NCBI GenBank assembly: GCA_019313905.1 | Contig: JAFDAI010000029.1 | Location: 1-36,859, forward strand | Direction: 5' to 3' | Length of the DNA stretch: 36,859 nucleotides | DNA from: Deltaproteobacteria bacterium | GTDB lineage: Bacteria > Desulfobacterota > Syntrophia > Syntrophales > UBA2210 | In this document: piece after piece, positions 1 through 36,859 of the stretch | How the letters are laid out: the number at the start of each line of letters is the position of its first letter | How positions within the stretch are numbered: the first letter of the stretch is position 1 | Program-made: the position numbers and the translations under genes | The notes under the pieces: model-generated | Seen by the model: the letters and a program-made list of their open reading frames with translations, nothing else | Told to the model about the DNA's origin: nothing | Database searches by the model: none

Positions 1-431
1 GAGTGTAGCGCATTGTTAGCTCTTCAGATTCCTGCTGGCTCCCTACTGTATAGTCACGGTCACTCACAACACTTTACGGAACTGTATACAGCATAAGGTT
101 GTTCAGGGCGGTCTACACCACGGAAAAGCTTTTTAATCTGATCCGATGAATATTGACGCTCTCCCCATATCGCCCAACTCAAGCCACTCATGAAAAGCAA
201 CAATATTCATGTTGTAAGTTTTTTTCCAGAAATGGATGGGGTTAACCTAAAAAGAGAATCGCAAAGGCTTGGTTAGCAATTTGGTTAGCATAAAATCCAA
301 AAGGTAGGCGAAATTATTCAAATTCAGACACGGAAGATTTTGATTTTTTCTAACAAAACCACTTGTATCAGTTATTTTAAACTGTTATAAATTAACCTGA
401 ATCTATTGAAAAGTACTGAAAATGCACTTTA
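1..431. other. AT-rich end of a probable integrated element
   Basis: No gene here can be named. Two short open stretches exist, about 37 codons on the + strand reaching a stop at 112-114 and a 43-codon frame on the - strand at 60-191, and neither resembles a family I know. The ten-base word TTGGTTAGCA occurs twice, at 269-278 and 281-290. Closely spaced direct repeats like this are typical of arm sites of tyrosine recombinases next to an attachment site. The stretch ends in the tRNA-Leu fragment at 433-491. The reading as an element end is inference, because no integrase gene lies in the window. Confidence 0.45.
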
Positions 432-432
432 T

Positions 433-491
433 GGGACTCAAAATCCCCCGGACGCAAGTCCATCTCGGTTCGATTCCGAGCTCCGGCACCA
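433..491 (+). tRNA. 3' part of tRNA-Leu(CAA), probable attachment site
   Basis: The sequence runs from the 5' strand of the anticodon stem (GGGA) through the loop CTCAAAA (anticodon CAA). It continues through a long variable arm (GGAC-GCAA-GTCC), a perfect T arm (CTCGG-TTCGATT-CCGAG, 464-480), the acceptor strand CTCCGGC (481-487), a discriminator A and an encoded CCA (489-491). The long variable arm and the anticodon make it a leucine tRNA. The matching 5' acceptor strand GCCGGAG and the D arm are absent upstream, so only the 3' part is present. This is what tyrosine-recombinase integration into a tRNA gene leaves at one end of the inserted element. Confidence 0.8.
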
Positions 492-503
492 AGTGAAATC
501 AAT

Positions 504-535
504 GGGTTGCGACTGATAAGGTTGTAACCCTTTTT
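504..535 (+). terminator. Rho-independent terminator after the tRNA-Leu fragment
   Basis: An 11-bp stem (504-514 with 520-530, some G-T pairs) with loop GATAA is followed by five T. It is the natural terminator of the original tRNA-Leu transcript and lies outside the duplicated attachment sequence. Confidence 0.75.
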
Positions 536-603
536 CGTGTCCGGGGCTAACTGTAATCATAATGTGAGAAATACTCTTGCCATACATGATAAAGGGATAA
601 ACT

Positions 604-1560
604 ATGAGTGAAAAGACAGAAATTGACGAGTTCTATGATCTTGCGGATCAGTACATGCAAGAGGGACGTTATGAGGAAGCGATTGAACTTTACCATAAAC
701 TGGCAGAGATAAATCCTGAAGACGATTCGATACTCATGTCTCTGGCCTGGGCCTACAGGGACAGTGGAAGATTGTCCGATGCCGCACTCTGTCTGGAAAA
801 ACTCTTGGAAAAAGAGTTGAAAAGGGAAATCTTTACAGGCTTTGCCTTTGATGAGCTGGTGAAGATATACAGGGATGAAGGCAATTATGAACGCCTTGTC
901 GCAATCTGTGAAGCGGCGGTTGCCGCCCAGCCCGACGATGTTTCTCTCTTGACCACACTTGGAAATTCGTATCTCGGGGCGGGGAAAACAGATCGGGCTG
1001 TTGAAATTTTTGAGATACTTGCAAAGATGGAACCAGATGCCCCTGCGCTTTTCCGCAGTCTCGGGAATGCTCATATCGCGACCGGAGATTTCGAAGAAGC
1101 TGAAGATGCCTATAACAGGGCAATTTCCATGGAGCCAACGGTTGCGCACCGGTTTTACAATGAGCTGGGCAATGCTTTTTCCCGTGCGGAGCAATATGAC
1201 CGCGCGGAGACAGCTTTGAGGAGATCACTGAATTGTCACCCCGATCAGCCCCTTGTCCATTGTGATCTGGGCGACGTCTTTGTCAGGCAGGAAAAACTGG
1301 ATGATGCGAGAATGTCTTATGAAACCGCGGCAAAACTCGATCCCGCGTCCAAGGGGGGATATTATAACCGCCTGGGGAATACACTTGCCGGAGAGCATAA
1401 TCACAAGATGGCAATAGAGGCCTTTGAAAAAGCTGTTTCAACCGATCCTCGCAATCCCTTCTACTATCTTGGTCTTGTTAAATCATGCGAGATTGAAGGG
1501 TTTCACGATAAGGCCCGGGAAGCATACAAAAAAGCAAAATCTCTGGGTATCTTTTCCTGA
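604..1560 (+). CDS. TPR-repeat protein
   Basis: The 318-residue protein consists almost wholly of tetratricopeptide repeats, about eight or nine in tandem from residue 8 to 310. Each carries the usual small and large hydrophobic positions, and one clear unit is LGNAHIATGDFEEAEDAYNRAI near residues 154-175. No signal peptide, membrane segment or enzymatic domain is visible, so it is probably a cytoplasmic scaffold that binds other proteins. The start is ATG 604 with an AAAGGG ribosome site eight bases upstream. It stands alone between the tRNA-Leu terminator and tRNA-Ala. TPR proteins cannot be assigned a partner from sequence alone, so the specific role is unknown. Confidence 0.88.
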   Translation: MSEKTEIDEFYDLADQYMQEGRYEEAIELYHKLAEINPEDDSILMSLAWAYRDSGRLSDAALCLEKLLEKELKREIFTGFAFDELVKIYRDEGNYERLVAICEAAVAAQPDDVSLLTTLGNSYLGAGKTDRAVEIFEILAKMEPDAPALFRSLGNAHIATGDFEEAEDAYNRAISMEPTVAHRFYNELGNAFSRAEQYDRAETALRRSLNCHPDQPLVHCDLGDVFVRQEKLDDARMSYETAAKLDPASKGGYYNRLGNTLAGEHNHKMAIEAFEKAVSTDPRNPFYYLGLVKSCEIEGFHDKAREAYKKAKSLGIFS

Positions 1561-1588
1561 AATCATCGGGGTAGATTCGAACAATTTC

Positions 1589-1617
1589 TTGACATAACCT
1601 CGTGATATAAGATATGG
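1589..1617 (+). promoter_or_regulatory. Probable promoter of tRNA-Ala
   Basis: A perfect -35 box TTGACA (1589-1594) lies 17 bp before ATATGG (1612-1617), a weak -10 box. The predicted start is some 17 bases before the mature tRNA. The -35 is convincing and the -10 is not. Confidence 0.45.
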
Positions 1618-1641
1618 AAGGCCACTTAGTGGTGTTTCAGT

Positions 1642-1717
1642 GGGGATGTAGCTCAGATGGGAGAGCGCGGCGTTCGCAATGCCGAGGTCAGGGGTTCGAT
1701 CCCCCTCATCTCCACCA
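1642..1717 (+). tRNA. tRNA-Ala(CGC)
   Basis: A full cloverleaf is visible: acceptor GGGGATG/CATCTCC, anticodon loop TTCGCAA with anticodon CGC, T arm AGGGG-TTCGATC-CCCCT, discriminator A and encoded CCA at 1715-1717. CGC reads the alanine codon GCG. A run of seven T follows shortly after but I see no hairpin, so the transcript may run on into the transporter genes. Confidence 0.95.
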
Positions 1718-1796
1718 TATTTTTTTCGGGGGAATGTTTTTATACTTGTTCTGAACACGGTTAAAAACCATTACATGTTAAAAGGAGGATTATTCC

Positions 1797-2552
1797 ATGG
1801 GTAGGAAAATTTTCAGGGTCTTGATTTTGTTTATAGTTGTCTCTTTTATTGCGGGTGCTGCCAACTGTCTTGCGAAGGGAAAGGTATATATAAATGGCAT
1901 CGATGCCAATTTTCCACCGTTTGCCTATGTTGATAAAAACGGTGTTCCGGATGGATTTGATGTAAAGTCGGTCGATTGGATCGCAAAGGAAATGGGATTC
2001 GAGGTCAAACACCAGCCGATGGACTGGGATGGGATTATTCCGAGCCTGCGCGCGAAGAAGATCGATATGGTAGCTTCCGGAATGAGTATAACCGACAAGA
2101 GAAAGGAACAGGTCAACTTTACCATTCCCTATTGGAAGATTGCTCAGGTGATAGTAGCTCCGAAGGGCTGTGCCCTTTCAGTGGATGAATTACTGTCCAA
2201 TGGAAATAAGGTGGGAGTTCAGAGAGGCACCACAGAAGCAAAATGGATGAAAGAAAACCTGATTAAGAAAGGGAAGGATTTTTCGCTCGTTGAATATGAC
2301 TCGGCACCCCTCGCGATTGAGGATCTCCTGAACGGTCGTATCGTTGCCGCCGCCATGGATGATGCCCCGGCAAAGGACGCTATGAGAAAAAAACCGGTTA
2401 AGATTATCGGAACTTTCGGTATGGCCAGCGAGGATTTCGGATATGCCGTCCGCAAGGAAGACACCAAGCTCCTCAATACGATGAATGAGGGACTGAAGAA
2501 ACTGATGGCTTCTCCCTACTGGGAAGAACTGAAGAAAAAATACAAACCATAA
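1797..2552 (+). CDS. Polar amino-acid ABC transporter, periplasmic binding protein
   Basis: This 251-residue protein belongs to the family 3 solute-binding proteins that deliver polar amino acids to ABC importers. An N-terminal signal peptide (basic MGRK, hydrophobic core to about residue 25, likely cut after CLA) sends it to the periplasm. The mature part opens with the typical YINGIDANFPPFAYVDKNG stretch, and PDGFDVKSVDWIAKEMG lines the ligand cleft. The DMVASGMSITDKR segment is also characteristic. A strong ribosome site (AAAGGAGG, 1781-1788) fixes the start at ATG 1797. Two permeases and an ATPase follow in the same direction. The exact substrate cannot be told from sequence; glutamine, histidine, cystine or arginine are all possible. 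Confidence 0.92.
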   Translation: MGRKIFRVLILFIVVSFIAGAANCLAKGKVYINGIDANFPPFAYVDKNGVPDGFDVKSVDWIAKEMGFEVKHQPMDWDGIIPSLRAKKIDMVASGMSITDKRKEQVNFTIPYWKIAQVIVAPKGCALSVDELLSNGNKVGVQRGTTEAKWMKENLIKKGKDFSLVEYDSAPLAIEDLLNGRIVAAAMDDAPAKDAMRKKPVKIIGTFGMASEDFGYAVRKEDTKLLNTMNEGLKKLMASPYWEELKKKYKP

Positions 2553-2561
2553 TAACAGGTG

Positions 2562-2577
2562 GTGCCCATCCATAAAT
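2562..2577. repeat. Single end of the dispersed TA-flanked repeat
   Basis: Sixteen bases match the right end (reverse complement) of the repeat at 13907-14051, and the similarity then stops. It lies in the gap between the binding-protein and permease genes. It is a fragment or chance match, since no second end and no internal sequence are present. Confidence 0.45.
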
Positions 2578-2604
2578 ATTGGGTGCTGAGATGATCTTTC
2601 GTGG

Positions 2605-2635
2605 AAGGCATCAGGACATCCTGTCTTGGTGCCTT
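2605..2635 (+). promoter_or_regulatory. Hairpin between binding-protein and permease genes
   Basis: A 9-bp stem (2605-2613 with 2627-2635, one G-T pair) with a smaller inner GACA/TGTC stem lies 53 bases after the binding-protein stop. It has no proper T run. Hairpins here commonly protect the upstream message so that the binding protein is made in excess over the membrane parts. That role is inferred. Confidence 0.55.
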
Positions 2636-2661
2636 TCATGTTTTATATGCCGGGAAATTGA

Positions 2662-3330
2662 ATGACGGAAAGTCTGATCGTACTATACGGCGCTTTACCT
2701 TATCTTCTGCGAGGATCGCTGATTACAATAGCGGTGGTCGTGGGAGCTATGCTGCTGGGCCTGATACTGGGCATTAACATTGCCGTCGGGCAGGTCTATG
2801 GCGGGAGATGGCTACGCCGTACAATAGGGGTATACATATGGTTCTTCCGCGGTGTGCCTCTTCTCGTTCTGCTGTTTCTTTTTTATTTTGGGCTATGTTC
2901 CCTCTTAAACATCAATCTTTCCGCATTTACGGTATCCATCATCGTTCTCGGGCTCATTACCTCGGCTTACCAGTCCCAGATTTTCAGGGGAGCCATTTCA
3001 TCGCTTCCGGAAGGTCAGTTCAAGGCGGCACGGGCGCTTGGCATGAGTGACCGTAAAACAATCCTGTTTATCATTCTGCCTCAGGCCCTGAGACTCTCAA
3101 TACCAGCGTGGTCAAATGAATATTCCATCGTTCTGAAAGATTCAGCTGTCACGTACGCACTGGGTGTTGCGGAAATAATGGCCCGGGCGCATTTTGTGGC
3201 TTCAAGAACCTATGAACAGCTTCCTCTGTATCTTGCGGCGGGCGTTATGTTCATGATACTTACATATCTGGGGACAAAAGGGCTCCGGATATTGGAGAAT
3301 AAAGTAAGAATTCCAGGTTATTCCTCATAA
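2662..3330 (+). CDS. Polar amino-acid ABC transporter permease (first)
   Basis: This 222-residue inner-membrane protein has about five hydrophobic segments and the HisM/HisQ-type signature. The arginine-rich loop WFFRGVPLLVLLFLFY is near residues 60-75, and the EAA-type motif QFKAARALGMSDRKTILFIILPQA is near 119-142. The EAA loop docks on the ATPase. It is the first of two homologous permeases in the operon, the other being at 4112, so the channel is probably a heterodimer. The ATG at 2662 has only a weak ribosome site (GGGAAA). The ATPase gene follows within 11 bases. Confidence 0.92.
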   Translation: MTESLIVLYGALPYLLRGSLITIAVVVGAMLLGLILGINIAVGQVYGGRWLRRTIGVYIWFFRGVPLLVLLFLFYFGLCSLLNINLSAFTVSIIVLGLITSAYQSQIFRGAISSLPEGQFKAARALGMSDRKTILFIILPQALRLSIPAWSNEYSIVLKDSAVTYALGVAEIMARAHFVASRTYEQLPLYLAAGVMFMILTYLGTKGLRILENKVRIPGYSS

Positions 3331-3341
3331 GGATGTTTTAT

Positions 3342-4109
3342 ATGGCTGATACAATCCCTATCCTCAGGGTTGAAAATATGACGAAACGGTACGGTGATAA
3401 AGAGGTACTCAAGGATGCCACACTGTCAATAAACAAGGGGGAACTCAAGGTACTCATCGGACCATCCGGGGGAGGAAAGAGCACCTTCCTGCAGTGCATA
3501 AATTTCCTGATCAAACCTGACAGGGGGCGCATATGGCTTGATGGAAAAGAAATAATCCGCGCCAGAAAAAAAGAACTGTATAAATACCGCCAGAAGGTGG
3601 GAATGATATTCCAGGATTTCAACCTTTTTGATCATCTGACAGCCCTTCATAACGTCCAGATAGCACTGGTTCAGGTCAAGGGTATAAACAAGAGCGTGGC
3701 GGAAGACAGGGCCATTCTTGAACTGGACAGGGTTGGGCTCAAGGATTATATGCATCAATATCCTGCAGAACTTTCAGGCGGGCAGAAACAGCGTGTTTCG
3801 ATCGCGCGCGCGCTTGCAATGGATCCGGAGATCATGCTGCTCGACGAGCCGACTTCCGCCCTTGACCCCGAACTTATATCGGAGGTCTTGGACGTCATAA
3901 GAGATGTACGGTCAGACGGCATGACTATGATCATGTCCACGCACCAGATAGGATTCGCGAGTGAAATGGCAGATGAATTTGTTTTCCTGGAGAATGGCTC
4001 CATTGTGGAGACGGGCCCTCCGGCAAAAATACTGTCTCAGGCGCAACGCGCCAGGACCAGAGAATTCTGCTCCAAGATAACCGAGCTGTATGGAAACTCT
4101 TTTTCTTGA
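3342..4109 (+). CDS. Polar amino-acid ABC transporter ATPase (GlnQ/HisP type)
   Basis: All nucleotide-binding elements are in order: Walker A GPSGGGKST, Q-loop IFQDFNLFDHLT, signature LSGGQKQR, Walker B with D-loop IMLLDEPTSALDP, and switch histidine STHQIG. It drives import of the ligand delivered by the 1797 binding protein. An upstream ATG at 3333 is in frame. I prefer ATG 3342 because AAGGA at 3329-3333 sits eight bases before it, giving about 255 residues as is usual for the family. The stop overlaps the region of the next start, which suggests translational coupling. Confidence 0.93.
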   Translation: MADTIPILRVENMTKRYGDKEVLKDATLSINKGELKVLIGPSGGGKSTFLQCINFLIKPDRGRIWLDGKEIIRARKKELYKYRQKVGMIFQDFNLFDHLTALHNVQIALVQVKGINKSVAEDRAILELDRVGLKDYMHQYPAELSGGQKQRVSIARALAMDPEIMLLDEPTSALDPELISEVLDVIRDVRSDGMTMIMSTHQIGFASEMADEFVFLENGSIVETGPPAKILSQAQRARTREFCSKITELYGNSFS

Positions 4110-4111
4110 TT

Positions 4112-4783
4112 ATGAATGAACTCTTTTTTCTACAACCGGAAATAGTGTCATCCCTCATCAGAGGGCTTTGTGTCAGCATCAGACTGATTGTTCCGTCTGC
4201 TGTCTTTGGTCTTGCCATAGGGATTGTTGTCGGTGCGTTGAGGGTATACGGGAATACCTTTATCAAGGCGATTGCCGATGGATATATCCTTATTTTTCGG
4301 GGGTTTCCTCTTGTCGTGCAGCTTTTCATATGGTACTTCGGCCTTCCCTATATCGGGATTTACCTGACCCCTTTTGTAGCCGCGGTGATGGGGTTTTCCC
4401 TGTGCAGCGGGGCCTATCATTCAGAGTATGTGCGCGGCGCCTTCCTGTCCGTCAAGACAGGCCAGATGATGGCAGCAAAAGCACTCGGCTTTTCAAAAAT
4501 CAAGATGGTTCTCTTTGTCACCCTTCCCCAGGCGTTCCGCAAGGCGCTTCCGGGCTGCGGAAACGAGATTATCTATCTTATAAAATATTCATCGCTGGCC
4601 TATATGATAACCTGTATAGAACTTACCGGCGAGGGGAAGATAATAGCCTCCGATACTTTCAGATACACCGAGACCTTTATGGTGATCGGCGCTATCTATC
4701 TTTTCCTGACCTCGGTTGCCGCCTGGTTGCTTCATCGTCTAGAATACCGGCTTCAACTGCCCGGTTTTGAACAATACAGCTAG
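4112..4783 (+). CDS. Polar amino-acid ABC transporter permease (second)
   Basis: This second HisM/HisQ-family permease has about 223 residues. It shows the FRGFPLVVQLFIWYFGLP loop and an EAA-type motif, MMAAKALGFSKIKMVLFVTLPQA. A TTG at 4106 overlaps the ATPase stop in frame, but ATG 4112, three bases after that stop, is the more likely start. Neither has a clear ribosome site, so coupling to the ATPase gene is probable. The gene ends 14 bases before the GlcD-like oxidase, and all five genes probably share a transcript. Confidence 0.92.
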   Translation: MNELFFLQPEIVSSLIRGLCVSIRLIVPSAVFGLAIGIVVGALRVYGNTFIKAIADGYILIFRGFPLVVQLFIWYFGLPYIGIYLTPFVAAVMGFSLCSGAYHSEYVRGAFLSVKTGQMMAAKALGFSKIKMVLFVTLPQAFRKALPGCGNEIIYLIKYSSLAYMITCIELTGEGKIIASDTFRYTETFMVIGAIYLFLTSVAAWLLHRLEYRLQLPGFEQYS

Positions 4784-4797
4784 ATATTTCTGAGATT

Positions 4798-6190
4798 ATG
4801 CCTTCATATTCACCCATTACACCGGAAATCCTAAGCGAAATTAAAGGAGCAGTGGGCTCCGATGCGGTCATCCAGACTACTGAGAAGCTTTGCGAATTCG
4901 AAAAGGACGCCGGTGAAGACGCGTGCCTTCCCGAACTTGTTGTTGAAGCGACATCGCCGCGGCAGGTCAGCGCATTGCTGCGCCTGGCGAACAGATATTC
5001 CTTTCCCGTTACCCCACGGGGTCTGGGCACAGGCCTGGCAGGAGGTGCGATTCCGCTGTTCGGGGGGGTAGTATTGTCTCTCGCGAAGATGAATCGCATC
5101 CTTTCCATCGAAAAGGATAATCTGATTGCGGTGGTTGAACCGGGCGTTATAACACTCGACCTTCAGAATGCCGTGAGAAGGGAAAACCTCTTTTATCCAC
5201 CTGATCCCGCTAGTCTGGACACTTGTTCCATCGGTGGAAATGCCGCCACGAATGCCGGAGGTCCTTCCTGCGTCAAATATGGCACCACCAGGGAGTATGT
5301 CCTTGGGCTTGAGGCTGTACTTCCATCGGGCGAGATAGTCGAAGCCGGAGTGAGGACAAGAAAGGGCGTGGTCGGCTACGACCTGCGCCACCTGTTGCTT
5401 GGATCAGAGGGAACACTGGGTGTAATCACAAAACTTATTCTTAAATTGATACCTCATCCGCAGACGATAACGACACTGGTCGCCTTTTTCCCCAAGCTTA
5501 CCTCCGCCATGGATGCGGTCACTGCCATGCTGGTTCGGGGGCATGTCCCCTGTGCCGTGGAATTTCTCGACGACAGGTGCCTGGAGATAACAGGAGACCT
5601 TCTCCCGTTCGAGGAGGCAAGATTGGCAAAGGCCATGCTCATTATTGAAACGGACGGCGTCCAGAGAGTGATAGAAGAGGAGATGGAGACCATCGGCGAG
5701 ATCTGCATGGAGCAGGGCGCGGTCAATGTTGTCATGGCCCCCGATTCTCTCAAAAGAGCCAGGATATGGGAAATTCGCAGGGAGGTCTCTCTGCGAATCG
5801 AAGACAGATTCCCACTCTATCTGCACGAAGATGTTGTCGTTCCCATAGGAAAGATCGCGGATCTGGTCGGCTGTCTGCGCGGATTCGAAGGAGAGTACGG
5901 GATAAAGATCTATTCCTTCGGTCATGCCGGAGATGGTAATATTCACGTGAATATTACCGCGGAGGATCGTAAATGCAGAGACAGGGCAGAGGAAGGAATC
6001 GTAAATCTATTGAAAAAGGTTCTGTCCATGGGCGGGACCATCTCCGGTGAACATGGGATAGGAATCGCAAAAAAAACGGTTCCTACCGATGGAGCTCTCT
6101 GCGGAAAGCATCCGCATTCAAAAGGAAATCAAACAAGTCTTCGATCCCCTGCAGATACTGAACCCAGGGAAAATATTTGAATCGGGTTGA
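4798..6190 (+). CDS. GlcD-like FAD-linked oxidase, C-terminus frameshifted
   Basis: It belongs to the glycolate oxidase subunit GlcD / D-lactate dehydrogenase family, which oxidises 2-hydroxy acids with FAD. The FAD-binding part has TPRGLGTGLAGGA (residues 72-84) and IGGNAATNAGGPS (about 144-156). The C-terminal substrate domain has FGHAGDGNIHVN and SGEHGIGIAKK. After that lysine pair the frame that is open from ATG 4798 yields 31 unrelated residues and stops at 6180. The frame entered by skipping one A of the eight-A run at 6069-6076 instead gives the family ending, RFLPMELSAESIRIQ and then FDPLQILNPGKIF, stopping at 6188-6190. So the real gene ends at 6190 and carries one extra A, or slippage restores the frame. 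No GlcE/GlcF partner is adjacent. Its place after the transporter suggests use of an imported acid, which is only a guess. Confidence 0.88.
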
Positions 6191-6295
6191 ATTGGGAAGA
6201 AAGAAATGAAGTCAGCCCTTGCCATTGAGCAGAATGAAGAATTCGCCTGATTCAGATATTCGAGAAATTAATATGAAAAGGAGGATAACTCTACT

Positions 6296-6946
6296 GTGAC
6301 AGCCAAAGAGAAAACATTAAACTGTATTTGCAGTAAACAGGGATGCTGGCGTGGAGATATTCCCGGTATTCCTGAATATTGCCAAGCAAACAAATATATT
6401 GAAGAAATAGAAAGATCAAAAAACGAATATCACAAAAAAGATAATATCAGTATATATGAAGCCTCCTGCATTGTGGGTGCAGAAAAGGATGGTTTCAGGA
6501 GCAGGATAGAAGAAGCTCTCCATTTTTCAAAACAATTGAATTTATCAAAGATCGGATTTGCGTCCTGCACAGCACTCGAATATGAGATGGAAATACTTGA
6601 GCGCTTATTCGTTCAGGAAGGTTTTAGTGTGGTCTGTGCTGCCTGTCAGATTGGAAGAGTATCAGCTGTTGACCGTGGCTTGCCTCATTTGCAGAAATAT
6701 GTTAACTCAGCCTGCAATCCCATTGTCCAGGCTGAAATACTCAATACAGAAGGCACTGAATTGAACTTTATTGTCGGTCTTTGTCTTGGACATGATATTC
6801 TGTTTACGAAATACTCAAATGCCCCTGTATCTACGCTCATAGTCAAGGACAGAATGACAGGGAATAATCCGGGTGCGGCTTTATATGGTTGGCATGCCCG
6901 CCGGAAACTTTTCAAAGTTCCTCGCATGGATGACAAGAAAGTATAG
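6296..6946 (+). CDS. DUF1847 cysteine-rich protein
   Basis: This 216-residue soluble protein matches the DUF1847 family, whose members have a conserved cysteine pattern and are thought to bind metal; their role is unknown. Cysteines lie at about 10, 12, 17 and 29 (C-x-C-x4-C-x11-C). Later family motifs are FASC, VVCAACQIG, SACNPIVQAEILN and VGLCLGHDILF. The last part, SNAPVSTLIVKDRMTG, is also typical. GTG 6296 is chosen as start because a strong ribosome site (AAAGGAGG, 6277-6284) precedes it by 11 bases. The gap back to the oxidase holds nothing recognisable. Identification is from memory of the family pattern. Confidence 0.75.
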   Translation: MTAKEKTLNCICSKQGCWRGDIPGIPEYCQANKYIEEIERSKNEYHKKDNISIYEASCIVGAEKDGFRSRIEEALHFSKQLNLSKIGFASCTALEYEMEILERLFVQEGFSVVCAACQIGRVSAVDRGLPHLQKYVNSACNPIVQAEILNTEGTELNFIVGLCLGHDILFTKYSNAPVSTLIVKDRMTGNNPGAALYGWHARRKLFKVPRMDDKKV

Positions 6947-7058
6947 CATTATTGAAGCTCCCCTCAACTCCGTATAACTCCGACAAGTTGCGGGAAATGC
7001 GCTTTCTGTTCAGTTCAATTACTTGATATTTTCGCAAAAGTTTTGTATTCATTTATCT

Positions 7059-8477
7059 ATGAAATTTGAAAACACAGAAACTGCGAAGACGTACCGAGGC
7101 AAGGCGCTTATCGCCGATCCTATATATCAGTATATCTGGTTTACCGTGCCGTCCTCCGATCTTCCCCCGGAAAAAACAGAAAAAGACCTGATAGATTCTC
7201 CGTGGCTACAGAGGCTGAGAAGAATATATCAGCTCCAAAGCGCCCGCTGGGTGTATCCTTCAGCGGAACATACCAGGTTCCAGCACTCTTTGGGAACCAT
7301 GCACATGGCGGGTGAATTCGGGAGACATCTCTATCCGGGACTCAGGGAAACATTTCCCGAAACACCTTCCATAAACTTTATTGAAGAACTCCTGAGGGTG
7401 GGAGGCCTCCTCCATGATGTGGGACATGGACCTTACGGACATTTCTTTGACGATCATTTTCTGAGCCAGTATGGCCTTACCCATGAAAAACTGGGGCAGA
7501 AGGTTATAACAGACAAACTCGGGCATCTGATAAAGGATATAAGACGGAGCCCTTCAGGCGTTTTCGAGGAAGGAGAACTCCTTAATCCGGAACAGATCGC
7601 TTTCCTTATAAAGAAACCCGAAAGTGAGAGGGAAGAACAGCCTGGGTGGCTTTACTTTTTAAGGCAGCTTTTTTCCGGTGTCTACACCGTTGATAACCTT
7701 GACTATGTTCGAAGAGACGCCTACATGACCGGATTTTCCATAGACATCGTTGATATGCAACGTCTTAGATTTTATACCTTTTTTACGGAGAAGGGGCTTA
7801 CCCTTCACCAAGTAGGGATTTCAGCGCTCGGCAGATTTCTGAATGCCAGGCTCAGTCTGTATTCCAATGTATACTTTCACAGGACAACGAGGGCTCTCGA
7901 TCTTCATCTTCAGGAGATATTCAGGGATACCATGGATATAATATTCCCGTATGACCCCGCCGATAATCTGGATGAATATCTGAACTGTGATGACTGGAGC
8001 CTGTACAACGAAGTAAAGGGATGGCTGAAGTCAGAAGACGCGGAAAAAGAAAGACTGGGCATACAGTGGGAAAGACTCCACGGCAGACAGGTCAAGTGGA
8101 AGATGTCTTTCTCCGCGGAGTTCTTCGTGGAAAAGATCCAGAGGGGGATCAGGTTCTCCAGTGTGGAAGAATATGAAAGGCAGATAAGGAAGAATCTTCC
8201 TGATACCCTGAAAGAGATGGAATTTCGCGTGGATCTAGCGACTCAGGACCCCAGACCGATAAACCCCATGGCGGAAAGTGACAAGAAAATAAATATTTTC
8301 AACCCCTCCACGGAATCCATATCGCTTGAACCCATAAATGATATTTACCGTTTTATACCGGCAAGGGTCACGCATTTTCGGGTATTCTCCCTTGACCACA
8401 GACATGACGAGGCGCTGACAGTCGCTTCTGAGAAGGTACTGGGGTCGATTGGTGAAATCGTCACCACGAATATTTAA
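7059..8477 (+). CDS. HD-domain phosphohydrolase (COG1078-like)
   Basis: This protein of about 472 residues belongs to the HD superfamily of metal-dependent phosphohydrolases, in the dGTPase/SAMHD1-like branch. Metal ligands are visible: H76 in EHTRFQHSLG, the H119-D120 doublet in GGLLHDVGHGPYGH, and an aspartate near 212-215 in VDNLDYVRRD. The context after the doublet (GHGPYGH) is typical of the dGTPase branch, so a nucleotide or nucleoside triphosphate is the likely substrate, though this is not provable here. An in-frame TTG at 7023 exists; ATG 7059 is preferred because the alignable part begins at RGKALIADPIYQYI. No good ribosome site is visible. The next gene starts 11 bases later. Confidence 0.85.
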   Translation: MKFENTETAKTYRGKALIADPIYQYIWFTVPSSDLPPEKTEKDLIDSPWLQRLRRIYQLQSARWVYPSAEHTRFQHSLGTMHMAGEFGRHLYPGLRETFPETPSINFIEELLRVGGLLHDVGHGPYGHFFDDHFLSQYGLTHEKLGQKVITDKLGHLIKDIRRSPSGVFEEGELLNPEQIAFLIKKPESEREEQPGWLYFLRQLFSGVYTVDNLDYVRRDAYMTGFSIDIVDMQRLRFYTFFTEKGLTLHQVGISALGRFLNARLSLYSNVYFHRTTRALDLHLQEIFRDTMDIIFPYDPADNLDEYLNCDDWSLYNEVKGWLKSEDAEKERLGIQWERLHGRQVKWKMSFSAEFFVEKIQRGIRFSSVEEYERQIRKNLPDTLKEMEFRVDLATQDPRPINPMAESDKKINIFNPSTESISLEPINDIYRFIPARVTHFRVFSLDHRHDEALTVASEKVLGSIGEIVTTNI

Positions 8478-8488
8478 CAGGAACCCTT

Positions 8489-9823
8489 ATGTGCGATACA
8501 ATTGTTGCGACATCCGAAGCCACCTCCGACGGCGTGGTACTGTTCGCGAAAAATTCCGATCGCGAACCGAACGAGGCGCACTATGTGATTTCTGTTCCCG
8601 CCGGGGATCATCCCCCGGACAGTAATGTTTCATGCACATATATAGACATCCCCCAGGTTGAACATACCAACGCCATCCTCCTCGCCAAGCCATTCTGGAT
8701 ATGGGGAGCGGAAATGGGTGCAAACGAACATGGCGTCACAATAGGAAATGAGGCGGTCTTTACAAAAGAGCCCTATCAAAAGGGAAAGTCGCTTACCGGC
8801 ATGGATCTCCTCCGCCTTGCACTGGAACGCGCCCCTACCGCGTCTGACGCGCTCCATGTAATCACCGGCTTGATGGCCGAATACGGTCAGGGAGGGAATT
8901 GCGGTTTCCGGCACAAACTCTTCTACCACAACAGTTTCCTGATAGCAGACCCCGATGAAGCATGGGTTCTCGAAACGGCAGGTCGCCACTGGGCCGCGAA
9001 AAAGGTGAGTGGAGTATACGCGATCTCAAACGGCATCACCATTGGGAATGACTGGGATTTTGCCTCGCCCGAGCTAGTCGATCACGCGATCAAAAAGGGG
9101 TGGTGTAAAAGTCCGGGTGATTTTCACTTTGCCCGCTGCTATTCAGATTTGCTCTACACCAAATTCAGTTACTGCAAAGAACGCCGTGCTAGAACCACCG
9201 AACTGCTTAGCGCCAGAAGGGGCAGACTGACAGCTTTCGATTTCATGTCTATTCTGAGGGATCATGGTTACAGGGACGGTAAAACGCGACTTACCGACAA
9301 TGGGATCACGGGCTATACCATATGCATGCACGCAGGATTAGGTCCTATCAGGGGAAGCCAGACAACTGGTTCAATAGTGTCGCATCTGCGCCCGGATCGG
9401 GCCACCCACTTTGTCACCGGAACGGCGGCACCGTGCACCGGTATCTTCAAACCTGTATGGATCGATGCCGGGATGCCGGATACCGGACCAGCGCCATCGG
9501 GAACATATAACGCCGCGACCCTTTACTGGAGGCATGAGCTGCTCCACAGAAATGCGCTGCGTGACTTTTCAACATTCCTCGAAACCTACAGATCGGAGCG
9601 GGATACCCTTGAAAGAAAATTCGTTTCAGAAGCCCTCAATCATTCCGATCATACAGATTCCGAACGCCGCGACTTTTCAGCCAGATGTTTTTCCGAAGCG
9701 GACAGCGCCGGGAAAGGGTGGCTGGAAAGAGTCACCGGAACCAGCGTAAAGCGAACAAACAGCCTTCCTTACAGAATCGCATGGAAGGGTTTCAACAAGA
9801 CCGCAGCGATGCCCGATATTTAA
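8489..9823 (+). CDS. Peptidase C69 / secernin-family hydrolase
   Basis: This 444-residue protein begins MCDT, the hallmark of the C69 family of N-terminal-nucleophile hydrolases, where Cys2 is the nucleophile once Met1 is removed. Further family features are VLFAKNSDREPNE (residues 17-29), WGAEMGANEHGVTIGNEAVF (about 71-90) and the ADPDEAWVLETAGRHWAAKKV strand pair (about 152-172). It resembles secernins more than the shorter dipeptidase PepD. Family members are dipeptidases or of unknown substrate. No signal peptide is visible, so it should be cytoplasmic. It starts 11 bases after the HD-protein gene and probably shares its transcript. It converges on the transporter operon at 9888 with no clear terminator between. 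Confidence 0.87.
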   Translation: MCDTIVATSEATSDGVVLFAKNSDREPNEAHYVISVPAGDHPPDSNVSCTYIDIPQVEHTNAILLAKPFWIWGAEMGANEHGVTIGNEAVFTKEPYQKGKSLTGMDLLRLALERAPTASDALHVITGLMAEYGQGGNCGFRHKLFYHNSFLIADPDEAWVLETAGRHWAAKKVSGVYAISNGITIGNDWDFASPELVDHAIKKGWCKSPGDFHFARCYSDLLYTKFSYCKERRARTTELLSARRGRLTAFDFMSILRDHGYRDGKTRLTDNGITGYTICMHAGLGPIRGSQTTGSIVSHLRPDRATHFVTGTAAPCTGIFKPVWIDAGMPDTGPAPSGTYNAATLYWRHELLHRNALRDFSTFLETYRSERDTLERKFVSEALNHSDHTDSERRDFSARCFSEADSAGKGWLERVTGTSVKRTNSLPYRIAWKGFNKTAAMPDI

Positions 9824-9887
9824 CCCTTCAGTATAAGAATTTTCATGGTGGGGATCATAATCAGATATTTCTGTGATCTACGCCTCT

Positions 9888-11585
9888 CTATTGGCTGACA
9901 GTTTCCACTTTCGTCAGCCTTGCCCCGATCAAAGAAGCAATGACAACCAGGGTTGTGGAGATGAAAATCATCATAATTCCCAAGGCGGAGAGCTGCCCCC
10001 ACAAACCGTCTTCGGCAAAACGGAAGATCTGCACAGCCAGGACTTCTGTTCCCGGCCTGGAGAGCACAACCGAGAGTGTCAATTCCCGCACAAACATGGT
10101 GGCCATCAGAATCCATCCCGATACAACACCTGGAATCAGCAGGGGTATGATAATCCGGCGCAATGTATAGAGGGTTCCGCCGCCGCAGACCCTGGACGAT
10201 TCTTCCAGGTGGCTGTGGATTTGAACGAATGCACTTGTGAGCGGTCGAACCCCGTAAGGAAGGTATGTAGCGATATACCCTATCAAAAGCGCCCAGATCG
10301 TGGCATACAGAGGCGTTTTGACAAAAAACCACATAAAGCCGACACCGACGACGATCCCGGGAAAGGAGAAGGAAAGAAAGCTTAAAGATTCCAGAAGTCC
10401 TGCGGCGCGGGTACGGATCTTAACGATAACGTATGCAACGAAAACGGAAAGGGTCACACCCAGCGATGCTCCAACTATACCCAGGAAAACGCTGTTTCTC
10501 AAGGAGAGCAAGGAGATCGGATCTCTCAGCACTTCTATCCAGTGCCCCCAGCTCATCATGGAGAAGGCCTTCGCACTCGGCACCATGGAGTAGGGAACAA
10601 GGGAAATATAAAACAGGACCAGGACCGGCAGCACGATCAAAACAAAGGAAAGGATGCCGACAATTCCGAAAAGGGGATATTTGGCACTCTTAAGGTCGAC
10701 CACAGAAGGTTTATATCCCCTGCTTGAGATCGTCACGTATTTCTCGCTTTCCGAGGTCAGGTATCTATAAAGATAAATGAGTGTGATGGACGCGGCCAGG
10801 GCGCTCATGCCCACCGCTGCCGCCATGCCATAGTCCGCGGCAAAACCGGTCGCGATGATCTGGTAGATGTGAGTTGCCAGCACATATATCCGTCCCGGCA
10901 TGCCGATAACGGAGGGAACGGCGAAGGACGCCAGGCTCCGGACAATGACCAGTATGAAGGAGGCCAGGATGGCGGGCCTGAGAACGGGCAGCGTCACCCT
11001 GGTCAGCGTTCGCAGGTTTGATGCTCCGCAGATCTTGGAAGATTCTTCAAAGGAAACGTCGAAGGAGGCCATGGCAGGGGCGAGGATCAGATAGGCAATG
11101 GGCAGATCCAGCAACCCCTCCACCAGGATCATTCCCTGGAGCGTGTAGATGTTGAATGGAGAACCCTCCAGAGAAAATATTTCTTGCAAAAACAGGTTGA
11201 TCATACCATTGGAGGGGTTTAGAAGAAGAACCCAGCTGACGGAGAAAAGAATATGAGGAATCATCATCGGGATAATGGAGAGGATGCGGAACAGAAATTT
11301 GAACGGGATGTTGGTCCGGGTATTCAGGTAGGCCAGAAACAGGGCCAAACCGGTAGCGACAAAGGCGGACCCGATGGTGAATATGACCGTATTGACAATG
11401 ATGCCGGCAAAAGCGGGATCAGTGTAAGCTTGTGTGTACTTTTCCAGGGTGAAGCTGCCGAAGGCTCCGAGGCCCTCAGAAAAGCTTCCGAAAATAAGCA
11501 TGACGACAGGGCATACGGTCAGAAGACCGACAATTACAATCAGGCTTGGCGTCAGTGCTGCTCTTGGATTAAGCGTTCTGTTCAT
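9888..11585 (-). CDS. Iron-type ABC transporter permease, two fused halves
   Basis: This protein of about 565 residues contains two consecutive permease domains, as in the FbpB/SfuB-type ferric iron importers. Each half has roughly six membrane segments and an EAA-like loop: FEESSKICGASNLRTLTRVTLP in the first and LEESSRVCGGGTLYTLRRIIIP in the second. ATG 11585 is preferred because its ATGA overlap with the stop of the upstream ATPase gene is a standard operon joint; an in-frame upstream codon at 11603 lies inside the ATPase gene. The reading frame looks intact. Its two partner genes are both damaged, so the transporter as a whole is probably not working. Confidence 0.88.
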   Translation of the reverse strand: MNRTLNPRAALTPSLIVIVGLLTVCPVVMLIFGSFSEGLGAFGSFTLEKYTQAYTDPAFAGIIVNTVIFTIGSAFVATGLALFLAYLNTRTNIPFKFLFRILSIIPMMIPHILFSVSWVLLLNPSNGMINLFLQEIFSLEGSPFNIYTLQGMILVEGLLDLPIAYLILAPAMASFDVSFEESSKICGASNLRTLTRVTLPVLRPAILASFILVIVRSLASFAVPSVIGMPGRIYVLATHIYQIIATGFAADYGMAAAVGMSALAASITLIYLYRYLTSESEKYVTISSRGYKPSVVDLKSAKYPLFGIVGILSFVLIVLPVLVLFYISLVPYSMVPSAKAFSMMSWGHWIEVLRDPISLLSLRNSVFLGIVGASLGVTLSVFVAYVIVKIRTRAAGLLESLSFLSFSFPGIVVGVGFMWFFVKTPLYATIWALLIGYIATYLPYGVRPLTSAFVQIHSHLEESSRVCGGGTLYTLRRIIIPLLIPGVVSGWILMATMFVRELTLSVVLSRPGTEVLAVQIFRFAEDGLWGQLSALGIMMIFISTTLVVIASLIGARLTKVETVSQ

Positions 11586-12580
11586 TTCGATATCACAAAA
11601 CAATGATCCGGGTCTAAGAAAAGGGTGATCTCTTCCCCTTCCCTGATGGTGAGGGTTGGTTCGATCCTGGTGAACAGGCGAGTATCTTCGATTATGATCT
11701 CACCCTCATAGGCTTCTCCGACAAAAACCAGGGAGTCCACCCTTCCCCGAAAGATGTTGCGGCTCTCCCGGGTATCTTTTTCCATCACCTTGATAAACTC
11801 GGGGCGAATACACATCGACACCGTGTTCCCAGGCAATGTGTCGGGGCTTGAGAGACAGGCTATGGCGCCGATGCTGGAATCGATAATCGCGTAGGAATCC
11901 TCAACAACCCTCACCTTGCCTTCGATCAGATTGGCTCGACCGATAAAATCCGCCACGAATCGATGATCGGAATTGAAATAGATTTTTTTGGGAGATCCTG
12001 TCTCCATGATGCTGCCATCCTTCATCACCGCGATGGTGTCCGACAGTGCCAGGGCTTCGACCCGGTCGTGGGTCACATAGACGGCAGTGATCTTCAGCTC
12101 GGTCAGAAAGTCCCTCAATTCTTTCCGAACGCGCTGCTGCTGGCCGCCACTCAATTTCGTCGCCGGGCGGTTTTCGAAACCCTCAAGCTGCACAAACCGC
12201 AATGTCTTTTTGACTTTTCTTGTGATTTCCTCTTTGGATTCCTTACGAGTTTGGAGAGGGTAGGCCACATTATCGAACACGTTCATATGGGGCCAGATGG
12301 CATAGGTTTGAAACACCATGTTCAACCTCCGTTTTTCCGGAGGAACAAAGATGCCCTTTTCCTTTGACCAGACTGTTTCTCCCCCGATCGCTATCTCTCC
12401 CGAGTCCGGTGTTTCCAATCCAACAATACACCTGAGCAGGGTGGTCTTTCCGCATCCACTCGGGCCTAAAAGGGTGAAGATTTGTTTGGCCGGAATGGTC
12501 AGATCAACGTCCGCCAGGGCTCTGATTCTCTTACTTTCCGAGAAATAATCCTTGTTTAAGCCTTTAATGCTAATACCCAT
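11582..12580 (-). CDS. Iron-type ABC transporter ATPase with internal deletion
   Basis: It is an FbpC/PotA-type ATPase with Walker A GPSGCGKTT, Q-loop FQTYAIWPHMN, signature LSGGQQQRV, switch histidine VYVTHDR and a C-terminal TOBE-like domain. Directly after LSGGQQQRV the sequence jumps to RKELRDFLTEL. The roughly 30 residues that should carry ALARAL, Walker B (LLLDEP) and the D-loop (SNLDAKLR) are absent, with the frame preserved. The junction is near 12127/12128. Without the Walker B Asp and catalytic Glu it should not hydrolyse ATP. ATG 12580 is chosen because the upstream in-frame start at 12619 lies inside the intergenic hairpin. It is best read as a broken gene in a decaying operon. 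Confidence 0.85.
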   Translation of the reverse strand: MGISIKGLNKDYFSESKRIRALADVDLTIPAKQIFTLLGPSGCGKTTLLRCIVGLETPDSGEIAIGGETVWSKEKGIFVPPEKRRLNMVFQTYAIWPHMNVFDNVAYPLQTRKESKEEITRKVKKTLRFVQLEGFENRPATKLSGGQQQRVRKELRDFLTELKITAVYVTHDRVEALALSDTIAVMKDGSIMETGSPKKIYFNSDHRFVADFIGRANLIEGKVRVVEDSYAIIDSSIGAIACLSSPDTLPGNTVSMCIRPEFIKVMEKDTRESRNIFRGRVDSLVFVGEAYEGEIIIEDTRLFTRIEPTLTIREGEEITLFLDPDHCFVISK

Positions 12581-12597
12581 AGATAAGTACCGAAGAT

Positions 12598-12629
12598 GCC
12601 CTGAGACCGGGAACACCAAGTCTCAGGGC
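12598..12629 (-). promoter_or_regulatory. Perfect 10-bp hairpin between binding-protein and ATPase genes
   Basis: The arms at 12598-12607 and 12620-12629 are perfect reverse complements around a 12-base loop. No T run follows on the - strand, so it is more likely a message-protecting or partial processing hairpin after the binding-protein gene than a terminator. It mirrors the hairpin at 2605-2635 in the amino-acid transporter operon. Confidence 0.65.
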
Positions 12630-12665
12630 CGTGAAGCAGTTGAAATAAATGAGAGGGAAACACCC

Positions 12666-13687
12666 TTACGGCATAGCGAAGATCTTCTTGAATTCGCCTC
12701 CCCAATAATGGATTTCCTTATCCGATAGCACACGAATGGGCAGAACCGTTGCTTTGTCGATGCCGGCTATGGGAGGATAGACACCGGGACAGAGGACATA
12801 CTCGCCCACTTTATCTGCCAGCATCTGCATGGCATCTCTGGACAGCCAGTAATCCACGAATAGCTTGGCGGCATTGGGATGCTTAGCAGTAGCGGCGACA
12901 GATATCCCCCGGGGAGTCCCCAGCAGGGGTTGCTCAACTCTTGCCCAATCCAGAGGGGCAGGCGCCTTGGTGATGATGTATTTCGGCATAGAGATAGCGA
13001 TCAGCTTCTCACCGCTCTCCACCGGTGCGGGGGTGGGGCCGAAAGATTTGACAAACATCGGCTCATTGGCCGCGAGACCCTTGACAAATTTCATCCAGGC
13101 CTTTTCAGAGGGAAAAACATTCTCTTTCAGCCCGATGAGCCAGGAAATAGTGGTTGCATGGCTGGAGGGATTGGCCATAACAATCTTTCCCTTCCATTTG
13201 CAATCTTTCCCTTCCATTTGGGGTCTGTCAGGTCTTCGTACCTTTTGGGAACATCCTTCGGTTTGACAAGATCTTTGTTATAAATCAGGGCGACATATTC
13301 AATACCGAAAATCTGAATCTTATCGTCCTTTCTTGTCCATTCGGGATAGATGGCGGCCGCGGGTGATTTGTACGCGGTCAGAACACCCTTATCCTTCAGG
13401 AGTTCCATGATCGGCAGGGGCGACTGAAGTACATCGGCAATAAGCTTTCCGGCCTGATACTCCGTCAGGACGGTCGCGAGGAATTTCGAGGTGGAGATTC
13501 TCGTATATTCTCCCTTGACACCCTTATCCTTGGTGAACGCCTGCATGATGGGCTGAATGGCCGTGATGTTGGCGTAAAACGATACTTTCCCCTCCGCCTT
13601 TGCCTTCTCAACAAGGGTCTGATCTGCTGAGTACGCGTAAGGAACCATAAAAAAAATAACCAGTAATAGAACTATAAATTTTTTCAT
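12666..13687 (-). pseudogene. Iron-type periplasmic binding protein, frameshifted
   Basis: The first part, from ATG 13687, has a signal peptide (MKKFIVLLLVIFFMVPYAYS) and a family 1 binding-protein domain of the ferric-iron type, up to YEDLTDPKWKGKI. At that point an exact 20-bp tandem duplication (13181-13200 and 13201-13220) shifts the frame by two. The first frame then ends after about 24 unrelated residues, at 13127. The rest of the family fold continues in another frame from IVMANPSSHATTISWLIGL to the stop at 12666-12668. Removing one copy of the repeat joins the two parts into one protein of about 333 residues. A restart inside the second copy would lack the signal peptide. It heads the operon with the damaged ATPase. 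Confidence 0.88.
13181..13220. repeat. Exact 20-bp tandem duplication
   Basis: Positions 13181-13200 and 13201-13220 are identical and directly adjacent. Twenty is not a multiple of three, so the duplication itself causes the frameshift in the binding-protein gene. The lack of any mismatch suggests a recent event or an assembly artefact. Confidence 0.97.
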
Positions 13688-13785
13688 AGTTACACCTCCC
13701 CTAATTGTATGTTACGCATATACTATTTTATCTATCTTCTTCGATAGACACCCTCAAGCCCTTGGAACCAAATCGCGACATCCTG

Positions 13786-13800
13786 GCAATTTGCAATTGC
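13786..13800. promoter_or_regulatory. Palindrome at the predicted start site (operator candidate)
   Basis: GCAATT-TGC-AATTGC lies where transcription from the - strand promoter at 13808-13836 should begin. Such a placement suits a repressor operator. It does not resemble the classical Fur box. Confidence 0.4.
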
Positions 13801-13807
13801 TAAATAT

Positions 13808-13836
13808 TTTATACTCTTCAAGTATATTTTATACAA
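13808..13836 (-). promoter_or_regulatory. Probable promoter of the iron-type transporter operon
   Basis: On the - strand TTGTAT (13836-13831) and TATAAA (13813-13808) are 17 bp apart in a very AT-rich stretch, giving a leader of about 110 bases before ATG 13687. AT-rich DNA makes chance matches likely. Confidence 0.45.
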
Positions 13837-13906
13837 TATATTTTTTCAGTCAGAGTCTTGCCGGATAGGATGCAGCTGTAGGGTTTTCTCGGGAGCTTTG
13901 TATAAC

Positions 13907-14051
13907 TAGTGCCCATCCAGAAATGAGATAGTTTTCTCAAGGTCAAGGAAGACGAGGATTTAACCACAGGAATACATTGAAGTATTTCGAGGATTAAAAT
14001 TCGAGCCTGACGCAGAGATTGTGGAAAATAGTCATTTATGGATGGGCACTA
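13907..14051. mobile_element. MITE-like repeat, copy 1
   Basis: The body is 141 bp, bounded by inverted ends that begin GTGCCCATCCAGAAATGA on the left and read GTGCCCATCCATAAATGA from the right, with one mismatch in 18. The dinucleotide TA flanks both sides (13907-13908 and 14050-14051). A second, related copy lies at 25370-25506. It encodes nothing. Short size, inverted ends and TA flanks fit a miniature element mobilised by an IS630/Tc1-type transposase, though no such gene is in the window. It sits 10 bases beyond the trkH stop. Confidence 0.75.
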
Positions 14052-14061
14052 ACTATCCTGG

Positions 14062-15513
14062 CTACCTCTTCCAGAATTCGGGAATAAGCAGGATTATGAC
14101 CGTGTATATCTCAAGCCTCCCGGCAAGCATGCAGAAGGAAAGAACCCACTTGCCCAGGTAGGGTATCTCGCTGTAGGTTGCCGAGGAGTTGACGGCACCG
14201 AATCCGGGACCCACATTCCCGATAGTTGCGACAACGGACGAAAATGCCGTCATCATATCAAGACCGAGCATGGTCAGAATGATGGAGGCAACAACCGTCA
14301 TCATAAGATACAGCATGAAAAATCCCCATATGCTTGCCATGGTTTCGGGATATACTATTCTTTTACCAAGTTTTACCGCAGTTACCGCGCGGGGATGGAC
14401 AAGTCTGTAAAGTTCTTTATAGATGTACTTCAAGATGAGGAGTATTCTGAGACATTTTATGCCTCCGCCCGTGGAACCCGCCGACCCACCTATAAACATC
14501 AGGATGAGAAGGATAATCTTTGACAGGGACGGCCAGTTGTCGAAGTTGGCTGTGGTAAAACCTGTAGTCGTCAGTATGGAAACCACCTGGAATGAGGCAT
14601 ACCGTAGATATTCCCCCGTTTCATAGAATAAATTCTGCTTCAGGCTGATAGTTGTTATTATTACGGCCGTCAGGATAATCCCAAGGTACAGGCGTAGTTC
14701 ACTGTTTTTAAAGATGGCTTTGAAGTTTCCTGTGATAAGGCTGTAGTGAAGAGTAAAATTTATTCCGGCGACTAGCATGAAGAATGTAATGATACCATCT
14801 ATATAGGCACTGTTAAAATGCGCGATGCTGGCGTCGCTGGTGGAAAATCCGCCTGTGGCCATCGTGGTGAAGGTATGGCAGATGGCGTTGAATACATCCA
14901 TTCCTCCTGTGAGCAGCATGATAAATTCAACTATGGAGATGATGATATAAACTATCCACAGCGTACGCGCCGTCTCTACCACACGGGGAGTAAGCTTGTC
15001 TTTCACGGGACTGGGCAGTTCCGCCTTGTACAGTTGCATCCCCCCCACTCCGAGCAGCGGGAGTATGGCGATGGACAGTATAATAATTCCCATCCCTCCC
15101 AGCCACTGTGTCAGGGAACGCCAGAAGAGTATTCCATGGGGAAGATTTCCTATGTTTGTGATTACAGTGGCTCCTGTAGTGGTGAAACCTGATATGGATT
15201 CGAAAAAGGCATCGCCAAATTGGGGCAGCACGCCTTGTATCATATAAGGAAGAGACCCGAATGCCGCCGCGAGAAACCATCCCGTGGCAACAATGAGAAA
15301 TCCTTCCTTGTGTGTCAGGCTTATCTTTCCGTTAACCGGCCGGAACAGAAAATAGAACAGTCCGCCAATGCAGGAAGTTATCGCTATGGAGTAAACAAAG
15401 GCGTTGGAATCCCCCTCGTTATAGTAAAGGGAACAAAACAGTGGGAAAAACATGGTAAGTCCCAGGAAGAAAATGAGGGCTCCCAGAATATATAGTATAT
15501 TTCTTGTGTTCAT
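14062..15513 (-). CDS. trkH: Potassium uptake protein TrkH
   Basis: This 483-residue integral membrane protein is the K+-translocating subunit of the Trk system. The four pore-loop segments of the pseudo-fourfold channel are visible, each with its filter glycine: GFTTTGATVITN, TTMATGGFSTSD, LTTTGFTTANFD and IGNVGPGFGAVN. The C-terminus ends EFWKR as is usual. Its ATG overlaps the trkA stop by four bases (ATGA, 15510-15513), so both halves of the system are made together. It is the last gene of the long - strand run, and the MITE-like repeat follows the stop directly. Confidence 0.96.
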   Translation of the reverse strand: MNTRNILYILGALIFFLGLTMFFPLFCSLYYNEGDSNAFVYSIAITSCIGGLFYFLFRPVNGKISLTHKEGFLIVATGWFLAAAFGSLPYMIQGVLPQFGDAFFESISGFTTTGATVITNIGNLPHGILFWRSLTQWLGGMGIIILSIAILPLLGVGGMQLYKAELPSPVKDKLTPRVVETARTLWIVYIIISIVEFIMLLTGGMDVFNAICHTFTTMATGGFSTSDASIAHFNSAYIDGIITFFMLVAGINFTLHYSLITGNFKAIFKNSELRLYLGIILTAVIITTISLKQNLFYETGEYLRYASFQVVSILTTTGFTTANFDNWPSLSKIILLILMFIGGSAGSTGGGIKCLRILLILKYIYKELYRLVHPRAVTAVKLGKRIVYPETMASIWGFFMLYLMMTVVASIILTMLGLDMMTAFSSVVATIGNVGPGFGAVNSSATYSEIPYLGKWVLSFCMLAGRLEIYTVIILLIPEFWKR

Positions 15514-16880
15514 CCGAAATAATCCAGCTTGACTGTAAGGATTTTTTCGATCTTGGGAATTGAAGAGCGGAGAGTTGCTAATATAACATGGTCACCCGGA
15601 AGTATAACAGAATCACCTTTCGGCATTATCACTTCGTCATTTCTGGTGATTGCCCCGATAATGGTACCCTTGGGAAAATTGATATCTTTTAGAGGTTTGT
15701 TTGTTATATCAGATGTTTCAAGAGCGATAAACTCAACGGCCTCTGCTTTCTCATCACCGAGGGGTGTCGCGGAAATAACTTTACCCTTTCTTATGAAATG
15801 CAGTATTTTACCGATACTGGCACGTCTCGGGTTCATAACACCGTCGATGCCTATTATTGGAACAAGATGATTATAATCTACCTTATTAATAAGCGCTATG
15901 GCTTTTTTGGCTCCGAGTTGCTTTGCCAAGAGAGCGCCTAATATGTTTGCCTCGTCATCATTCGTGACCGCAATGAAATAATCGGCGTCCTGTATATTTT
16001 CTTCTTTGAGTAAGTCCTGACTCGTTCCATCCCCATGTAGGCAAACAGTCTTATCCAGCCTGGAGGCAAGCATATCGCACCGGCCCTGTTTCTTCTCGAT
16101 AATTTTTACTATGTCAACCCCCTTCTTCTCTAACAATTCCGCAAGCATGAGAGCTGTGTTACCTCCCCCGAGAATGAATATCCTTTCCGAAGGTTCCGCC
16201 TTCTTGCCGAAGAATCTGAGTGCATCTTTTACATCCTCTGATCTGGCAAACACAAACAGATAGTCATTCTCTTTGATCACCGTTTTCCCGGAAGGTATAA
16301 TGGGTTCATCTCCACGCGTGATAGAGGCAACAAGTATATCCTCCTCCCCGTATATTTCCCTGAGTTGCTGCAGGTTCTTTCCTATGGCGACACAATCTGA
16401 ATCTATATAGAAGGATATGAGCTTAACCCTTCCCCCGGCAAAGTCTATTACCTCCAAAGCTCCTGAGTATTCCATGAGATTGATGACATCATTCACCGCC
16501 TCCCTCTCCGGATTTATACAGAGGTCTATATCCAGGTGATCTTTATCAAAGAGGGTGGAATCTCCGCTCAGGTCGGGGTTTCTTATTCTTGCGATTTTGA
16601 ATGGGGATGTGGATTGCGCGGAAGCAAGCAGACATGCCACTATGTTGGTTTCATCACTATCGGTGACGGCAACAACCATCTCGGCCTGGCTCAGTTTTGC
16701 CTTTTTCAGTACCTGCGGGCTGCTCCCGCTACCAATTATGGTCTGTACGTCCAGATTTTCGGAGATGTTCTTCAGGCGCTCTTCATCTTTGTCAACAATA
16801 ATGATATCGTTCCCCTCTTTAGAGAGGATATCCGCAATATTATAACCGACTTCTCCGGCTCCTATGACGATGACTCTCAT
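15510..16880 (-). CDS. trkA: Trk system regulatory protein TrkA
   Basis: This 456-residue cytoplasmic protein has two tandem units, each with a Rossmann NAD(H)-binding RCK_N domain and an RCK_C domain. The first nucleotide-binding loop is MRVIVIGAGEVGYNIA at residues 1-16. The second is IFILGGGNTALMLAELL near residue 235. Each RCK_C part ends in the usual strand, with SGKTVIKENDYLFVFA in the first and PKGDSVILPGDHVILAT in the second. It gates TrkH in response to nucleotide binding. It begins 18 bases after the preceding small gene and overlaps trkH, so it belongs to the long operon-like run. Confidence 0.95.
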   Translation of the reverse strand: MRVIVIGAGEVGYNIADILSKEGNDIIIVDKDEERLKNISENLDVQTIIGSGSSPQVLKKAKLSQAEMVVAVTDSDETNIVACLLASAQSTSPFKIARIRNPDLSGDSTLFDKDHLDIDLCINPEREAVNDVINLMEYSGALEVIDFAGGRVKLISFYIDSDCVAIGKNLQQLREIYGEEDILVASITRGDEPIIPSGKTVIKENDYLFVFARSEDVKDALRFFGKKAEPSERIFILGGGNTALMLAELLEKKGVDIVKIIEKKQGRCDMLASRLDKTVCLHGDGTSQDLLKEENIQDADYFIAVTNDDEANILGALLAKQLGAKKAIALINKVDYNHLVPIIGIDGVMNPRRASIGKILHFIRKGKVISATPLGDEKAEAVEFIALETSDITNKPLKDINFPKGTIIGAITRNDEVIMPKGDSVILPGDHVILATLRSSIPKIEKILTVKLDYFG

Positions 16881-16898
16881 TCCTATGAAATCCTCAGC

Positions 16899-17453
16899 TT
16901 AGTTTACTATATCAATGGCAATTTTGTCTTTTACACTTATCTTGAACTCGTGCATTCCCAAGACGATTTCATCAAAAAAGTCCCTGTTACTCAGTACTAC
17001 CATGTCGGATGTCACATTCCCATCCCCCTGTTTTAGATTTCCGGCATCGAATATTCCCGACACCACTGTCACTGCCATCTTAGGCACCTCCAGATTGCAT
17101 CTGCCGGAACCGGGAATGTCGAAGGCAAAATCTACACACTCTATCTCGTCCAGCGTTTGTGATATAGTGTGTCCCGCCGCATATAATTTTTCATATGTTA
17201 ATTGAGTCGATTCTCCCAGACCCACAAGGAGTATCTTAGGGGAAGGAATTCGATGATCGGAGCAGATGAGAACCTTTTCCATGAAAGCACCAGTGATCCT
17301 GCCTGCCACGATCAGTTTTGATACCAGACCGTCCAGACGCCAATCCGCAAGACCGCAGTAACCCCTGGGAGGCCTTTCATCGGAAAAAAATCCGAAGGCC
17401 AGACTGTCATATGTCAATATATCCAACGGTTCTGACGATACCTTAATTTGCAT
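16899..17453 (-). CDS. Lone M17 aminopeptidase N-terminal-like domain
   Basis: This protein of about 184 residues resembles only the N-terminal macro-like domain of M17 leucyl aminopeptidases. Matching stretches are GGLVSKLI-like DGLVSKLIVAGRITG, SPKILLVGLGES and LYAAGHTISQTL. The catalytic C-terminal domain with its metal ligands and the NTDAEGR motif is missing, so it cannot be a peptidase by itself. ATG 17453 overlaps the nusB stop by 11 bases and has GGGGAAA just upstream; in-frame codons further up lie inside nusB. Its place between nusB and trkA gives no clear functional clue. A ligand-binding or oligomerisation role is possible. Confidence 0.7.
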   Translation of the reverse strand: MQIKVSSEPLDILTYDSLAFGFFSDERPPRGYCGLADWRLDGLVSKLIVAGRITGAFMEKVLICSDHRIPSPKILLVGLGESTQLTYEKLYAAGHTISQTLDEIECVDFAFDIPGSGRCNLEVPKMAVTVVSGIFDAGNLKQGDGNVTSDMVVLSNRDFFDEIVLGMHEFKISVKDKIAIDIVN

Positions 17454-17862
17454 CTTTTCCCCAGAGCTTCGCATACATAGCATCAAGAATACCATTTATG
17501 AAAGAACCCGAATTATCCGAACCATAATTCTTTCCTATGTCAATCGCCTCGTTCAGGGTCACCTTAGGGGGAATGTCATCGCAGTACAGGAATTCGCAGA
17601 CTGCCATTCTGAGAATGTTTTTGTCCACTATTGACATCCGTTCCAGTGACCAGTGCTCGGAACAATTTGTTATAAGATCATCTATTTCTTTAATGTGACT
17701 CAGGGTGTATCTTATCAACTGTTCGGAGAATTCACCCGCCTCCTGTGATATTCCAAAATTATCCCGGAAAAGCTCTATGGCTTCATCAACGTCAATCTTT
17801 GAAGCATCAACCTGATAGAGAACCTGCAAGGCAATCTCTCTGGCCTTTCTTCTGTGACCCAT
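17443..17862 (-). CDS. nusB: Transcription antitermination factor NusB
   Basis: This 139-residue all-helical protein works with NusE/S10 on boxA RNA in rRNA antitermination. Family marks are GHRRKAREIALQVLYQVD at the start, WSLERMSIVDKNILRMAVCEFL near 86-107, and PPKVTLNEAIDIGKNYGSDNSGSFINGILD near 111-140. Length is normal. It follows ribH closely, the classical ribH-nusB pairing. Confidence 0.96.
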   Translation of the reverse strand: MGHRRKAREIALQVLYQVDASKIDVDEAIELFRDNFGISQEAGEFSEQLIRYTLSHIKEIDDLITNCSEHWSLERMSIVDKNILRMAVCEFLYCDDIPPKVTLNEAIDIGKNYGSDNSGSFINGILDAMYAKLWGKDAN

Positions 17863-17886
17863 TAATCCCTCTGGTTAGAGTAGTGA

Positions 17887-18351
17887 TTACAACAACTTAA
17901 AGAGGTTGGCCATCTCTATGGCTGATATGGCGGCATCCCATCCCTTATTACCCGATTTAGTGCCGGCCCTCTCTATAGCCTGTTCTATCGTGTCGGAAGT
18001 AATGATACCGAAAGCAACCGGCATCTCTGTTTCCAATGTTACAAGCGCGATACCTTTGGATACCTCGGAACTTACATACTCAAAATGAGGCGTGGCACCC
18101 CTTATCACGGCTCCAAGGCATATAATCGCATCAAAGTTGCCGCTCTTTGCAAGCTTTTTTGCCGCGAGTGGTATCTCAAAGGCGCCGGGAACTCTTACGA
18201 TACTGATATCTTTTTCGTTCGCACCCGATCTCTTCAGGGCATCAATTGCCCCTTCTATGAGTTTCCCGCAGATGAAATCATTAAACCGGCTGGCTACTAT
18301 ACCAAACCTGAGTCCTTTGGCAATTATTTCTCCCTCTACGATTTTCGGCAT
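17887..18351 (-). CDS. ribH: 6,7-dimethyl-8-ribityllumazine synthase
   Basis: RibH condenses the ribityl-uracil intermediate with dihydroxybutanone phosphate in the penultimate step of riboflavin synthesis. Motifs: [42 protein letters not shown] (with the catalytic histidine) and [20 protein letters not shown]. From ATG 18351 the protein has 154 residues, the normal length, and GGAG lies seven bases upstream. In-frame codons run back to 18429 but would add an unconserved extension. It lies between ribBA and nusB. Confidence 0.95.
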
Positions 18352-18474
18352 AACAGGTTCTCCATTCATTTCTGACGGCTTCACAAAAAACTGCCCAGTG
18401 ATTTGGCCACAATAGATTCTACGTGTCATGGTTTAAAAAATGACCAGAACCAGACTTTCACGAAACTATCATTG

Positions 18475-19674
18475 TTATATTTCCAATAAATGCCCCATCT
18501 TATTTTTCTTCGTTTTCAGATAGCGAACATTGTCCTTATTCGGCTTGATCTCGATGGGAACCCTCTCTACGACTTTTACACCGTACCCCTCAACTCCCAC
18601 AATCTTTTTGGGATTGTTCGTCATCAAACGCATCTTTCTGACTCCCAGATCAACAAGGATCTGCGCCCCTATTCCGTAATCTCTGAGATCGTTTTTGAAT
18701 CCCAGCTCAAGATTCGCCTCGACGGTATCTCTTCCATTCTCCTGCAGGTGATAGGCCCTTATCTTGTTTGTGAGTCCGATTCCCCTGCCCTCCTGGTGCA
18801 TATACACTATGACGCCTTTTCCTTCTTTGTCCACCATCTCCATGGCTTTGTGAAGCTGATCACCGCAATCACACCGCAGTGAGCCGAAGAGATCTCCGGT
18901 TACGCATTCGGAATGCACCCTGACAAGCACTTCATCTTCAGATTGTATATCACCCTTAACAAGGGCAATATGCTTCATTTCGTCCACATCATTTTCATAG
19001 ACGATGATCCTGAATTCTCCACCGTATTTGGTGGGGAGCGTGGCTTCGGCAACTCTTTTTATAAGGCGCTCATGCTGCATCCTGAAATCTATAAGATCGG
19101 CGACTGTGACAATTTTGATGCCGTGCTTTTCAGCGAAGATTTCGAGGTCAGGCATTCTCGCCATGGAACCATCTTCCTTCATAATCTCGCAGATAACGCC
19201 CGCTGGTTTCAAATACGCCAGCTTGGCCAGATCAACAGAACCCTCGGTCTGTCCAGTCCGAACCAGAACGCCACCCTTCTTTGCCCGTATGGGGAAAACG
19301 TGTCCCGGACTTACCAGATCCTCAGCCTTTGCTTCGTCGGCAACCGCTGCTGATATAGTCGTTGCCCTGTCTTTCGCGGAGATTCCGGTAGTTACTCCCC
19401 TTCTTGCCTCAATGGAAACTGTAAAGGCCGTACCGAACTGGGATCTGTTATTAGTAGTCATCAGTGGAAGGTTTAGCCTGTCTGCAAGCTCATCCGCCAT
19501 GGAAAGGCATATCAAACCCCTGCCATATCTTGCCATAAAGTTGATAGCCTTCGGCGTGATGTGCTGTGCGGCTATGCATAAATCCCCTTCATTCTCTCTG
19601 TCTTCATCGTCAACCAGGATAATCATCTTGCCGTTTTTTATGTCTTCAACGGCTTCATTTATTGTGCTAACCAT
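18475..19674 (-). CDS. ribBA: Bifunctional DHBP synthase / GTP cyclohydrolase II
   Basis: The N-terminal half (residues 1-200) is 3,4-dihydroxy-2-butanone 4-phosphate synthase with DDEDRENEGDL and the GRGLICLSM strand. The C-terminal half is GTP cyclohydrolase II with the zinc cysteines in HSECVTGDLFGSLRCDCGDQLH and the HQEGRGIGLTNKIRAY loop. Together they feed both branches of riboflavin synthesis from ribulose 5-phosphate and GTP. Length of 399 residues is normal for the fusion. The gene is followed by ribH and preceded by ribE. No FMN riboswitch is visible before any rib gene here. Confidence 0.96.
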   Translation of the reverse strand: MVSTINEAVEDIKNGKMIILVDDEDRENEGDLCIAAQHITPKAINFMARYGRGLICLSMADELADRLNLPLMTTNNRSQFGTAFTVSIEARRGVTTGISAKDRATTISAAVADEAKAEDLVSPGHVFPIRAKKGGVLVRTGQTEGSVDLAKLAYLKPAGVICEIMKEDGSMARMPDLEIFAEKHGIKIVTVADLIDFRMQHERLIKRVAEATLPTKYGGEFRIIVYENDVDEMKHIALVKGDIQSEDEVLVRVHSECVTGDLFGSLRCDCGDQLHKAMEMVDKEGKGVIVYMHQEGRGIGLTNKIRAYHLQENGRDTVEANLELGFKNDLRDYGIGAQILVDLGVRKMRLMTNNPKKIVGVEGYGVKVVERVPIEIKPNKDNVRYLKTKKNKMGHLLEI

Positions 19675-19709
19675 TTCTGTTCCTTTTATTCTTAATTATT
19701 TTTTTAGAG

Positions 19710-20345
19710 TTACTTCAAAAATCCATGTTCCGACAGGAACCCTGTATCAATGCCACTGTCGGGATGAATGAACTTCTCTACATATTTCCCCAGGATATCC
19801 GTTTCCACATTGACCTGGTCGCCTGCCTTCTTTAACCTGAGCGTCGTTTCCCAGACAGTATGAGGAATAATATTAACATAAAATCTGTTTTTTTCATATT
19901 TGTTAACCGTAAGGCTGATACCGTCCACGGCAACAGATCCCTTCTGAACAATATACCTGCCCTGCTCTTTCCCTATTTCCACCCCCAATATGATAGAATT
20001 TGACCTCTCCCTTTTTTCGCGGATATCTCCGACACAATCGACATGCCCAAGCACAAAATGTCCGCCAAGAAAAGAATTCAGTTTAAGGGCCTTCTCCAGG
20101 TTGACACTGTCTCCTATCTTCAACGCCCGCAAAGTTGTCTTTGCCAAGGTTTCCGCTGAAACATCCGCGGAAAAACTGCCATCCGCGACTTCAACAACGG
20201 TGAGGCAAGCGCCGCTCACCGCCACGCTGTCGCCTACCTTGATATCACCAAGCCCCATTGATGTGCTTATGCCAAGAAGGACATCCTCTCCCCTTCTGGC
20301 TGTCCTCTTCACAATGCCTACGCTCTCAACAATACCAGTAAACAT
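19710..20345 (-). CDS. ribE: Riboflavin synthase alpha chain
   Basis: The 211-residue protein starts with the family hallmark [10 protein letters not shown] and consists of two tandem lumazine-binding repeats. The first has VAVSGACLTVV and LGGHFVLGHVD. The second has VAVDGISLTVN and a matching C-terminal strand pair. It turns two lumazines into riboflavin. The stop of nrdR and the start ATG overlap by one base (TAATG at 20345), so translation is coupled. The ribD gene, which normally sits between nrdR and ribE in related genomes, is not here. Confidence 0.95.
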   Translation of the reverse strand: MFTGIVESVGIVKRTARRGEDVLLGISTSMGLGDIKVGDSVAVSGACLTVVEVADGSFSADVSAETLAKTTLRALKIGDSVNLEKALKLNSFLGGHFVLGHVDCVGDIREKRERSNSIILGVEIGKEQGRYIVQKGSVAVDGISLTVNKYEKNRFYVNIIPHTVWETTLRLKKAGDQVNVETDILGKYVEKFIHPDSGIDTGFLSEHGFLK

Positions 20346-20803
20346 TATCTTTCCTTTTTGAGAAAGCCCTTCAGCTCATCTATAAATTCATTCACATCCC
20401 TGAATTCCCTGTACACAGACGCGAATCTGACATAGGCCACCCCATCGAGAGCATGAAGCTCCTCCATGATCTTTTCACCTATAACGTGAGTGGGTATCTC
20501 CTTCAACATGGATTCCTGGCACTCCTGCTCAACCCTTTCAACGGTTTCTTCTATAATTTCCATACTGATCGGGCGTTTCTCACACGCCTTTTTTATCCCT
20601 GAAAAGATCTTACCCCTGTCGAAAGACTCTCTCCTTCCATCCTTCTTCACCACCACGGGAAGGACATCTTCAACATATTCGTAGGTGGTGAATCGCTTCT
20701 TGCATTTCAGGCATTCTCTCCTCCTTCGTATCGCGCTGCCGTTTCTGCTTACCCGCGAATCAATAACTTTGTTTTCTGCGTTGGAGCAGAAGGGACAATT
20801 CAT
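20345..20803 (-). CDS. nrdR: Transcriptional repressor NrdR
   Basis: NrdR represses ribonucleotide reductase genes when dATP/ATP levels are high. The N-terminal zinc ribbon has its four cysteines in CPFC and CLKC (residues 3-34), followed by [11 protein letters not shown]. The rest is an ATP-cone: [25 protein letters not shown]. Length of 152 residues is normal. It overlaps comEB by four bases (20800-20803) and ribE by one. A class III reductase gene, a possible target, is at 34204. Confidence 0.96.
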
Positions 20804-21258
20804 AGTTTCCTCACCTTTATGCCTGCTTCTTTCAGCATCTCTTCGGCAAGATCGTCGTTGTAGTCATCCTTATAGATGACAGAGGTTATCCCGGAATTTA
20901 TAATCATCTTGGAGCATATTATACACGGGTGGTTAGTACAGTAAATCGTCGCGTCTTTTGTGCTTACACCATGAAGAGCGGCCTGAATGATAGCGTTCTG
21001 CTCGGCGTGAAGGCCCCGGCACAGTTCATGCCGCTCCCCTGACGGGATACCCAACTTATCTCTCAGGCAACCAACCTCTGAACAGTGTCTTATCCCGGTA
21101 GGCGGCCCGTTGTAGCCTGTTGCCAGCATTCGCTTGTCTCTTACAAGGACAGCGCCAACCTTGCGCCTCAGGCATGTGGAACGCCTAGACACAAGCTCAA
21201 CAATGTCCATAAAATATTGGTCCCAGGAAGGACGTCCGGTCTGTGTTTCGGGTTTCAT
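20800..21258 (-). CDS. comEB: dCMP deaminase family protein
   Basis: This 152-residue zinc deaminase is likely to convert dCMP to dUMP for thymidylate synthesis. The zinc and catalytic residues are visible in [10 protein letters not shown] (His and Glu) and [11 protein letters not shown] (two Cys). The [21 protein letters not shown] strand is also typical. It overlaps nrdR by four bases and lies downstream of glyA, a normal arrangement of nucleotide genes in this lineage. The dCMP substrate is inferred from the family. Confidence 0.92.
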
Positions 21259-21328
21259 ACTCTGCGTTTCCTTATGCCGTTTCCTTCTCTTTGTAGCAGC
21301 TGCTCACCGTAATATCAGGCATATATCC

Positions 21329-22573
21329 CTACATCCGATCCATATAGAGCGGAAATCTTTCACACAGGGAGCCGACTTCTTCTCTGACCTCCTTTATACG
21401 GTCTTCATTATCAACATCATCAATAATGTAGGTTATAAGGTGTGCTATCTTCTTCATTTCATCTTCTTTCATTCCCCTCGTCGTCAGGGCGGGTGTGCCG
21501 ACCCTTATACCGCTGGTGATCATGGGACCCTTTGTGTCAAATGGTATGCCGTTTTTGTTTGTGGTTATACCTGCCCTGTCAAGTGCGGCCTCAACGTCTT
21601 TTCCGGTAACATCTTTGTCGGTAAGATCGATAAGTATAAGGTGATTATCGGTGCCTCCGGAGACGAGGCGAAGTCCTTCGTCTGTCATGGCTTCTGCCAG
21701 GGCTTTGGCGTTTTTCACGATCTGAAGCTGATAATCTCTGAATGCCGGTTCAAGGGCCTCCTTGAATGCCACCGCCTTGGCCGCGATGATATGCATCAGA
21801 GGTCCGCCCTGGCTGCCCGGAAAGACACGACTGTTCAATATTTTGGCAAATTCCTCCCTGCACATGATTAGACCGCCCCTCGGACCGCGCAGTGTTTTGT
21901 GAGTTGTCGATGTGACAAATTCACAAACAGGAACAGGAGATGGGTGCAAATCCGCCACGACAAGGCCAGCTATATGGGCAATATCCGCCATGATAACCGC
22001 TCCGGTCTTGTCCGCTATCTCTCTAAAGGCATTGAAGTCAATGGTTCTTGGATAGGCGCTTGCGCCGACAACAATGATTTTGGGGTTATGTTTTTTAGCC
22101 TGATCTTCGACCTCGTTGAAATCTATGGTTTCCGTCTCTCTGTCCACACCATACGAAACAACGTTATAGAGCCTCCCTGAAAAGTTGACCGGGCTTCCAT
22201 GTGTTAAATGCCCGCCATGGGAAAGATTCATTCCCAGAACAGTGTCGCCGGGCTGGAGCGTGGCGAAATAGACCGCCATATTTGCCTGGCTTCCGGAGTG
22301 CGGCTGGACATTTACATGATCGGCGCCGAAGAGTTTTTTTGCGCGCTCTATGGCAAGGTTCTCCGCGACATCGACAAATTCGCACCCACCGTAGTACCTC
22401 TTCCCAGGATATCCCTCCGCATATTTGTTCGTCATAATGCAACCCTGGGCCTCAAGTACCGCCTTACTTACGAAATTCTCCGAGGCAATGAGTTCAAGTT
22501 TGCCGGATTGCCGCCTGGTTTCATCAAGTATAGCCCGGGCTATCTCCGGATCTCTATCCCGCAAAACGGACAT
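21329..22573 (-). CDS. glyA: Serine hydroxymethyltransferase
   Basis: GlyA is the PLP enzyme that interconverts serine and glycine with transfer of the one-carbon unit to tetrahydrofolate. The PLP lysine is in [14 protein letters not shown], near residue 229. Other marks are [30 protein letters not shown] and [11 protein letters not shown]. Length of 414 residues is normal. Its ATG overlaps the rpiB stop by one base (TAATG). Confidence 0.97.
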
Positions 22574-23007
22574 TATTTATCTTCCCCCTCAATATTTCTT
22601 ATCTTGTCGAGCCGTCTCTCGTGGCGCCCACCCTCAAATTCAGTATTGGACCACACTCTGACAATAGCTGCGGCCGTTTCCACATCCGTGCGTCTTCCGG
22701 CGAGGACTAGTATATTAGCATCGTTATGCATCCTGCTCATGCGGGCCGTTTCGGTGTCCGTACAGAGAGCAGCCCTTACACCGGGAAATTTGTTTGCGAC
22801 TATTGACATGCCCACTCCAGAACCGCAGATCAGAATCCCCCTCTCAAATTCTCCCGAAGAGATCGCACGGGCCACCCTGGCGGCAAAATCGGGATAATCT
22901 ACAGAATTTTCACTGTAAGTACCGACATCCACCATCCCGTCGAAAGATTCTTTGAGCGCTTCTTTTAAATCAAATCCGGCATGATCGGAGCTTATAATGA
23001 TCTTCAA
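22573..23007 (-). CDS. rpiB: Ribose-5-phosphate isomerase B
   Basis: The 144-residue protein belongs to the RpiB/LacAB family that interconverts ribose 5-phosphate and ribulose 5-phosphate. Visible marks are [15 protein letters not shown] (residues 4-18), [23 protein letters not shown] (about 60-82) with the catalytic cysteine region, and [14 protein letters not shown] (about 94-107). It starts 11 bases after fabF and overlaps glyA. Confidence 0.95.
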
Positions 23008-23018
23008 GATGAATTCCC

Positions 23019-24266
23019 TTAACCTTCAAATTTCTTAAACACAATAACCGAATTGACGCCGCCAAATCCAAAGGTGTTTGACATGGCAGCCCTGATTTCC
23101 CTGCGTTGCGCTGTGTGTGGCACATAATCTAGGTCACACTTTGGATCGGGATTATCCAGATTTATCGTCGGAGGCACAATCCCCTCCTGTATGGCCTTGG
23201 CCGAAAAGATGGCTTCAACACCACCTGCGGCGCCCAGCATATGACCAGTCATGGATTTTGTCGAGCTGACGGCAAGTTTCCCGCTGTACCCGCCGAAGAC
23301 CTTTTTTATTGCGTCCGTCTCATATATGTCATTAAGAGATGTTGATGTGCCATGCGCATTTATGTAATCGATATCTGTGGGTTCCATCCCGGCATCCTGC
23401 AGGGCAAGCCGCATGCACCTGACAGCTCCCGCATGCCCCGGGGGCGGTGCCGCCATGTGAAAGGCATCGCTGGTTGATCCTGTCCCGGCAATCTCGGCAT
23501 ATATCCCGGCGCCCCTTTCAAGGGCATGAGACAATTCCTCCAGGATCACTATGCCACATCCCTCGCTTACGATAAAACCGTCCCTGTCCCTGTCGAATGG
23601 CCTGCTTGCCCTTTCCGGTTCCTCATTTCTGACCGATATAGCCCTCATAACGTTGAATCCTGCTATTGAGAGAGGGGTGACGGCCGCCTCCGTACCACCC
23701 GTTATCATAGCGTCCGCGTAACCACAGGCTATGGTTCTGAAGGCGTCACTGATGGCACTGTTGCCCGCGGCGCATGCCGTCACGACGCAACTTATGGGAC
23801 CCTTGGCACCAGACCGTATTGATACATGTCCGGGAGCAAGGTTTGCCAATACCGCCGGAATCGCAAAAGGTGACATCTTTTTCGGTCCCAGGTTGAGGAT
23901 GTTCTCTTTTTCCTTCTCCATGGTGGACAGGCCCCCTATCGCGGAACCCAAGATAACACCCACCCGCTCTTCGTTTCTGTCATCTATCACTAGACCGGAA
24001 TCGCTCAGCGCCATTTCTGAAGCCGCCAGGGCATATACTATAAAATCATCCAGCCTGCGGCGCTCCTTAAAATTTATAAAGGTCAGAGGATCAAAATCTT
24101 TTAATTCGCCCGCTATTTTTGTCTTGAATCCGGTTGTGTCGAACCTGGTAATCTCCGCGATACCGGACATCCCGGAGCATATCCCCTTCCAGGCATCCTC
24201 CAGGCAATTACCCAGAGGACTCACAATACCGAGCCCTGTTATCACAACCCTTCTTCTTGACATCAT
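23019..24266 (-). CDS. fabF: 3-oxoacyl-ACP synthase II
   Basis: This elongating condensing enzyme of type II fatty-acid synthesis has 415 residues. The Cys-His-His triad is visible in [27 protein letters not shown] and [12 protein letters not shown]. The [11 protein letters not shown] end is also typical. Two successive ATG codons (24266 and 24263) could serve. It follows acpP with a two-base gap. FabH, the enzyme that starts the chain, is not encoded in the window. Confidence 0.96.
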
Positions 24267-24268
24267 GT

Positions 24269-24508
24269 TTATGGTGTTCTTTCCTTTATATAATCAATAA
24301 TATCCTGAACTGTGCGTATTTTCACCAGATCGTCATCCGATATATCCATACCGAAATTATCCTCCATAGCCATAATCAGTTCCACTATGTCAAGGGAGTC
24401 AGCCCCAAGATCGTCTATAAACGCGGCATCAGGCACACATTCCTCCTCTGTTATGTTCAACTGTTCAATAATAACCTCTTTTACCTTCTTATCAACATCA
24501 ATAGCCAT
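24269..24508 (-). CDS. acpP: Acyl carrier protein
   Basis: The 79-residue acidic protein carries the 4'-phosphopantetheine attachment serine in DLGADSLDIVELIM (Ser38). Length is normal. An AGGAGG ribosome site precedes ATG 24508. It lies between fabG and fabF, its usual place, and shuttles the growing acyl chain between the fatty-acid enzymes. Confidence 0.96.
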   Translation of the reverse strand: MAIDVDKKVKEVIIEQLNITEEECVPDAAFIDDLGADSLDIVELIMAMEDNFGMDISDDDLVKIRTVQDIIDYIKERTP

Positions 24509-24569
24509 TTAGGTTCCTCCTAATTGTATTTCAAATTGTATATCACAATACTTATTATATTACAGGCTC

Positions 24570-25331
24570 TCACATGTAAAGGCCACCATTGACGTGTATC
24601 ACCTGCCCGGTAATATAATCTGCTTTTCCAGAAACCAGAAAAACCACAACATCTGCGACGTCATCCGGTGTGCCCGTTCTCCCCAGTGGTATCTGGTCTA
24701 TTACCTTTTCCCTGTTCTTCTCCCCGATGGATATGGTCATATCGGTTTCAATAAATCCCGGAGCGACGGCGTTGATGCATATATTCCTTGATCCTAATTC
24801 CCTGGCCAGGGATTTCGTCAACCCCACAATTCCCGCTTTAGACGCGGAATAACACACCTGCCCAGCGTTCCCGGATATTGCTACCACCGATGTCATATTG
24901 ACAATCCGCCCCCATCTTTGTTTCATCATGTATCTGGTTGCGGCTCGGCAGCAGTTGAAAACCCCTTTGAGGTTTATGTCTATGAGATTATCCCACTCTT
25001 CAGGCTTTGTTCTTACAAATATACCATCTAAAGTTATACCGGCATTATTTACCAGGATGTCAATTCTTTCTCTTTCCTCCGTTACACCCTTTATGGCATC
25101 CTGAACAGCATCAAAATCCGACACGTCAAAACTCAGCAGACTTCCTCTGCCTCCATGACTTTCCATAATCTCCAGCGTCTCACGGGCCGCTTCTTCATTG
25201 CGTACATAGTTTATGAATGTAAAAGCCCCCGCGCGGGCAAGCGCCACAGCTGTAGCCCTTCCTATCCCCCTCGAACTACCCGTCACCAGTGCTATTTTCC
25301 CATTTAAAGGTTTTTCGTTCGACTTCTCCAT
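24570..25331 (-). CDS. fabG: 3-oxoacyl-ACP reductase
   Basis: This short-chain dehydrogenase of about 253 residues reduces 3-oxoacyl-ACP with NADPH. Motifs in order: cofactor loop GSSRGIGRATA, NNAGIT, catalytic Ser in the VNMTSVVAI strand, and YSASKAGIVGL with the Tyr-x3-Lys pair. ATG 25331 is preferred. The frame is open back to 25406, but that extension runs into the mobile repeat and is unlike the family. Upstream lies the repeat instead of fabD. Confidence 0.95.
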   Translation of the reverse strand: MEKSNEKPLNGKIALVTGSSRGIGRATAVALARAGAFTFINYVRNEEAARETLEIMESHGGRGSLLSFDVSDFDAVQDAIKGVTEERERIDILVNNAGITLDGIFVRTKPEEWDNLIDINLKGVFNCCRAATRYMMKQRWGRIVNMTSVVAISGNAGQVCYSASKAGIVGLTKSLARELGSRNICINAVAPGFIETDMTISIGEKNREKVIDQIPLGRTGTPDDVADVVVFLVSGKADYITGQVIHVNGGLYM

Positions 25332-25365
25332 ATGACCAAATCGCAAAGTTTCAAATGTGCTTTTT

Positions 25366-25371
25366 ATTATA
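25366..25371 (-). promoter_or_regulatory. Possible -10 box at the repeat boundary
   Basis: TATAAT, read on the - strand, straddles the left TA flank of repeat copy 2, about 35 bases before fabG. No matching -35 box is found at 16-18 bp, so this is a candidate only. Confidence 0.3.
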
Positions 25372-25506
25372 CAGATCCAGAAATGAAACAGTTCTTGCAA
25401 GATCAAGGAAGATAAGGATCGCGACTATAGGAACACATTAAAGTATTTTGAGAATTAGAATCCGGCGCAGAAATTGTAAAAAACAGTCATTTCTGGATGG
25501 ACACTA
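25370..25506. mobile_element. MITE-like repeat, copy 2
   Basis: It aligns along its whole length with the repeat at 13907-14051. Shared blocks are ATCCAGAAATGA at the left, TCAAGGAAGA and AGTATTT inside, and GTCATTT with TGGATGG at the right. It is degenerate: the left end has lost the first bases of the inverted end, and an inner block is about five bases shorter. TA flanks both sides. On the right the flanking TA is part of the rpmF stop codon (25504-25506). It separates rpmF from fabG. Confidence 0.72.
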
Positions 25507-25680
25507 TTCAACGGAAATAACCTCACGTCCTCTGTAAGAACCGCAATGAGGACATGCACGGTGGGGCAGTTTCGGTTCACTGCACTGCGGGCATATAGAA
25601 GTGGTAACAGCCGTAAGGGAGTCGTGAGTCCTTCTCTTATTTCTTCTTGTTCTTGAATGTCTATTGGTTGGATTTGCCAT
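25504..25680 (-). CDS. rpmF: Ribosomal protein L32
   Basis: The 58-residue protein has the L32 layout: a basic N-terminus [19 protein letters not shown], then a zinc ribbon with CPQC and CPHC, ending GREVISVE. It is a component of the large ribosomal subunit. The ribosome site GGAAAGG precedes ATG 25680. It directly follows yceD, the standard pair. The TAG stop lies at the TA flank of the mobile repeat, so the element may have supplied the last base of the stop. Confidence 0.93.
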
Positions 25681-25687
25681 AATATAA

Positions 25688-26224
25688 CTACCTTTCCTTA
25701 TTCGCCTTAAAATTTTTTAACGCAGCAAATGGACTGCTTATCTGCTGCGTCTTATGATCACACTTTTCTATATTAAGATTTACCCCGCAGACGGGACAAA
25801 GCCCTCTGCAGGAATCATTGCAAAGTGGTTTAACCGGAACCCGGAGTACAACCTGTTCGACTATAATCTGACCAAGATCTATTACGTCACCCTCGTAATA
25901 GTTGTATTCCAGATCCTTATATGTCAGCTCCAGCTCGTCTTCCTTTAGATCATCAGCGGGTGAAAGAACATATTTAAATTCAATCTCTGCAGGAAAGTTA
26001 AATTCCTCCAGGCATCTGCAACACTCAAGCTCAATACCGGCCTTGATTTTGCCCTTGATTGACACATTTTTCAAGACCTTTTCCACAAAACAGCTCACCT
26101 CAATTTTCTGCACGCAAAAACCAGAATCATCGCCTGTCGGCAGGAATCGATGGAACCACTCCTTGCTTTTAGAGAACCGGAGATTCAACCCCTTTTCCGG
26201 AATATTTGAGATGTTGATCTGCAA
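25688..26224 (-). CDS. yceD: DUF177 / YceD family protein
   Basis: The 178-residue protein precedes rpmF almost universally. It has the [16 protein letters not shown] motif (about 73-88) and the C-terminal [13 protein letters not shown] motif (about 139-151), both family marks. DUF177 proteins are linked to 23S rRNA processing or large-subunit assembly in other organisms, without a defined reaction. It is the first gene of the long - strand run. Confidence 0.9.
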
Positions 26225-26261
26225 AACTTACCCTGTTAAAAATATGTTCAAAAAAAAGGGA

Positions 26262-26290
26262 AGATAATTACAAATTTGCTCTAATGTCAA
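26262..26290 (-). promoter_or_regulatory. Probable promoter of the yceD-rpmF run
   Basis: On the - strand a perfect TTGACA (26290-26285) lies 17 bp before TTATCT (26267-26262), giving a leader of about 30 bases before ATG 26224. The remaining gap up to the tRNA promoter shows nothing else. Confidence 0.5.
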
Positions 26291-26435
26291 GAAAATTCTA
26301 TAATTCTCCGGGTAAGAAATAACAATGCAAGCTGCGGCAAATACAAAGCTCCTCCCGGATAATTGTTTTCCTGGTTGAAATCACACATCAAATCTTCCAG
26401 ACATTGAAGTGCAAGGAACAACTGCGAAATAAGTC

Positions 26436-26464
26436 TTGACTTTTCAGTATTATTTGTCTAATTA
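26436..26464 (+). promoter_or_regulatory. Probable promoter of the tRNA pair
   Basis: TTGACT (26436-26441) is 17 bp before TAATTA (26459-26464). The expected start is about 18 bases before the first tRNA-like gene. Confidence 0.5.
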
Positions 26465-26488
26465 CCGCCAGTCCAAGACGATTTTCAC

Positions 26489-26559
26489 TGGGGGATCGTC
26501 TATCTGCAGAACTCGGGGCTCTGAAATCCGCACCCGGGTTCGATTCCTGTACCCAGCCA
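26489..26559 (+). pseudogene. Degenerate tRNA-Gln(CTG)
   Basis: The sequence follows a glutamine tRNA along its length: TGGGGGATCGTCTA at the start, CTCTGAA as anticodon loop (CTG), TTCGATT as T loop and CCCAGCCA at the end. The pairing is damaged. The acceptor 3' strand reads GTACCCA and leaves mismatches. G18 of the D-loop GG pair is changed. An extra A follows the anticodon loop so the stem breaks, and the T stem has one mismatch plus a wobble. It is one base before an intact tRNA-Glu and was probably once a normal Gln-Glu pair. Confidence 0.65.
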
Positions 26560-26560
26560 T

Positions 26561-26635
26561 GGTCCCATCGTCTAGCGGTTAGGACGCTGGCCTCTCACGC
26601 CGGAAACCGGGGTTCGATTCCCCGTGGGACTACCA
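26561..26635 (+). tRNA. tRNA-Glu(CTC)
   Basis: A complete cloverleaf is present: acceptor GGTCCCA/TGGGACT, D arm GTCTAGCGGTTAGGAC, anticodon loop CTCTCAC with anticodon CTC, T arm CGGGG-TTCGATT-CCCCG, discriminator A and encoded CCA (26633-26635). Confidence 0.95.
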
Positions 26636-26648
26636 TGAATAATATTAG

Positions 26649-26678
26649 GGAGGTTGGATAAAAAGCCAACCTCCTTTT
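26649..26678 (+). terminator. Rho-independent terminator of the tRNA pair
   Basis: A perfect 9-bp stem (26649-26657 with 26666-26674) with an 8-base loop is followed by TTTT, 13 bases after tRNA-Glu. Confidence 0.85.
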
Positions 26679-26784
26679 CTATTTTGACAATGGGAGCAAA
26701 TACACAAACAGGCTTCACTGGCCTTGAGATTAAATCCTTCCGGAACAAATCACCTGTCAGCAGATAGCGGTCATGTAGCGTGAT

Positions 26785-27792
26785 TCATTCAGCTGAGTCC
26801 TGTTTTTTCGCTTCGGGAAGAAATCTTTCTATTTTCGCCTTTTTCTCCAGACTTTCAATATATTTTTTCACTTCTTCCTCTGTTTTCATCTGTTTCAGGT
26901 ATTGCGCAAGTTTTTCCTTGATATCCTTATAATCGGTTATGACCTCGGGTTTTTTGTCCCCGGCTTTTATCAGGTGATAACCAAAGTCGGTTTCGGTTAT
27001 ATCGCTTATCTCTCCCGGGTTCAGGGAGAAAGCAGCCTCTTCAAAGGGTTTTACCATCTGTCCCCGTCCGAAGTAGCCGAGGTCACCACCCTTGGCACCG
27101 CTGGGACAGTCCGAATATTTTTTAGCAAGCTCAGCAAAATCTCCACCCGCTTTCACCTCTTTCTGTATCTTCTTGATCTTCTTGAGGGCTTCAACCTTAA
27201 CGGATTCGTCCGCTCCCGGTTCAACCTTGACAAGGATATGGCTTGCCTGAATTTTCCCTGGTTGTTTGAAGAGGTCCATGTGCCCATCGTAATAATCCTT
27301 CGTATCCTTGTCCGATATCTTGAGATTGCTTACCACCTCTCGGTCTATAAGCTTCTGAATTGCCATCCCTTTACGCAACTGGGACTTCAGGGCATCTTCA
27401 GTAAGGTTCATCTTCTCCAGCATGTTCTTGAAATCATCTTCCTTTGGAAATTGTTTTTTCATGTTCGCAAGGCGTTCATCAATGGTCGCCTCGTCCACCT
27501 CTATTCCCTTTTTCTGACTCTCCTGATAGAACACCTTACGGGAGACAAGACTCTCAAGAAGATCTTCCTTGATTTTAGCAAGCTGTTCATCGTCTAACTG
27601 ATCCATACCGTCAAACTGCTGACGCACCATGGACAGTTCCATATCGAGCTCTTTCTGTGTAATCGCTTCTCCGTTGACCGCTGCTATAGTGCCTTCCGGA
27701 TATTTTATTTCTTCCTTCTTGCATGCCTGCATGGCTAACAATGCCATTATTACAACCGGTATGTAGAACCATTTCCCTTGTACTATCCGCAT
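26785..27792 (-). CDS. Parvulin-type peptidyl-prolyl isomerase, probable lipoprotein
   Basis: The 335-residue protein has a hydrophobic signal segment (residues 8-22) ending in LLAMQACKK. Cys24 there may be lipidated, although the box is not perfect. A SurA-type chaperone region follows (about 45-170), with [10 protein letters not shown] at its start. A parvulin rotamase domain is at about 175-290, with [40 protein letters not shown] and [14 protein letters not shown]. It should assist folding of exported proteins in the periplasm. It is transcribed alone, away from the tRNA pair. Confidence 0.92.
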
Positions 27793-27953
27793 TTTCTATT
27801 TCCTTTCCTGTTTGAACAGAGTTTTCCACAATGTTTCGCTACTTCTACAACAATAAAAACACAATGCAAGTGTTTTTTTGATGATTCATCCTCTGGTCTT
27901 GTAATGTTTTAACCTTAACGTAGCTATTTTCTATCCGGGGACATAATTTACAA

Positions 27954-27982
27954 TTGACAACATGCCTGAAAATACAATAGTA
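27954..27982 (+). promoter_or_regulatory. Probable promoter of the hemolysin III gene
   Basis: TTGACA (27954-27959) lies 17 bp before ATAGTA (27977-27982). A better -10 match, TACAAT (27973-27978), is too close to that -35. Either way transcription would begin just before or within the structured leader. Confidence 0.45.
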
Positions 27983-28076
27983 TCGGTTACCGGAGTTAGA
28001 GAGGGTTCAGCCCGCAGGCCTCTCGCCGATACGCCGGCAATTTGACGCGTCAGCTTCCCATTAATGGGAAGCTTTT
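27980..28076 (+). ncRNA. Structured 5' leader with terminator-like hairpin
   Basis: Three stems can be drawn. P1 is a 7-bp stem, GTATCGG (27980-27986) with CCGATAC (28026-28032). P2 inside it is GAGAGG (27999-28004) with CCTCTC (28019-28024). A third hairpin is a perfect 9-bp stem (28052-28060 with 28065-28073) with loop TTAA, followed by T. The bases CCGG at 27990-27993, between P1 and P2, could pair with CCGG at 28034-28037, making a pseudoknot. The order fold, then terminator-like hairpin, then gene is that of a riboswitch or attenuator. It does not match any riboswitch consensus that I know. Function is unknown. Confidence 0.5.
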
Positions 28077-28100
28077 GCAACCCGCATGAGGAGCTGTAAT

Positions 28101-28751
28101 ATGATAAAATTGAAAGATCCGATCAGTGGACTTACACATTGCATAGGCATTATTCTCGCCATTACAGGGTTGATATTCCTGATATGGGGCTCTACTCACC
28201 CTGTCAAACCCATGCATATAGTGACTTTTTCCGTCTTTGGAGCGGGAATGATCCTACTCTATACGGCGAGCACCCTGTATCACTGGCTACCCGTTTCTGA
28301 AAAGGCTGCACTGCGTCTGCGAAAAATCGATCATATGATGATATTTATACTTATCGCGGCCACATATACTCCCATATGCCTTATTCCTCTAAGAGGCGCC
28401 TGGGGATGGAGCCTGTTCGGAGTCATATGGGGATTGACCGCGTGCGGCATACTTATGAAAATTTTCTGGCTTCAAGCCCCGCGGTGGCTTTACACCCTTA
28501 TCTATATTGCCACAGGGTGGCTGGCCATTGTGGCTATATGGCCATTGATAAATACCCTTCATCTCGGTGGAATGACATGGCTGCTCATTGGCGGGTTGTT
28601 TTATACCGTAGGCGCTGTGATCTATGCAATCAAGAAGCCTGATCCCTGGCCACGCATTGTCGGGTTCCATGAAATCTTCCATGTCTTTGTCATGATGGGG
28701 ACCTTTTCACATTTCTGGATGATGTACAGATATGTCATGCCCTTCAGCTAA
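28101..28751 (+). CDS. Hemolysin III / YqfA (PAQR) family membrane protein
   Basis: This protein of about 216 residues has seven membrane segments and belongs to the hemolysin III (YqfA/PAQR) family. Family marks are LTHCIGIILAITGL, the STLYHW motif after segment two, and the C-terminal GFHEIFHVFVMMGTFSHFW with its histidines, which probably bind metal. The role of the bacterial members is poorly known. ATG 28101 is preferred because AGGAG at 28089-28093 sits seven bases before it; an in-frame ATG at 28086 overlaps that site. It is preceded by a structured leader and followed by tex after 24 bases. Confidence 0.88.
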   Translation: MIKLKDPISGLTHCIGIILAITGLIFLIWGSTHPVKPMHIVTFSVFGAGMILLYTASTLYHWLPVSEKAALRLRKIDHMMIFILIAATYTPICLIPLRGAWGWSLFGVIWGLTACGILMKIFWLQAPRWLYTLIYIATGWLAIVAIWPLINTLHLGGMTWLLIGGLFYTVGAVIYAIKKPDPWPRIVGFHEIFHVFVMMGTFSHFWMMYRYVMPFS

Positions 28752-28775
28752 GGATATCCCTGAAAAAACTTTGAG

Positions 28776-31037
28776 ATGACTGAAAAACACGTTACAAAAA
28801 TCGCGCAGGAACTGCAATTGACGGAAAAGCAGGTGCGGGCTGTTTTACTGCTTTTAGGAGAAGGGGCAACTGTTCCATTTATCGCCCGTTACCGCAAGGA
28901 AGCAACCGGTGGAATTGACGAGGTAAATGTCATATTCATCCGGGACAGGGCTGAGCAACTCGGCACGCTGGACAAACGAAGAGAAGCCGTTCTCAAATCG
29001 CTTGAGGAACAGGGCAAGCTTACCGACGAGTTGAAAAAAAAGGTGTTGTCTGCCGAGACCCTGGCCGTTCTGGAAGATATCTATCTGCCCTACAGACCGA
29101 AACGACGTACCCGTGGAATGGCAGCAAGGGAACGTGGACTTGAGCCGCTGGCCGCAAAGATATTTGGACAGGGTGACATCGACCCGGAAGCGGAGGCATC
29201 CGCCTTTGTTGATCCCGAAAAGGGCGTGGAAAAGATCAACGACGCGCTTGCCGGCGCACGTGATATCATTGCGGAGTGGATAAACGAGGATGCGGGGGTC
29301 AGAGATGCCCTGCGGGAACTTTTCGCCAAAAAGGCCGCCATACATTCAAAGGTTGCGAAGAACAAAGAAGAAGAGGGGGCAAAATACAGGGATTATTTTG
29401 ATTGGGAAGAGCCTGTAGCCAAGGCGCCATCGCATCGTGTTCTGGCTATCCGCCGCGGCACCGCCGAGGGATTTCTTATCTTTCGCGTACTCCCAGATGA
29501 GGAAAAAACTGTCGCTATCCTTGAGCGGCACTTTGTAAGGGGTGACAACCCCGCCTCACAGGAGGTGCGTCTCGCGGTGAAAGACAGCTACAAGCGTTTG
29601 CTTTCACTCTCTATGGAAACGGAGACTCGTCTTGAAAGCAAAAACAGGGCGGACGGAGAGGCGATCAGAGTGTTCGCGCAGAACATCAGAAATCTGCTCC
29701 TTACCTCTCCGCTTGGACAGAAGAGGGTCCTTGCCATTGATCCCGGCCTGCGTACGGGGTGCAAGATTGTCTGCCTCGACCCGCAGGGAAAGCTTCTGCA
29801 TAACGATACAATCTTTCCGCTCAAGCCGCGCAGCCACATGAAGAAATCGGAAGAGACATTAAAGAAACTGGTGGAAAGTTTCGGTATCGAAGCCATCGCC
29901 ATCGGCAACGGCACAGGCGGGCGCGAGACGGAGGAGTTCTGCAGGGGCATAGACTTCGGCAGAAAGGTCGCCGTGGTTATGGTTAGTGAAAGCGGCGCGT
30001 CGGTATATTCCGCCTCCGAAGTTGCCCGCGAGGAATTCCCCGATTATGACTTGACCGTTCGTGGCGCGGTGTCAATCGGGAGACGCCTTATGGATCCCCT
30101 GTCGGAACTGGTAAAGATCGATCCCAAGGCCATAGGTGTCGGGCAGTATCAGCATGATGTGGACCAGAAAGCCCTGAAAAAATCTCTGGATGATGTTGTG
30201 GCGAGTTGCGTGAACGCGGTTGGCGTAGAGGTGAATACAGCGAGCAAACAACTCTTGAGCTATGTGTCAGGCCTCTCAGAAAAACTGGCCGGCAATATAA
30301 TCTCCTGCCGCGATGAAAAGGGGGCATTCTCCTCGCGCGCTGAACTGATGAAGGTTCCGGGGATGGGTGCAAAAACCTTTGAACAGGCGGCCGGTTTCTT
30401 GAGAATAAGGGGCGCGGAAAACCTCCTTGATGCTTCGGCAGTCCATCCCGAAAGCTACCCTGTTGTTGAAGCGATGGCAGGCGATCTTGGATGTAATATT
30501 TCAGACCTGATGACCAGCCCCGATCTACGTAAAAAGATTATACTGGAAAACTATGTAAACGACACTACCGGCATACCAACTCTCACCGATATAATAAGTG
30601 AACTCGCGAAGCCCGGCCGTGACCCGCGTGAACAGTTCGAACTCTTTGCATTCACCGAGGGCGTCAACAAAATGGCGGATCTGGAAGTAGGGATGAAGCT
30701 GCCCGGCATTGTAACAAATGTGACCGCGTTCGGCGCCTTTGTGGATATCGGGGTTCACCAGGACGGCCTCGTGCATATCAGCGCACTGGCCGACAGGTTC
30801 GTCCGCAATCCCCATGATATCCTGAAGGTAAATCAGAGGGTCGAGGTGACAGTGATTGATGTTGATATGAAACGAAACCGCATCTCGCTTTCCATGCGTT
30901 CAAACCCGATGGAACCGCGCGGCAGACGGGACAAAGACACTACTCCCGGGAAAAAGAAATCCGGCGGCAGATCTGTGCGGCGTGAGGCGGGTGGAAAAAC
31001 ATCGGGAAATCCATTCTCCGGTGCACAAACTCATTAA
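28776..31037 (+). CDS. tex: Transcription accessory protein Tex
   Basis: The 753-residue protein has the full Tex layout: an N-terminal helical domain with LGEGATVPFIARYRKEATGG (residues 27-46), a YqgF/RNase H-like domain with VLAIDPGLRTGCKIV (about 322), and helix-hairpin-helix repeats with VPGMGAKTFEQAAGFLRI (about 528). A C-terminal S1 RNA-binding domain is at about 633-708, with TNVTAFGAFVDIGVHQDGLVH. The tail is basic and low in complexity. Tex binds nucleic acid and influences transcription; its exact action is unsettled. It probably shares a transcript with the hemolysin III gene. Confidence 0.95.
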   Translation: MTEKHVTKIAQELQLTEKQVRAVLLLLGEGATVPFIARYRKEATGGIDEVNVIFIRDRAEQLGTLDKRREAVLKSLEEQGKLTDELKKKVLSAETLAVLEDIYLPYRPKRRTRGMAARERGLEPLAAKIFGQGDIDPEAEASAFVDPEKGVEKINDALAGARDIIAEWINEDAGVRDALRELFAKKAAIHSKVAKNKEEEGAKYRDYFDWEEPVAKAPSHRVLAIRRGTAEGFLIFRVLPDEEKTVAILERHFVRGDNPASQEVRLAVKDSYKRLLSLSMETETRLESKNRADGEAIRVFAQNIRNLLLTSPLGQKRVLAIDPGLRTGCKIVCLDPQGKLLHNDTIFPLKPRSHMKKSEETLKKLVESFGIEAIAIGNGTGGRETEEFCRGIDFGRKVAVVMVSESGASVYSASEVAREEFPDYDLTVRGAVSIGRRLMDPLSELVKIDPKAIGVGQYQHDVDQKALKKSLDDVVASCVNAVGVEVNTASKQLLSYVSGLSEKLAGNIISCRDEKGAFSSRAELMKVPGMGAKTFEQAAGFLRIRGAENLLDASAVHPESYPVVEAMAGDLGCNISDLMTSPDLRKKIILENYVNDTTGIPTLTDIISELAKPGRDPREQFELFAFTEGVNKMADLEVGMKLPGIVTNVTAFGAFVDIGVHQDGLVHISALADRFVRNPHDILKVNQRVEVTVIDVDMKRNRISLSMRSNPMEPRGRRDKDTTPGKKKSGGRSVRREAGGKTSGNPFSGAQTH

Positions 31038-31040
31038 TAT

Positions 31041-31090
31041 GGGAAGTGTCCCTAGATTTTCCTATATGGGAAGCGTCCCTAGATTTTCCT
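31041..31090. repeat. Tandem direct repeat, unit 27 bp
   Basis: Two copies begin at 31041 and 31068, with one difference in 23 compared bases (GTGTCCCT versus GCGTCCCT). Each has the short palindrome GGGA...TCCC. They lie directly after the tex stop. I see no terminator elsewhere between tex and the converging fic gene. Confidence 0.75.
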
Positions 31091-31154
31091 GTTACAGCTT
31101 TATGTCAAGGAATATCAGGAGGGAGTAGTGTCTCAGCTTGAAATAAAGTTTCTG

Positions 31155-32336
31155 TTAAACATTATATGTAACATAATCTAGAATTTTAAAATTCGGTTCT
31201 ATAAAATCTTCATCATTAATCTTTCTTATATTTATTAACCTTATATCTAGCATTTTTCTAAAATCTCTAAACCTTGTACTCGGAGAAGAATTGCTGTAAA
31301 AAGCTCTCAATTCTGGAGACTCCATAAATTTTCCCATTGGGAGTCTGCCATTCAATATTAAAATTCTCATTACATCAACAATCCTGTGATTTATTTTTAT
31401 AGCTTCGTTTTTTTTGTTTCTTAATAAATATTGTACATAATCCGATAGCATTAGTTGCTTCACTTTTTTTAAAACTGTTTCTTTGATTTTTTTAATTTCC
31501 TCTTTATAACCTTCTAATCCCCACAATATAAAATCGGTTGGATCTAAAGTTACCCTAATATTATGAAGATGAGTAATATATTGATCTTTGTTATAGCTCC
31601 AAAAATTGGCCAAAGACCAAAAACAGTAATCATTGATACCGTGCGCATTCAAGATAAGCGCTTCTAATGCTCTGGCTGTTCGCCCATTTCCGTCCCCAAA
31701 GGGATGGATTTCAGACAAATAGTAGTGAGCCATGATTGCTTTGACAAATATATGATGGCTTAATATTCCATTGTTTTTTTTATTCAGCCAGATTACAAAG
31801 TTTTTCATAGCATTTTCAATTTCACTTTGCGTTTTACATAGGCTTTTCTTTCTCGGAGCACCAAAGGTAGCAATAAAGTTACTTCTGTATTGTCCAGGAG
31901 AATTAGAAAGATAATTCATATTGGAAGTAAAATAAGTATGCATTTGCCGTATTAACGATTCAGAATACTCAAATCCCGTTTTATGACGAGTTACAAAGTC
32001 ACTTATAAACGAATATACTTTTTTTGAGTTTGCGGCCTCTTGCTCCTTCCTATGCAATGCCTCACCGAGTTCAGCCTTTCGAAGACTCTCCTCAATTTCC
32101 TCTTTGTCGAGCACTGTTCCTTCTATCGAAAGCGTTGCACCAATCACCGAAATAAGTTCACCCCGCATAATCTTATCTGTTGAGCCAGGATAAGATGGTG
32201 AGTCTTTTATAAACTGATCTATAGAGTCAATCTCGCTTCTTATTGAAAAAAACTTCATAATGACTTCAGGAACAGCTGTTTTTTCTATTTCTTCAAGCAA
32301 ATCAAACTTTATAAGCCTGTCATAAGTTAAACTCAT
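31155..32336 (-). CDS. Fic-domain protein, class II self-inhibited type
   Basis: Fic proteins transfer AMP, or another phosphate-containing group, from a nucleotide to a target hydroxyl. From ATG 32336 this one has 393 residues. The catalytic motif HPFGDGNGRTAR starts near residue 211. The N-terminal region holds TLSIEG near residue 68, fitting the [S/T]-x3-E-[G/N] inhibitory helix of class II Fic proteins, so it is probably kept inactive by its own Glu. A C-terminal helical or winged-helix part follows. An in-frame start at 32396 adds an unconserved stretch. The gene is markedly AT-rich (31441-31500 has 16 G+C in 60), which suggests recent acquisition. The target protein is unknown. Confidence 0.9.
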   Translation of the reverse strand: MSLTYDRLIKFDLLEEIEKTAVPEVIMKFFSIRSEIDSIDQFIKDSPSYPGSTDKIMRGELISVIGATLSIEGTVLDKEEIEESLRKAELGEALHRKEQEAANSKKVYSFISDFVTRHKTGFEYSESLIRQMHTYFTSNMNYLSNSPGQYRSNFIATFGAPRKKSLCKTQSEIENAMKNFVIWLNKKNNGILSHHIFVKAIMAHYYLSEIHPFGDGNGRTARALEALILNAHGINDYCFWSLANFWSYNKDQYITHLHNIRVTLDPTDFILWGLEGYKEEIKKIKETVLKKVKQLMLSDYVQYLLRNKKNEAIKINHRIVDVMRILILNGRLPMGKFMESPELRAFYSNSSPSTRFRDFRKMLDIRLINIRKINDEDFIEPNFKILDYVTYNV

Positions 32337-32586
32337 ATTCACTGCCCTCTCTGATAGATTTTGTGGAATACTATCATTGCGAACAGGAAATAGCAAGATA
32401 AAATGACTATAAAAATGAATCTAAATATATCATTATAACTAAATAGTTAAATATCAATCATAATAACTTCTGCAATGGCATATGCAATAATTATTGGCAT
32501 GATTTAAACAAACGATGCCACCATTGAACAGCTGTGGATGTAAGAGGGAAGATCAGATGGATTGATTTAACCGATTATTAGAATAA

Positions 32587-32652
32587 ACGGTTCGCAGTTC
32601 AAGAGTTTGCGCTTTCAACACAACACTCGGAACTCTACTTTTTGCGAACGGT
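32587..32652. repeat. Nested inverted repeat beyond radC
   Basis: Outer arms of 10 bases (32587-32596 and 32643-32652, one mismatch) enclose an inner 6-bp stem AGAGTT/AACTCT (32602-32607 and 32631-32636). It touches the radC stop. It may act as a 3' structure of the radC message or be a small repeat element. The rest of the 32397-32586 gap is AT-rich and shows nothing else. Confidence 0.5.
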
Positions 32653-33389
32653 CACAGCTCTCTGATCGCTTTCGTTTCGTACTCTCCGATAAATCCCTTG
32701 TCCGCGAAGCTGAAATAGCTGTCATTTCCGATGATGATGTGATCGAAGAAGCTGATGCCTGTTGCCTTCGCGGCCATCATCAGGCTTCTTGTGAATGCCT
32801 TGTCATTTTCACTGGGAGTTGTGGCGCCGGAGGGGTGGTTATGGGCGACGATGATCGATGGCGCGTTGTGCCGGATAGCCGTTTGAATAATATCACGGAT
32901 ATAAGGGTTTGCCCTGTCTACTGTGCCGTAATCAATATCTATCGTATCTGATACGGCGTTTCTTCCGTCGAGCAGCAATAGAACAAAGCGTTCTTTCTTT
33001 AAGTCTCTCATCAGCGGCATCAGCAGATTCGCCACATCAGAGGAATGCCTGACAGGATCCGCGAGTGTCTTCTCCTCGCTCAGCATGCGCCTGCCCAGTT
33101 CGATGGCGGCTTTGATCTGCGCGATTTTCGCGTTCTTGAGACCGTTGATCTTCCTAAATTCGGAAATATCAACGCTGCTCATTGCTCGAAGCGATTTGAA
33201 CCTGTGCAGCAATTCTCTTCCAATATCAACAGCGCTCCTGCCGGGCGTTCCTGTCCTGATCAAAATGGCCAGAAGCTCCGCATTGCTGAGAGCATGCTCC
33301 CCGTATTTCAGCAGTTTTTCGCGGGGCCGGTCATCTTCCGCCCACTCACGGATGGGAATGGGATACTGAACCTTGTTGTCTTTTTTCAT
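32652..33389 (-). CDS. radC: RadC family (JAB-domain) protein
   Basis: The 245-residue protein has an N-terminal helix-hairpin-helix region (REKLLKYGEHALSNAELLAILIRTG, residues 22-46) and a C-terminal JAB1/MPN metal-binding domain with AHNHPSGATTPSENDKAFT (about 187-205). The His-x-His and Asp of this motif bind metal. RadC was once tied to DNA repair but its real function is not settled. It is transcribed toward the fic gene. No neighbouring repair gene is present. Confidence 0.93.
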   Translation of the reverse strand: MKKDNKVQYPIPIREWAEDDRPREKLLKYGEHALSNAELLAILIRTGTPGRSAVDIGRELLHRFKSLRAMSSVDISEFRKINGLKNAKIAQIKAAIELGRRMLSEEKTLADPVRHSSDVANLLMPLMRDLKKERFVLLLLDGRNAVSDTIDIDYGTVDRANPYIRDIIQTAIRHNAPSIIVAHNHPSGATTPSENDKAFTRSLMMAAKATGISFFDHIIIGNDSYFSFADKGFIGEYETKAIREL

Positions 33390-33470
33390 AGTATCGAACG
33401 CCCGTGGTTTATCTCAATATGCATCTCATTATTCTTCGGTCGAGTGAAGCGCACAGTTCGATCCTGAATA

Positions 33471-33809
33471 TCAGCGTGAGTCTCGATTTCTGATTAATTT
33501 AAGAATCAGAGTTATAAATATAGCTATCGAGGCAACCGAAGCCATGGCTTCGTATGAACTCAGTAAAAGCACTAAACCCGCAAAAAAGACAGCGGTGACA
33601 CCGATAATAAGATCCTGAGTAAAGGCATCCCTGTTTATCTGATTACGAATGCCTGAAATAAAAAAAGGTGTGCCGAAAAGAGTTAAGAAGACAATAAATT
33701 GAGAGAAGGTATTGCCATGATTATAAAGCAAGAGGATTCCAATCCCTGAACCGAACGAAAGGATACAGATATAAGTTAAAATACCTGTGATAGTTTTGTA
33801 CTTTTTCAT
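33471..33809 (-). CDS. Small four-helix membrane protein, unknown
   Basis: The 112-residue protein has four hydrophobic segments, at about 8-28, 36-55, 67-85 and 88-106, with short polar turns between them and a basic end (LIRNRDSR). I do not recognise a family. Start ATG 33809 is the only sensible one. The hydrophobic pattern and position between radC and nrdD make it a likely real gene, but nothing suggests a role. Confidence 0.6.
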   Translation of the reverse strand: MKKYKTITGILTYICILSFGSGIGILLLYNHGNTFSQFIVFLTLFGTPFFISGIRNQINRDAFTQDLIIGVTAVFFAGLVLLLSSYEAMASVASIAIFITLILKLIRNRDSR

Positions 33810-34203
33810 AATATATTATCCAAGCCATTGATTATCAGGCCGACATGCCCTGACAAGTTGATGTTATGCAACTCTCCCGTAAATTTATCCTTTTGCTATC
33901 ATTGACAAAACGGCGGCAGTATAACAGAGGATAGAACCGGATGTCAACATCCGAGACCTGTAAATTACCTGAAGAAATAAGAAGGTTTAGATAGTTACAC
34001 TATCATTCGATTCATACAGAATACGAAGGTAAGACAATGTTTAATTAAAAACGTTATCACAAAAAGCAGGATCTAATTTCGCGCTTTTTTTCGTGGTTTC
34101 GTGATTGTCTTTAATTCTCTTGCCATTTTTGCAAGAACTTTACAACCAGGGGACTATCGTATATATAAAGGCCTCACCAGAAATTACTGCAGGAAATCTA
34201 TCC
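33810..34203. promoter_or_regulatory. Control region before nrdD with two palindromes
   Basis: The gap between the small membrane protein and nrdD holds no gene. Two palindromes stand out: CGGATGT-CA-ACATCCG at 33938-33953 and GATAG-TTACA-CTATC at 33990-34004. Either could be an operator for nrdD or for the divergent - strand gene. Neither fits the paired 16-bp NrdR boxes well. No convincing promoter pair was found. Confidence 0.4.
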
Positions 34204-36306
34204 ATGGCAAAAAATGAAACAACAGATCTGGCGCTCTTTGTCAGGACGTCTGGAGAAGATATAACCGGTTGGGACAGGCGAAAGATTGTTGACGCCCTGA
34301 TTCGTGAGGCTGAGGTGGACCTTGATACGGCTGAGGAGATAAGCAGGGATGTGGAAGGTCAGATAGCATTGTCGGGAATCGATATCCTTACCGCTTCGCT
34401 GATAAGGGAACTGGTGGACGCGAAACTTATCGAAAGAGGCATGAAAAAGGCGACAAAGCTGCATGCCCGCCTGGGTTTCCCTCTCTACGACGTGGGACAG
34501 CTCATACTGTACCGCAATAAAGAAAACGCCAACATTCCTCACAGTCCGGAAGGCACAAACCTTACCCTGGCTCAGGGGGTAAAAAGGGAGTATGCGATTC
34601 TCAATGTCTTTTCCGAGGATATTGGATATGCCCACATGACGGGGGATGTACATATACATAACCTCGGATATGTAGACAGGCCATACTGCTCCTGTCAGTC
34701 TCTCGAATATATAAAGAAATTCGGGCTGAATCTCCCCAATTCACTCGCCGTCGCCCAGCCGGCCAGACACGCGGACGTGCTACTGTCGCACATGGTGAGG
34801 TTTGCCGCTGCCCTTCAGGGAAACTTTGCCGGGGCCGTAGGATGGGATGCCGTCAACCTCTTTTTTGCCCCCTATCTGGAGAAGTTGACCAACCGGGAGG
34901 TAATGCAGCTTGCGCAGAGGCTGATCTATGAATTCGCCCAACAGGCTGTCGGCAGGGGAGGACAGACAATATTTACCGATATACACCTCTACTGGGAGGT
35001 GCCCCGGCACTTCGAAAATGTTCCCGCCATAGGACCGGGCGGAAAATATACCGGCAAAACGTACAGTGAATATGAGGCGGACGCCCAGAGGTTTGTCCAA
35101 GCGATATTTGAGACCTTCCGGAAGGGGGACGCCGCGGGACGTCCCTTCGTTTTTCCCAGACCGCTTGTACATATAACGGATAAGCTTTTTCAGACATCCG
35201 GCCATAGGGAGTTTATTCGCTCTGCCTGTAATGTGGCAGCAGAGAAAGGGAATCCTCACTTTATCCTTGACCGGAATGATGCCCTTAATCTGTCTGAATG
35301 CTGCAATCTGAACATGACCGGCAGAGAAGAGAAGAAAGATGCCGGCGAACCGTGGAAGATGCGGTACTTTGCCATTCAGAATATATCAATAAATCTGCCC
35401 AGGCTGGGATATAAAGCAGGAGGAGATGATAGAAAACTCTTCTCCATGATTTCAGATGTCATGGAGCTTGCCGCAAAAGCTCATCTGCAAAAGAGAGTTT
35501 TTATTGAGAGGCTACTGTCGCATGGCGATGAGGGGCCCTTGTCGCTCCTTACAATGGATTATGATCATACGCCATACCTGAGGATGAACCGGTGCACATA
35601 TCTTATGGGAATTATTGGACTTAATGAACTGGTCTTGGTGCATAAAGGCTGTCAGCTTCACGAATCAGAGGATGCACGTAAGTTTGGCCGTGATATTGTC
35701 GCGTACATGAAAGGCGTTGCGGACAACCTGACCGGAAAGCATGGAGTAAGGTTTATCCTGGAGCAGTCCCCCGCGGAGAGCATGCCTTACAGGCTGGCCC
35801 GGCTGGACCTGAAACATTTTTCTCCGACAGCGGGACATTTTGTGAGAGGTGACATATCGAGGGGAGAGATATATTATACCAACTCAACGCTCCTTGCGGT
35901 ATCGTCCCCCACGGATCCATTCGAAACAGCGGCGCTTGAAGGTGATATTCACCCTTTCATAGAGGGAAATGCCGCAACCTGTATATCCCTGGGCGATACG
36001 AAACCGGATAAAGACGCCCTGGCCGGGTTTATCATAAAGGTTTTCAAAGAGACTCGGAACCAGCACGTAGTATTTTCGCCAGAATTTACCACCTGTCTGG
36101 ATTGTAACAGGACATCCCGGGGTATCAAAGACTCTTGCCCTCATTGCGGTTCGAAGAACGTAGAGGGAATTACCAGGGTCGCGGGATATTTCTCCAGGGT
36201 ATCGAGTTGGAACAAGGGAAAACTGGCGGAACTGAGAGACAGGAAAAAACAGGGGCGTGCTTTTGGCGATTCTAAGGAAGATACACCTGTAAAAAATCCA
36301 AATTAA
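34204..36306 (+). CDS. nrdD: Anaerobic ribonucleoside-triphosphate reductase (class III)
   Basis: NrdD makes deoxyribonucleotides from ribonucleoside triphosphates without oxygen, using a glycyl radical. From ATG 34204 it has 700 residues. An N-terminal ATP-cone for allosteric control covers about residues 10-90. The barrel includes CSCQSLEYIKKFGLNLPNS and NLSECCNLNMTG. The C-terminus has the zinc cysteines CLDC and CPHC and the radical site RVAGYFSRVSSWNKGK with the glycine at about 661. AGGA lies nine bases before ATG 34204; an in-frame TTG at 34105 would add 33 unconserved residues. The activase gene nrdG is not next to it. NrdR (20345) may regulate it. Confidence 0.94.
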   Translation: MAKNETTDLALFVRTSGEDITGWDRRKIVDALIREAEVDLDTAEEISRDVEGQIALSGIDILTASLIRELVDAKLIERGMKKATKLHARLGFPLYDVGQLILYRNKENANIPHSPEGTNLTLAQGVKREYAILNVFSEDIGYAHMTGDVHIHNLGYVDRPYCSCQSLEYIKKFGLNLPNSLAVAQPARHADVLLSHMVRFAAALQGNFAGAVGWDAVNLFFAPYLEKLTNREVMQLAQRLIYEFAQQAVGRGGQTIFTDIHLYWEVPRHFENVPAIGPGGKYTGKTYSEYEADAQRFVQAIFETFRKGDAAGRPFVFPRPLVHITDKLFQTSGHREFIRSACNVAAEKGNPHFILDRNDALNLSECCNLNMTGREEKKDAGEPWKMRYFAIQNISINLPRLGYKAGGDDRKLFSMISDVMELAAKAHLQKRVFIERLLSHGDEGPLSLLTMDYDHTPYLRMNRCTYLMGIIGLNELVLVHKGCQLHESEDARKFGRDIVAYMKGVADNLTGKHGVRFILEQSPAESMPYRLARLDLKHFSPTAGHFVRGDISRGEIYYTNSTLLAVSSPTDPFETAALEGDIHPFIEGNAATCISLGDTKPDKDALAGFIIKVFKETRNQHVVFSPEFTTCLDCNRTSRGIKDSCPHCGSKNVEGITRVAGYFSRVSSWNKGKLAELRDRKKQGRAFGDSKEDTPVKNPN

Positions 36307-36430
36307 ATGGCAAAGTAAAAAGCTCCAAATGCAAGGCGCGCAAATCATGCGGAACGAGGCGTACATACGGTACGCCGCAGTGACGAAGGATGCAGCGGAA
36401 CGCAGGAGTTGGACTTTTTACAAAGCCATT
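36306..36430. mobile_element. Inverted-repeat element after nrdD
   Basis: The left end AATGGCAAAGTAAAAAG and the right end read in reverse, AATGGCTTTGTAAAAAG, differ at three positions. Inside, GGCGTA and TACGCC form a hairpin stem. The 125-bp unit encodes nothing and begins at the last base of the nrdD stop. It is a different family from the repeat at 13907. It may also work as a 3' structure for nrdD. Confidence 0.65.
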
Positions 36431-36469
36431 AAGAAAGTGTGAAAAAGTGGGCACAAACAATAACTTTTC

Positions 36470-36498
36470 TTGACAGTGTAGCCCGCCTGATATATAAG
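36470..36498 (+). promoter_or_regulatory. Strong sigma-70-type promoter of the ilv leader
   Basis: TTGACA (36470-36475) and TATAAG (36493-36498) are exactly 17 bp apart. The start is expected near 36505, just before the leader peptide. This is the best promoter in the window. Confidence 0.8.
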
Positions 36499-36516
36499 CT
36501 TGCCCAAGTGAGAGAT

Positions 36517-36615
36517 ATGGAAAAGATCAAAATGGCAAATATCCAGATAGCAATTATAATTATAGGGGTACTTATAATTACCTCCTTTGCATATGGGGGA
36601 TGGGCAATGGTTTGA
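36517..36615 (+). CDS. Ile-rich leader peptide of the ilv attenuator
   Basis: The frame codes for 32 residues, nine of them Ile, plus two Val and one Leu. The core (residues 11-21) reads IAIIIIGVLII. It lies between a strong promoter and a Rho-independent terminator, upstream of the acetolactate synthase gene. When charged tRNA for branched-chain amino acids is short, ribosomes should stall in the Ile run and prevent the terminator from forming. This is the classical ilv attenuation logic. The ribosome site (GAGAG) is weak. Confidence 0.82.
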   Translation: MEKIKMANIQIAIIIIGVLIITSFAYGGWAMV

Positions 36616-36641
36616 TTTTTTTACATACATTCAGCATCAAG

Positions 36642-36674
36642 ACCGTTGCCGGCCCCGGCAGCGGTTTTTTTTTT
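36642..36674 (+). terminator. Attenuator terminator before the acetolactate synthase gene
   Basis: A 9-bp GC-rich stem (36643-36651 with 36656-36664, one G-T pair) with loop GCCC is followed by ten T (36665-36674). It begins 27 bases after the leader-peptide stop and ends 31 bases before the structural gene start, so it must be bypassed for expression. Confidence 0.92.
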
Positions 36675-36705
36675 GGAGAATCAAAAAGATACAGGAGGTA
36701 TTAGA

Positions 36706-36859
36706 GTGAAATTTACAGGGTCGCGTATTCTTATGGAAACATTGGTAGAGGAAGGGGTGGATACCATCTTCGGCTATCCCGGCGGAGCAGTGCTCGATAT
36801 ATATGACGAGATATACAAGACACGCATCAAACATATCCTGGTTCGTCATGAACAGGGTG
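36706..36859 (+). CDS. ilvB: Acetolactate synthase large subunit, 5' part
   Basis: Only the first 51 codons are in the window. They match the N-terminus of the ThDP-dependent acetolactate synthase catalytic subunit: [32 protein letters not shown] and the HEQG motif, whose Glu activates the cofactor. The enzyme starts valine, leucine and isoleucine synthesis. GTG 36706 is the start, with AGGAGG at 36693-36698. The gene may equally be called ilvI. Its expression is controlled by the attenuator upstream. Confidence 0.9.

Follow-up and report, generated by a model that had tools for sequence, protein, structure and literature searches.

The 36,859-nucleotide stretch of DNA analysed here (the window) contains a 143-bp element that is very probably a MITE with ISNCY-recognised ends and a 4-bp target duplication at T-ANNT-A, built around a covarying hairpin core that is separable from these ends and recurs on unrelated ones. 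The window sequence sets its exact limits at 13908-14050, and its inverted ends differ by one mismatch over 19 bp (Table 1). An earlier reading made from the letters of the window alone (the sequence-only reading) had described a 141-bp non-coding unit with 18-bp inverted ends and TA on both sides. The non-coding unit and its singly mismatched ends are upheld, while the lengths are corrected to 143 and 19 bp, and the T/A flanks, although present, belong to a duplicated AACT rather than to a duplicated TA. The element directly adjoins a - strand TrkH gene at the gene's stop codon, in agreement with its proposed placement at a gene end. The repeat is real, far beyond chance: the 2.45-Mb draft genome that holds the window (the own genome) contains 30 similar stretches (E≤0.001), the end pattern with ≤3 mismatches was matched there 25 times compared to 0 for the reversed control, and folding of the element as single-stranded DNA gave z = -6.7, a stability reached by none of 200 shuffles.

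Table 1. Positions in the window of the 143-bp element's parts and of a second copy.
Feature	Coordinates	Strand	Basis or remarks
Target duplication, left copy (AACT)	13904..13907	.	sequence and family statistics
Left terminal inverted repeat (AGTGCCCATCCAGAAATGA), ISNCY-type end	13908..13926	+	same ends border ISNCY transposase genes
Conserved hairpin core	13928..14030	+	model R1, 89.2 bits, E 4.5e-21; covariation
Right terminal inverted repeat (reverse complement AGTGCCCATCCATAAATGA)	14032..14050	-	sequence and end-pattern search
Target duplication, right copy (AACT)	14051..14054	.	sequence
Second, older copy	25368..25505	+	core at 25388-25485 scores 38.0 bits; right end (25487-25505) intact, left end decayed

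A full-length, diverged relative had been proposed at 25370-25506. Its right end and core are recognisable, confirming the relationship, but its left terminus bears no end sequence, and hence it is not full length. Since the orthologous place in a sister species (G005) holds an equally decayed copy, we regard it as an old insertion.

Collecting copies by their ends from the own genome, its relatives and named public genomes gave us 112 distinct elements with paired ends, 60-300 bp long. Their lengths peaked sharply at 143 bp (41 elements) and 144 bp (16 elements), and many copies elsewhere thus share the boundaries seen in the window, as had been anticipated. For the 107 paired copies with complete flanks, shuffled right flanks served as the null. 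An exact 4-bp repeat abutted AGTG...CACT in 56 copies, compared to 5.5 on average and at most 13 after shuffling, while repeats of 2 bp or 3 bp displayed no excess over shuffled flanks in these 107 copies. The sequence-only reading had an IS630/Tc1-type transposase moving the element at TA targets and duplicating TA, and T/A flanks are indeed present at 80 of the 107 copies. However, these apparent TA flanks arise because an ANNT target adjoins an element whose first base is A and whose last is T, giving the consensus T-ANNT-A. In addition, 11 of the 56 exact duplications lack the A..T form that TA duplication would require; they include AACC, GATT, TTTC and GGCT, which are incompatible with TA duplication, as well as AGAG, CCTT and AAGC. 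The TA target duplication expected of IS630/Tc1 elements was therefore not found, a 4-bp duplication being present instead, and the flank statistics speak against an IS630/Tc1 helper that duplicates TA. Taken together with ISNCY genes located between the same ends and with empty sites bearing one 4-bp target (both described below), these findings render the IS630/Tc1 reading extremely improbable. With respect to neighbouring genes, both orientations occur (30 sense and 21 antisense), a difference that is not significant (p 0.26).

A search for the flanks in six sister genomes yielded two usable empty sites, which confirm insertion. The empty site of copy L003 in genome G006 reads TTCTGTTAGTTAGCG, compared to TTCTGTTGTTT-element-ATTTAGCG when filled, and thus bears a single copy of the 4-bp target; that of copy L002 in G005 has the same length and one copy of a (diverged) 4-bp target. 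Empty sites had been expected to reveal a TA duplication, but each has one copy of a 4-bp target instead. For the window copy, no clean empty site was found among five sister species compared: four have no alignable flank up to its boundary, and the fifth retains 11 bases (GGATGGGCACT) at the site, a remnant that prevents this site from being clean. At the site in G005 (contig C24) orthologous to that of L003, a different, unrelated insert occupies the identical target, adjoining TTATTTAG repeats. As is expected of MITEs, the family consists of short non-coding units with terminal inverted repeats and boundaries common to many copies, and has both target-site duplications and empty sites.

We searched for full elements bounded by the same ends and found two. 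In G005, which belongs to the same genus, a 1.68-kb element (L132) with ends AGTGCCCATCCAGAAATG...CATTTCTGGATGGACACC and the target duplication AACT encodes a transposase of 457 aa that scores 425 bits against the NCBIfam ISNCY model NF033593 (cutoff 325) and matches Pfam DDE_Tnp_1. A genome from another family of the order (G137) carries an intact ISNCY homologue (L153; 45-46% identity, 452 bits) between ends of the same kind, with the duplication AATT. The MITE and these two elements thus agree in both ends and duplication length, as dependence on an ISNCY transposase would predict. Single adjoining ends of this kind were also observed at ISNCY genes L154 and L155 and at the gammaproteobacterial L210 and L217. 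The only autonomous elements found with the element's ends are of the ISNCY family (DDE_Tnp_1), and their duplication is 4 bp, contrary to the proposal of an IS630/Tc1-type helper. The broader proposal of a non-autonomous element moved in trans is supported by common boundaries, empty sites and autonomous elements with matching ends. The element is thus a MITE whose candidate helper is an ISNCY-family transposase, by which it would be mobilised. No ISNCY transposase was detected in the own draft genome at 1e-20. Repeated IS elements often drop out of draft assemblies, and the helper is therefore lost from this genome, unassembled or external.

The anatomy of the copies is consistent with a mechanism in which a transposase made elsewhere would bind the 18-19-bp ends and cut out or copy the hairpin element, with insertion at T-ANNT-A duplicating four bases. 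Any transposase that fits the ends would carry the core, which would persist independently of those ends. Since one arm of a palindrome can be copied from the other, hairpin elements with a common core may trade ends through recombination or template switching.

The usual view takes a MITE for the decayed remnant of a single parent element. The inner ~103 bp of this element, however, form a conserved imperfect hairpin that is not transposase DNA. We surveyed the phylum with R1, a covariance model of the core, at a threshold of E≤1e-6, and obtained matches in 86 of 395 genomes, spread over 64 of 246 genera; copy numbers per genome are lower bounds, since at most 10 candidates in each were scored. 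Within the own genome alone, A-, B- and C-ended copies have this core in common, and undisturbed copies measure 141-144 bp whichever ends they bear. Ends of type AGTGYCCATCCAGAAATG are associated with a 4-bp duplication, those of type GAGACCTTTGCAAAA with a 5-bp duplication (10 of 26 exact, shuffled mean 0.4), those of type GATTCTGTTGATTTATGA with ATNNAT-like 6-bp repeats (a small sample and statistically weak), and those of type AGTGCCTGAACGAAAACT with a 4-bp duplication (3 of 3); further types around the core are GGGTGTCTTGAAAAATTA, GGGTNCCTCTAAAAATT, GAACCCTTTGAAAACG, GAGCCTCTTGCAACATGA and AGTTCCTATAGAAAAACG. The B-type end GAGACCTTTGCA also bounds IS5-family transposases with 5-bp duplications in other genomes of the order (L335, TCTCC; L337, GCGGG; L339, ATCAG; L341, ACTAT; L359, GATGG), the family being assigned for L337, L339 and L341. 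Likewise, the end bordering L156, a divergent ISNCY gene (387 bits) that represents a second ISNCY branch, is of the AGTGCCTGAACG type. Searches with end patterns in 11 genomes and viral contigs revealed no transposase between paired C- or E-type ends, and helpers for the C and E-J types were not found.

An ordinary internal-deletion MITE of one ISNCY element, in which the core of other-ended repeats reflects convergence or simple hairpin similarity, would account for the ISNCY-like ends and for some matching subterminal bases (e.g. ...AAATGAGGATTTT in L217). However, the fully read ISNCY elements L132 and L153 lack the core, both inside their ends and elsewhere, and the best other-ended copies match R1 over 103 of 103 positions at 104-117 bits while retaining the same internal-loop motifs, 141-144 bp length and register. 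The full-length match and these common properties exclude convergence, and we consider an internal-deletion origin of this kind highly unlikely. Instead, the occurrence of the same hairpin between unrelated ends indicates that ends and core are separable modules. The core, rather than the ends, is the lasting unit, since it is common to elements whose duplications span 4, 5 and apparently 6 bp and for which at least two transposase families have been identified. On the best tree of 80 cores with 10 end types, at least 16 end changes are needed, a number to be taken as a rough guide, as the tree is weak (91 columns) and its well-supported branches force only a few of them; several exchanges are nevertheless hard to avoid.

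Alternatively, the core might itself be mobile, for instance via an enzyme that recognises single-strand hairpins, and insert between minimal MITE ends. Mini forms of 44-80 bp that have A ends but no core (L040, L190 and L221) and the nesting of other hairpins inside the element (L171, L201, L202 and L233) are compatible with such an origin. Among the copies read, however, we noticed no duplication bordering the core and no core standing alone, devoid of inverted ends, and the pairing of the stem runs continuously from the ends into the core, making self-mobility of the core improbable. Short hairpins nest inside a wider set of 143-bp copies as well (L171, L183, L201, L202, L225, L233 and L264), often several per element.

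We measured covariation in 38 non-redundant copies with 44 predicted pairs. Changes on both sides were observed in 22 of the 44 pairs, paired cells amounted to 96.8% compared to 86.9% after shuffling, and two-sided compensating cells numbered 141 compared to 45. The covariation score was 0.315 versus 0.145, and sliding the partner by one column reduced pairing to 48%. Whereas stems vary (e.g. TTTT/AAAA to AAAA/TTTT), the internal-loop motifs are constant: TCAAGG...; AACC[AG]CAGG.ATA / TATTYCGAGGATT; and AACGCAGA.ATTGG. Wobble pairs arose three times as often as A.C mismatches. Changes from Watson-Crick to G.U compared to A.C numbered 28 versus 10 in the core and 28.5 versus 4 in the ends, where differences between the left and right ISNCY ends may inflate the G.U figure. 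Among 80 cores, the GU:AC ratio was 49:17 (p about 1e-4) in pairs predicted on both strands, and the GU excess was seen both in copies with ISNCY ends and, separately, in those lacking them. In contrast, transitions in unpaired parts displayed no such strand bias (55 versus 68).

Long hairpins undergo arm-to-arm correction, and the covariation could be no more than a by-product when template switching corrects one arm of a DNA palindrome against the other, neither an RNA nor a single-stranded DNA function being under selection; such correction could also yield ends that always match. Against this, the mismatched internal loops are constant across genera, the GU excess extends to pairs predicted on the opposite strand's fold and persists in copies without ISNCY ends, and unpaired sites lack the strand bias. 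We therefore hold the by-product account to be rather doubtful. The wobble excess suggests that the single-stranded form of one strand is selected, most simply as RNA, and speaks for a role as RNA rather than as purely structural DNA; the core would then be kept because this form, probably RNA, acts somehow. Neither the core nor the element matched Rfam at the gathering score. We tentatively raise the possibility, less likely than not, that the core represents a hitherto unrecognised module of structured RNA or single-stranded DNA that travels as a passenger of several unrelated transposase families across the phylum, changing ends while its strand-specific fold is selected.

The kind of element is already known, since it is a MITE with a candidate ISNCY helper. 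ISNCY-family elements (NCBIfam NF033593), the presumed helpers, resemble it in end type (AGTGYCCATCCRGAAAYG) and 4-bp duplication, but differ in being 1.68 kb long, autonomous and transposase-bearing, with the hairpin core absent from the copies read. IS5-family elements (NCBIfam NF033581, transpos_IS5_4) share the GAGACCTTTGCA ends and 5-bp duplications of the B-ended relatives, an end type that differs from the ends of the window's copies. ERIC and Correia are bacterial MITEs. Together with QMITE2 and Chunjie, they are likewise short and non-coding, with inverted ends, target duplications, hairpin potential and high copy number. To our knowledge, these four have one set of ends per core; in contrast, here one structure-conserved core bears many end types across a phylum. 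QMITE2 of Coxiella and Chunjie of Geobacter uraniireducens have been reviewed as bacterial MITEs (PMC10969869). The multicopy intergenic sequences of Geobacter are likewise abundant and palindromic, but belong to another bacterial group, and the available portions of their descriptions report no transposase link or exchangeable ends (PMC2700814, PMC2996986). The open-access literature searched contained no description of a single core on different ends. Thus, a phylum-wide, structure-conserved core with interchangeable ends is new relative to Rfam and this literature, and a conserved inner hairpin clothed in the ends of different insertion sequences is unusual among MITEs. If the strand bias of the wobble pairs reflects RNA function, the core would be a mobile structured RNA, movable by any of several insertion sequences, and the question of why bacterial MITEs are hairpins would become testable. 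The series of interchangeable ends offers natural material for studying how elements change transposase.

Additional repeats were observed. A subfamily with ISNCY-type ends (L015, L026, L028, L047, L091, L100 and L269) differs in its apical hairpin (GGGATTGCGCGGAGACGTAC...GTACGTCGCACAAGGAATCCC) and has an additional tail of 35-45 bp with a second end. A further hairpin repeat at 36312-36421 of the window has about 25 matches in the own genome, the full-length ones at 85-95% identity. Its layout is similar (CAAGGC...; apical GAGGCGTAC/GTACGCCGCAG; AACGCAGNAGTTGG) and its inverted ends resemble GATGGC...GTAAAAAG, but it scores only 22.5 bits against R1; it is probably a sister family. Finally, the gene at 12666-13687 appears frameshifted, since it contains two overlapping ORFs, each matching a portion of a solute-binding protein.

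Follow-up and report, generated by a model that had tools for sequence, protein, structure and literature searches.

The leaders of the Escherichia coli ilvGMEDA and ilvBN operons are classical examples of ribosome-mediated attenuation. The leader described here shares with them, as they are generally portrayed, a peptide rich in the product amino acid, mutually exclusive 2:3 and 3:4 hairpins and a terminator before the first gene, and appears to differ from that general portrait in that Ile dominates. Vitreschak et al. (2004) reportedly described attenuators of proteobacterial amino acid operons by comparative genomics, and these belong to the same mechanistic class as our leader. ORFs upstream of ilvB are known in Actinobacteria (PMC1262725, in the part available to us) and in further lineages (PMC10272879, likewise in part). 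The available part of PMC10272879 describes the ilvB-II (Corynebacterium), ilvB-OMG and ilvB motifs, short ORFs rich in branched-chain residues before ilvB for which attenuation was proposed; our leader resembles all three in its short, branched-chain-rich ORF upstream of ilvB, whereas the ilvB-OMG and ilvB peptides are by description also threonine-rich, unlike ours. Ile/Val attenuators were absent from Rfam at the time of PMC3766115, according to a portion of that paper, and no ilvB-related Rfam family matched in our window or in the loci searched. The mechanism is thus an ordinary one, since ribosome-mediated attenuation is already known and ORFs upstream of ilvB are known in other lineages.

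The window (the whole 36,859-nucleotide stretch analysed, from a bacterium of the Syntrophales, Desulfobacterota) carries all parts of such a leader near its right end, on the plus strand. The promoter (36470-36498) consists of TTGACA (36470-36475), a 17-base spacer and TATAAG (36493-36498) and agrees with the consensus at 11 of 12 positions; a simple promoter scan missed TATAAG because its rule allows only T at the end of the second hexamer. Transcription would start near 36505. In 27 of the 29 ilvB loci considered (the window among them, L034 excluded), a promoter-like pair matching at 9 or more of 12 positions stands 5' of the leader, versus 14% of shuffles. The putative Shine-Dalgarno sequence AGTGAGAG (36507-36514), identical in two genomes of the same genus, precedes the ATG (36517) of a 32-codon ORF (36517-36615, ending with TGA) that is also seen in relatives and encodes MEKIKMANIQIAIIIIGVLIITSFAYGGWAMV, with nine Ile, two Val and one Leu. 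At the Ile frequency of 7.15% found in six genes of the same genome, the probability of at least nine Ile in 31 codons is 2.3e-4 for one ORF, before any correction for the number of ORFs open to inspection. The control codons, Ile13-16, Gly17, Val18, Leu19 and Ile20-21 (36553-36579), end with the pair Ile20-21 (36574-36579) immediately 5' of a small hairpin predicted by folding (36581-36599, CCTCC at 36581-36585 with GGGGG at 36595-36599), a candidate pause or protector (1:2) hairpin. Region 2 (36603-36613), the 5' half of the antiterminator, overlaps the 3' end of the leader ORF, stop codon included, and pairs with region 3 (36640-36650), which folding and alignment assign to both antiterminator and terminator. 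The intrinsic terminator (36639-36674), recovered by scan, folding and alignment, sits between the leader ORF and the first structural gene and has a 13-pair stem (36639-36668) with seven GC pairs. The preliminary description of this DNA had proposed a promoter, a 32-residue leader with nine Ile and a terminator with ten T, laid out within 205 bases, and a gene start 31 bases further on; the leader reads as claimed, the ten T form the tract at 36665-36674, and every position and both distances proved exact to the base.

The structural gene is ilvB, encoding the acetolactate synthase large subunit (36693-36859, with AGGAGG at 36693-36698 and GTG at 36706-36708), and it extends past the end of the window. 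Its ortholog in a genome of the same genus scores 825.9 bits against TIGR00118 (cut-off 538.35). The rest of ilvB lies on another contig of the same genome (C76), followed by ilvN, ilvC and ilvD, and in a genome of the same genus the order ilvB-ilvN-ilvC-ilvD is found on one contig, the end of which falls inside ilvD. The leader therefore precedes genes that make the amino acid it is expected to sense.

Folding supports two competing structures. In the stretch that a ribosome stalled on the Ile codons would leave free (36585-36655; -21.3 kcal/mol, z -2.4), region 2 and region 3 form a long hairpin (36603-36613 with 36640-36650), and the terminator stretch alone folds about equally well (-21.5 kcal/mol, z = -4.6). 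The whole leader folds with z = -4.3, and its minimum-energy fold contains the terminator. Antiterminator and terminator are mutually exclusive because region 3 is common to both. The preliminary description had looked to an alternative antiterminator, and this stable, exclusive pairing, found by folding and by the covariation described below, supplies it. These features are consistent with a classical ribosome-mediated attenuator that would sense charged tRNA-Ile and control the ilvB-ilvN-ilvC-ilvD operon, a reading to which we assign a probability of about 0.92. When Ile is plentiful, a ribosome translating the leader would reach the stop codon and mask region 2, region 3 would join region 4 as the terminator, and transcription would end before ilvB. 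When Ile is scarce, the ribosome would stall in the Ile run, above all at Ile20-21, and leave region 2 free; region 2 would then pair with region 3, the terminator would be blocked, and RNA polymerase would enter the operon. We infer that the leader is translated, that the ribosome stalls and that transcript length changes in this way, as a predicted response of the ilvB leader to isoleucine.

Conservation in relatives is a stronger test than either the Ile count of a single ORF or a folding z. The start of ilvB was searched in 41 genomes (the window's own and 40 relatives), of which 39 matched, and the best 30 places were taken, one in the window and one in each of 29 relatives. The same layout, defined by the region 2 and terminator pattern, is present in 25 of the best 30 ilvB upstream regions (24 of the 29 relatives), and the leader frame, whose conservation the preliminary description had made decisive, is thus retained. 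The five regions lacking the pattern are four with Val-rich leaders and other terminators, and L034, in whose ilvB upstream region no leader was seen. The 25 leaders form alignment A1 (24 distinct rows), in which invariance is inflated because the selection pattern had already fixed letters of region 2 and the terminator. The conserved parts are the control codons, the segment leading to region 2, and the terminator. This distribution argues against regulation by something other than a translating ribosome, such as a riboswitch, a T-box or a protein-bound leader, with the ORF incidental. A long leader with alternative hairpins would suit such a regulator, and ppGpp riboswitches control some ilvB genes elsewhere (PMC10272879, in part). 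However, across 15 loci no family of Rfam 15, leader, T-box and riboswitch families included, scored at its gathering level except a tRNA, and the four matches of the window itself (E up to 5) all fell under the gathering scores; we regard this explanation as very unlikely.

Covariation in A1 supports the attenuator's two pairings. In the terminator, 97.9% of cells are paired, 24 cells and four pairs are changed on both sides, and the covariation score was matched by none of 500 shuffles. In the antiterminator, 94.9% of cells are paired and the covariation score was matched by one of 500 shuffles; one pair is changed on both sides, a count also attained by 226 of 500 shuffles. Sliding the antiterminator by +3 columns gave a covariation of 0.223 versus 0.218 and three such pairs versus one, but only 73.6% of cells were then paired. 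Columns 97 and 142 pair as U-A, C-G or U-G, unbroken in all 24 distinct rows. Column 142 shows covariation with column 97 (region 2) as well as with column 160 (the other arm of the terminator), as expected if one element serves two alternative hairpins. When the region 2:3 duplex was compared with dinucleotide shuffles in individual leaders, p was 0.02 or less in 16 of 29 ilvB leaders and in 15 of 25 cimA leaders (described below). The 13 ilvB leaders with a terminator that missed this level include L012 from the window's genus (p 0.086), and the Val-rich leaders L023, L025, L031 and L035, which have other, tandem terminators, gave p of 0.04-0.11.

Support for the smaller hairpins is more limited. 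Some hairpin is predicted at the 1:2 position in all 25 ilvB leaders folded, and it is better than shuffles (p < 0.05) in 4 of these 25 and in 6 of 20 cimA leaders (six of the 26 cimA leaders were not anchored); the cimA protector hairpin as drawn is 69.7% paired, a value equally high in 277 of 500 shuffles. The window's own fold contains the small hairpin alongside the antiterminator, so an untranslated leader may not terminate. A constitutive partial terminator with no switch, the remnant in this genome of a former attenuator, would be in keeping with the weak protector hairpin of the window's genus and with the altered region 2 of L012. The promoter, leader, region 2 and terminator of the window are nevertheless all intact, and L010 and L011, from the same genus, are identical to it in every letter of the control run, the small hairpin and region 2, which leaves a relic the least probable of the explanations that we weighed against a working attenuator. 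Two further structures were examined. An AU-rich hairpin formed among the control codons themselves (36557-36580), with the Ile codons ATT/ATA pairing with one another, exceeds synonymous re-draws in strength at a rank below 0.1 in 10 of 21 ilvB leaders. All 10 belong to the window's family, and one of them (L015) has a different hairpin; when codons were permuted instead, the count was 7 of 21. The hairpin is confined to that family, with 0 of 22 cimA leaders, and is not a general feature. A long 5' stem between the leader start and the U-rich spacer, seen in the minimum-energy fold, is not claimed because it reached p < 0.05 in 3 of 25 leaders.

At E <= 0.01, a covariance model built on the 25 ilvB leaders (R1) found matches in 130 of the 155 genomes searched in the order, often with a second place in the genome. 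Nineteen second-place loci were read, and all but one precede cimA; the exception, L158 (G029:C58:54833-54982), is a second acetolactate synthase in one relative, equipped with a Val-rich leader (MKAISILRIVVVVVTPSTGAG) and a terminator of its own. The window's own genome has a second Ile-rich attenuator before cimA (G000:C81:7809-7960), with the leader MPARNLITIIISEILIEGRICAT. The product of this cimA scores 734.2 bits against TIGR00977, citramalate synthase (cut-off 450), and leuA stands 3' of the gene. Citramalate synthase provides an entry to isoleucine without threonine deaminase, for which a search of this genome with one model gave no match at E <= 1e-30. cimA is present in 26 of 30 genomes searched, and alignment A2 contains all 26 upstream regions, picked by protein and not by RNA pattern. 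In its terminator, 96.8% of cells are paired and five pairs show changes on both sides. In its antiterminator, 92.0% of cells are paired and four pairs show such changes, a number that 114 of 500 shuffles also attain; the antiterminator's covariation score was matched by one of 500 shuffles. One cimA leader (L163, G101:C1:1808709-1808860) lies in a single-contig genome of 3,179,300 bases.

The preliminary description had also expected isoleucine to be the main signal. The sequences of the window and of most leaders would fit this: the last branched-chain codon pair is II in 21 of 29 ilvB leaders (L034 and L224 left out and L209 and L214 missing, here as in the control-codon hairpin counts), and the cimA leader is Ile-rich. 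The fit does not extend to all lineages. Among the best 30 genomes, six have a Val-rich ilvB leader (L021, L023, L024, L025, L031 and L035) and two a mixed one (L026 and L038), so the sensed amino acid appears to differ between lineages. In all six Val-rich genomes, cimA is preceded by a leader containing 6-10 Ile and no more than two Val, and G024, G027 and G031, which belong to this group, have a Leu-rich leuA leader as well. Rare-codon sensing was considered and rejected: ATA is common, accounting for 65 of 186 Ile codons in six genes of the window's genome.

leuA gave 24 matches, of which 11 were taken (the rest were three partial matches and ten that stand behind cimA within the window's family), and all 11 upstream regions combine a terminator with a leader containing 6-12 Leu; L227 stands 3' of cimA yet has its own leader. 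When the duplex was tested with the terminator arm alone, none of the 11 leuA leaders was significant, and the leuA mechanism is for this reason the least supported of the set; a longer arm may be needed for this test. Pooled leader peptides contain 22.7% Ile for ilvB, 29.0% Ile and 2.7% Val for cimA, and 28.7% Leu and 5.4% Ile for leuA, with Phe steady at 2-3% across the sets; these percentages are approximate because automatic picking of the leaders began at an internal ATG in the window, chose false ORFs at L034 and L224 and gave no leader at L209 and L214. That the residue follows the pathway (Ile before ilvB and cimA, Leu before leuA) bears on whether the ORF might encode a small single-pass membrane protein, with the terminator merely ending the transcript of a small gene. 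The Lys-containing start and long hydrophobic, Ile-rich stretch would fit such a protein. Against it stand the pathway-dependent residue, the shortness of some of the peptides, which have only 20-22 residues and little in common beyond the run, and the complementarity between the terminator arm and the last part of the ORF; we give this possibility very little credence and retain the attenuator.

Of 80 loci from named genomes, 34 matched R1 on the plus strand (E below 0.01), with ilvD following the match in 28 cases, ilvB in five and leuA in one. At the 28 ilvD loci, which include those of Desulfosarcina alkanivorans, D. widdelii and Desulfocicer vacuolatum, ilvB follows, with ilvC in at least 19 and cimA in at least 24. 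At 30 of the 34 loci the leader peptide includes each of Ile, Val and Leu at least twice; the other four are three leaders of the window's type and one locus with no readable leader. In a scan of 395 genomes of the phylum under strict filters (R1 E <= 0.001), at least 34 matched, 19 of them outside the order. Twenty-six of 27 new loci were examined, and 13 precede ilvD, 12 cimA and one leuA; left out were L173 (the ilvB leader of G030, the same as L037) and the four weakest matches outside the order. Leader codons thus appear to follow operon content, with Ile before cimA, Leu before leuA, mostly Ile before ilvB and a mixture before the ilvD clusters of Desulfobacterales. Because of this dependence, the clade forms a natural series in which to test how the amino acid read by a peptide sensor changes.

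Among the papers listed in searches with lineage or citramalate terms, judged by their titles and abstract openings, none describes these leaders, and none of those listed with citramalate terms describes a cimA attenuator. The pathway-wide set of leaders, which is more interesting than a single ilvB leader, may be undescribed as a whole; it extends leader-peptide attenuation to the branched-chain pathway of largely uncultured Desulfobacterota, citramalate synthase included. Tentatively, and at somewhat less than even odds, Desulfobacterota may have had an ancestral mixed Ile/Val/Leu attenuator before a large branched-chain cluster (in the order ilvD, ilvB, ilvN, often ilvC, then cimA and sometimes leuA) that was split in the window's order, the leader being copied and its codons specialised to give private sensors for ilvB, cimA and leuA. 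R1, although built on ilvB leaders, still finds cimA and ilvD leaders, and the leaders of ilvB, cimA and leuA are rich in Val, Ile and Leu, respectively, in G024 and G027, and in Val with Leu, Ile and Leu in G031.

Upstream of the ilvB attenuator, the ORF at 34105-36306 encodes an anaerobic ribonucleoside-triphosphate reductase (nrdD; TIGR02487, 376.4 bits, cut-off 326.35). Between nrdD and the ilvB promoter lies a 128-base element (36305-36432) with imperfect terminal inverted repeats, the 17-base arms of which (36306-36322 and 36414-36430) are 82% complementary. The element has 25 or 28 whole and partial matches in the same genome, depending on the search, is present in 11 of 21 genomes searched and is missing at the corresponding site of two genomes of the same genus. 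It is apparently a MITE-like repeat inserted just 5' of the attenuator.
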